From Trichocoleus sp. (GTDB taxonomy: Bacteria > Cyanobacteriota > Cyanobacteriia > Elainellales > Elainellaceae): a DNA stretch of 45,591 nucleotides. Location: the NCBI GenBank assembly GCA_036702865.1, contig DATNQD010000073.1, forward strand, positions 1 through 45,591. Reading direction: 5' to 3'. The notes under the pieces were generated by a model. That model ran no database searches, was not told the DNA's origin, and worked only from the letters and a program-made list of their open reading frames with translations. Positions 1 through 45,591 of this stretch are shown here, in pieces. Position 1 is the first letter of the stretch. Each line of letters opens with the position of its first letter. The position numbers were made by a program, and so were the translations under genes.

Positions 1-141
<141 letters not shown>

Positions 142-156
142 AATCAAATCGCTGAA

Positions 157-182
157 GGCACTCCCTCTGGGGGTGCTTTTTT
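157..182 (+). terminator. Rho-independent terminator of psbA (left)
   Basis: An 8-bp GC-rich stem (gcactccc / gggggtgc, with one G-T pair) around a 3-base loop is followed by six T. It begins about 33 bases after the psbA stop codon. The same hairpin follows the right-hand psbA copy. Confidence 0.88.
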
Positions 183-183
183 G

Positions 184-452
184 TATGGGTATATTTTGAC
201 TCATCATCACTTCTAGAGCTAATTGCTCCTGCTATTCATCTAAAGATCAAGTTGATTTACGGCAATCTTAGTGGAACGGACAGGGCTAATAAACAAGGGT
301 TCACTGCCATGATCCCCTAAGGTTTGGGACTACTTCAAAAAAAGAGAGTTAAAATAGCCTGTTTCCACAGGACTGGGATGAGCTGAATATTTGCTATAGC
401 CATCCTTCACTCGCGTCTACTTCCTATTACCATTGCCTCTACTCCTGATACG
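184..452. other. Spacer between psbA and glsF terminators, no gene seen
   Basis: About 270 bases lie between two facing terminators. There is no ORF of useful length with a ribosome binding site, no tRNA-like fold and no repeat. A TTGACT-like box near 198 with TAATTG about 18 bases later could be a chance promoter, but nothing recognisable follows it. Confidence 0.5.
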
Positions 453-483
453 AAAAAAGCCCCTAGCCGAACTGACCAGGAGC
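453..483 (-). terminator. Rho-independent terminator of glsF
   Basis: On the minus strand, a 10-bp stem (GCTCCTGGTC / GGCTAGGGGC, including G-T pairs) with a 5-base loop is followed by six T. It sits about 28 bases past the glsF stop codon. Confidence 0.85.
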
Positions 484-511
484 TATCAAGCTTAGAGATT
501 ATAAAATGAAC

Positions 512-3500
512 TTACTGTACTGGAGTTAGCACCTTATCTGTTGCATTTGGATCAGCTTCAGGGCTATCTGCTTCTGAGGGAGGGACAACCTGCCAGAACT
601 TCGGCAGATATTCTGTCCAGTTCTTCAGGATCTGCTTTGCTTTAGGGCTACCTGTTCGATCGGCATGTGCCTGAATCAGATCCTTAAGCTGCTGCTCTCC
701 AGCAGACGTAACAACACGTTGCACCTTAACAATCTCTGGGTTAACTTTGGTTGGGAAGCTGCCATCTTCATCTAAGAAATAGGCGAGACCGCCAGTCATC
801 CCAGCACCGACATTTCGTCCTACATAACCTAAAACGACGATCGTGCCGCCAGTCATATATTCGCAGCAGTGATCTCCGGCTCCTTCAATTACTGCCTGAC
901 CTTTAGAGTTCCGCACTGCGAAGCGCTCTCCAGCTTGACCATTTGCAAAAAGCGTTCCTCCAGTTGCTCCATAAAGACAGGTATTTCCAACAATTACATT
1001 TTCAGACGGTTCGTAGGTTGCACTGGCTAAGGGTTTAATCACAATTTCACCGCCGTGCATTCCCTTCCCTACATAGTCATTCGCCTCACCTTCTAGATTA
1101 AGCGTCAGACCCGGTAGAATAAATGCACCAAAGCTTTGACCGACACTACCCTCAAAATTGAGCGTGATCTGTCCGCTGAAGCCACTATCACCATGCTGTT
1201 TGGCAATCGCACCGGAAACCCTTGTGCCAACTGAGCGATCGGTATTCACTACGTTATAAGCCCTAGTTAGGGTACCGTGATTCTTGATCGCCGCCTGCAC
1301 TTCGGTCTCTGCCAGAATTTGATCATCCAACACAGAGCCGTTGCTGTGGACTCCTTCATGCTCTAGCCAGCTACGATCGGTACGAGTATCGGGTAAGTTG
1401 ATCAGACAATCCAGGTTGAAGGATTGCGTTTTGGTGAGCGATGCCCCTTCTCGGGTCTTCAGTAAATCTGCCCGTCCGATCACATCTTTGAGCGATCGAT
1501 ATCCTAACCTTGCCAGAAGCGATCGAACTTCCTCCGCCACAAAGTAGAAAAAATTCACAACATTCTCTGGTGTACCGCTAAAGCGCTGGCGCAGTTTTTC
1601 TTGCTGTGTTGCAACCCCTACAGGACAGTTGTTGGTATGGCAGATTCGCGCCATGATGCAGCCTTCCGCAATCATTGCAATGGAGCCGAAGCCATACTCC
1701 TCTGCACCCATCAGTGCAGCCATCATCACATCCCAACCTGTCTTGATGCCCCCATCAGCTCGTAGCAAAACTCGATCGCGCAGATTGTTGTTCATCAAAA
1801 CGCGATGGACTTCGGTTACGCCCAGTTCCCAGGGCACACCAGCGTGCTTAATCGAGCTGAGTGGGGATGCACCTGTGCCGCCATCATGACCAGAGATTTG
1901 GATGATATCAGCGTTTGCCTTTGCCACTCCTGCCGCGATCGTCCCAATCCCTACTTCTGCCACCAGCTTCACTGAGACTCTCGCCGTAGGATTAATTTGG
2001 TGGAGATCAAAGATGAGCTGAGATAGGTCTTCGATCGAGTAAATATCATGGTGTGGCGGCGGTGAAATCAGCGTTACACCTGGCTTCGATCGGCGCAGCA
2101 TTGCGATATAAGGGCTAACCTTTTTACCGGGCAACTGACCACCTTCTCCAGGCTTTGCACCTTGTGCCATCTTGATCTCAAGCTGCTTGCCGCTCATCAG
2201 ATAGGCAGGTGTGACTCCAAAGCGACCAGAAGCAACCTGTTTAATTGCCGAGCTGGCTGTGTCACCATTTCGCAGCCCTTTTAGATGAGAAAACAAAGTA
2301 GACTTACCGCTTTCATCTACATCCGAAATTACATTGAAGCGTACCGGATCTTCGCCGCCTTCTCCAGAATTGGACTTACCGCCCAGACGGTTCATTGCCA
2401 CTGCCAGCGTTTCATGTGCCTCACGTGACAGCGATCCCAGAGACATTGCCCCAGTACAGAACCGCTTCACGATTTCTGCAACAGGTTCGACTTCGTCAAT
2501 GGGCACAGAAGGACGATCGCTCTTGAAGTCAAGCAAATCGCGCAGTGCTGTGATTGGTCGCTCCTCTAGGTATTTCTGATAGAGGGTGTAGTGGTCATAA
2601 CTCTTGTCTGCCACTGCCTTGTGCAAATATTTCGCCATTTCGGGGCTGTTCATGTGATACTCGCCCCCCGGCTTGTAGTTGAAGAAACCAAAGTTTTCCA
2701 GCTTCTTCAGCGTTAATTCTGGGAAGGCGCGGCTGTGGAATGCCATGATCTCATGCGCCAGTTCTGCAACACTAATGCCGCCTACACGCGAAGCAGTACC
2801 CGAAAACGCTAGGTGCAGTAAATCTGAACCAATCCCGATCGCCTCAAAAATTTGCGCCCCTTGATAGCTTGAAAGCAACGAAATTCCCATCTTGGAGAGA
2901 ATCTTCAGCAATCCTGCCTCAATTGCCTTGCGGTAGTTGTATTGCGCTCCCGTAATGCTGATCTGGCTCAGCTTGCCTGTTTCCATTTGCTTCTGGGTCT
3001 TGGCGTCAAACCACCAATGGCGTACCGTTTCCCAGGCAAGGTAAGGACAAACTGCACTAGCGCCGTAGCCAATTAAGCAAGCAAAGTGATGGGTGCTCCA
3101 GCATTGAGCCGTATCAACAATCAGCGAGGCTTTCATTCGCAGTCCCTGACGAATCAGGTGATGGTGAACTGCCCCAATTGCCAACATGGGCGGAATGTAG
3201 CTGAATTCCTGACTCAATTCAGTGAATTCGCCAGCCGCGTCCGATCGATCGCTCAAAATCAGAATTTTCTTGCCTGCTCGAACGGCTGCTGTCGCCTCTT
3301 GACACAAACGAGTGACTGCTCGCTGCAAACCTTCCGGACCATCAGACACTTTAAAGAGCGTTGAGAGCGTTGCAGTGTCAAAACCAGACTGCCGGATTTG
3401 GGCTAAATCTTCATCTCCCAGCACTGGAGACTCTAGCTTCAGCAGGTGAGCGTATTCTGGCTTTACTTCAAGCAAGTTGCCTCGACCACCGAGCTGCATT

Positions 3501-5119
3501 GTCAGCGACATCACCAAACTTTCCCGGAGCGGGTCGATCGGCGGATTTGTCACCTGGGCAAAACGCTGTTTGAAGTAGTCGTAGAGCAAGTGAGGCTTAC
3601 TAGACAACACTGCCAATGGAATATCATCACCCATACAGAAGGTCGGCTCTTTGCCCTGAGAAGCCATCTCTTCGATGATCATCTCTACATCTTCAGTGGT
3701 GTAGCCAAATGCGGTCTGATGACGCAACAGAAGATTAACCTCCATCTGCCGCTGATCCGGGAAAGACTGGGGTACAAGCTCACGCCGATATTCCCTCAAC
3801 CACTCACCATAAGGATGGAGACTGGCAATGCGCTGTTTAATATCCCAATTCTTCAGCACCTCGTTGGTTTCTAGATTGAAGGCGATCGTTTGTCCTGGAC
3901 CTAGCCGCCCTTTCTCAACAATCTCTGCTTCGGGCAGGTCAACCACACCCGCTTCAGACGCAACCACGATAAACCCATCCTTGGTAATGCTGTAACGAGC
4001 CGGACGCAAACCGTTTCGATCGAGCGCCGCCCCAACGATTTTGCCATCACTAAATACAAGCAGAGCAGGACCATCCCAAGGTTCTTGCAAGCCGCTGTAG
4101 TATTCGTAGAAATCGACAATTTCAGGATGGGTTGCCAGATCAGGCTGGTTGAGATATGCCTCCGGAACCATCGTCATCAGGGCTTCTAGTGGTTGCCGCC
4201 CCGACTGCACCAGCAGTTCCATCACGTTATCGAGGTTTGCAGAATCGCTGTTCTCAGCATTGACAACAGGCTTAATATCCGTGAACCGATCGCCCCAGCA
4301 AACATGGGACAGATCTGCCTCTCGCGCCATCATCCAGGTAATATTGCCGAGCAGCGTATTAATTTCACCGTTATGCCCCAGAAAACGCATTGGTTGTGCC
4401 AAGGGCCACTTTGGCATTGTGTTTGTACTGAAGCGACGGTGATAAATCGCGAAATTGCTCTTATAAATTGGATTTTGAAAATCCAGATAAAACTCACCCA
4501 GGACAGCCGATCGCACCATGCCTTTGTAGACAAGCGTGCGGTGAGAGAAGGAGCAAATGTAAAAGTCCCGTAGATGAGGTTGCTGTTTAGCAGCTTCTAA
4601 GACTGCTTTTTCGATCTGTTTGCGCGTTAGATAAAGCAATCGCTCCAGCTCATCCCCTTCCAGACCTGCCGATTGGACAATGACCTGTTCAATTTGCGGT
4701 TGATTCTCTCTCGCTTGAACACCCAGCACTTCAGGCTTTACCGGAACAACACGCCAGCCCAAAACTCTCAGCCCAGCAGACTGAATCGTTTGATTTGCCA
4801 GATTTCGAGCGATCGTTGCCGCTGCTTCAGATTGAGGCAAAAACACCATGCCGACCCCAATTTGAGCATCGATCGGCGCAGCAACTCCCTGCATCTCCAA
4901 CCATTGATTCAGCAACTCCCACGGCAGAGCAGTCATTACGCCAGCACCGTCTCCGGAGTCTTGATCAGCACTACAGCCGCCCCGGTGCTCTAAACAGGTT
5001 GCAGCGGAAAGTGCTTTGGCAATCAACTCATGGCTGCTCCGCCCCTGCTGATCTGCAATAAAGCCAACCCCACAAGCATCACGCTCTTCCACAAGCCATC
5101 GTTGTCCCGCGTACCCCAT
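512..5119 (-). CDS. glsF: Ferredoxin-dependent glutamate synthase
   Basis: Converts glutamine plus 2-oxoglutarate into two glutamates, the second step of the GS-GOGAT cycle. Domains run as class II glutamine amidotransferase (catalytic Cys in RDACGVGF), central domain, FMN synthase domain, 3Fe-4S cysteines ([15 protein letters not shown]) and a C-terminal Gly-rich beta-helix ([11 protein letters not shown]). A ~27-residue insertion between GGEDPVRF and [10 protein letters not shown] is the ferredoxin loop that NADPH-type GltB lacks, so ferredoxin is the likely donor. The frame opens upstream to a TTG at 5233. I chose the ATG at 5119 because AGGA lies 7 bases before it and it leaves only 15 residues before the catalytic Cys, which in this family becomes the mature N-terminus. 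That gives 1535 aa, normal for the family. No gltD is nearby. A candidate NtcA box lies about 250 bases upstream. Confidence 0.96.
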
Positions 5120-5911
5120 AACTGATTCCTGCTGATTTTGACGATCCTGATTCACGCTGTAACTACTCCCATGAGGTGATGAAATAGGTCTGGTTGGGTC
5201 ACTGAAATCGCTGCACGACTGACAGCAACTCAAAACCCCATAATTCTCTGAATGGCTTGCCTGATGACCAAAATTGCCGCAATCCCGACTCTTAAAGGCT
5301 CATCTTGTTAGCAGATACCAGGAATAGGACTTGAATAAAATAATCCCAAAGACCTGAAGCAATTGTTCTGTAACAATTAATACAGTCAACACTATTCCTG
5401 AATCATTCGCTGCTAATAAGTCAGTAAAGACAATAATAAAGACATGATAAAGATGCTACATCAATCCCACCCCAGCGGGTTGTGCAAACGAGCCAAGCGG
5501 CAATTATTTCGCGTCGATCGATTAGGCAGAGTCAAGATCTTATAAAAACTGTAACGCCTTGACAATCCCCAGGTCTTACTACGATGAAAATCAAATCTGT
5601 AGGAAGAGCCTCCACCCAAATTGCCTAGACTGATCACTACCAGTGAATACTGACTTCACTAGCGTCATCTGCTATTTGTTAACGCTCTCTTTACATTATG
5701 CGACGAAACTCATCAGGCGAGCAGAGAACAGCCCTAATTTTCAGGGTTGCTTGACATCTGAATGCCAGGTGAATGCCAAGTTAAGCATTCGCAATTCATC
5801 TGGACAAGAATTAGAGCAATGTAGCGGTTGACAACAATTTGTAACGGAGTGACGGCAACATTGTAGTCATGAAGGAATTCTTGAGAAGAGGGAACTGTCC
5901 TTTTCAATAAG
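5120..5911. other. Long intergenic region between divergent glsF and the glycosidase gene
   Basis: Nearly 800 bases separate two divergently transcribed genes. The only recognisable element is the GTA-N8-TAC box at 5370. A 62-codon frame at 5643-5831 has no ribosome binding site and no recognisable composition, so I do not call it. TTGACA-like boxes occur near 5754 and 5828 on the plus strand, without good -10 partners. The region is long enough to hold a small RNA, but I see no hairpin plus T-tract. Confidence 0.4.
5370..5383 (-). promoter_or_regulatory. Candidate NtcA-binding site upstream of glsF
   Basis: The bases gtaacaattaatac match the palindromic NtcA consensus GTA-N8-TAC exactly. 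The site lies about 250 bases upstream of the chosen glsF start. A TATTTT box (TA-N3-T) at 5337-5342 follows on the minus strand 27 bases later, slightly longer than the usual 20-24. NtcA is the cyanobacterial nitrogen regulator, so the target makes biological sense. A match of six fixed bases can also arise by chance. Confidence 0.45.
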
Positions 5912-7861
5912 ATGCCCAGTTTCCTGGTCTGTTCTACTCCTCACTCCACAACTGTGACTAAACGTAGAGTTCGCTCCCAGCGTCGCTTACGCTCCCGGCG
6001 ACGTGCCGCTTTATCCTATCGCTCTTCTCCACCAGGAACCCGCTGGCTGCTTGTCCTACCGTTGTTGGTGGTTGCTTTTTCCTTGATGCTTACCAAGCAA
6101 CAGAGTATTGCCAACACCGCTCAAGAGCCAATTCCTCAAAAAGCTTTCCCCAGCCCTGCCTGGGTGCCAACGATCGCCCAAGCCTCGATTCCAGTTCCAC
6201 TAACGCGCCAGGGTGAGCAGATTACCCTCAACGGTCGTCCTGTGTCGGCAGGCTGGAGTCAGCGTCAACAGCGAATTGGGATGACTGATGCAGGGTTGAT
6301 GCAGGCGATCGGCGTCGATTTGCTCAGTAGCGATGAGGTTGCTCAGCAGCCAATTGAATGGTTTTCTGACTCCTCCGATCGCAACCAGAAGCCCCTTGTT
6401 TTGTCTACCTGGATGACAGAACAGTATCGCTATCTGGATATTACGGATCTGGCTGAACGATTTGGTTGGCAAATGCAGGTCAGCGGCAGTGGACTCCAAA
6501 TTTCAACGCCAGCTACCAAAATTTTGAGTGTCCGGCAAGGTCAACAAAGCTGGGGCGATCGAGTCGTGGTGGATATGGATCAGGCGACCCCCTGGCAGCT
6601 TGATGAAGAGCGCGGAGAGGCAATAATTACCATCAATGCGCCAATAGATTCATCTCTCGCCCGCAGTTTCAGAGGACGATCGGGCAACCTTGTCAAAGGC
6701 GTCAGGCTGGAGAGCAGCGGCAACCGTACTCGGATTCGTCTAGCGCTGGCGGAGGGTGTTCGCCCTCGTGTTTGGTCACTTAATAACCCCAACCGGATTT
6801 TAATTGATGTTCGGTCTGATAACCTGGCTGAACGCAACATTCTATGGGCGCCAGGATTGCGCTGGCAGCAGCAGTATGTTGAGATTGGTAGCGGCAAATT
6901 TCCTGTGATTACGCTTGAAATTGATCCTCGTCAGTCAGGGGTGCAGCTTAAACCGATCTGGGGTAACCCCTCCATGGTTGGAACTTTGCCGCTAATTAAG
7001 ACGGCTCAACGGTCGCAAGTGGCAGCTGCTATCAATGGCGGCTATTTTAATCGCAACAACCAACTGCCTTTAGGGGCAATTCGCCGGGATGGGCGGTGGC
7101 TTTCTGGACCCATTTTGAACCGAGGGGCGATCGGCTGGAATGCCAGAGGAGAAGTCACGGTTGGACATTTAAACCTGCGAGAAATCATTACAACTGCAGC
7201 TGGCAACCAGCTAACGCTCCAATCCCTGAACAGTGGTTTTGTTGGCGCAGGAGTTGCTCGCTATACGCCCGAATGGGGTACAACTTACACCCCAATTCTG
7301 AACAATGAAATCGTCGTAACGGTGCAAAAGAACCAGGTCATCCGCCAGCAACCAATGAGACTTGCCGGACAAATGGCTGTGCCAATTCCCTCAGATGGCT
7401 ATTTGCTCGTTCTGCGATCGGATAGAACAGCCGCAAATGCACTCTCTGTGGGCACCGTGATCCAGTCCAGTACTACGATTGCGCCAGATACCTTTAGTAC
7501 CTCAAGTGACGTGGTCGGTGGAGGCCCACTTTTACTGCAGGACAGACAAATTGTGCTCAATGCTGAAGCAGAGCAGTTTTCTAAAGCATTTATTCAGCAG
7601 GCTGCATCGCGTAGCGTGATTGCAACGACTGAGACGGGTAAGCTAATCCTAGTAACGGTTCACAGTCGAGTCAGAGGGGCGGGTCCAACCCTGGCTGAAG
7701 TGGCACGGATCATGCAGCAAATGGGTTTTGTCAATGCCCTCAACCTTGATGGCGGCAGTTCCACAACCCTTTACTTAGGCGGACAATTGCTCGATCGCGC
7801 TCCCAGTACTGCAGCTAGAGTGCACAACGGGTTAGGGGTGTTTATTGAGCCGCGACTGTAG
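5912..7861 (+). CDS. Membrane-anchored phosphodiester glycosidase family protein (NAGPA/DUF2233)
   Basis: A 649-residue exported protein. The N-terminus is very basic (residues 18-37, Arg-rich), followed by a hydrophobic anchor at about 45-60 and a periplasmic body. Residues ~90-300 contain beta-rich segments reminiscent of copper-amine-oxidase N-like and AMIN-type domains (NGRPVSAGW; VVDMDQATPW). From about 345 to the end is a phosphodiester glycosidase domain, with AAINGGYFNRN near 370 and the signature NLDGGSSTTLYL at 611. Family members include the enzyme that uncovers mannose-6-phosphate; bacterial ones are thought to act on envelope glycans, but the substrate here is unknown. The start ATG has no good Shine-Dalgarno. 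A GTG at 5954 is an alternative that would keep the anchor. Confidence 0.85.
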   Translation: MPSFLVCSTPHSTTVTKRRVRSQRRLRSRRRAALSYRSSPPGTRWLLVLPLLVVAFSLMLTKQQSIANTAQEPIPQKAFPSPAWVPTIAQASIPVPLTRQGEQITLNGRPVSAGWSQRQQRIGMTDAGLMQAIGVDLLSSDEVAQQPIEWFSDSSDRNQKPLVLSTWMTEQYRYLDITDLAERFGWQMQVSGSGLQISTPATKILSVRQGQQSWGDRVVVDMDQATPWQLDEERGEAIITINAPIDSSLARSFRGRSGNLVKGVRLESSGNRTRIRLALAEGVRPRVWSLNNPNRILIDVRSDNLAERNILWAPGLRWQQQYVEIGSGKFPVITLEIDPRQSGVQLKPIWGNPSMVGTLPLIKTAQRSQVAAAINGGYFNRNNQLPLGAIRRDGRWLSGPILNRGAIGWNARGEVTVGHLNLREIITTAAGNQLTLQSLNSGFVGAGVARYTPEWGTTYTPILNNEIVVTVQKNQVIRQQPMRLAGQMAVPIPSDGYLLVLRSDRTAANALSVGTVIQSSTTIAPDTFSTSSDVVGGGPLLLQDRQIVLNAEAEQFSKAFIQQAASRSVIATTETGKLILVTVHSRVRGAGPTLAEVARIMQQMGFVNALNLDGGSSTTLYLGGQLLDRAPSTAARVHNGLGVFIEPRL

Positions 7862-8175
7862 AAAATACATTCCACGCTTCCTGAAACCTGCTTATCCAAA
7901 CTTCTGTGGGCTAAATACGGAACTTTAAAGTTGTTTTGGTCATCTTGACAGCTTTGTAAAGAGTAAATGTGGATCAACCGATCGGCTGAGTGAATAATTT
8001 CATGATCGAGGGATATTTGTTATGGTTTCTTCGTATGCCGAAGGTTGTGTTGACTCAGTTCCAATTGTTCCAATCAAATCAGTCGATTGAGCATCACTAC
8101 AAGACTGGAATTGCAGCAATTTAATTCGAGCTTCAGTCCACCGAAGTGTATCCGTCGTGTTAAGGAGTAAAGTTC
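7862..8175. other. Spacer with cupin gene leader, no gene seen
   Basis: Holds the short palindrome aactttaaagtt (near 7920) followed by a weak T-run, which may help end the upstream transcript, and then an untranslated leader for the cupin gene. I see no ORF, tRNA or riboswitch-like fold. Confidence 0.4.
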
Positions 8176-8595
8176 ATGGCTCAACCGAAAGAAATTTCTC
8201 AGTCAGCAACTCTGAGTCTGACTAGCCCCATGACGCCAAAAGGGGTTGCGGCAACTGAATTGCGTCCCTGGGGGTCTTTCACGATTTTAGAAGAAGGCCA
8301 GGGCTATAAGATTAAGCGAATTGAGGTAAAACCTGGGCATCGTTTAAGCCTGCAAATGCACCATCACCGTAGCGAACACTGGATTGTCGTTTCTGGAACC
8401 GCAAGAGTAGTTTGCGGCAGTGAAGAAAAGCTTGTCTTCTGCAATCAATCCACCTATGTTCCTGCCTGCACTCAGCACCGTTTAGAGAACCCTGGTGTTA
8501 TTCCCCTCGTACTGATCGAAGTCCAGAACGGCGAGTACCTTGGTGAAGATGACATTATCCGTTATCAAGACGATTACGCCCGCGCCGAGAAATAG
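8176..8595 (+). CDS. Cupin-domain protein, mannose-6-phosphate isomerase type II C-terminal-like
   Basis: 139 residues forming one cupin barrel. The sequence RPWGSF followed by YKIKRIEVKPGHRLSLQ is typical of the C-terminal domain of bifunctional mannose-1-P guanylyltransferase / mannose-6-P isomerase. Likely metal ligands are His62, His64, His68 and His101 (MHHHRSEHW; TQHRLENPG). The nucleotidyltransferase half is absent, as in other stand-alone members. The probable reaction is interconversion of mannose-6-P and fructose-6-P, feeding sugar-nucleotide synthesis, but stand-alone cupins can have other substrates. An AAGGAG motif sits 10-15 bases before the ATG. The gene is monocistronic, with a terminator about 135 bases downstream. 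Confidence 0.85.
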   Translation: MAQPKEISQSATLSLTSPMTPKGVAATELRPWGSFTILEEGQGYKIKRIEVKPGHRLSLQMHHHRSEHWIVVSGTARVVCGSEEKLVFCNQSTYVPACTQHRLENPGVIPLVLIEVQNGEYLGEDDIIRYQDDYARAEK

Positions 8596-8609
8596 GTTTT
8601 AGCATTGTC

Positions 8610-8660
8610 CGAATCTGATTAAACGAATCTGATTAAAACTTTTGACTAAGTTTGACTAAG
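8610..8660 (+). repeat. Two short tandem duplications downstream of the cupin gene
   Basis: cgaatctgattaaa occurs twice head to tail (8610-8623, 8624-8637). After three bases, tttgactaag occurs twice (8641-8650, 8651-8660). Both copies in each pair are identical. The sequence is noncoding. These look like replication-slippage duplications. Confidence 0.8.
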
Positions 8661-8729
8661 ACAGATTCATCCCGTCCTTCACCTAAGTTTGTCTGTCAAC
8701 GCTCACTCAAATTTTGTCTCAGATATTTT

Positions 8730-8759
8730 GAGAGGGAACCGTTAAGTTCTCTCTTTTTT
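8730..8759 (+). terminator. Rho-independent terminator
   Basis: The stem gagag-g-gaac / gttc-tctc with a six-base loop (cgttaa) is followed by a run of T at 8754-8759. It would end transcripts from the cupin gene. Confidence 0.7.
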
Positions 8760-8874
8760 GTTGTTGATTCTTCCCTGTTCCTTATGCTCTGGTTCCTGAC
8801 ACCAGTTCCTTCGTACAAACGTTCCCCGATCGCTGTAAGATTGGCATTGTTCAATCAAGGCTGGAGTAGAGACC

Positions 8875-9213
8875 ATGATTCACCTGAGCGCGGCAGCAGT
8901 TGCCGAGGTGAACCGCATCAAGTCCCAATATCCCCACCCTGATGCTCTGTTTCGATTAGGTGTACGGGCGGGAGGATGTGCTGATTTGCACTATGTTTTA
9001 GCGCTTGATGAACACCTGCAAGCGGACGACCAAGTCATTCAGTGTGGAGCAATTCAGGTCATTGTTGATCCACAAAGCTGGAAGTTTTTGGATGGCGTGA
9101 CGCTGGACTACACAGAGGATTTGATGGGAGGCGGTTTCCGCTTTCAAAATCCCAATGCTGCTCAAACTTGTGGCTGTGGCAATTCATTTTTTGTCAAAGA
9201 CAGCCATGTTTGA
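8875..9213 (+). CDS. A-type iron-sulfur cluster carrier (HesB/IscA/SufA family)
   Basis: 112 residues, the normal size for an A-type carrier that receives Fe-S clusters and passes them to apoproteins in the cytosol. The three ligand cysteines are present: Cys35 (AGGCADLHY), Cys99 and Cys101 (TCGCGNSF). The start ATG has GGAG about 10 bases upstream. The gene runs tail to tail with the next one, with 4 bases between stop codons. It is not beside a suf or nif operon, although a sufU-like gene is found 8 kb further on. The sequence does not show whether it is SufA or IscA. Confidence 0.92.
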   Translation: MIHLSAAAVAEVNRIKSQYPHPDALFRLGVRAGGCADLHYVLALDEHLQADDQVIQCGAIQVIVDPQSWKFLDGVTLDYTEDLMGGGFRFQNPNAAQTCGCGNSFFVKDSHV

Positions 9214-9217
9214 TCTG

Positions 9218-10723
9218 TCAATTTGGACGAAAGACAAACCCCGTTTCCAGCCGTAAAATCCCCGGTTGCCATTGCTCTCCTTCACGCTGTAAGTCGATCT
9301 CAATTCCGTGGAGGAGTTGCTGTAGCTCTGGCGCTGCCTGCTCGATCGTCTGCAATATCTCTGCTTCTATCTTTGCCATCTGGCACAAGCATTGCGTCTC
9401 ATTCAGCTTTGAGAAACGCAAAATTGCCTCTGGGTGAATGGTTAATCCCTCTGTTGGTGGCTGTCCAGTCATCAGATCGGCTTCCCAGTCAAGTTCGGGT
9501 GTGCTGGCTTGTAGCTTGATCACATAGCGCAACGTTCCTGTCATCCAGTGAGATTCTGGCTCTAGCACCTGAACTGAAGCCTCACCCATCCACTGCATTA
9601 CCCTATAGCCAGTTCGGCTAAAACACCAGAGCAACCGCTGCGTCAAATCCTCAAAGCTGAATGCCTCCTGCATAAACACCCGGCTCAAGAAGGTGAGCGA
9701 TCGCTGTAGCCAGTCCGTAAAGTTGCAGGCATCAGTGATCAGGGAAATCTGCCAGTCCGGCATTGAGACAGATTCTGGGTTCTGTTGCCAGGTTTGAATG
9801 CTGGAGAGATGAGGAAAACGATGTGCGAGTTCCTGTTGCGCAACGATGTCAGCATAGCGACTTGCCCAAGCAGAGTTTGTCATTCGAACGTGCGGGAAGG
9901 CTGCAGGTTGGGAAGCCGTTGATTGAGGCACAAACTCCAGCCCTAAATAGAGCCGCAGCTTACCCTGCTGCCAGGGATGTCCGGGGATGAGCAGTTCGAC
10001 CGGAACTCCTGTAAAAAAGGGACGGATGATTGCGGTACTGTCTTGAACTTGCGTTGTCAGATGTTTCAGCAAATCTCCCACTGATTGAGGCTGACTCGTG
10101 AGCGCAGAATCAGGCAGTTGCACCAGTTGCTCGCTTGGCAGCAAAGTTGGGGTCAGCGAATGAGTGGCGAGATCAAGGGTATAAGTTTGGTTTGGCAGCT
10201 TGAATTCCACCAAAGCGGCTAGTCGTATCATGCCCGTTTGCGGTAGCTGTTTTTTGGAGAGGAGTTGGGCGATCGATCCTTCCAACAGTTGCATCACTTG
10301 ATGAGAACTGCGAGCAATGCCCCAAAGAAGCCAAGAAACCACTGTCTTGAGTTCCAGATTCTCCTGCCCCAACAGGGCTTCTGAGCAAACCATTGATGGA
10401 TTACAGCCTAAATTTGGCTGAGTTTGCAGGGCATCAATCACGCTTTGAACCTCGACTTCCACATAAGGTGCTAAGCCTTTTGGTGTTTGAGGTTGATTCA
10501 CCTTGCCTTCCTGAACCAGTTGCCGGAGTTCTGCCACGACCCGAACTAACGCCTGCATTGCCTTTGCTTGCTCTAAAGTCCCCTGAACAACCTCTTGTTC
10601 ATGTTGGGGAGGCTGGGGCATCAATCGCAGAATTGCTTGAGCGATCGTTCCCTCCTTAACAGAATTAGGAGAGTTTGATGAGGCAGAAGGAACACCAGCA
10701 GGAGGATACAGAAGGTCTACCAT
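9218..10723 (-). CDS. Uncharacterised protein with four internal beta-hairpin repeats
   Basis: I do not recognise the family. From the ATG the product is 501 residues; an in-frame TTG at 10741 would add six. There is no signal peptide or membrane segment. The N-terminal ~120 residues are Gln-rich and helical. Four stretches share one pattern, a hydrophobic strand, a polar turn, then x-G-x-(L/I)-R and another strand ending in F or a hydrophobic residue: QTGMIRLAALVEF, QQGKLRLYLGLEF, MTGTLRYVIKLQ and QPGILRLETGFVF. Three of them have Trp three residues before the Gly. Between them lie helical segments such as VMQLLEG and VMQWMGE. This suggests a repeated structural unit. The gene is monocistronic and converges on the A-type carrier gene. 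Codon use resembles its neighbours, and it is probably a lineage-specific cyanobacterial protein. Confidence 0.8.
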   Translation of the reverse strand: MVDLLYPPAGVPSASSNSPNSVKEGTIAQAILRLMPQPPQHEQEVVQGTLEQAKAMQALVRVVAELRQLVQEGKVNQPQTPKGLAPYVEVEVQSVIDALQTQPNLGCNPSMVCSEALLGQENLELKTVVSWLLWGIARSSHQVMQLLEGSIAQLLSKKQLPQTGMIRLAALVEFKLPNQTYTLDLATHSLTPTLLPSEQLVQLPDSALTSQPQSVGDLLKHLTTQVQDSTAIIRPFFTGVPVELLIPGHPWQQGKLRLYLGLEFVPQSTASQPAAFPHVRMTNSAWASRYADIVAQQELAHRFPHLSSIQTWQQNPESVSMPDWQISLITDACNFTDWLQRSLTFLSRVFMQEAFSFEDLTQRLLWCFSRTGYRVMQWMGEASVQVLEPESHWMTGTLRYVIKLQASTPELDWEADLMTGQPPTEGLTIHPEAILRFSKLNETQCLCQMAKIEAEILQTIEQAAPELQQLLHGIEIDLQREGEQWQPGILRLETGFVFRPN

Positions 10724-10868
10724 CTTGATCTTGAGCCACAATTTTCACTTGCGTCTCTAGAATGCCCATTCCTACGGGGCAAGTCACCGATTTTTATCTT
10801 CTTGTCAGGATTGAAGTAGCGATTGACAATACCTGCTCTGTTTCAAACCTGCTCTGGTTTAAGCCTGC

Positions 10869-11699
10869 TTACCCTTCAACATCACGCCCCATCCGTCGCA
10901 GTAGTTCTCGCATCACCGCAGCGTCATCTGGAGTCGGAACTTGTGCCAAATAGTTTTCTAAATCTTGGCAGGCTTCTGTCCAGCGTCCAGTTTGGTAATA
11001 AAGCAAGCCTCGATCGCGCTGCTCCATAGGGGCGTCTGGGAAAAGCAGCAAAATCCGCTCAATTGCGGCAAGTGAACGAGGGATATCGCTTTGCGTCAGA
11101 TAAACCGCCTTTAAATTACTCAGCATCCGCGCCAAAAAATGACGGGGGCTGATGGGCTGTAAAAATTCAGGTCGAATCTCGATCGGTTTGCCGTAGATCT
11201 GGCTGAGTCGTTCCTGACAATCCTGAGCAAACAAAATCTCACCTTGGTGAAAAGGATCGACATAGATTTCCATCTCGCCAACGACAGGACGAATCAGGAA
11301 ATGTCCAGGCATCCCGATTCCTACCATGGGAAAGTCAATACGACGGGCAAGTTCCAGGTAAACCAGTGAGAGCGTGATCGGAATTCCAATCCGGCGATCG
11401 ATCACTTCATTCAAATAGCTATTGCGGGGATCGTAGTAGGATTCCGTATTGCCAGAGAACTTTAGATCTTCGTAGAGATACTGGTTAATGGTTTGGAGAA
11501 TTCGCAACGGATAAGGCTCTGAAGGGAGGCGTTCTTTTACCTCCACCGCCATCGTATCAAACGTGTTCAGGTATTCTGCTACGTCTAGATCAGAGTATTC
11601 TTCCTGGGCGATATAAAGTGCAGCAGTAGCCAGATCGATTTGTTCGTCAGGTTGATGGATTTCCTGGTAAAACCGTTGTCGTGCCAGGGGAAAGTCCAT
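10869..11699 (-). CDS. SirB1 family protein (transglutaminase-like plus TPR)
   Basis: 276 residues. The central part (RRIGIPITLSLVYLELARR, then GMPGHFLIRP and YVDPFHQGE) is the signature of the SirB1/UPF0162 family, a degenerate transglutaminase-like fold. The C-terminal ~80 residues contain TPR-like helices (LLYYQTGRWTEACQDLENYL). The function is not established in any bacterium that I know of, and the name from Salmonella sirB is historical. The gene is last in a minus-strand cluster: its ATG begins one base after the stop of the cNMP-binding gene, so translation is probably coupled. Confidence 0.9.
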   Translation of the reverse strand: MDFPLARQRFYQEIHQPDEQIDLATAALYIAQEEYSDLDVAEYLNTFDTMAVEVKERLPSEPYPLRILQTINQYLYEDLKFSGNTESYYDPRNSYLNEVIDRRIGIPITLSLVYLELARRIDFPMVGIGMPGHFLIRPVVGEMEIYVDPFHQGEILFAQDCQERLSQIYGKPIEIRPEFLQPISPRHFLARMLSNLKAVYLTQSDIPRSLAAIERILLLFPDAPMEQRDRGLLYYQTGRWTEACQDLENYLAQVPTPDDAAVMRELLRRMGRDVEG

Positions 11700-11700
11700 G

Positions 11701-12240
11701 CTAGGGGGTATCCTTTAAACGTTTCAGCAGCCAATCTAGTCTAGCCTTTGCCAAATCAATGTTTTTCTCTAGCTGCGGGTTCAAATCAGAATTGGGTTCA
11801 GCAAAAGGCGGCTGCACACCACTCGATCGCAAACGGTTAACAGTTTCTCTCAGGCGATCGGACAAAAACACTGCAATTGCCTGATAAAAATGAGCTGCAA
11901 ACTCAACATCCTGCAGCAGTTTTACTGCTAATTTGTTGCGGGGAATTGACCACACCCACGAGTCCTCCCCAGCAATGACTGTTGCAGAAGGAAGACGAGA
12001 ATCCACGAACGACATCTCTCCTACGACTTCGCCCTCCTGTAACCGAGCAATTTCTTGTCCCTCAACTGCTGATGAGGAAACAGAAAGGCTCCCATCCAGC
12101 ACCAGGTATAAGGCATCGGATGTCTTACCTTCTTCAATCAACCGAGTTCCAGTTGATACAAACACTTTCTTTCCGGCTGCAAGCAGCCAATCAAAATCCC
12201 GATCGCTAAACTCTGCAAGAATATACAGTGCTTTTTTCAT
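11701..12240 (-). CDS. Cyclic-nucleotide-binding domain protein
   Basis: 179 residues from the chosen start, made of one cNMP-binding beta-barrel: ALYLVLDGSLSV, LQEGEVVGEMSFVDSRLPSATVIA and a C-terminal helix. FVDSRLPSATV replaces the canonical cAMP phosphate cassette (GE..L....RSATV); the Arg just before PSATV is kept, so ligand binding is possible. No DNA-binding helix-turn-helix or other output domain is present, so it is more likely a regulatory or localisation module than a CRP-type regulator. The frame opens upstream to 12408, overlapping cruP. I chose the ATG at 12240 (MKKALYILAEFSD) because that N-terminus resembles related cyanobacterial proteins. It abuts the SirB1 gene. Confidence 0.8.
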   Translation of the reverse strand: MKKALYILAEFSDRDFDWLLAAGKKVFVSTGTRLIEEGKTSDALYLVLDGSLSVSSSAVEGQEIARLQEGEVVGEMSFVDSRLPSATVIAGEDSWVWSIPRNKLAVKLLQDVEFAAHFYQAIAVFLSDRLRETVNRLRSSGVQPPFAEPNSDLNPQLEKNIDLAKARLDWLLKRLKDTP

Positions 12241-12355
12241 CTCACCATCCAGGGAACCAATTGAGTGGAAAGATGCATGAACCCCTGATGAAAAATCGAT
12301 CGTTGAAGCTCCACCAAATGGGAAGGAGTATATCAAAGTTTGTTGAGTTAATGAC

Positions 12356-13924
12356 TCAATCATGGGAGTAATCGTTTCCGGAACCATACCTCCAAGCATC
12401 AAAAGCACGATCGAACCGATATCTCCAATTTTCTGGCAGTATTTTTAACCTTGGCTGAATGATTTTGGCGATCGAATAAAGCAGGGCATATTGTCCTAGC
12501 TTCAGGTAATGAATTGTCCAATTTAGGAGCGTCATGAAGCCGACCTGCGGAATCACTGGAATGACTTGTTGAGGATGAGTAACAGCAACTCGCAACAGTG
12601 TTTGAGAGAGGGCTGAAAACTGGATGACATCCTGCAAAAATGGATACAGAACGTTATCACCCAATACGTTCATTTCCTGAAACACAGCAGAGAGTAAAGC
12701 ATTAATTTGGTCAGGATGAATTTGTTGATGAATGCCAACGCTCATTGCTCGTTGAAATAACCAGGTCACCGCTAAATTGGGTTGATAAGGCTGTAGCTGT
12801 TGCAGAGCAGATCGATCGAGATAATCGCCTTGTAGAGCAGCATCAACACCTTCCGTTAGCCGCTTCAAATGCCGCATCATTGACCCAAATCCACCGAAGC
12901 TCAGGGGAGACTGCAATCCACTACTATCTCCGATCGCCAAAACTCGATTCCACCAAAGCTGTAGCGGCTCCTGATAGCAGGGAAAGAAGCCAAACAAAGC
13001 GCGACGAAAGGTGAGATGGGATAGCTCAATGCCCTGATACTGAGGTAATAGCGTCAGGTAGTCCTCAAATAGCTGTTCCAAAGAGGGGCGCTCAGGATGC
13101 GCATCAAGATAGGTAAAGAGATAGGTGGTTCGCCCATCTCGTGCCGGGAAGGCTTCCCAGAAATACTGGCACTGATTTTGAATGGGTGTAAATGACGCAA
13201 ACAAATCACCAGTCTTGTTCTCTGGAAAACCTGCTGCACAAGTCCCCACAACCAGGCAAACGGCATCTGGCTTTTTACCCTGGCGCGCCTGACGGACGAT
13301 CGGAGAGAAATGCCCCATGCAATCGAGCAAGAGCCTTGTTTTGAGTGAAATTTCTGCGGTTTGAGCGTCAGCAGCAACCTTGACTTCAACTCCATTAGGA
13401 TGAATGACCGCCCCCGCAAAGGCAGTTTGTTCAAGGAGAGAACCGCCTGCTGCTAAAAATTTTGCCTTGAGCTTGTCCAGCAAGAAAACGGGATCGACGC
13501 CAATATTGAGAACATCTTTAACCTGAAGTTCAACCCCTTTATTGAACCGGAGGCAGGCAGGATTATATTCAGTAGCGATCGATTGTGCGAGTTCTGCTTC
13601 GGTCAACAAGCCTAGCTCAATCAAAACCTGGAGTTCTCGACGCGAGATATTCCACTCTTGATCGCGTCCGCGTAAAATCCCCCGTTCCACTAATGCAACT
13701 CGCCAGCCGCGCTGTGCCAATGCTGCTCCCATTAAAATGCCAAGGGTGCCACCACAAATTACTGCATCCCAGTCTGTTTGATTGAGCAGTTCAAAGCTTT
13801 CCTGAATCGGATGGGGAACGGAAAGGTTATCTGCTTGATAGGATTGCCAGAGGCGATCGGCTTGGCGTAGCCCAACGAGGGGATTACCAGGAATTGGAGA
13901 CAGAATTTCCTCAATCAAGCTCAT
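12356..13924 (-). CDS. cruP: FAD-dependent oxidoreductase, lycopene cyclase CruP-like
   Basis: About 522 residues from the ATG at 13924 (533 from an ATG at 13957). A dinucleotide-binding fold with the variant motif CGGTLGILMG is followed by ALVERG. A flavoprotein pattern near the middle (RVLAIGDSSGLQSPLSFGGFG) matches the CruA/CruP branch of carotenoid cyclases. The length and the GGTLGI motif favour CruP over the longer CruA. CruA cyclises lycopene, while CruP has been linked to limiting epoxycarotenoids and oxidative stress, so the activity here is uncertain. I prefer the 13924 start (MSLIEEILSPIPGNPLVGLRQ) because the segment after it looks conserved and the first 11 residues do not. First gene of the cluster with the cNMP-binding and SirB1 genes. 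Confidence 0.82.
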   Translation of the reverse strand: MSLIEEILSPIPGNPLVGLRQADRLWQSYQADNLSVPHPIQESFELLNQTDWDAVICGGTLGILMGAALAQRGWRVALVERGILRGRDQEWNISRRELQVLIELGLLTEAELAQSIATEYNPACLRFNKGVELQVKDVLNIGVDPVFLLDKLKAKFLAAGGSLLEQTAFAGAVIHPNGVEVKVAADAQTAEISLKTRLLLDCMGHFSPIVRQARQGKKPDAVCLVVGTCAAGFPENKTGDLFASFTPIQNQCQYFWEAFPARDGRTTYLFTYLDAHPERPSLEQLFEDYLTLLPQYQGIELSHLTFRRALFGFFPCYQEPLQLWWNRVLAIGDSSGLQSPLSFGGFGSMMRHLKRLTEGVDAALQGDYLDRSALQQLQPYQPNLAVTWLFQRAMSVGIHQQIHPDQINALLSAVFQEMNVLGDNVLYPFLQDVIQFSALSQTLLRVAVTHPQQVIPVIPQVGFMTLLNWTIHYLKLGQYALLYSIAKIIQPRLKILPENWRYRFDRAFDAWRYGSGNDYSHD

Positions 13925-14174
13925 GAATTTACCGGGCGAGACGCTCTTTCTCCTCATCCTACGGTGATTTCACAGCTTTGCTACGACTGCTCAAAACAGA
14001 ATCATTGTGTCGATTTATACCGTCATTATTAAAAATCTGATAAAGCTCTGGAGAATTTTCATCCCAACCGGAAGTTATCCCTCAGGATTCCAGATTAGAG
14101 TTCGATAGAATGTTGTGGGCTGCCCGAATTTCCTGATTGGTTCTTCTCTTTACCGCTACACGTATCATCCAACT

Positions 14175-15239
14175 ATGTACAAAACTCACGATCTGCACGT
14201 TGTAGAAACGCGACCCTTGCTCAGTCCGGCACTGCTGCACAGTGAACTGCCAATTACTGAAACTGCTGCTACCCTCGTTGCTGACACGCGCGATCGCATT
14301 CGCAATATCCTGCAATACGAGGACAACCGTCTCCTGGTTATCGTTGGACCTTGCTCAGTTCATGACATTAACGCAGCTTTGGCATATGGGGAGAAACTAT
14401 TGGCGCTGCGGAAAGAGCTAGAAGCTGATCTGGAAATCGTGATGCGGGTCTATTTTGAGAAGCCTCGCACGACGATCGGTTGGAAGGGGCTGATCAACGA
14501 TCCTCATCTCAACGGCAGCTATGACATCAATACAGGGCTACGCCTGGCTCGCAAACTGCTACTTGATCTAGCAAACCTGGGGCTGCCAGCCGCCACAGAA
14601 CTGCTTGATCCCGTGATCCCACAGTATATTGCTGATCTCATCTCCTGGACTGCGATCGGTGCGCGCACCACTGAAAGCCAAACGCACCGGGAAATGGCAT
14701 CAGGTCTTTCCATGCCCATTGGCTTCAAAAACAACACAGATGGTAGCCTCCATGCTGCTGCGAACGCCATGCTTGCAGCAAGTGAGCCTCACCGCTTCTT
14801 AGGGATCAATTTGGACGGACTCGCTAGTATTGTCACAACCACTGGTAATCCTGATGGGCATCTGGTGCTGCGCGGCGGTAAGCATGGGCCTAACTATGAT
14901 GCCAGTCACGTCCAGCACGCTGCCAAGGAGTTAGCTCGTCTGAAGCTCAATACTCGCATGATGGTTGATTGCAGCCACGATAACGCCAGCAAAGACCACA
15001 ACCGCCAACCAATCGTTTTACAAGATGTGGCGGCGCAAATGGCGACTGGCTCGAAGCATATCATGGGTGTAATGGTTGAAAGCCACTTAGTTGCTGGGAA
15101 ACAAGCAATCCCCGAAGATTTGAGCAAGCTCACCTATGGGCAGAGCATTACAGATGCCTGTGTTGATTGGGATACAACAGCAACAATGCTACGATCGTTG
15201 GCGCGATCGGTCAGCACTCACTATGCTCAAGTAAAGTAA
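14175..15239 (+). CDS. 3-deoxy-7-phosphoheptulonate synthase, class I (AroF/G/H type)
   Basis: Condenses phosphoenolpyruvate and erythrose-4-phosphate to DAHP, the first step of the shikimate pathway, in the cytosol. Visible motifs are VGPCSVHD (metal-binding Cys), MRVYFEKPRTT, GWKGLINDP, GARTTESQTHRE, LRGGKHGPNY and MVDCSHDNASKDH. From the ATG at 14175 (MYKTHDLHVVETRPLLSP) the length is 354 residues, the usual size. The open frame continues back to a GTG at 14115, but those 20 extra residues do not look conserved. Monocistronic with a strong terminator. Aromatic feedback type (Phe, Tyr or Trp) cannot be assigned confidently. Confidence 0.95.
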   Translation: MYKTHDLHVVETRPLLSPALLHSELPITETAATLVADTRDRIRNILQYEDNRLLVIVGPCSVHDINAALAYGEKLLALRKELEADLEIVMRVYFEKPRTTIGWKGLINDPHLNGSYDINTGLRLARKLLLDLANLGLPAATELLDPVIPQYIADLISWTAIGARTTESQTHREMASGLSMPIGFKNNTDGSLHAAANAMLAASEPHRFLGINLDGLASIVTTTGNPDGHLVLRGGKHGPNYDASHVQHAAKELARLKLNTRMMVDCSHDNASKDHNRQPIVLQDVAAQMATGSKHIMGVMVESHLVAGKQAIPEDLSKLTYGQSITDACVDWDTTATMLRSLARSVSTHYAQVK

Positions 15240-15297
15240 ATCTTGAAAACTGGCTAAGTTAAAACCTTAGTCTTGTCTTCAGTAGTCATTAAGATTG

Positions 15298-15354
15298 AAG
15301 AGGAGTAATGAGTTAAACAGCACTTGCTTAAAACTCTTTACTCCTCTCGTTTTT
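15298..15354 (+). terminator. Rho-independent terminator of the DAHP synthase gene
   Basis: A long stem pairs gaggagtaa (15300-15308) with ttactcctc and gagtt with aactc, with one mismatch between them, and ends in cgttttt. It lies about 60 bases after the stop codon. Confidence 0.85.
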
Positions 15355-15416
15355 ACTTATTAATGTTGCTTCTAGGAAGCTTATTTTAGCTAGGATATCC
15401 GCCGTAAGAATATTGT

Positions 15417-15593
15417 TCAGTTGCGGAAATGTTCTTCAGGGTGGGAACTATACCAGCAACGCTCTAAGTACCGGATTTGATGCCGTCTCCAAAACCGATG
15501 AGGATTAAGAATCAAAGGATGTTTGGGATCGAGAATTGGCTGATTCAGATACTGCCAAACCGGAAACTGAATTTTGGGACTCTTTGAGTTCAT
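15417..15593 (-). CDS. Small hypothetical protein (58 aa)
   Basis: I do not recognise this protein. From the ATG at 15593 it has 58 residues, rich in aromatic and basic residues (FPVWQYLNQP; HRFWRRHQIRYLERCWYSS), and ends in PEEHFRN. The composition is that of a folded short protein rather than random translation. The frame continues upstream to a TTG at 15650, which would add 19 residues. No clear ribosome binding site is seen for either start. It lies between the DAHP synthase and ssrA, on the same strand as ssrA but beyond the ssrA terminator. Confidence 0.45.
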   Translation of the reverse strand: MNSKSPKIQFPVWQYLNQPILDPKHPLILNPHRFWRRHQIRYLERCWYSSHPEEHFRN

Positions 15594-15650
15594 AGTGAGC
15601 GTTGTGTGTAAGGACGATTGGTCGGGAGCCGCGAACGCAACCTGTGTCAA

Positions 15651-15889
15651 CCCACATCTAGCTGAAGATAGACTTTTTTGCTCCCTCTAATAGCTTGCCC
15701 ACATATTTGCCCAAATTCGCATCTTACTCAAAGAATCTATTAAAAATTTGCACTTCATTGAAGTTATGCAGTGAGAGGAACTTTTCTCTTGGCACAACTG
15801 AGAAGTTCGACATAACAAATTTTTTGCTCAAAAACTTTAGGGAGTGCCTTTCAAGCGTCAAAACCGTGAATATCACCATATAAAAGAAT
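15651..15889. other. AT-rich spacer, no gene seen
   Basis: AT-rich sequence with two opposed short frames (about 60 codons each) that have no ribosome binding sites and strange compositions. I regard both as noise. No structured RNA is evident. Confidence 0.4.
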
Positions 15890-15922
15890 AAAAAAGGACA
15901 CAACTGCAAACGATGTGTCCCT
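15890..15922 (-). terminator. Rho-independent terminator of ssrA
   Basis: On the minus strand, GGACACA and TGTGTCC form a perfect 7-bp stem around an 11-base loop, followed by six T and an AT-rich tail. It lies about 25 bases after the mature tmRNA 3' end. Confidence 0.88.
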
Positions 15923-15946
15923 TAAAGTTTGTTGTATTCAGGAATG

Positions 15947-16344
15947 GAGCTGACGGGAGTCGAACCCGTGTCCGCCCTGGGTATTAATACCTCAATCATT
16001 CACAGGTTTAGCTTCTCTAATCCTCGAAGCGGGAACCGTCTCTTGTCCCAAACGGTGGGATTCTCTGATAGTTGCTTTCCTGAATCGCTGACCAGAGACA
16101 GCTAATCAGGGCATCCGTTGGGGTTAAGTCTACCGCTCTTAACGGAGTCAAACGATAGACGCTCGAGTCAATTTGTGACTAGATTGGCAAACTGAGGCTA
16201 ATTAAGCAACAGCAACTGCCTTACGAGCAAAAGGAACGATGTTATTCGCACTTACTTTTTTTTGAGCCTGAATTTACGAGAGGTGACTCACTCTCGACCT
16301 GCATAAGGTAGCGTTCGCCAAAACGTCGAAACCGTTACAGCCCC
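15947..16344 (-). ncRNA. ssrA: Transfer-messenger RNA (tmRNA)
   Basis: About 398 nt. The 5' end GGGGCTGTAACGGTTTCGAC and the 3' end (T-arm GGGTTCGACTCCCG, then CAGCTCC) form the tRNA-Ala-like acceptor arm with seven pairs, including a G-U pair. The terminal CCA is not encoded, because ATT follows, so it must be added enzymatically. The tag frame begins at GCG (16249) and encodes ANNIVPFARKAVAVA, then TAA (16202). With SmpB this RNA rescues stalled ribosomes and marks the peptides for proteolysis. It is a one-piece tmRNA, not the split form of some picocyanobacteria. A perfect TATAAT lies 25 bases upstream of the 5' end and a terminator follows. Confidence 0.97.
16202..16249 (-). other. tmRNA proteolysis-tag reading frame
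   Basis: Sixteen codons: resume codon GCG, 14 further sense codons and TAA. The tag is ANNIVPFARKAVAVA (15 residues counting the first Ala). The start ANNIVPFARK is shared widely in cyanobacteria. The last residues AVAVA differ from the more common ending in VAA. Confidence 0.92.
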
Positions 16345-16368
16345 GCGATTCTTCAGTCGAATAAATTC

Positions 16369-16374
16369 ATTATA
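16369..16374 (-). promoter_or_regulatory. -10 box of the ssrA promoter
   Basis: On the minus strand the hexamer is a perfect TATAAT within GGCTATAATG. It lies 25 bases upstream of the mature tmRNA 5' end, which leaves room for a short leader removed by RNase P. No strong TTGACA-like -35 is found at 16-18 bases; GTAACA is the nearest. Confidence 0.7.
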
Positions 16375-16422
16375 GCCAACTTCTTTCAGTTCTGTTACAG
16401 GAGAGTTATCCGAATCTTAACC

Positions 16423-17202
16423 CTACATCAGGCGAGTCAGCTGAACGCGATAGCGGTCTTTCTTGGTGACAGCAACTTCACCGACTTCCAACCGTCCTTT
16501 GCCTCGAATGGCGACTAAATCTCCTGGTTTGAGCGAATAGCTGGGTTGCGTAATTTCCTTCCAGTTGACTCGGATATCGCCGCCTGCAATCAAGTCTGCC
16601 ATCTTGCTGCGCGACATGCCAAAACCTGCAGAAGCGATCGCATCCAGCCGCATTGAAGCTTCAACGGTGGTCATTTCCTTTTTCTTTGGCTCCCGAACTT
16701 TCAGTTCAGCAATATCGATTTGCTGCGTTTTCACAGGAACCGATCGCACTTGAGTCAGATTGGCTTCCAGAAATTCTACTAAATCAGGGACGACAATTGC
16801 CTGTGCTCCCCGTTCTCCCAGAACAAGGATGTCACCCACTTTTTCACGCACAATTCCTGTCCCTAGAAGTGCACCTAGAAAATCTCGATGTGTTGCTGGA
16901 TCAAACAGAAAGTTTCCGGCAATTTCGATCGCTGCCAGTTCAACTTGAGCTATCTCTAGCGGCAAATCTGAGCGGGCAATTGCAACCCGTTGCCGTTCTG
17001 CTTGCGGGTAGCCGCCCCAGGCCAAAATTTGAACTTCAGTAAGGCGCGAGAACATCTGCTGGATATCGGCCAGTTCAGGCGGTGACAGAAAATCTGTACA
17101 GATGGCTTCCCAGGTTTTAATGGATTGCTCTGCCTGGTCAATGACTCGTGCAGCAGTGTCTCGATGTTCAGTTGTCTTTAAGAGGTCTTCCCGTGGCAGC
17201 AT
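16423..17202 (-). CDS. Photosystem II S4 domain protein
   Basis: 259 residues. The N-terminal ~170 residues (DRVs of a YlmH-like fold: AWGGYPQAERQRVAIA, then FLGALLGTGIVREKVGDILV) are followed by an S4 RNA-binding domain at ~184-240 (RLDAIASAGFGMSRSKMADLIAGG). This architecture is annotated in cyanobacteria and plastids as a photosystem II S4 domain protein; the Gram-positive counterpart YlmH acts in ribosome rescue. The neighbouring ssrA makes that parallel interesting. The gene lies immediately upstream of ssrA on the same strand, but the ssrA promoter separates them. Confidence 0.9.
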   Translation of the reverse strand: MLPREDLLKTTEHRDTAARVIDQAEQSIKTWEAICTDFLSPPELADIQQMFSRLTEVQILAWGGYPQAERQRVAIARSDLPLEIAQVELAAIEIAGNFLFDPATHRDFLGALLGTGIVREKVGDILVLGERGAQAIVVPDLVEFLEANLTQVRSVPVKTQQIDIAELKVREPKKKEMTTVEASMRLDAIASAGFGMSRSKMADLIAGGDIRVNWKEITQPSYSLKPGDLVAIRGKGRLEVGEVAVTKKDRYRVQLTRLM

Positions 17203-17391
17203 ACTGTTTTTCTCGCTTGAGTTCCTATTGTATCGATACGCTTGCTAGAGATGCCTGAGCCGAGTGGGAGATCACCGAACAAGCAACCGGACAATTTGTT
17301 TTGATCCTGTCCTCGCTTGGCAAACTCCACCCCCGCTAAAGTCAGGGACACTGATAGGATGGGAAGGGAGAGTCACCAAAGCATTTGAATT

Positions 17392-17862
17392 ATGTCCTTG
17401 GACAATCTGCGCGACCTCTATCAACAGGTCATTCTGGAACGCTACAAAAAGCCCCGGAATCGCGGCAAAACTGATCCGATCGACCGTTACCAAAAGGGAC
17501 ACAATCCTTCCTGTGGTGACACGATCGAGCTGACATTGAAGTTAGACGACACGGGCGAACATATTGCAGACGTTAAGTTTGAGGGCGAAGGTTGCGCCAT
17601 TGCAATGGCATCAGCAGACTTAATGGCAGATGCGTTGCGCGGCAGATCAACGGTTGAAGCACTGGACATGGTTCAGAAGTTTCAGGCAATGATGCGCGGC
17701 GAAACCGAGTTTCCTCAAGAATTTCGCAAGCTCAATGTGATGCAGGGCGTTGCCCAATTCCCAGTCCGCATCAAATGCGCGAACCTTTCCTGGCACACTT
17801 TAAAAGCGGCGATCGAAATGCCTGGAAAAGCTGAACCTGCTGGATTTATCAGCAATGAATAG
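17392..17862 (+). CDS. sufU: SufU/NifU-type iron-sulfur cluster assembly protein
   Basis: 156 residues with an IscU-like fold. Conserved ligands Cys41 and Asp43 (NPSCGDT), Cys68 (GEGCAIAMAS) and Cys129 (RIKCANLSW) are all present. The ~20-residue insertion after the second Cys (LRGRSTVEALDMVQKFQAMM) is characteristic of SufU rather than IscU. SufU either scaffolds clusters or, in Bacillus, takes sulfur from SufS with zinc at the active site; the role in cyanobacteria is less clear. No sufS is nearby. Divergent from the S4 gene and followed after 69 bases by ycf51 on the same strand. Confidence 0.92.
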   Translation: MSLDNLRDLYQQVILERYKKPRNRGKTDPIDRYQKGHNPSCGDTIELTLKLDDTGEHIADVKFEGEGCAIAMASADLMADALRGRSTVEALDMVQKFQAMMRGETEFPQEFRKLNVMQGVAQFPVRIKCANLSWHTLKAAIEMPGKAEPAGFISNE

Positions 17863-17931
17863 CTAGACGAGCCATTTTCCTGTTTCCTTGCAAATGATCC
17901 TGCCTCTCTGAATCCATCGTTTTTATCCCCT

Positions 17932-18477
17932 ATGCTTACGACTGATAGTTTCCTCCAATACGCCCAGTGGATGGGTATTGCTGCCCTGGCTTTCGCTGGT
18001 CTCACCGGCATTGGATTCCTGTTTAAGTGGGGGATTCGCTTCCGGTTAGTCGGCGCAACTGGGTTTACCATCGTTTTGACGGCTGGCTTATTCGCGCTGG
18101 GGCTGGTTCCCTTTACCCGCACAACGATTCCGGGAGCCGTCCGATTTGTGACAACTTATGACACTGGAGCAACCCGGACAGTCATCGTTGTACCTTCAAC
18201 TATCTCTGAAACAGAGCTGACAGCAACGTTGAAACAGGCAGCCTCAGATTTATTCTCGTTTGGACGGCTAAGCCAAAGCGGAGAGCCTTTACTGATTCGA
18301 GCCAGAACAGTGATTCATCCCAAACCCGGTGTTTCGCAGCCTCTCTATCTGGGAGAAGTTCGGCGATCGCTTGCAACGCGGGAAGATGCGGAAATGCTGG
18401 TTTCAATCTATAAGGAAAACCTGGCAAAGCTGCCTTCATCTCCAGTCGCTTCTGACACAATTGCCCAACCAGGTTAA
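17932..18477 (+). CDS. ycf51: Ycf51 family protein (DUF2518)
   Basis: 181 residues. Two membrane helices at about 12-31 and 38-58 are followed by the conserved FALGLVPFTRTTIPGAVRF. The soluble C-terminal domain (TVIVVPSTISETEL; LGEVRRSLATREDAE) faces one side of the membrane. Ycf51 is conserved in cyanobacteria and some plastids, and its function is unknown. It follows sufU at 69 bases and could be co-transcribed. The ATG has no strong Shine-Dalgarno. Confidence 0.9.
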   Translation: MLTTDSFLQYAQWMGIAALAFAGLTGIGFLFKWGIRFRLVGATGFTIVLTAGLFALGLVPFTRTTIPGAVRFVTTYDTGATRTVIVVPSTISETELTATLKQAASDLFSFGRLSQSGEPLLIRARTVIHPKPGVSQPLYLGEVRRSLATREDAEMLVSIYKENLAKLPSSPVASDTIAQPG

Positions 18478-18552
18478 GCTGAAACCCGATCGACTGTAGT
18501 AATGTGGTATTTACCCGTCATTAAATCCCCTTAAACAAGCTTTCTCTGTCCT

Positions 18553-19791
18553 ATGACTGATGACTCGTCTGTACGCAGCTGTTCGGTTGCTGATGCAGCA
18601 CCGCTCCCGATGTTAACCATTGCACCTGCTCAAGTGGTTCGGGGTGCAGGGGTTCTTGCCCAAATGGGAGAAGCGATCACTCGGATTGGTCAACGTCCTC
18701 TAATTGTTGGAGGCGATCGATCGCTGGCTGCAGTTCAACCGTTCCTCCATCCGGTTCTGGCAGAACAGGGACTTGCGATCGGGCAGGCATCATACGGGCA
18801 GGATTGTAGCGAATCAGGGCTTGCAGCTTTGAGACAGGCAGTTACCGATCACCAGGCAGATGTAATTCTGGGAGTGGGTGGTGGTAAAGCTTTAGATGCA
18901 GCTAAGTTATTGGCATACCAGTGCCAGTTGCCGATCGTCACGATTCCCACCTCTGGCGCAACCTGTGCTGCCTGGACTGCTCTCGCAAATGTTTATTCTG
19001 AACAGGGCGCTTTTCTATATGACGTTGGCCTGCCCAAATGCCCAGATGTGTTGATTTTGGACTATAGTCTGATTCAAACTGCAACCAACCGAACACTGGT
19101 AGCGGGGATTGGTGATGCGCTGGCAAAGTGGTATGAAGCATCGATCAGCAGTGGACATTCAGAACAAACCTTGATTATTGGGGCAGTTCAGCAAGCAAGA
19201 GTGCTGCGAGATTTGTTGTTGCAAAAGTCGGTAGCTGCGCTTCAGGCTCCCGGTAGTGCCATCTGGCGAGAGGTTGTTGATGCAACGGTGCTGATGGCAG
19301 GGGTAATTGGCGGACTGGGTGGGGCACAATGTCGAACTGTTGCAGCTCATGCAGTTCATAATGGCTTAACTCATTTGCTGCAAAGTCATGGCACTTTACA
19401 TGGGGAGAAAGTCGCCTTTGGGATTTTGGTGCAGCTGCGCTTAGAAGAAATGGTGCAGGGAAATCTTCTTGCTGCGACTGCCAGACAGCAACTCCTGAAG
19501 TTCTATGGTGAAATTGGCTTACCCCAGAACCTGGCTGACTTGAGGCTGACCGAGATCACGCTGGCAGATTTACAGCGATCGGCTGAAATTGCTTGCCGTC
19601 CCAATTCTGATATTCATCACCTGCCCTTTGAAGTGACTCCCACCCAACTGATGGCAGCGATGGTTTCAACAACTGCTCCTGAATTAGCAAGAAACCAAGG
19701 ATCAATCCGGGGCCAAGAAGAAGTTGCTGATTTATCTGCCATAATGCCGCAACAATCCGTACCGACTCATCCTTCTAAAACTGAGGTGTAG
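18553..19791 (+). CDS. Iron-containing alcohol dehydrogenase family protein (glycerol dehydrogenase-like)
   Basis: 412 residues. The Rossmann part includes ILGVGGGKALDAAK (~105-118) and IPTSGATCAAW. Metal ligands of the GldA family can be placed at Asp188 (GIGDALAKW), His266 (VAAHAVHNG) and His283 (LHGEKVAFG), with the same 17-residue spacing between the two His as in GldA. NAD-dependent oxidation of a polyol or a related reaction is likely. The true substrate is unknown; glycerol-1-phosphate dehydrogenases and 2-deoxy-scyllo-inosose synthases share the fold. One base separates its stop from the next start, so the two genes form a unit. Confidence 0.88.
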   Translation: MTDDSSVRSCSVADAAPLPMLTIAPAQVVRGAGVLAQMGEAITRIGQRPLIVGGDRSLAAVQPFLHPVLAEQGLAIGQASYGQDCSESGLAALRQAVTDHQADVILGVGGGKALDAAKLLAYQCQLPIVTIPTSGATCAAWTALANVYSEQGAFLYDVGLPKCPDVLILDYSLIQTATNRTLVAGIGDALAKWYEASISSGHSEQTLIIGAVQQARVLRDLLLQKSVAALQAPGSAIWREVVDATVLMAGVIGGLGGAQCRTVAAHAVHNGLTHLLQSHGTLHGEKVAFGILVQLRLEEMVQGNLLAATARQQLLKFYGEIGLPQNLADLRLTEITLADLQRSAEIACRPNSDIHHLPFEVTPTQLMAAMVSTTAPELARNQGSIRGQEEVADLSAIMPQQSVPTHPSKTEV

Positions 19792-19792
19792 C

Positions 19793-21007
19793 ATGACGCT
19801 TGACTGGATTACCCCCGCCGATCGCCTGCGAGCGCTACCCCCCTATGTCTTTGCTCGGTTGGATGAACTGAAAGCTCGCGCCAGAGAACAAGGCTTAGAC
19901 TTGATCGATTTGGGGATGGGCAACCCAGATGGAGCAACACCTGAACCCATTGTGGAGGCGGCGGTCGATGCACTCAGAAACCCAGCAAATCATGGCTACC
20001 CTCCTTTTGAAGGAACTGCGAACTTTCGCAAATCCATTACAGATTGGTATCATCGCCGCTATGACGTGAAGCTTGATCCAGACGGAGAGGCGCTGCCCCT
20101 GCTTGGCTCCAAAGAAGGCTTAGGGCATTTAGCGATCGCCTATATTAATCCAGGTGATCTGGTGCTGGTTCCCAGTCCTTCTTATCCAGTACATTTCCGG
20201 GGACCCATTATTGCGGGTGGCAAGATTCATCCCATTGTTCTAAAGCCCGAGAATGACTGGCTAATCGATCTGGCAAGCATTCCAGATGCTGTAGCGCAGC
20301 AGGCAAAAATGCTCTACTTCAACTATCCCAACAATCCAACGGCTGCAACTGCCCCGCGCGAGTTTTTTGAAGAAATTGTTGCCTTTGCCCGCAAGCATGA
20401 GATTTTGCTGGTGCATGACCAGGCGTATGCAGAACTAGCATTTGATGGTTTCAAGCCAACGAGCCTACTCGAGATTCCTGGTGCAAAAGAGATTGGTGTC
20501 GAGTTTCATACCATGTCCAAAACCTACAACATGGCAGGTTGGCGTGTAGGATTTGTGGTGGGCAATCGGCACATTATTCAAGGATTACGGACGCTAAAAA
20601 CAAACCTTGATTACGGAATTTTTTCGGCGCTGCAAGCCGCAGCTGAGACAGCCTTAAGCCTTCCGGATGTCTATTTGCATGAGGTGCAGGCTCGCTACCG
20701 CACCCGCCGCGATTTCCTGATTCAAGGGTTAGCCGATTTAGGCTGGGAAATTCCAAAAACCAAGGCAACGATGTATCTCTGGATTCCCTGCCCTGTTGGG
20801 ATGAGTTCAACAGATTTTGCCCTGTCGGTTCTCCAGCAAACTGGTGTTGTTGTCACGCCGGGAAATGCTTTTGGCGCGGGAGGAGAAGGGTTTGTGCGAA
20901 TTAGCTTAATTGCTGACTGCGATCGACTCCAAGAAGCGCTCGATCGGTTGAAGCAAGCAGGCATCCGTTATCGGTCTCAGCCTGTCGGGTCCGAATGTTC
21001 CCCTTAA
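19793..21007 (+). CDS. PLP-dependent class I/II aminotransferase, AlaC/DapL-like
   Basis: 404 residues. The PLP lysine is Lys243 in HTMSKTYNMAGWRVGF, with Asp209 and Tyr212 (HDQAYAEL) and the NYPNNPT motif before it. The N-terminal LPPYVFARLDELKARAREQG followed by LGMGNPDGATP is close to AlaC, the glutamate-pyruvate transaminase. Cyanobacterial homologues are also annotated as LL-diaminopimelate or aspartate aminotransferases, so the substrate is unsettled. Cytosolic. Translationally coupled to the upstream dehydrogenase gene, which suggests a shared substrate, although none is evident. Confidence 0.87.
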   Translation: MTLDWITPADRLRALPPYVFARLDELKARAREQGLDLIDLGMGNPDGATPEPIVEAAVDALRNPANHGYPPFEGTANFRKSITDWYHRRYDVKLDPDGEALPLLGSKEGLGHLAIAYINPGDLVLVPSPSYPVHFRGPIIAGGKIHPIVLKPENDWLIDLASIPDAVAQQAKMLYFNYPNNPTAATAPREFFEEIVAFARKHEILLVHDQAYAELAFDGFKPTSLLEIPGAKEIGVEFHTMSKTYNMAGWRVGFVVGNRHIIQGLRTLKTNLDYGIFSALQAAAETALSLPDVYLHEVQARYRTRRDFLIQGLADLGWEIPKTKATMYLWIPCPVGMSSTDFALSVLQQTGVVVTPGNAFGAGGEGFVRISLIADCDRLQEALDRLKQAGIRYRSQPVGSECSP

Positions 21008-21015
21008 AACCAAAT

Positions 21016-21039
21016 AGGTCTGGCACAACGACCAGACCT
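21016..21039 (+). terminator. Perfect hairpin after the aminotransferase gene (possible terminator)
   Basis: aggtctgg and ccagacct form an uninterrupted 8-bp stem with an 8-base loop, 8 bases after the stop codon. No T-run follows directly, so it may protect the 3' end of the mRNA rather than terminate transcription. Confidence 0.5.
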
Positions 21040-21447
21040 CGACTAGTTGAGTTTTGAACGAACGTGATGTGAATTTGTTTGATCTTCTAACTAGTGTGGA
21101 CAAATAACTCGTAACATTTCCCTGACTGACTCATCAATGCCATCTCTATAGGAGACGATAGAGCTTTGGCGACGCAATTACCGCAGGTCTGCTAAAACTG
21201 ATTGACCAGGAATAATGCAATCTCGCCTTTCATAAAGGTGAATTTGTCAGTCGGTCTGCTACGTTGGACTCTAAGCAGGAGGTACAGGGCTTGAATCCAG
21301 GTTCCGGGTTAAATATTTATATCTGTACCTATTTTCTAAAGTAGCACTCTCAAAGAACCTGCGCTTAAGGAAGTCATCAAAATTGGTAATTGTTTACTGA
21401 AGTTCACCAGGAGAACATTGAGCTTTATAAATTAGCTGAAGCAGTGA
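21040..21447. other. Spacer, no gene seen
   Basis: About 400 bases between convergent genes. I looked for tRNA arms around gggcttgaatccaggttcc (near 21281) but could not build a cloverleaf. Short frames here lack start signals. Confidence 0.4.
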
Positions 21448-22464
21448 TTACCGCAGGAGAGCCAACCAGGTTGCTGGACCAACAACCCCATCAGGTTCAA
21501 GCCCAAAATTGCGCTGAGCTGCTTGAACGGCTGCCTGAGTCTCTGTTCCAAAGACGCCATCGATCGCACCACTAAAAAAGCCGATCGCTTTGAGCCGTTC
21601 TTGGAGCCCTTCCACTGCCGAACCCCGCATTCCCACTCGCAGCACAGGCAATTCAGCTGTAGCGTTGGGTTCAGAAGTTGAGGCAGGGGGAGCACTATTA
21701 TTTGAAGGTGAAGTATTTGAAGGTGAAGTATTTGAAGGTGAAGGCGTTTGACGGGGGGCAGAACTGGGGGCTGGGTTAGGAGCCGGAGTTGGGGTAGCAG
21801 TAGGATTTGGGACAGGGCTGGGAGTTGGATTAGGAGCCGGAGCTGGGTTAGGAGCCGGGGTTGGGATAGCGGTAGGATTTGGGCTGGGAGCAGTGGGAAT
21901 GGTGGGGGAAGGAAAGGGCGTGCTTGCAGTTGGGGCAGGTGCAGTTGAGTTAGCCGGTGGTGGAGCCGCGCTGACAGTTGTGCTGACTGGAGTAGCCGTG
22001 GCACTGGCTGTGTTGACCGGAGGAGAGGGAGGGAGCAAACGATTCCAGGTTTCGCCACCAACAACGCCATCCGGGTTTAGACCTGCGGATCGCTGGAATG
22101 CTGATACTGCATCTGCGGTGCTTTGCTGATAGATGCCATCAACGGGACTACTGTAGAATCCCAATAGCTTGAGCATTGCTTGAAGTTCTGTCACTGGCTC
22201 CCCCTGGCTCCCTAGCTTGAGAACCGTACGAGCGTCGGGTTGAGTCGTCTGAGTTTGAGGGGTTGAATTCGGCAAATTTTGCTGGCTTTGAGCCGGGGTA
22301 TAAAGCAGGTTCCAAATCAGCACACTGATGAGAACGGTTAAGCCTGACCGCATCCTCCAAGAGTGAAGCGGCTGAGTCAGGATAAAGTGAAATGACATAA
22401 ACATAGGCTGACAGCGAGTCAAGATGCGATCGATTGCCCTAAACTTTACCTCAAATTGCGCCAT
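21448..22464 (-). CDS. Exported protein with two peptidoglycan-binding domains joined by a Pro-rich linker
   Basis: 338 residues. A hydrophobic segment at about 39-56 (LTVLISVLIWNLLYTPAQSQ) looks like a signal peptide or anchor. PG_binding_1 domains lie at ~80-143 (LGSQGEPVTELQAMLKLLGFY; FQRSAGLNPDGVVGGETWNRLL) and ~275-338 (RGSAVEGLQERLKAIGFF; PDGVVGPATWLALL). Between them is a ~130-residue linker of Pro, Ala, Thr, Asn and Ser containing PNPTA-PTPAPNPAP-type and SPSNT repeats. No catalytic domain is present, so it probably tethers to or senses the cell wall. The start is uncertain: Met21, Met23 or Met37 would give a shorter N-terminus that fits a signal peptide better. Confidence 0.88.
   Translation of the reverse strand: MAQFEVKFRAIDRILTRCQPMFMSFHFILTQPLHSWRMRSGLTVLISVLIWNLLYTPAQSQQNLPNSTPQTQTTQPDARTVLKLGSQGEPVTELQAMLKLLGFYSSPVDGIYQQSTADAVSAFQRSAGLNPDGVVGGETWNRLLPPSPPVNTASATATPVSTTVSAAPPPANSTAPAPTASTPFPSPTIPTAPSPNPTAIPTPAPNPAPAPNPTPSPVPNPTATPTPAPNPAPSSAPRQTPSPSNTSPSNTSPSNNSAPPASTSEPNATAELPVLRVGMRGSAVEGLQERLKAIGFFSGAIDGVFGTETQAAVQAAQRNFGLEPDGVVGPATWLALLR
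21701..21743 (-). repeat. 15-bp in-frame tandem repeat (SPSNT)
   Basis: tttgaaggtgaagta is present twice exactly (21701-21715, 21716-21730), plus a 13-base third copy. Read on the minus strand it encodes SPSNT repeats in the linker. A length of 15 keeps the frame. Confidence 0.85.
21771..21883 (-). repeat. 72-bp-spaced imperfect linker repeat
   Basis: The 41-base units 21771-21811 and 21843-21883 differ at three positions and are offset by 72 bases (24 codons). They encode the Pro/Asn/Ala/Thr linker. Confidence 0.75.
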
Positions 22465-22571
22465 TGTCCAGGGAAGGGAGTAATTTACTTTATGGAGTGT
22501 GAGAACCGAAGTTGGGGCGATTGACTGAAGTTGTGGTTGATTTGTTTCCTCATCGAGAGATCACTTAAGCA

Positions 22572-23456
22572 ATGCAATATTCTTTAGTAAATCGATTCCG
22601 GGGAGCATTCTTAGGGGCAGCATTAGGGACTGTTTTGGGCAGAAACTGTAGCCGCTCTGCCGCTCAGTCTTGGCAAATGATTGAGCAGTGGGGGTTTTCT
22701 GACATTTCTCCTGCTTCAGAGGTGACGGGGGGGCAGTTCATCGTTCAACAAGCTCAGCGGATCATTCAGGCTCCCCATTCCCCTCACTTACCAGAAGCGA
22801 ATCCTGAATCAGCAGAATTTTTGCTGGCGCTATTACCGCTGATGCTGTTTTACCACGATACTCCTGAGCAGATTCAATTGCTGTCCTCTCATCAGACGAG
22901 TGCAGCGATTTTGACACTCAGTAATCTTCTCTCTGCTATTTTGCAAGAGCAATTTCATCTCGATCGCCTGCTTCCCCAACTGTTACATCGTTTTGCGATG
23001 GATCAGACTGATCCCGCTTTTACTACCCAACTTCAGCAAGTCCAGTCTTGCCTCGTTCAATCCTGCCCTTTAACCGATTCTGCCCTGCTGTCGCTGTCGC
23101 CACTCTGTCTCGCTTTATCTGCGTTTTTTCAAACCCCGACTGACTTTCGCCTTTCTCTGCTGCGATCGGCACAAATTTCAACCCAGCCAGAGATAACCTG
23201 TACTATCACAGGCTTCCTGTCAGGAGCGCATCTGAGCCTTGCGGGAATTCCTATAGGCTGGCGGCGAATTCTTGATCGCTCAATGCCTTCTTCACCACTG
23301 TCTTTTCTCTGGGGGTTTGCTGATACCACTGCTTTGCTCACATTCGCTGAGCAGTTTTGGGCTGCCTGGTCGGGTGCATTCCAGCCAGAACAATGGATAC
23401 AAGAACCAATGGCAACAACCATAACGGCTGCTCCTCACTTAATTCGTCCCCGTTGA
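22572..23456 (+). CDS. ADP-ribosylglycohydrolase-like protein lacking catalytic residues
   Basis: 294 residues, helical, cytosolic. The N-terminus NRFRGAFLGAALGTVLG matches the start of ADP-ribosylglycohydrolases (DRFRGALLGLAVGDALG type), and the C-terminal TGFLSGAHLSLAGIPIGWRRIL matches the family's last helix pair. The metal-binding acidic motifs of active enzymes (TDDT near the N-terminus, GGDTDT near the C-terminus) are missing; the latter position reads TQPEITCTITG. It is therefore probably a non-catalytic relative, perhaps binding a ligand or partner. It lies 107 bases from the divergently transcribed cell-wall-binding gene. Function unknown. Confidence 0.75.
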   Translation: MQYSLVNRFRGAFLGAALGTVLGRNCSRSAAQSWQMIEQWGFSDISPASEVTGGQFIVQQAQRIIQAPHSPHLPEANPESAEFLLALLPLMLFYHDTPEQIQLLSSHQTSAAILTLSNLLSAILQEQFHLDRLLPQLLHRFAMDQTDPAFTTQLQQVQSCLVQSCPLTDSALLSLSPLCLALSAFFQTPTDFRLSLLRSAQISTQPEITCTITGFLSGAHLSLAGIPIGWRRILDRSMPSSPLSFLWGFADTTALLTFAEQFWAAWSGAFQPEQWIQEPMATTITAAPHLIRPR

Positions 23457-23494
23457 GGGGGGCGCTCTGCAATTGAGGCTTGGAATATACTATG

Positions 23495-23515
23495 TACAAG
23501 GTACAAGGTATAAAG
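23495..23515 (+). repeat. Heptamer tandem repeat (tacaagg x3, last copy degenerate)
   Basis: tacaagg-tacaagg-tataaag in the spacer after the ADP-ribosylglycohydrolase-like gene. Short tandemly repeated heptamers of this kind are known from cyanobacterial genomes. Confidence 0.6.
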
Positions 23516-23743
23516 ACGGGTGCAAGACGGTTTCACATCAGGAGTGGCATGGGCATGTTTGCAAGGTTGGCTCTCTACCCAGGCAGTAATATTGGCGGAA
23601 TAAACGACCAGATGGATTGTCGAGCGTTAAACCGATCGTTGAACAATGATACGGAGAGCGAGAAATGACGACCAGAGCTTGAACTGAGTCAATCAGTCTC
23701 TGCCCAAACCGAAATCCCTCCACTAGCCATTTGGTGCAACTCA

Positions 23744-26263
23744 ATGAAATCCTTGCGATCGTTGACCCGGCGAATAGCTCAACGGCGACGAGATCCTTCA
23801 ACTGGTCATCCAGTTTTTTCCAGTCAATCCTTTAAACAAACGTTACAAACAGTAGTCCAGCAGATTAACCAGGTTTCCCAACTTGCTCAGACGCATCTCA
23901 AACCCAGCCATCTGCTATCCTTAGCACTTCGTCCTAATCAGCTCCGACGAAAGCGTCGAACGAAACAGCGAACACGGCCCTCAATTCTGCTGCTAACAGC
24001 AGTTGTAACGCTCACTAGCACGATTGGCTACCGCTTCTACAATGAACCGCTGCTTGGCGTCGGAACAGTTGCTCCTCAGACCCTTCGCGCCCCGACTTCT
24101 GCCAAAGTAGTTGACACCAAAACAACGGATGCCAATCGAAAGGCGGCTCGAACTGCGGCCATTCCGGTGTTGATGATTGATCAAACTTCCAACCAGGAGA
24201 CCTATCGGGCACTGGAACGTTTGATTACTCAAGGCAATGAATTAAGACAACAAGCAGGGGCTTTTCCGTTTGTCGATACCTCTGTACTTTCGACTTCGAC
24301 GCAGCAATATTTGCGCCAAGCACCTGAATGGGAGTGGCGATCGGCGATTGCAGCAGCAGATGGAGTGAACACTGCGATTTCCCCTGCTTCTCACTCAAGT
24401 AAGCCGAATCCGCTTAACACCTCTTTTCAGTTGGCAGTTTTGGAATTGCAGAACTACCGTCGCACCACAACCACAGATGATTTTGCGGCACTTCGAGAAG
24501 TCATCCTGAAGGCAAGACAACGCTACACCACGGCAGTATCTTCCCTCTCTGCCGTCAGCCCAGATGCTCCCAGCAATTTTTATGATGCTCGTCTATTTAA
24601 CCTGCCAGATGCCGAGTGGGAAGCGACCTGCAATGATGTTCGGGCGACTTTAGAGCGTATCCTCAGGCAAGGAGTTGCTCCCGGCTTGCCCAATACGCTG
24701 CTGCAAGATGCAATTAAACTGCAATTGCGGTCTGATCTCTCTCCTGAAGCTTCAGCTCTGGCAACTCAAATTCTGGTCACCATCATTAAGCCCAATTTGA
24801 TTGAAGACCCAGAGCAGACAAAAGCTTTGGCAGAACAGGCAGCTCAGGCAGTTCAGACGGTGACGGTTGAAATTCGACGTGGGGAAACCATTGTTGAAGC
24901 AGGTGAATTAATTACGCAAAATGATTTTGTGCTACTTGATCATTTTGGCTTGAGCCGTCGAAGGTTGAACTGGACAGGTTTATTGGGCTTTGCAGGTGTA
25001 GTAGGCGGGGCGGTCGGAATTTTTCTGGTCATTGAAAACCGTTTCCATCCGGGCCTGCGTCGCGGCGATCATGTTCTGGTTTTACTGCTGGCTCTCAGCG
25101 CACCTATCATCATTGCCTTGAAGGTTCCGGCAACGAATCTTCCAGTTGTCGGTCTGCTGGTTGGAAGTTTTTATGGTTCTGCGTTAGGCGTAACAACAGT
25201 AGGCTTGCTCAGTCTGCTTCTGCCAATCGGCATGGAAATCCTCTGGACAAACCTGATTGCCAGCGCGATCGGCGGTCTGGTCGGTGGGTTTATGGCAGGA
25301 CGCCTACGAACGCGAGAAGAGCTTGCTTTGCTAGGAGGCATTGTAGGGGTTTCTCAAGGAGCCGCCTATCTTCTCGTCAGTCTGATTTTGAGTACGGCAA
25401 GCACACCTGTTTGGTACATCGTCCTGACTTCTGCTGCTCTGCAAAGTTTGATGGGAATCGCCTGGAGCGTTTTTGCCTTGGGCATCAGCCCTTATCTAGA
25501 ACATGTATTTGATTTGATTACACCGATTCGGTTAGCAGAGCTGTCAAATCCAAATCGCCCAATGTTAAAGCGACTTGCCTCTGAAGCGCCTGGTACATTT
25601 CAGCACACGCTGTTTGTAGCAACCCTGGCAGAAGCTGCTGCCCGCGAACTGGGTTGCAATGTCGAACTGGTTAGGGCTGGGACGCTCTATCACGATATTG
25701 GCAAAATGCATGATCCGCTCGGTTTTATCGAAAACCAAATGGGTGGACCAAACAAACACGACGCCATTAATGATCCCTGGATCAGCGCTGCTCTGATTAA
25801 AAAGCACGTTACGGAAGGATTGGTGATGGCGCGAAAATGTCGTTTACCAAGAGCAATCCAAGCTTTCATTCCAGAGCATCAGGGCACCATGTCGATCGCC
25901 TATTTTCATCATCAGGCACAGCAACGCGCCGCTGTCGATCCAACCATCACTGTGCAAGAATCTGACTTTTTCTATGAAGGTCCGATTCCTCAAAGCCGAG
26001 AAACTGGAATTGTGATGCTGGCAGACTCCTGTGAGGCGGCACTGCGATCGTTGAAAGAAGCGACCTCGGAAGAAGCATTAGCCATGATCAATCGCATTCT
26101 GCGTGCCCGCTGGCAAGATAACCAACTGGTGGACAGTGGCTTAAGCCGGGCTGATCTGGGTCGGATTGCAGAAATCTTTGTGCAGGTCTGGCAGCAGTTT
26201 AACCATCAGCGCATTGCTTATCCAAAACCAATCCAGCAGCCGTCGGTCGGATTGCGGGATTAG
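23744..26263 (+). CDS. 7TM HD-family phosphohydrolase (PgpH-type, probable c-di-AMP phosphodiesterase)
   Basis: 839 residues. A basic N-terminus and a first membrane helix (~79-96) are followed by an external 7TMR-HDED domain (~105-400), a cluster of membrane helices (~410-590) and a cytosolic HD domain. The HD domain shows FQHTLFVATLAEAAA, then LYHDIGKM (the HD pair), NKHDAIND, KKHVTEG and PEHQGTM. The architecture is that of PgpH, which hydrolyses the second messenger c-di-AMP; cyanobacteria use c-di-AMP in osmotic and day-night responses. The sequence supports the family well, the substrate by family analogy only. Monocistronic or with rsmB 91 bases downstream. Confidence 0.9.
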   Translation: MKSLRSLTRRIAQRRRDPSTGHPVFSSQSFKQTLQTVVQQINQVSQLAQTHLKPSHLLSLALRPNQLRRKRRTKQRTRPSILLLTAVVTLTSTIGYRFYNEPLLGVGTVAPQTLRAPTSAKVVDTKTTDANRKAARTAAIPVLMIDQTSNQETYRALERLITQGNELRQQAGAFPFVDTSVLSTSTQQYLRQAPEWEWRSAIAAADGVNTAISPASHSSKPNPLNTSFQLAVLELQNYRRTTTTDDFAALREVILKARQRYTTAVSSLSAVSPDAPSNFYDARLFNLPDAEWEATCNDVRATLERILRQGVAPGLPNTLLQDAIKLQLRSDLSPEASALATQILVTIIKPNLIEDPEQTKALAEQAAQAVQTVTVEIRRGETIVEAGELITQNDFVLLDHFGLSRRRLNWTGLLGFAGVVGGAVGIFLVIENRFHPGLRRGDHVLVLLLALSAPIIIALKVPATNLPVVGLLVGSFYGSALGVTTVGLLSLLLPIGMEILWTNLIASAIGGLVGGFMAGRLRTREELALLGGIVGVSQGAAYLLVSLILSTASTPVWYIVLTSAALQSLMGIAWSVFALGISPYLEHVFDLITPIRLAELSNPNRPMLKRLASEAPGTFQHTLFVATLAEAAARELGCNVELVRAGTLYHDIGKMHDPLGFIENQMGGPNKHDAINDPWISAALIKKHVTEGLVMARKCRLPRAIQAFIPEHQGTMSIAYFHHQAQQRAAVDPTITVQESDFFYEGPIPQSRETGIVMLADSCEAALRSLKEATSEEALAMINRILRARWQDNQLVDSGLSRADLGRIAEIFVQVWQQFNHQRIAYPKPIQQPSVGLRD

Positions 26264-26354
26264 AGCCGGAGTTCAGCAGAAGATCAGCGGAGGGGACACT
26301 GGGAGGGGAAGTCGTTTACAATCGAAGACTCTCTGAACTGGTAGTTTCTTGCTC

Positions 26355-27773
26355 ATGACGGTTTCTTCTCGGCAATTGGCTTTCCTGGCGCTCCGATCGA
26401 TTGCTGCGGGTGCTTACGCGGACATTGCACTCGATCGCGTGTTGCAGGAGGAACTCAGCCAGGTCGATCGACGGTTTCTTACAGAATTGGTTTATGGCAG
26501 CGTTCGTCGTCAGAGAACTCTAGATACCCTCATTGATCAATTGGCGAAGAAGCCTGCTCACCAACAACCGCCAGATTTGCGGCTTATTCTGCACCTTGGA
26601 CTCTATCAGCTGCGGTATTTGACCCAGGTTCCAGTTTCGGCAGCAGTAGATACAACAGTTGAGTTAGCAAAACAGAATGGCTTGAAGGGGCTGGCGGGAT
26701 TTGTCAATGGGCTGCTGCGGCAGTATGTGCGATTGGAGCAACAGGGAACGGAGAACAGGCAACAGGAGGAGGCAATCCAGCAAGGGGGAATTTCCAGCCG
26801 CCAAGGATTGATTCGTCGAGAGCAGCACCCGCTTCCAGTTCTGCCGACTGACCCGATCGCCCGTTTGGGCATCCAGTACAGCTATCCGGATTGGATTGTG
26901 CAGTTGTGGCAGGAGGAGTTTGGTCTAGCGGAAACGGAGAAGTTGTGTAAATGGTTTAATCAGCCACCTCACATTGATCTGCGAATTAATCCACTCAAAA
27001 CATCGATCGCCCAAGTGGAGGCTGCAATGCTTGATGCTGGCATTCAGGTGACGCGGTTGCCCAACTTGCCGCAGGGATTGCGTTTGCCGTCGGCTGTAGG
27101 AGCCATTCAGCGATTGCCAGGATTTGAGGCTGGCTGGTGGACAGTGCAGGATAGCAGCGCCCAACTGGTGAGCCATTTGCTTGATCCGCAGCCTGGAGAA
27201 ACGGTAATCGATGCTTGCGCGGCTCCAGGGGGTAAGACAACTCATCAGGCAGAACTGATGCAGGATCAAGGTATCATTTGGGCTTGCGATCGATATGCTT
27301 CGCGGCTCAAAAAGCTGCAGCAGAACGCCAAGCGACTACAACTGCGATCGATTCAAATCTGTTCGGGAGATAGCCGGGATCAGACTCAGTTTGTCAATCA
27401 AGCCGATCGTCTGTTGCTGGATGCACCCTGCTCTGGGCTAGGAACACTGCATCGTCACGCAGATGCTCGCTGGCGGCAAACGCCGGAAACAGTCAAGGAA
27501 CTGGCTCCGCTGCAAGCAGAATTGCTCAACGCAACGGCAGCCTGGGTGAAACCGGGTGGGTGTTTAGTTTATGCTACCTGCACGTTAAATTCTGTTGAGA
27601 ATGAAGCGATCGTCACAGCGTTTTTAGAAAAGCACCTAAACTGGCAGATCGATCGTCCTTCTCATAACCATCCCGCTGCTGCTTTTGTCATGCCTCAGGG
27701 CTGGCTGAAAGTGCTGCCGCATCAGCACAATATGGACGGATTTTTTATGGTGCGGTTACAGAGAGTTGACTGA
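26355..27773 (+). CDS. rsmB: 16S rRNA (cytosine(967)-C(5))-methyltransferase
   Basis: 472 residues from the ATG (a TTG two codons upstream is possible). An N-terminal NusB-like RNA-binding domain (~5-130) is followed by a Rossmann methyltransferase with the SAM motif DACAAPGGKTTH, the motif IV Cys in DAPCSGLGTL and the catalytic Cys in YATCTLNSVENE. It makes m5C967 in the small-subunit rRNA. The linker between domains (~130-165) is a Gln/Arg-rich low-complexity stretch containing a heptameric DNA repeat. It converges on the LivF-type gene with 12 bases between stops. Confidence 0.94.
   Translation: MTVSSRQLAFLALRSIAAGAYADIALDRVLQEELSQVDRRFLTELVYGSVRRQRTLDTLIDQLAKKPAHQQPPDLRLILHLGLYQLRYLTQVPVSAAVDTTVELAKQNGLKGLAGFVNGLLRQYVRLEQQGTENRQQEEAIQQGGISSRQGLIRREQHPLPVLPTDPIARLGIQYSYPDWIVQLWQEEFGLAETEKLCKWFNQPPHIDLRINPLKTSIAQVEAAMLDAGIQVTRLPNLPQGLRLPSAVGAIQRLPGFEAGWWTVQDSSAQLVSHLLDPQPGETVIDACAAPGGKTTHQAELMQDQGIIWACDRYASRLKKLQQNAKRLQLRSIQICSGDSRDQTQFVNQADRLLLDAPCSGLGTLHRHADARWRQTPETVKELAPLQAELLNATAAWVKPGGCLVYATCTLNSVENEAIVTAFLEKHLNWQIDRPSHNHPAAAFVMPQGWLKVLPHQHNMDGFFMVRLQRVD
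26739..26766 (+). repeat. Heptameric short tandem repeat inside rsmB
   Basis: Four consecutive 7-base units: CAACAGG, GAACGGA, GAACAGG, CAACAGG. They resemble the short tandemly repeated repetitive (STRR) heptamers typical of cyanobacterial spacers, but here they sit within a reading frame, in the linker between two domains. Confidence 0.7.
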
Positions 27774-27785
27774 GTTAAGTTTGCT

Positions 27786-28511
27786 TTAGTGACTCCCCAC
27801 GCCCAAGTAGAGTTCTCCGACTTTGGGATCGTTCAGCAAATCAACGCCGCGTCCTTCAAATCGATCGCGTCCTGTCTCCAGCACATAGCCTCGATCTGCC
27901 ATCGCCAGAGCTTTTCGAGCATTCTGCTCCACCAGCATGATCGAGGTTCCCCCCTGGTTGATCTGCTGAATTAACTCAAACACGCTATTGACTAATTGCG
28001 GTGATAGGGCAGCCGAAGGCTCATCCAGAATCAACAAACTTGGTTGCAGCATCAAGGCTCGTCCCATGGCTAATTGCTGTCTCTCACCACCCGAAAGCGT
28101 TCCTGCTCGTTGCTTACGGCGCTCAACCAGACGCGGAAACATGGCAAAAATATGGTCTTTTAGCGTTTTGAGAGAGCCAGCCCGGACAAATGCCCCCATT
28201 TCTAAGTTCTCTTCCACCGTCAGCGAAGGGAACACATTGGAAATCTGCGGTACATAGCACATTCCCCGCTGCACAATCTGGTTCGACTTCAGCCCCGTAA
28301 TCTTCTGACCCTGGAAGGTAATGCTGCCTTGATGGGGTGTTAGCAGCCCAAAAATTGTCTTCGCCAAAGTTGATTTTCCAGCCCCATTTGGACCAATCAC
28401 AACCACCAATTCCCCGGGAGTAATTTTGAAGTTTACCCCTTGCAGGATGTCTAGATCTTTGACATAGCCAGCATGAACGTTTTCAACTGCAAGCAGGGAC
28501 TCTGTGTTCAT
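27786..28511 (-). CDS. ABC transporter ATP-binding protein, LivF/NatE-like
   Basis: 241 residues. Walker A GPNGAGKST (40-48), the signature LSGGERQQ (~139-146), Walker B LLILDEPSAAL and the switch His replaced by MLVEQNARKAL as in LivF proteins. It is one of the two ATPases of branched-chain or neutral amino acid importers (NatE in cyanobacteria) and acts at the inner face of the plasma membrane. Partner genes (permeases, LivG-like ATPase, binding protein) are not in the window, so it is an orphan locus, as is common in cyanobacteria. The substrate cannot be read from an ATPase alone. Confidence 0.9.
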   Translation of the reverse strand: MNTESLLAVENVHAGYVKDLDILQGVNFKITPGELVVVIGPNGAGKSTLAKTIFGLLTPHQGSITFQGQKITGLKSNQIVQRGMCYVPQISNVFPSLTVEENLEMGAFVRAGSLKTLKDHIFAMFPRLVERRKQRAGTLSGGERQQLAMGRALMLQPSLLILDEPSAALSPQLVNSVFELIQQINQGGTSIMLVEQNARKALAMADRGYVLETGRDRFEGRGVDLLNDPKVGELYLGVGSH

Positions 28512-28553
28512 AAGGGGCAGGCGGTAAGTCGCAGGGAATCGGGAAAATTTTGA

Positions 28554-28567
28554 GGTTTAGGGTTTAG
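28554..28567 (+). repeat. Heptamer duplicate (ggtttag x2)
   Basis: Two identical head-to-tail heptamers in the spacer upstream of the LivF-type gene. Minor, listed because similar heptamers recur in the window. Confidence 0.5.
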
Positions 28568-28766
28568 AGGAAATGAGTGAGAAGTTTTTGAGAGTTCTAG
28601 CCAAGCTTTATGGAGGTGAGGCGGGAGCAAATTTGCAGCACTGCAATTCGATGGCAAGCGCTAAACCAGGAGTAAACACTGTGCTTCTCTCGATCGACCA
28701 CCCAGCATCTCTATTTATCGATCCCGGCTCCCTGTCACCTACCCCCTATCTATTATTTCGGCGTAT

Positions 28767-28994
28767 TTATTTTGGCGTATTCTGCAAATCCGGGCGTTCT
28801 TCCGGCACGATCGCTCCATCCACTGGGCAAACTTGTAAGCAAATTCCGCAGTCGATACAGGTTGAGAAGTCGATCCAATACCAGTCGGTTCCCTTCGTGT
28901 TCTTACTAGGACCTGGATGAATACAGGCAACCGGACAAGCGTCTACGCAATCGGCAACGCCTTCACAAACATTCGTCACGATCGTATGCGGCAT
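28767..28994 (-). CDS. Bacterial-type ferredoxin with two iron-sulfur clusters
   Basis: 75 residues with eight cysteines: 10, 16, 20, 24 (CEGVADCVDACPVAC) and 46, 49, 52, 56 (CIDCGICLQVCP). The second motif is a classic 4Fe-4S ligand set. The first has C-x5-C-x3-CP spacing, as in seven-iron (3Fe-4S plus 4Fe-4S) ferredoxins, where Cys24 would be free. A low-potential electron carrier in the cytosol, distinct from the plant-type PetF. Partner unknown. It is divergent from the hydrolase pair and preceded by a ~255-base spacer on its 3' side that holds no convincing gene. Confidence 0.93.
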   Translation of the reverse strand: MPHTIVTNVCEGVADCVDACPVACIHPGPSKNTKGTDWYWIDFSTCIDCGICLQVCPVDGAIVPEERPDLQNTPK

Positions 28995-29174
28995 AATATT
29001 CTCTCAAGATTTGGCAGAAATGCCTGAAGGAATTCAATTTAGAGGTATTTTTACCGTTTCTTAGTGTACCGATTTCGCTACCCAACGTGCCACTAGATTC
29101 GGCTAACCCACCTTCACCGTTCAGCGTTCACCCTTTATCATAGAAGCAGTTTAAGAAACTTAACGATAAATATC

Positions 29175-30089
29175 GTGACAACTCAAATTTCTGCTTCTGC
29201 CGCTCAAGCTTCTGCACTCAACTATCTCACCTGGAATTGGCGAGGGCATGAGATCTGTTATACCGTTCAGGGCGAAGGAATTCCCCTGGTACTGATTCAT
29301 GGCTTTGGTGCTTCAATCGGTCACTGGCGGCAAAATATTCCGGTGCTGGCAGCAGGTGGATATAAAGTGTTCGCGCTCGATTTATTGGGTTTTGGACGAT
29401 CGGACAAGCCGATTACGTTGAGCTATGAACTCGAACTCTGGCAAGATCTGCTGAAGGAATTTTGGGAAGCTCAAATTCAGGAACCCGCGATTTTCATTGG
29501 CAACTCGATCGGCGCACTCCTTAGCCTCATGGTGCTGACACATCATCCTGAAATCACCAGAGGCGGGGTTTTACTGAATGCAGCGGGCGGGCTAAACCAT
29601 CGACCAGAAGAACTTGCTCCTCCTTTGCGTCTGATGATGGGAACCTTCAACAAGCTTGTGACCTCTCAGGTGCTTGGCACATTTCTCTTTAATCTAATCC
29701 GCCAAAAACCACGGTTGCGCCGCACGCTAATGCAGGTCTACCGCGATCGAAATGCTGTCACTGACGAACTCATTGATCTGATTCACGAACCCTCCTGCCA
29801 CCCCAATGCCCAAAAAGTCTTTGCGGCAATTCTCGCAGCCCCACCTGGACCCAGACCCGAAACTCTCCTGCCCCAAATTACCCAACCCCTCCTCATTCTC
29901 TGGGGCGAAGCTGATCCCTGGACTCCCATTAGCGGTGCAAAACTCTATCAGGATCTGGCAGAACAGAACGATCGCGTCCAGTTCATCTCGATCCCCGATA
30001 CCGGACACTGCCCCCACGATGAACGCCCTGATGTGGTGAACGCTCACATCCTCAATTGGCTCAACGCCACAACTCAAACGACCCTTTAA
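29175..30089 (+). CDS. Alpha/beta hydrolase, pheophytinase/dephytylase-like
   Basis: 304 residues from a GTG start. Oxyanion motif HGFGAS, DLLGFGRSDKP, nucleophile Ser111 in FIGNSIGA, acid in GEADPW and catalytic His in DTGHCPHDERP. The GNS-(I/L)-G nucleophile elbow and the surrounding sequence resemble the pheophytinase / chlorophyll dephytylase branch of plants and cyanobacteria, so a role in chlorophyll turnover is possible. That is inference from motif style only. Eighteen bases separate it from a second hydrolase gene, so the two are probably co-transcribed. Confidence 0.85.
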   Translation: MTTQISASAAQASALNYLTWNWRGHEICYTVQGEGIPLVLIHGFGASIGHWRQNIPVLAAGGYKVFALDLLGFGRSDKPITLSYELELWQDLLKEFWEAQIQEPAIFIGNSIGALLSLMVLTHHPEITRGGVLLNAAGGLNHRPEELAPPLRLMMGTFNKLVTSQVLGTFLFNLIRQKPRLRRTLMQVYRDRNAVTDELIDLIHEPSCHPNAQKVFAAILAAPPGPRPETLLPQITQPLLILWGEADPWTPISGAKLYQDLAEQNDRVQFISIPDTGHCPHDERPDVVNAHILNWLNATTQTTL

Positions 30090-30107
30090 TTTCTCTTCTG
30101 CTTTCCT

Positions 30108-30809
30108 ATGCCCCTCCCCACCGTCATTCTCCCCGGATACCTCGCTGGTGCAGCCCCTTATCAGGAAATGGAAGCTGCCCTTCGATCGCTCAACATTCCG
30201 GTGATGACCGTTCCTTTACGTCGCCGTCATTGGGTGCCTACAATTGGCGGTCGATCGATGCTGCCAATCCTGGCTCAACTTGATCAGACGGTCAAACGGT
30301 TGATGCAGGAAACTGGGAGCGATCGAATCAACTTAGTAGGGCATTCAGCGGGAGGCTGGATCTGCCGCATTTATTTGGGTGAAGTGCCTTATGATGTGCA
30401 TCCTGGCGATCGGGATCAGACCTGTATCTGGAAAGCACATCCACAAGTCGAAACTTTGGTGACGCTCGGCACACCGCATGTCAGCCAGGAACGCTGGACA
30501 AAGCGCAATCTGGATTTTGTCAAAACTCACTATCCAGGCGCGTTTTATTTGCAGGTTAAATATGTCTGTGTGGCAGGCAAGGCGCTCTATGGTCAGCGTG
30601 ACTGGTCTGGTTGGTTTACTTACAGCAGCTATGAGTTGACTTGTGGACAGGGAGATTGCTGGGGAGATGGAGTAACGCCGATCGAAGCGGCACACCTAGA
30701 AGGCGCAACCAATTTGACGCTGGAAGATGTGCTGCATTCGCCTCGCCCTGGCAAGCGCTGGTATGGCTCTCCAGAGGTCGTTAAAGCCTGGGCAATCTAC
30801 TTGCAATAG
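30108..30809 (+). CDS. Alpha/beta hydrolase (esterase/lipase-like)
   Basis: 233 residues. The fold begins with VILPGYLAGAAPYQEM; the nucleophile elbow is VGHSAGGW, followed by TLGTPHVSQERW, and a C-terminal GDGVTPIEAAHLEG segment supplies acid and His candidates. The pattern is like plant and cyanobacterial lipase-type hydrolases with a GHSxGG elbow. The substrate is unknown. It follows the other hydrolase by 18 bases and converges on phoH. Confidence 0.85.
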   Translation: MPLPTVILPGYLAGAAPYQEMEAALRSLNIPVMTVPLRRRHWVPTIGGRSMLPILAQLDQTVKRLMQETGSDRINLVGHSAGGWICRIYLGEVPYDVHPGDRDQTCIWKAHPQVETLVTLGTPHVSQERWTKRNLDFVKTHYPGAFYLQVKYVCVAGKALYGQRDWSGWFTYSSYELTCGQGDCWGDGVTPIEAAHLEGATNLTLEDVLHSPRPGKRWYGSPEVVKAWAIYLQ

Positions 30810-30851
30810 CGTCACTGCAAGCTAAACAATTGTGATTAATATCGCGATTAA

Positions 30852-31814
30852 TTACGATCGCACCTTTTCAAAATCCTCATAGGCAGCAACAATGCGCTGT
30901 ACCAGAGGATGCCTTACTACGTCCGCTTTTGTCAGCTTACAAAAGGCAATGCCCTCAACGTTTTGCAAAATGCGCTGCGAAACTGCTAAACCCGATTCTT
31001 GATAGGATGGCAAATCCGTTTGGGTGATGTCTCCCGTAACGACCATGCGCGATCGAAATCCCAGACGCGTCAGCACCATTTTCATCTGTCCAGGCGTTGT
31101 ATTTTGCGCCTCATCCAAAATCACAAACGAATTATTGAGGGTTCGACCTCGCATATAAGCGATCGGCGCGACTTCAATAATGCCTCGTTCCATCAAATTG
31201 GCAATTTTTTCGGGATCAATCATTTCATAAAGCGCGTCATACAGCGGACGCAGGTAAGGATTCACCTTTTGCTGCAAATCCCCCGGCAAAAAGCCTAATT
31301 TTTCGCCTGCTTCAACTGCGGGACGGGTAAGAATCAGCCGTTCATATTGGTTTGACAACAATGCCTGGACAGCGACCATTGCCGCTAAATAGGTTTTTCC
31401 AGTTCCGGCTGGACCAATACAAAAAATCAGATCATTGTTGCGGATTGCCTCAATGTATTGCCGCTGATGGAATGTCTTGGCCCGGATCTCTTCGCCTTTG
31501 CGCGTCCGAGCGACCACATCTTTCTGGATTGCCTGCAGCTCATCCTGGCGATCGGTGTTCAAGGCATGGCGTGCTGTCAGGATATCAACACCCGTAATGT
31601 TCTTTTCCTGACTCCAATAAGGCTCTAGCGACCGAACCAGTTGTTCGCAAAGTTCAATTTGCTTTTCGGTTCCTGAAATTAACAAAGACTGTCCGCGCAA
31701 TACCAGGGAGGCCCCAGTCTGCTGGCTCAATCGCTTCAGGTTTTCCTCCTGTGGTCCCGCTAAAGCAATCGCACTTGCGGGGGTAGGAAGTTCAATCGTC
31801 AGGGTTGTTCCCAT
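30852..31814 (-). CDS. phoH: PhoH family ATPase
   Basis: 320 residues. A KH-like N-terminal part (LSQQTGASLVLRG; ~25-80) is followed by the PhoH ATPase: Walker A GPAGTGKT (134-141), LTRPAVEAGEKLGFLPGDL, MRGRTLNNSFVILDEAQN (Walker B) and VVTGDITQTDLP. PhoH proteins are RNA-associated ATPases related to superfamily I helicases. Third gene of the rpsP-khpA-phoH row, 69 bases after khpA; this neighbourhood fits a role in RNA or ribosome metabolism. Confidence 0.94.
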   Translation of the reverse strand: MGTTLTIELPTPASAIALAGPQEENLKRLSQQTGASLVLRGQSLLISGTEKQIELCEQLVRSLEPYWSQEKNITGVDILTARHALNTDRQDELQAIQKDVVARTRKGEEIRAKTFHQRQYIEAIRNNDLIFCIGPAGTGKTYLAAMVAVQALLSNQYERLILTRPAVEAGEKLGFLPGDLQQKVNPYLRPLYDALYEMIDPEKIANLMERGIIEVAPIAYMRGRTLNNSFVILDEAQNTTPGQMKMVLTRLGFRSRMVVTGDITQTDLPSYQESGLAVSQRILQNVEGIAFCKLTKADVVRHPLVQRIVAAYEDFEKVRS

Positions 31815-31883
31815 TCAGTTTTTTCTGGTTCCCAATAAATTTGGAGCGGGGGAACCCTTGTAATTATTTATGTTAGCGAAATC

Positions 31884-32309
31884 TCAGCGAGGTCTGGGTT
31901 GAGGAGCGCGTTTTGCTGGTTGAGGACGTGGAACGGCTCGATCGTCTGATCGCTCTGGAGATTGCTCATCCGAGAAAGAATCCTTGGGGGTATGCTCTCG
32001 TCCGATAGAATGCCCCCCAAAAATCTCAATATGGGCTGCCTGTCCCGCAGCCTGGGCGACTGCCTGAATCACGGTTCTGATCGCCTGAATGTTTCGTCCT
32101 CCCCGTCCAAAAACCCGTCCTTTGTCTTCTCCTTCGATCGCCAACCGGATCAGCACGCGAGCAGTGCGAGGTGAAACTTCACAGTCCAGACGCAACGAAT
32201 CAGGAGAATCAAGAAAAGGTTCCACCAGAAACCGTACTAACCGCTCATAGTTTGGGCTAGCAGATTGACTGGGTGATGGAGAGGAATGAGAATCAGGCGC
32301 AGTTTGCAT
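31884..32309 (-). CDS. khpA: KH-domain RNA-binding protein KhpA
   Basis: 141 residues, longer than the ~80 typical of KhpA. The KH core (~20-105) contains VFGRGGRNIQAIRTVI, whose GRGG loop binds RNA. The N-terminus is Ser/Pro-rich, and the C-terminal ~35 residues are Arg/Pro-rich (QPAKRAPQPRPR), probably an unstructured RNA-binding tail. It begins 6 bases after the rpsP stop, a conserved pairing across many bacteria. Confidence 0.92.
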   Translation of the reverse strand: MQTAPDSHSSPSPSQSASPNYERLVRFLVEPFLDSPDSLRLDCEVSPRTARVLIRLAIEGEDKGRVFGRGGRNIQAIRTVIQAVAQAAGQAAHIEIFGGHSIGREHTPKDSFSDEQSPERSDDRAVPRPQPAKRAPQPRPR

Positions 32310-32315
32310 GAATTC

Positions 32316-32585
32316 TTATGCAGGCGACTTTTGTTGTGCAGGAGCAGTACGTTGAAGGATTTCTGCTTTTTCAAGCAGGTGACGAACGGTCTTAGTGGGT
32401 TGTGCCCCTTGCTGGAGGCGACGGTTAATCGCTTCAGCATCGAGACGAACTTCGTCGGTTCTGGGGTTATAGAAGCCCAATTCTTCGAGGGCGCGACCAT
32501 CACGGCGGGAGGTGCTATTCACCGCTACAATCCGGTAGCTTGCTTCAAATTTTTTGCCGAACCGCTTTAAGCGCAGCTTGATCAT
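32316..32585 (-). CDS. rpsP: 30S ribosomal protein S16
   Basis: 89 residues. [20 protein letters not shown] followed by [16 protein letters not shown] is diagnostic of S16, a small-subunit assembly protein. Normal length. First gene of the rpsP-khpA-phoH operon; an AGGAG lies upstream, at an unusually long ~15 bases from the ATG. Confidence 0.97.
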
Positions 32586-32756
32586 GCCTGAAAATAATAC
32601 TCCTGTTCAAGAATTAACTCTAGCGTAACGGTTGACTTGCTCCATATAACGCAAAACCAGCAAAATATGGGCAGCCGACAATCAGCCTTCTTATTGTAGT
32701 ATCCAGAAAAGCGATCATACCATCTTGTAGGGCAGCTTGGCTCATTGAAAAATTAG

Positions 32757-34061
32757 TCAAAGTAAGCGCAGCTGTTCTTCTGGAACCTTAACCTGAGAAA
32801 CTTCGTGGAATTCAATAGTTGAGTCGATCGCTGCCATCCATTCTTCTGCGTCAGTTGCCAGTAGAAACTGGGCTGCATCCAGCATTTCAGAAGCAATATC
32901 GCCGAGATGAGGCTGATTTTCTAGATAGGTCTTTAAGGCATCAAGTGGGGCAACTCGATGACCAGTCCCCAACTCTGGCAAGCGCGGACGGGCAAGCTGG
33001 CTGAGCAATTCTGGCTGAATCGTATAGGTATGCGCCAGGTTCAGTGCTTCATTCAAAACAGAATTATCGATTTGATCAAGCTGTTCCGATCGAATCTGAT
33101 AAATCAATCGCACGACTGCATCCTGAATTGTGGCTGACTCAATCGCCTGCAATAACTCCGCCTGCGGGTCTTCTGCTTTGGATAAATCAACTCGAATGGT
33201 GCAAAACGGACGCACGGGTAGGGGACAAAACTGAAGCTGCGATCGACCTCGCTCCACCTCAATCAAAACAAACCCCTTCTCCTCATCCTCTTCGCTGAAA
33301 TCGACCCGCTCAATGCTGCCTGGATAGACAATCAAAGGCTGTTCCGAGAGAATTTGATGCCGATGCACGTGACCCAGCGCCACATAGTCGAAGCAAGGAC
33401 GAGTCAACATTGACAAGGGAACTGTAAACCCCTTTCCCACCGCCAAAAAACGCTCTGCTCCAAAGCGGGCTGTATCGGTCATCAAATGACCCAATAGCAC
33501 CGTTGGCAGCTCTGGGTCGAGGCGACGAATTTCTCCTTCCAAAGCCACTCTCAATCGATCGATTAAAAGTTGATTGACTTCTGCGATCGAAAGCCCTTCA
33601 GTATCAGGACGGGTCAACAGTGTCGAGCGAGTCAGCCAGGGCAAGGTGATAATTTGGACTGCCCCATTGCACGTCTCAATTCGATGGGTTGCCAGTCGAT
33701 CGCCAACCACAAAGCCAGGTACGCCCAATGTCCGATAAATACAAAGGCTCGCGCCCCCCTGCCCCTGGGAATGCTGATCATGATTGCCCACCAGTAAGAC
33801 AGTCGGAATTTGGGCATCCACTAAGCGGCGGAACTGAGTGGCAAAGGCTTCCTGAACGATCGGCGGCGGTGTGGCATCGGGAAAGGCATCTCCCCCAAAC
33901 AGTACCAAATCTACGGGTTCGGCAATGGCGCGATCGATACAGCGACTCAGGGTTTGCACGAAGTCTTCCAGGCGGGTATTCAAACCAGTTTCGGGGTTGA
34001 TGCGTCCGTGAGAAAAACCACTGCCGAGGTGAATATCCGAAAGATGGAGGATTTTAATCAT
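32757..34061 (-). CDS. SbcD/Mre11-like metallophosphoesterase (exonuclease subunit)
   Basis: 434 residues. Five phosphoesterase motifs can be seen: Asp9 and His11 (LHLSDIHLG), GGDAFPD, GNHDQH, GHLM and GHVHRHQ. The C-terminal ~180 residues are the capping region of SbcD-like proteins. With SbcC it degrades hairpin DNA and processes double-strand breaks. No sbcC gene is adjacent. Rather longer than minimal SbcD, as usual for cyanobacterial members. The 299-base gap before rseP holds no recognisable gene. Confidence 0.9.
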   Translation of the reverse strand: MIKILHLSDIHLGSGFSHGRINPETGLNTRLEDFVQTLSRCIDRAIAEPVDLVLFGGDAFPDATPPPIVQEAFATQFRRLVDAQIPTVLLVGNHDQHSQGQGGASLCIYRTLGVPGFVVGDRLATHRIETCNGAVQIITLPWLTRSTLLTRPDTEGLSIAEVNQLLIDRLRVALEGEIRRLDPELPTVLLGHLMTDTARFGAERFLAVGKGFTVPLSMLTRPCFDYVALGHVHRHQILSEQPLIVYPGSIERVDFSEEDEEKGFVLIEVERGRSQLQFCPLPVRPFCTIRVDLSKAEDPQAELLQAIESATIQDAVVRLIYQIRSEQLDQIDNSVLNEALNLAHTYTIQPELLSQLARPRLPELGTGHRVAPLDALKTYLENQPHLGDIASEMLDAAQFLLATDAEEWMAAIDSTIEFHEVSQVKVPEEQLRLL

Positions 34062-34360
34062 GGCATTGGGGATGGGGGTTAAGGAGTTGCCATTTGTTCC
34101 AGTTCAATACTGACGCTATCAAATTGCTAACTGCGAGGTAGGTAGGAAAGTTGTTCGAGTCCGATCGGTTCGCTGCTCACTGCGTCTTTAATCAAAATGA
34201 TGCCACTTCCTAGCTCGATGCAAACCTATTCTTACTCCTGAGTCTTCCTGTTTATCCCTAAAACAAGTCCCTAAATGGGCGGAAGTCCTAAGGGGGAAGT
34301 AGCAATCGGCTTTGGCACTCTAGAATAGTCAAAAGACAGTCGAGGAAGTTTCTGGATCTT

Positions 34361-35455
34361 ATGTCAGTATTAGCGACGATCGGAGTTCTTGCCCTTTTGA
34401 TTACGGTGCATGAGTTAGGGCATTTCTTAGCGGCTCGGCTGCAAGGAATTTATGCCAACCGTTTTTCGATCGGCTTTGGTCCAATTTTGTTGAAATATCA
34501 GGGGCGGCAGACCGAATATGCCCTGAGAGCAATTCCCCTGGGTGGGTTTGTTGGCTTTCCTGATGATGATCCAGATAGCGATATTCCTCCGAATGACCCC
34601 AATCTGCTGAAAAACCGTCCGGTGCTCGATCGGGCGATCGTGATTAGTGCAGGCGTTATTGCGAATCTGGTCTTTGCCTATTTCGTCTTCGTCGCGCAGT
34701 TCACCACGCTGGGCATTCCTGAAAAGTTTGATTATCAGCCTGGAGTCGTTGTCCCAGAGATTATTTCTCAGGATTCTCCGGCAGCGCAGGCAGGTGTGAA
34801 AGCAGGCGATGTGATCTTAAAGGTGAATGACCAGCCGCTCGAAGCCTCGGAAACTGCGATTAAGTCTTTGATGGAAACGATTCGGCAAAGTCCAAATCAA
34901 CCTGTAGAATTCACGGTTCAGCGGGGCAATCAGCAGATTGATATTGATGTGACCCCTAAGGCAGGGGATGATGGCGTTGCCCGGATCGGCGTTCAGCTTG
35001 CTCCCAATGTCACTGCTACAAAATATCGTCGTCCCAGCAGCATCTTTGAGGTTCTAGGTCTTGCCGCAAGCCAGTTTCAGGGGATGTTTTTAGCGACGGT
35101 AAAAGGCTTCTACACGCTGATTACAAACTTCTCCGCGATGGCGAATCAGGTTGCTGGTCCCGTCAAAATTGTGGAACAGGGTGCAGGTCTTGTTGCCTCA
35201 AATGCTGGAAGCCTCTTCCCCTTCACTGCCATTATCAGCATCAATCTTGCCATCATCAATATCCTACCGCTCCCAGCACTAGACGGTGGACAACTCGCTT
35301 TCCTGCTAATCGAAGGATTGCGCGGCAAACCACTGCCCAACCGCATTCAGGAAAACGTGATGCAAACTGGTCTGGTACTCCTGCTCGGACTTGGCCTTTT
35401 CCTCATTGTTCGTGACACTACTCAACTCGCGATTTTCCAGCGACTTTTCCAGTAG
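34361..35455 (+). CDS. rseP: RIP (site-2) zinc metalloprotease
   Basis: 364 residues. The zinc motif HELGH is at 17-21 in the first membrane helix. A PDZ domain (~130-205; PAAQAGVKAGDVILKVN) follows, then further helices with NILPLPALDGGQLAFLLIEG, which supplies the third ligand Asp. It cuts membrane proteins within the bilayer, typically anti-sigma factors after a first cut. A GAGGAAG sits 10-15 bases before the ATG. nth follows after 62 bases on the same strand. Confidence 0.95.
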   Translation: MSVLATIGVLALLITVHELGHFLAARLQGIYANRFSIGFGPILLKYQGRQTEYALRAIPLGGFVGFPDDDPDSDIPPNDPNLLKNRPVLDRAIVISAGVIANLVFAYFVFVAQFTTLGIPEKFDYQPGVVVPEIISQDSPAAQAGVKAGDVILKVNDQPLEASETAIKSLMETIRQSPNQPVEFTVQRGNQQIDIDVTPKAGDDGVARIGVQLAPNVTATKYRRPSSIFEVLGLAASQFQGMFLATVKGFYTLITNFSAMANQVAGPVKIVEQGAGLVASNAGSLFPFTAIISINLAIINILPLPALDGGQLAFLLIEGLRGKPLPNRIQENVMQTGLVLLLGLGLFLIVRDTTQLAIFQRLFQ

Positions 35456-35517
35456 CCTCATACGCAAGCATTCTCTCAAGTTCATTTTTCCCACGTCTCT
35501 CTTCCCTCCTATTCATC

Positions 35518-36246
35518 GTGAGACTACGCAGCCTTTCAGCCCGAAAACAGCAGGCGCTCGAAATCCTGATTCGATTAAAGCGGCTCTATCCTGAAGCTCC
35601 CTGCACCCTCGACTACGAAACCCCAGTTCAACTGCTCGTTGCAACAATTCTCTCTGCCCAATGCACCGATGAGCGAGTCAACAAGGTTACACCTGCTTTG
35701 TTTGGACGTTTTCCGGATGCACCAGCCTTAGCGGGCGCTGAACTCAGTGAAATTGAAGAACTCGTTCGCTCCACAGGCTTCTATCGCAACAAAGCCAAAA
35801 ATATTCAGGCAGCCTGTCATCTGATTGCCACAAAGCACAACGGAAAAGTGCCACAACGGATGGAAGAACTGCTGGAACTGCCGGGAGTTGCTCGCAAAAC
35901 GGCAAATGTCGTACTGGCTCATGCTTTTGGCATCAACGCAGGGGTAACAGTTGATACGCATGTTAAACGACTCACCCAACGCCTGGGACTAACAAAGCAA
36001 ACAGAGCCGCTTAAGATCGAGCAAGACTTGATGAAGCTGCTGCCTCAGCCTGACTGGGAGAACTGGTCGATCCGGGTCATTTATCACGGTCGTGCCGTTT
36101 GCAATGCTCGCAATCCAGCTTGTGGCATTTGCGAATTGGCTGATCTGTGCCCCTCGGTCGATCGCACTAAAATTACGCCGCCTCCCCTGCCCACACTAGA
36201 CTTTAAGCCCGAAGCCTTTACCTCTAAAGCCGTAGAATCTGCTTGA
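35518..36246 (+). CDS. nth: Endonuclease III (DNA glycosylase/AP lyase)
   Basis: 242 residues from a GTG start. Helix-hairpin-helix LPGVARKTAN with catalytic Lys127, catalytic Asp146 (VDTHVKRL) and the 4Fe-4S ligands Cys195, 202, 205 and 211 (C-x6-C-x2-C-x5-C). It removes oxidised pyrimidines in base excision repair. The C-terminus extends ~30 residues past the cluster. The GTG has no ideal ribosome binding site; no better start is in frame. Confidence 0.95.
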   Translation: MRLRSLSARKQQALEILIRLKRLYPEAPCTLDYETPVQLLVATILSAQCTDERVNKVTPALFGRFPDAPALAGAELSEIEELVRSTGFYRNKAKNIQAACHLIATKHNGKVPQRMEELLELPGVARKTANVVLAHAFGINAGVTVDTHVKRLTQRLGLTKQTEPLKIEQDLMKLLPQPDWENWSIRVIYHGRAVCNARNPACGICELADLCPSVDRTKITPPPLPTLDFKPEAFTSKAVESA

Positions 36247-36328
36247 GTCGATCGAGTTTTTACTCAAACCCTGCTTCTCTGCGGTAAAATATAAAATGCT
36301 GTCTTAAAAAGGGTTACAAGAGTCTTTC

Positions 36329-36631
36329 ATGGCTAAAAAGAGCATGGTCGAGCGTGAGAAAAAACGCCAAAAGCTGGTTGATAAGTACGCTGAAAAAAGA
36401 GCAGACCTACTGGAACAGTTTTCTCAGGCAACCAATCAGCAAGAGAAGCTGGCAATTCACCGTCAGATTCAACAGCTACCGCGCAATAGTTCCCAGACTC
36501 GTCTGCGGAATCGCTGCTGGCTCACGGGTCGTCCAAGAGGTTACTATCGGGATTTTGGTTTGTCCCGTCACGTTCTGCGGGAAATGGCGCACCAGGGCTT
36601 GCTGCCAGGTGTGGTTAAGTCAAGCTGGTAG
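36329..36631 (+). CDS. rpsN: 30S ribosomal protein S14
   Basis: 100 residues, the long zinc-independent type with only one Cys. The C-terminal [22 protein letters not shown] is diagnostic. Binds 16S rRNA in the head of the small subunit. It is a stand-alone gene, as usual in cyanobacteria, outside the main ribosomal protein operon. A HIP1-containing terminator follows. A second long frame over the same bases is only its shadow. Confidence 0.97.
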
Positions 36632-36678
36632 GACTCCAGTTTATAGAGTTCGACAATTGCCGAATTCTTGCTTTAAAG

Positions 36679-36712
36679 GCGATCGTTCCTCTCATCAAGA
36701 CGATCGCTTTTT
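36679..36712 (+). terminator. rpsN terminator with a HIP1-half stem
   Basis: GCGATCGT and ACGATCGC pair perfectly (8 bp) around a 13-base loop, followed by five T. Each arm contains the CGATCG core. Confidence 0.85.
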
Positions 36713-36793
36713 CACTGTCTCTTTTTCTCTCTTCCCAACCGAGTGCTATTCTAAGAAGCACTTTAAACCTGAGATCGTAAGGAGAAAGCTGGC

Positions 36794-37183
36794 TTGCCCC
36801 CGATTCAGCACCCCTTTCAACATGGACAAATCTTCTATAGCTTCGGTGGACATTTTACCTACCGGGTAATTGGTCCTTGCTGTCGGCTGTTCGATCGAGA
36901 AGAACTGCCCTGGCCCTGCTGTCGGTTGCAATGGCGTAGTAAGGAACCCAGTTGGCGGCGAGTAGGCAAGCGGTTTGTGCCAGACATCGCTACAAAAAGC
37001 AGCCCCTCTTATGCGGTAGAAGTACTGGGGCAAGAATATTCTGGGCGAACCATGATTGTGACGCTCTACTCTGTGAAGCTGTCGCCCGAGTTGAAGGAAT
37101 GGTGGCATTCCAAGAAGCTGCAAGAAGTAAGCCCTTTACCGCCGAGTCAAATTAGTGCAAGACTAGCTGCGCCGCTGAGTTGA
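36794..37183 (+). CDS. Hypothetical protein (129 aa)
   Basis: I do not recognise this family. The frame starts at TTG, preceded at 9-10 bases by AAGGAGA, a strong ribosome binding site that decides the start. The product is soluble, with paired cysteines (GPCCRLF and PWPCCRLQWRS) that might bind a metal, and conserved-looking aromatic segments (VTLYSVKLSPELKEWW). A frame on the opposite strand covers much of it but has no start signal. Its last 32 bases overlap the end of fetB tail to tail. Confidence 0.6.
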   Translation: MPPIQHPFQHGQIFYSFGGHFTYRVIGPCCRLFDREELPWPCCRLQWRSKEPSWRRVGKRFVPDIATKSSPSYAVEVLGQEYSGRTMIVTLYSVKLSPELKEWWHSKKLQEVSPLPPSQISARLAAPLS

Positions 37184-37931
37184 AGAACTGGCGATCGAGT
37201 CCCTGAATCAGCAAGATTGTCGTCATTAGCGTTGTAATTGCCAGGATAAACATAATCAGCATTTGATAAAGGGCTGCATCGAGTGGGTTTACGCCGCTCA
37301 AGATTTGACCCGTAATAATTCCAGGCAGGGTAACGATTCCAACAACCATCATTGAATTAAGCGTTGGGATGAGCCCAGATTTAATTGCTTCTCGACGATA
37401 TTGGGCGGTTGCCTGTTGAGGAGTTGCCCCTAAGCTCAAGTGAGTTTCAATTTCAAGGCGATTGTTATTAATCGTGCTGACAAAACGCTCGCCGCCGATC
37501 GCCGCTGCATTCATCGCGTTACCGAGCAGAATCCCGGCAATAGGAATCAGGTACTGAGGTTCAAACCAGGGATCAGGACGCAGCACCAGCAGATTCACAT
37601 AAGCCAGCGTCAGGGCAGTGCTAATCAAAATTGAGCCGCCCACAATTGGTAAGAGAGCCGGGATTTTTTTGCTAATCCGATTTCGAGCTACGATCGCTGC
37701 GATCGAAACCATGACGCCAATCACCGCCAGCACTGCCCAGGGGTTGTTGAGCGCAAATACGATTTGCAGCAAGTATCCCACCACCGTCAATTGCACGATC
37801 GTCCGTCCGGTTGCCATTGCCAGACTCCACTCCAGGCTCAATCGCTGCCAAGCCGAAAGCCCGATCGCGATGAGCATTAAGCCCAACGCAAAGCCCATTT
37901 TTACGAGGTCGAGTTCAATTAGCCCGTTCAT
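37152..37931 (-). CDS. fetB: UPF0014 family ABC permease (FetB-like)
   Basis: 259 residues, about seven membrane helices. GNAMNAAAIGGERF, EIETHLSLGATPQQA and LIPTLNSMMVVGIVTLPGIITGQILSG are typical of FetB/ALS3-like permeases. In E. coli FetAB exports iron; plant relatives affect aluminium tolerance. The ATPase partner FetA is not adjacent. Plasma membrane. The end overlaps a convergent small gene. Confidence 0.9.
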   Translation of the reverse strand: MNGLIELDLVKMGFALGLMLIAIGLSAWQRLSLEWSLAMATGRTIVQLTVVGYLLQIVFALNNPWAVLAVIGVMVSIAAIVARNRISKKIPALLPIVGGSILISTALTLAYVNLLVLRPDPWFEPQYLIPIAGILLGNAMNAAAIGGERFVSTINNNRLEIETHLSLGATPQQATAQYRREAIKSGLIPTLNSMMVVGIVTLPGIITGQILSGVNPLDAALYQMLIMFILAITTLMTTILLIQGLDRQFFNSAAQLVLH

Positions 37932-38054
37932 GAATAGTCAAAACTAGGTAAAAGTTTTTGAGCTTTTCTCAACTTGTATTTCAAGTTTTTGATCGCCCGT
38001 AATCATTGACTACACTAGAGCATCCTCCAGTGCTGTGCAATGTGAGCCGTTAAA

Positions 38055-40133
38055 ATGAACTTGCCTTTTATTGTAGATGTTGCGATCGGATTAGTTTTTA
38101 TTTATTTGATTCTTAGCTTGCTCTCCTCCGAAATTCAAGAAATTCTTGCAACTATTTTGCAATGGCGAGCTGCCCACTTAAAGAAGTCAATTGAGATTTT
38201 GTTAATGGGCGATACTGGCAGAAAAGGGAATGCCATCAACTTGGCGCAGCAAGGAATATTTAAAACACCCGCTGAACTAGCTCAGGATGTAGCTGGTCAA
38301 TTAGAAATAGCTGGTAATGAAGAGCTTCAAAACAAAATTGAGCAGCTCATTATTAGCTCAAACGGCACTGCAACTGAGCGGGCAAAATATCTAGTTGACG
38401 AATTAGAAAATCTAGGGCTTTTGGGCAACCAAACCAAACAAAAGACAGATGTTTATACAACCCTTGAGGGTGGCTTCATTCTAGAAGAGTTATATAAAGC
38501 AAAATCAATTACCAATACCATCTACAATAATCCACTTGTTCGGAACATTAGTCAGGAGTCTAGAGAGGGGTTTGAAGGCTTAATTCGTAGCATTACGCGC
38601 ACAGTCATCACATTAGGAGGGCAAAGGAGGACGACGCTCAAACATGGCAACGAACCCTCTTACATTCCTTCAGAAACCTTTGCCACAACCTTACTCGAAA
38701 TTCTGCACGTTCCTCGATTTACTCGCCGTTTAACAGCTTTAAATCTAAAAATCCTGGTTCAGGATCAAATCGTTTCAGATGTTGAAAAAGCAGTTAAAAA
38801 ATATCAGGAGCAGGGAAAAAATCAAAAGCTAAATGAATTTATTGGCGCAGGCTTTGATAACTCCAAACAAAAAATCAACCTGATTCTCAAGGCTTTTGCT
38901 GATGAAAGAATTACTTTACAAATGAGTATTAGTCTCCTGAAGGGAGAATTCATTGAATATGTCACCAAAGCAGAACAAATTCGGAAGAACCTTGCTTCTC
39001 ATTCCGCATCAAAAGAGCCTGTCTCAAAAGAGATAGAACGATCGCAAGCTGCCGCTCAAGATTTAGCTGCCTTTGACGGGTTTGTGAGCCAACTCAATGC
39101 TATTCGTCAACTCGTTTTTTATGACGACCCGCAACGACAATTCAGCAGCACTGATGAAATGATTCGACAACTGCAGCCCACTGTTGCACAGGTGATGAAA
39201 GCATTTAGCAGCGATCTCCAAAGTGTCAATCAAAAATATCAGCGATTTACAAACAGATCATCACTACGCGAAGATCCAGCATTTCAGTCAGGTTACAAGG
39301 AAATCATCACTCTCTATGACGAGATTCAACGAGATGCGCAAGCCATTGCCCAAAAGCTACCTGCTCCTGTTAGAGAAAGCCTGGATGCGCTAGCTCAACG
39401 TGCCCAAATCAACCTCGATCGCACGAACGAGCAAATTAGCCTGGTTCAAGGCGAACTCTACCAATTCAAATCCGAGATTGAGAAATGGTTTAACGACTCA
39501 ATGGAACGGGCTTCCGGTGTGTACAAACGGAATTCGAAAGGAGTCGGCTTCCTGATTGGGCTAACGATCGCCCTAGCCATTAACGCCGACACAGTTCACA
39601 TCGCCAGACAGCTTTCCTCCAACAGCACGCTCAGACAAGCACTGATCTCTTCCGCAGAGACCGTTACACAGTCCTGCCCTAAACCCTTGCCCCCTCCAGC
39701 TACCACACCGCTTCCTGCTGCTCCGGTTCCACCTATCACTGAGCCAGTTCCACCTGCCGCAAATCCGCCCACTTCTCGTCTTTTCTTTGAGCAGCCTGCT
39801 TTTGCTCAAGCTGCTCCAACCGCAGCACCAGTTCAACCTGTACCGCAGTCCGACGACCCCCTAAACTGCATTGAACAAGCAGTCAAAGACGCAACCGCTC
39901 TGCCCCTAGGCTGGAGTAAAGAAAACAAAGCACAGCAGATGGACTTTGTGGACGGCAAACCGAAAGACCCAAGCACCTGGGGGCGAATCTGGCGACAAAT
40001 CACTAGGCTAATTGGCTGGATCGTGAGCGGTCTGGCAATTTCGATGGGAGCTGCTTTTTGGTTTGAGTTGTTAAGCAAGCTGGTCAACGTGCGGAATACC
40101 GGCAACCGTCCTAATAAGTCGTCTGGTGCTTAA
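38055..40133 (+). CDS. Large uncharacterised membrane protein (692 aa)
   Basis: I do not recognise a named family. An N-terminal membrane helix (~4-24) is followed at once by [19 protein letters not shown]. Residues ~30-490 form a long charged helical region with Gln/Glu-rich coiled-coil-like parts. [15 protein letters not shown] (~484) precedes a second helix ([14 protein letters not shown]), then a Pro-rich stretch (~542-575), then a third helix ending [19 protein letters not shown]. The layout, a YKR-type motif before helix 2 and GA-FWF-LL before a C-terminal tail, recurs in uncharacterised bacterial membrane proteins. The first ~1 kb looks more AT-rich than its neighbours. It overlaps lepA by 4 bases tail to tail. 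Function unknown; transfer is possible. Confidence 0.85.
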
Positions 40134-41935
40134 GAAAGCTTCAACACTGCCATAAATGCCTCCTGGGGCACATCTACAGTCCCGATCGCCTTCAGACGTT
40201 TCTTACCCTTGGCTTGCTTTTGCAACAGTTTCTTCTTCCGGCTAATGTCACCGCCATAGCACTTTGCTAACACGTCTTTCCGCAAAGCTGGAATATGTTC
40301 GCTGGCAATGATCCGGCTGCCGATCGAGGCTTGAATGGGGATTTTGAACTGGTGACGTGGAATCAACTCTTTCAGCTTTTCGACCAACGCTTTGCCCACA
40401 TAATAGGCTTTGTCGCGGTGAACGATCGTCGCCAGGGGATCAACCTTGTCGCCATTGATCATCACATCTAGCTTCACCAGATAGTTTTCGCGGTAGCCAA
40501 TAAATTGATATTCCATGCTGGCATAGCCGCGCGATCGAGATTTCATCTGGTCGAAGAAGTCAGTTACGACTTCAGCCAGCGGAATTTCGTAGATCAAAGT
40601 GGTGCGTCCTTGCGTCAGGTACTTCATGTCCTTGAATTCACCGCGCCGACTCTGGCTCAATTCCATCAGCGCCCCTACATATTCTTCCGGCGTAATCATA
40701 TCGACTCGCACGTAGGGTTCTTCCATCTTCTCGCGGTACTGCGGATCGGGCAGCAGGCTGGGGTTGTCAATAAAGACGACTTCTCCATCAATTTTCGTGA
40801 CGCGATAGATTACGGAAGGCGCGGTTGTAATCAGGTCAAGGTTATATTCACGCTCCAGCCGCTCTTGCACAATTTCCATGTGCAGCAAGCCTAAGAAGCC
40901 ACAGCGGAAGCCAAATCCCATTGCACTCGATGTCTCTGGTTCATAGCTGAGGGCAGCATCATTAAGGCGCAGTTTTTCGAGGGCTTCGCGCAGATCGCCA
41001 TATTGGTCGGCATCAGTGGGAAAAAGACCACAAAACACCATCGGTTTGGCTTCAGCATATCCAGGCAGAGGTTCTGAGGCGGGCGCATTTGCCAGCGTAA
41101 TCGTGTCACCGACTCGCGCATCCGCCACGGCTTTAATTGAGGCAGCAATGTAGCCTACTTCTCCGGCATGGAGTTCATCAACCTGGATCTGCGTGGGTGA
41201 CAGCACGCCGAGTTCATCGATTTGACATTCTTTGCCCGATGCCATGAGGCGGATTTTGTCACCTTTGCGAACTTTGCCATCCATGACTCGGAAATAGACA
41301 ATGACGCCCCGGTATGAGTCATAGTAGCTGTCAAAAATGAGTGCTCGTAGGGGCTGATCTACGGTGTCTTGAGGTGGCGGCACCAGGTAGACGATCGACT
41401 CTAGAATCTCATCAATTCCAATCCCTTCTTTTGCAGAAGCCAAAATCGCACCACTGCAATCAAGTCCAATAATTTCTTCAATTTCGCCCTTGACGCGCTC
41501 CGGCTCTGCTCCCGGCAAGTCGATTTTGTTAAGCACTGGAATGATTTCTAGATCATTCTCTAGTGCCAGATAAACATTTGCCAACGTTTGCGCCTCTACG
41601 CCCTGAGAAGCGTCTACGATCAAGAGTGCGCCTTCACAGGCAATCAGCGATCGAGAAACTTCGTAGGAGAAATCGACGTGTCCCGGCGTGTCGATCAGGT
41701 TCAAGACGTACTGCTGCCCATCTTTGGCAGTGTAATTCATACGAGCTGCCTGGAGCTTGATAGTAATGCCGCGCTCTCGCTCCAGGTCCATATTGTCAAG
41801 GAATTGCTCTTTCATCTCCCGATTGCTAACGGTTCCCGTTGCCTGGAGCAGCCGATCTGCCAGGGTAGATTTCCCGTGATCAATGTGAGCAATAATCGAG
41901 AAATTCCGAATGCGAGAAACAGGTACGTCGGTCAT
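40130..41935 (-). CDS. lepA: Elongation factor 4 (LepA)
   Basis: 601 residues, normal length. The GTPase domain starts [21 protein letters not shown], with RERGITIK and DTPGHVDF; the later domains include [14 protein letters not shown] and the C-terminal LepA-specific [18 protein letters not shown]. It acts on the ribosome to back-translocate or aid assembly under stress. The stop overlaps the convergent membrane-protein gene by 4 bases. Confidence 0.98.
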
Positions 41936-42286
41936 AAAGGCTTTATTCGGATGGGCAACAGCAAGGATTAGACAATGGGTGCAGCGGCGTCTAGATCAGA
42001 CAAATCTATAGACTTGTATCAGGGACTCCTGACTTAAGCGATCGATCCAACCGGTGCTTAAAACATTTTAATCTGTTCAACCCTCTCCCGGATGCCGTAG
42101 ATCTCCGCCGTTTTATCAGGAATTGTGAGGTAATGATGTCAAACTCAACTGCCGTTAAGAAGAGGATAGGGTTTAATGTATTTGAGAGGTTGCTTCAACC
42201 CCGCTGATTGAAGGCAAGTTTAGGCTGCTAGACTCCCAGATCATGAAGTCGTTATTATTCCCAGTTTTCTATCTCCTAGATATCCT
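41936..42286. other. Divergent lepA upstream region, no gene seen
   Basis: About 350 bases. The one distinct element is the near-palindrome at 42000. Frames here are short and lack ribosome binding sites. Confidence 0.4.
42000..42017. promoter_or_regulatory. Near-perfect 18-bp palindrome upstream of lepA
   Basis: acaaatctatagacttgt reads the same on both strands except for one symmetric mismatch pair. It lies about 65 bases before the lepA start and contains TATAGA, which could be a -10 box. Operator function is only a guess. Confidence 0.3.
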
Positions 42287-42517
42287 ATGACCGATCCTGC
42301 TGTTGATTCCAAAGCCGCCTCAGGCAAAATCGACCTTTCCATTCAAATCGATGCTGATTTGCTTGAGCAGATTAATCATTTGACGGGTGATCCCAGCAAA
42401 GTGATTGAGGTTGCTGTCCGGCAATGGCTTGGTGGTGGAAGCCGTCGAGATGATGACCTAACAAAGACGATGCGTCGCAATCCACCTGTTCCACCCAAGG
42501 GTGAGTGGAATGACTAG
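42287..42517 (+). CDS. Small ribbon-helix-helix-like protein
   Basis: 76 residues. A likely beta-strand (KIDLSIQID), a helix (ADLLEQINHLT), a turn (GDPSK) and a second helix (VIEVAVRQWLGG) give the ribbon-helix-helix layout of CopG-type DNA-binding proteins and some antitoxins. The tail PPVPPKGEWND is acidic and Pro-rich. No toxin gene adjoins, so a type II toxin-antitoxin pair is not supported. It could be an orphan DNA-binding regulator. Confidence 0.7.
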   Translation: MTDPAVDSKAASGKIDLSIQIDADLLEQINHLTGDPSKVIEVAVRQWLGGGSRRDDDLTKTMRRNPPVPPKGEWND

Positions 42518-42757
42518 ACCGCTTGCCTTAAACTCTTTAGGGCATCAGCAGTAGGGTTTGCACAAAACCTTTTCGATCTCGCCAGATGACTGTTCTACTC
42601 AATGAATGAATAAGGCTGCGGAAAAGCGGGAATTCTAGGCTTATGGCTGAATATCTGATTCAGCAGCGGGAGATGAATGGGCTGCATCTACACATGAACA
42701 TCATCGCTCTGGGAAAATGCTCGACCCTCCTCACTGTGTATTCTGAGTTCTACGCTA

Positions 42758-44578
42758 ATGACTCTGCCTAGCGATCGTCCACTTTCTACAAACGAGTCAA
42801 TCCATCCAGGTACGCCACAGCAGTTTGATGGTTTTTTGGCGGTTCCTGCCGCTGATCTCGTCTTCACACAAGATGGCTCAGGACAATATCTTTCGTTCTA
42901 CTGGCGTGATGCCGATCGCTATGGCTTGCAGCCAGCACAAGTGATTGGGCAGCCAATTGAGGCAGTCTTCACACCAGCCGCTGTTGCGCCTTATCTAGAA
43001 CGAATACAGCAAGTCTTGGATTACTTAATCCCATTGCGGTTTGAGTACCCTTTTTGCTTCGCTGATGAGTATCTTGTCTTTGAGTTAACCGCCAGCCCAA
43101 TTCTCATGCCGCATGGAACCGCAACCGGAGTTGTTGTCATGGGGCATTTCCTCTACACCTCTTCCCAGGGACGGGCGTTAGAACTCATTAACAACCTGAC
43201 GCATATCAATCCAGCCCTTTATTCCGATCGCTACGAAAAACGGCTGACTCAGGTGGTTTGGAAGATTCGGCGCAGCCTCGATTTGGAGACTATCTGGCAA
43301 CAAACGGTTGAAGGGTTGGGAGAGACCTTTGGCGTCAGCCGCTGCTTGATTTGTCCTTATCAGCCCGGAATCCAAGCAGTAAAAGTCGTGGCAGAGTATC
43401 GTAAGTTAGCCCTTCCGGCGATGCTAGGAACAGAATTTCAGATTGCGGAAGAAGTCTACTTAGGTCAAGCCCTCGCAACGCTAAAACCGATCGCCTGTAG
43501 CGCTACCGAAAATAGCAGTGATGCTCCACCGCCCTCAATTCTGGCTATTGCTACCTGTTACCAAGATCAACCGAATGGCTTAATTATCCTGCACCAGACT
43601 GAACGATCCCGCACCTGGAACAATGTCGAGATCGATTTGCTGCGAGAGGTTGCTGATCAAGTGGGAACTGGAATCGCTCATGCTTCTCTGTTTGCTGAAA
43701 GCCGAAACCTGGCAGAAGAGTTGCAGCGAGTCAACGAAAATTTAATGAAAAAACACCAGGAGCTAGAAGACTCCCGGCAGCAAGCAGAAGCCGCCTCTCG
43801 ACTCAAAAGTGAATTTCTTGCCAATACTTCACATGAGCTAAGAACTCCTCTTAATGGCGTGATTGGGTTCTTGAAGCTGGTTATGGACGGGATGGCAGAT
43901 GATCCAGCAGAGCAAAACCAGTTCATTCAGGAAGCTCATCGATCGGCAATCCATCTTCTGAATGTCATTAACGATATTCTTGACATCGCCAAGATTGAGG
44001 CAGGCAAGATGCAGCTTGACCTTAATCCAATTCCGCTAGAAGACTTGCTCAACGATGTCCTTCGCAAAACTCGACCACAGGCGCAGCAGAAAAACCTCAG
44101 TTTTGAGATTCGTACGCCTGAAACGCGCGACGAGGTTGTTCTCTTAGGCAACTATCAGCGTCTGCTTCAGGTGATGCTTAATCTAGTCGGAAATGCGATT
44201 AAGTTTACGCACGAAGGTGGAGTGACTATCAGTGCTGAGGTCTTGTCACAAAAGATCACTGTCAATGAAGAAGAACGTCCGGGAATGGTCAAAATTAGCG
44301 TCGCGGACACGGGAATTGGTGTTTCTTTGGAGAAGCAAGATAAGCTGTTTCAGTCTTTCAGTCAGGTAGATGGTTCTCGTACCAGGCAATATGGCGGAAC
44401 GGGTCTAGGTCTAGCCATTTCGCAAAAGCTGGTTGAAGCAATGGCGGGAGAGGTCAATTTCTACAGTATGGGCGAAGGATTAGGATCAACGGTTACATTC
44501 ACTGTGCCCCTATACCAAGATCCTTTAATGGTAACGGCTCCCTTGCCTGACACTGCTGATCTCCTATCAAGTATGTAG
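42758..44578 (+). CDS. PAS-GAF sensor histidine kinase
   Basis: 606 residues, soluble, with no membrane helix. A PAS domain (~25-130) and a GAF domain (~175-312) lead through a coiled coil (~315-350) to HisKA with phospho-acceptor His359 (NTSHELRTPLNG), and HATPase_c with N-box LNLVGNAIKF, DTGIGV, FQSFSQVD and the G2 box GGTGLGLAIS. No receiver or output domain is present. The GAF region has Cys residues (CLICPYQPG), but not the phytochrome chromophore signature, so its ligand is unknown. No response regulator is adjacent, so its partner must be elsewhere. Confidence 0.93.
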   Translation: MTLPSDRPLSTNESIHPGTPQQFDGFLAVPAADLVFTQDGSGQYLSFYWRDADRYGLQPAQVIGQPIEAVFTPAAVAPYLERIQQVLDYLIPLRFEYPFCFADEYLVFELTASPILMPHGTATGVVVMGHFLYTSSQGRALELINNLTHINPALYSDRYEKRLTQVVWKIRRSLDLETIWQQTVEGLGETFGVSRCLICPYQPGIQAVKVVAEYRKLALPAMLGTEFQIAEEVYLGQALATLKPIACSATENSSDAPPPSILAIATCYQDQPNGLIILHQTERSRTWNNVEIDLLREVADQVGTGIAHASLFAESRNLAEELQRVNENLMKKHQELEDSRQQAEAASRLKSEFLANTSHELRTPLNGVIGFLKLVMDGMADDPAEQNQFIQEAHRSAIHLLNVINDILDIAKIEAGKMQLDLNPIPLEDLLNDVLRKTRPQAQQKNLSFEIRTPETRDEVVLLGNYQRLLQVMLNLVGNAIKFTHEGGVTISAEVLSQKITVNEEERPGMVKISVADTGIGVSLEKQDKLFQSFSQVDGSRTRQYGGTGLGLAISQKLVEAMAGEVNFYSMGEGLGSTVTFTVPLYQDPLMVTAPLPDTADLLSSM

Positions 44579-44789
44579 GAGATAGCGCACAAAATTCCCC
44601 AAGCGGGGACTCATCCTTCTCCTATCCTTGCTATAGACTACGAGAAGACTGCTCTTCGTATCATTAGTCCACCCAATCAGTTCACCAGTTAGCTCATCAA
44701 TTGAGACTCTCATTCCCGGACTTCAGCCGCGCTCGGTTCGGTCACCAATTCTTGCTTAAATTCGCCCCTAAGCTGTAAGAGATTTTGTC

Positions 44790-45380
44790 ATGATTGAGGT
44801 TTTAGCTGTTCTCTCCCTGTCTGCTGCTGCGGGCATGAGAATTGCGCTGCCCCTACTGCTGATCGGCTTACTCTACCGGGACAATCTTTGGGCAAACATG
44901 CCGCTATTGTCGCGAATTCCCCCCGGTGTAGTGCTGTCGGTGCTAGTGAGTTGGTCGATTGTAGAACTCTTTCTCTCAAAAGGGTTAATAGGTCAACGAA
45001 TCTTACAGAGCGTTCAATTGGTGGGGAGCCCGATCGTTGGTGCACTAGTGGGGATTACTGTGGGGCGATCGGCAGGGCTCGATGGATGGCTCACCAGCTT
45101 ACTAGGGGTTCTCGGTAGTCTTGTTGCACTGGTTTTACAGTTGGTACAGGTTGGTTGGTTTTACCGTCTTCGCGGTTTACCTGTCTGGGTAATCTTTATT
45201 CAAGATTTTCTCTGCATCATCCTTGTTTTACTTGCCTTTGATGCTCCTACACAAGGCGGACTAATTGCACTGCTGTTGCTTTGGTTGACAATTCGTAGTT
45301 CAGCGGAATGGCGCAGATGGTATCGAGTTCAGGGAGGCGATCGGAAAGATCCACGCCGACATAAGCAAGACCCAGATTAG
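44790..45380 (+). CDS. DUF4126 domain-containing membrane protein
   Basis: 196 residues, with about four or five hydrophobic helices. The N-terminal AVLSLSAAAGMRIALPLLLIGLLYR (GMR motif) and central VGSPIVGALVGITVGRSAG match DUF4126. The C-terminus is basic. Function unknown. It ends 30 bases before the terminator of the right-hand psbA copy on the other strand. Confidence 0.85.
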   Translation: MIEVLAVLSLSAAAGMRIALPLLLIGLLYRDNLWANMPLLSRIPPGVVLSVLVSWSIVELFLSKGLIGQRILQSVQLVGSPIVGALVGITVGRSAGLDGWLTSLLGVLGSLVALVLQLVQVGWFYRLRGLPVWVIFIQDFLCIILVLLAFDAPTQGGLIALLLLWLTIRSSAEWRRWYRVQGGDRKDPRRHKQDPD

Positions 45381-45409
45381 AAAAAGATACTAATAAAGAT
45401 ACTAATAAT

Positions 45410-45435
45410 GAAAAAGCACCCCCAGAGGGAGTGCC
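45410..45435 (-). terminator. Rho-independent terminator of psbA (right)
   Basis: On the minus strand the hairpin gcactccctctgggggtgc is followed by five T. It is the same element as the left-hand psbA terminator. Confidence 0.88.
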
Positions 45436-45450
45436 TTAGCTAATCTGACG

Positions 45451-45591
<141 letters not shown>

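Follow-up and report, generated by a model that had tools for sequence, protein, structure and literature searches.

A widespread, uncatalogued membrane protein family that may serve as a platform for co-encoded enzymes, and its orphan member in a cyanobacterium

A large membrane protein encoded in a 45,591-nucleotide stretch of Trichocoleus sp. DNA (contig DATNQD010000073.1, hereafter the window) was found to be a member of a family that, judged by sequence searches, is uncatalogued and widespread; the copies of Pfam and NCBIfam that were searched contain no model of it. Outside the cyanobacteria its members often precede an enzyme gene, which the first-pass annotation of the window had missed, as it had the fact that the end motif of the protein is common to the family in about 14 phyla among the matches listed. 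We tentatively read the family as a membrane platform serving an enzyme that is encoded beside it and mostly lacks a signal peptide, a reading that is quite possible and short of probable; it accounts for the pairing, the overlap and the scarcity of signal peptides, and the C-terminal tails suggest docking in one clade. The window gene is an orphan member, whose own role can be suggested only weakly. The features of the gene and its two neighbours are as follows.

38055..40133, + strand: whole gene, uncatalogued membrane protein with three hydrophobic segments (692 aa, ATG start)
38067..38123, + strand: hydrophobic segment 1 (aa 5-23), by hydrophobicity; model helix 3-35
38127..38204, + strand: helix [26 protein letters not shown] (aa 25-50); E29 and R38 family-invariant
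38214..38504, + strand: lineage-specific helical insert 1 (aa 54-150), AT-rich, with 30-33% identity even to the three nearest relatives
38523..38699, + strand: conserved region YxxPL, PSYIPxxxFAxxLL (aa 157-215); P201, Y203 and F209 invariant
38715..39344, + strand: helical insert 2 (aa 221-430), from alignment and model
39477..39533, + strand: motif [19 protein letters not shown] (aa 475-493) just ahead of segment 2, from alignment
39540..39596, + strand: hydrophobic segment 2 (aa 496-514); N510 nearly invariant
39675..39884, + strand: linker (aa 541-610), rich in Pro and largely unstructured, lying in the loop that joins segments 2 and 3, from sequence and model
39900..39914, + strand: LPLGW motif (aa 616-620), from alignment
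39999..40055, + strand: hydrophobic segment 3 (aa 649-667), by hydrophobicity
40047..40103, + strand: family signature [19 protein letters not shown] (aa 665-683), from alignment
37152..37931, - strand: divergent neighbour, 259-aa membrane protein, its place also held in genomes G005 and G023
40130..41935, - strand: convergent neighbour, presumably lepA, with a stop-to-stop overlap of 4 bp with the window gene

The 692-aa reading frame at 38055-40133 is real, and its 4-bp overlap with the gene that we take from its sequence to be lepA was likewise borne out, the two genes being convergent and overlapping stop to stop. The same neighbours, lepA and the divergent gene that we assume to be FetB-like, flank the family gene at the same place in two genomes of the same taxonomic family; lepA adjoins it in G005 and sits just past a split copy in G023, and the FetB-like gene and the family gene are separate in the other relatives seen. 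The place of the gene is therefore conserved in a small group but not phylum-wide, and the window's genome holds a single copy. The same-place copy of G023 (L041:8524-10745) is split into frames of 580 and 98 aa, with part of its middle region matched again, and is rearranged and possibly broken.

The first description of a large membrane protein with no recognised domain stood up to the searches. The protein had no match in Pfam or PHROGs and one weak match in PADLOC (E 0.0066); the PDB (best E 0.031) and NCBIfam, where the best score of 16.6 bits compares with a cut-off of 450, gave only noise. Neither did 62 scanned relatives match a named family; when 63 members were searched against Pfam, PHROGs and NCBIfam, no family was matched by more than one member, a family profile found nothing in the PDB, and no earlier description of the family was found in the open literature. 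The structure model of a compact 319-aa relative (L107) reached a pLDDT of 90.8 and a pTM of 0.83, and that of the window protein was weaker (73.4 and 0.66). Foldseek gave no significant fold match for the compact core (best E 0.86) or the window model (best E 0.78), nor did VIA-align for the compact core (best Z 4.7), and that no transporter or holin fold was matched in these structure searches says little.

The family core comprises ~300 residues with typically three hydrophobic segments, running from an N-terminal hydrophobic helix through a WRAxHLxxSI helix and a YxxPL...PSYIPxxxFA region to WFxxxMxRxSGxYKR, which leads into segment 2, followed by a PLGW motif in the loop and by segment 3 with GAxFWFxxLxK. 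Twelve columns are invariant between the window protein and 70 relatives (E29, R38, P201, Y203, F209, W478, R527, G654, G665, W669, F670 and R680), as counted in alignment A3, which holds the window and 70 of 79 loci; a further alignment, A5, holds the window and 62. The end that had been singled out as distinctive is a family-wide motif. To this core the window protein adds the helical inserts at 54-150 and 221-430 and the Pro-rich linker, and it stops 9 residues past the signature, without the long tail of the amidase-, M15- and GH19-linked members described below. In its model nearly everything is helical, including long helices that separate segments 1 and 2; the Pro-rich stretch at about 541-600 is unstructured. 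The second insert is found in most cyanobacterial members shown, not in L058 and L060, and is missing from the plasmid-borne proteobacterial and the Hymenobacter members shown.

On a crude hydrophobicity scale, exactly three segments were counted in 16 of the 33 cyanobacterial members and in 77 of the 117 others, the rest having one to five. Lysine and arginine were scored around the segments in 106 of 150 members (101 for segment 1), giving means of 3.84 in the 25 residues after segment 1, 3.74 in the 20 before and 2.31 in the 15 after segment 2, and 1.35 in the 15 before and 4.21 in the 20 after segment 3. Per residue, these charges are high after segment 3 and before segment 2 and low before segment 3, a distribution that favours a cytoplasmic C-terminus; the evidence is mixed rather than clean, because the side after segment 2, which would be the outer one, is as rich in them as the side after segment 1.

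With the window protein as sole query, no relative appeared in the first genome scan; relatives were found once the query was an alignment built from seven plasmid-borne and two cyanobacterial sequences. Matches turned up in 28 of the 40 genomes of the nearest sample and in 58 of the 292 genomes of the phylum, the window's own counted in both; among the 58 are three marginal ones, with E values from 4e-4 to 8e-4 and frames of >1,100 residues, which were not counted as members. Outside the phylum, three class samples gave 9/190, 5/185 and 15/198 genomes, each including its centre genome, and a pattern scan of species genomes yielded at least 578 encoding stretches. The titles of the best 80 name Pseudomonadota, Bacteroidota, Acidobacteriota, Gemmatimonadota, Chlorobiota, Nitrospirota, Planctomycetota, Myxococcota, Desulfobacterota-type bacteria, Zixibacteria, Chloroflexota, Verrucomicrobiota and Hydrogenedentes, some of these phyla being our own assumption from the genus, and many of the loci are metagenome bins. 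These 80 are the best of the at least 578 by similarity to one Caballeronia member and so favour the clade linked to amidase and M15 peptidase; one of them, L103, was left out of the counts. The resulting set of 150 loci consists of 33 cyanobacterial and 117 others, the latter being 79 chosen by similarity, 7 from plasmids, 30 from the class samples and one, L150, from a viral collection; L148 and L195 are one gene that enters the count twice, and the centre loci of the class samples and one short match (G847) are not in the set.

Several members stand in settings of their own. One lies on the Nostoc plasmid pNsp_e just after the mobC and relaxase genes (L031:10001-11719), and on alphaproteobacterial plasmids (L033, L037 and L038) a recurring four-gene run ending in a vanadium-dependent haloperoxidase precedes the gene. 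Among the cyanobacteria, one genome (G022) carries a tandem pair (L060:4295-6340), and some members (L043, L045, L048 and L069; L046, L051, L062, L063 and L065) have recurring neighbours, not each everywhere, that were named by eye: upstream a 60-aa zinc-ribbon-like and a 150-aa protein, or alternatively downstream a 600-aa protein with an ArsA-like ATPase. One Herbaspirillum genome (G325) holds four different members (L091, L204, L205 and L206), one of them M15-linked.

The first kilobase of the window gene had been described as seemingly more AT-rich than its neighbours. The GC content of the whole gene, 0.452, is the lowest among the 28 ORFs of >500 bp called by a simple script of our own (next 0.459), and the first kilobase is indeed AT-rich (GC 0.396 with GC3 0.357, against GC 0.505 in the remainder). 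The differing codon choice claimed along with it is only mild, as the codon preference of the gene is third lowest of the 28 ORFs, which puts it near the limit of the range without making it an outlier (of the two ORFs below it, one overlaps another gene), and is alike in the first kilobase and the rest (0.021 versus 0.019). A comparison of GC between the two halves of the family gene, covering 31 of the 33 cyanobacterial members, showed the first to be the AT-richer one in all 31, so the signal goes with the family; in 28 of the 31 it also lay below the flanks of the gene, the window being among the stronger cases. An AT-rich 5′ coding region as a mark of foreign DNA is thus not supported, and a foreign origin was rejected, being also opposed by the placement of all cyanobacterial members on one side of a strong branch and by the same-place copies in G005 and G023, whose GC is near normal. 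A separate case is a close relative of the window gene on an 8-kb contig (L040, G017:C73), with a GC of 0.525 in surroundings of 0.445, which was possibly acquired by transfer; its genome has a second member, L069, on a large contig.

Directly downstream of the family gene and on the same strand, one of nine enzyme classes was found at 44 of the 117 non-cyanobacterial loci and at none of the 33 cyanobacterial loci, the window included. The classes were Amidase_2 (13), M15 peptidase (12), amidohydrolase (7), GH19 (4), muramidase (2), subtilase (2), patatin (2), GH24 (1) and Amidase_3 (1), the count being independent of gene calling save that the enzyme models were built from neighbours called with the simple script. 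At control positions (upstream on the same strand and downstream on the opposite strand) all 150 loci gave four matches, all upstream (L146, L147, L149 and L196), and those at L146, L147 and L149 may be real second partners. By sample, partners were seen at 32 of the 79 similarity-chosen loci, 2 of the 7 plasmid loci and 10 of the 30 class-sample loci (7 amidohydrolase, 2 subtilase and 1 Amidase_3), with none at L150; the cell-wall enzymes (amidases, M15, GH19, muramidase and GH24; 33 of 117 non-cyanobacterial and none of 33 cyanobacterial loci) come mainly from the sample picked by similarity to one member. A Pfam scan of 56 neighbours, tallied without naming members, gave Peptidase_M15_4 (9), Amidase_2 (8), Muramidase (2), GH19 (2) and Phage_lysozyme (1). 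Examples assigned to individual loci by Pfam are Amidohydro_2 (L214 and L222), Amidase_3 (L203), Peptidase_S8 (L220 and L221, and upstream at L200) and Patatin (L146). In 15 of the 39 called pairs the family gene and the enzyme gene overlap by exactly 4 bp, and on a crude scale a signal-like hydrophobic stretch was seen in 2 of the 39 partners, whereas among 545 neighbours further out, at positions 2 and 3, there were 120 with one.

Three candidates suspected by eye were dropped: a trypsin-like fusion in L212 and a chymotrypsin-like neighbour in L205 had no Pfam or PDB support, and a supposed lysozyme beside L101, with no Pfam or PDB match, was not counted. At the cyanobacterial locus L057, genes resembling peptidoglycan-binding proteins adjoin the member on the opposite strand; they were matched by the amidase model, probably through the peptidoglycan-binding domain, and are the only hint among the cyanobacterial loci.

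A conserved partner followed by varying effector classes could also be expected of a conflict or cell-suicide system, in which the membrane protein senses damage or phage and unleashes a hydrolase, patatin, protease or TIR effector, and one member (L198) does sit between a DUF4062 and a TIR protein. We regard this as quite improbable, since TIR or DUF4062 was met at that one locus only among the neighbours scanned, the PADLOC match of the window protein is weak, and the cyanobacterial copies stand alone.

The pairing extends to the C-terminus of the protein. An LPxxxGG tail was found at 12 of 13 amidase-linked loci and at none of 104 others, a tail with a WxxG end at all 12 M15-linked loci and at one of 105 others, and an RPR[DE] tail at all four GH19-linked loci and at none of 113 others; these patterns were drawn up once the tails were known, and loci that are related do not count independently. 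L077, lacking the amidase tail, is counted as amidase-linked, and at the single M15 exception (L082) the contig ends about 90 bases further on, with an M15-like start in frame there. Three of the first four tail exceptions (L096, L109 and L120) were enzymes that the gene caller had missed and to which the tails pointed, the fourth being that contig end. Past the FWF motif, amidase-, M15- and GH19-linked members have 64-128 residues and two muramidase-linked ones 142 and 151, and amidohydrolase-, patatin- and Amidase_3-linked members have only 23-33; partnerless members have a median of 34 (range 20-352), and cyanobacterial members, 21 of the 33 scored, have 25-43.

A tree of the core was built from 145 of the 150 rows (leaving out L061, L201, L202, L207 and L209), with six labels set by hand (L082, L096, L109, L120, L198 and L200) and with L086 placed in a wrong frame (branch 6.3) and unlabelled, though an M15 partner was found for it. 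On this tree the amidase label changes 6 times and the M15 label 8 times, at least 4 and at least 5 of the changes being forced by strong branches; L123, for instance, has an amidase and an amidase tail inside an otherwise M15-rich group. One group of 56 rows (support 93) contains every locus with a cell-wall enzyme label other than L203, and the cyanobacterial branch lies, with weak support, near mixed partner types and orphans. From the match of tail to partner and the joint switching of both labels on the core tree, tail and cognate enzyme seem to travel together.

The tail-partner agreement, the joint switching and the 4-bp overlaps speak against an ordinary structural or housekeeping membrane protein with incidental neighbours outside the cyanobacteria. 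This is an unlikely explanation that still has its own grounds, as none of the nine enzyme classes was present at 73 of the 117 non-cyanobacterial and all 33 cyanobacterial loci, and as the window has a single gene between two conserved genes; the lack of long tails in three partner classes and the mixed charges make it more credible and the platform reading less so. Under the platform reading, the family protein would be a small helical bundle in the inner membrane, most likely with the N-terminus outside and the C-terminus in the cytoplasm, and the partner, where present, would be made in the cytoplasm from the gene that follows, which often overlaps, and would mostly lack a signal peptide. 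In the clade of the cell-wall enzymes the tail, which differs in kind between amidase, M15 peptidase and GH19 partners, would probably recruit the enzyme, and the platform could then act as a holin-type conduit, as ChiW may for ChiX, because these enzymes must reach the cell wall. In the other clades, with an amidohydrolase, subtilase or patatin, contact would be made through the core, long tails being absent from most of these members, and membrane anchoring appears likelier than export.

The cyanobacterial branch keeps the core, with a short end and usually long helical inserts, and is probably a stand-alone scaffold or has a partner encoded elsewhere; with no adjacent partner at the 33 loci, what the window copy may do is suggested by descent only. 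The full proposal of a new pan-bacterial docking platform, carrying an interchangeable tail and its cognate signal-less enzyme on a conserved core and turned in cyanobacteria into a large stand-alone scaffold with inserts, we hold to be rather doubtful. If true, the tail-enzyme module would give bacteria a general means of positioning diverse enzymes at the envelope or exporting them there; should tail and enzyme dock, a short tail could predict the enzyme partner, and the role of a conserved gene of many cyanobacteria would begin to be explained.

Among known systems, the weak match of the window protein to the gliding protein GltJ (NCBIfam NF033761; residues 478-600, covering segment 2 and the Pro-rich stretch) stays at its 16.6 bits far from the cut-off and is shared by 1 of 63 members only, so it is probably compositional. 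Type 10 secretion, in which holin, endolysin and spanins together release cargo, is also comparable.

In Serratia marcescens, ChiW is a predicted inner-membrane holin with three segments, on which ChiX, a peptidoglycan hydrolase without an obvious signal peptide, relies; the dependence is relieved when ChiX is given a foreign signal peptide (PMC5778951). The likeness to our family lies in an inner-membrane protein of three predicted segments encoded with a signal-less peptidoglycan hydrolase, though none of the searches made here related the family to this pair. The family differs in being large and matching no holin family in three libraries, in a partner class that varies beyond cell-wall enzymes, in the matched C-terminal tails of some members, and in the cyanobacteria examined, which have no adjacent partner.

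These features bear on whether the family is truly holin-like, forming or opening passages for a signal-less endolysin in lysis or in secretion like that of type 10. The ChiW precedent and the sharing of one downstream place by unrelated cell-wall hydrolases (amidase, M15, muramidase, GH19 and GH24), as in phage lysis cassettes, are in its favour, whereas the amidohydrolase, subtilase and patatin partners of other clades are not, nor is the absence of any holin family match (Pfam, PHROGs and NCBIfam, E 0.01) among the 63 members. In size, too, the core of ~300 aa and the 692-aa window protein contrast with holins, even the largest of which are rather small according to a review (PMC9527704). 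There is little sign of phage origin, as one member used as query had no match in 50,697 phage records and two pattern-based scans of 2.9 million viral contigs found one locus, L150. We accordingly consider a true holin improbable, and a phage holin by descent is unsupported by the phage, viral-contig and holin-family searches. Downstream of the sole viral-collection match (L150:10001-14339) lies an 849-aa protein whose start resembles, by eye, that of an 837-aa protein, with no Pfam match, beside the Herbaspirillum paralogue L206. Set beside phage holin-endolysin cassettes, the family is thus distinguished by its near absence from the phage and viral collections as searched and by its ~300-aa core, and it shares with them an arrangement in which a single membrane gene precedes a cell-wall hydrolase drawn from several unrelated families; if tail and enzyme dock, it would be a counterpart of holin and endolysin outside phages.
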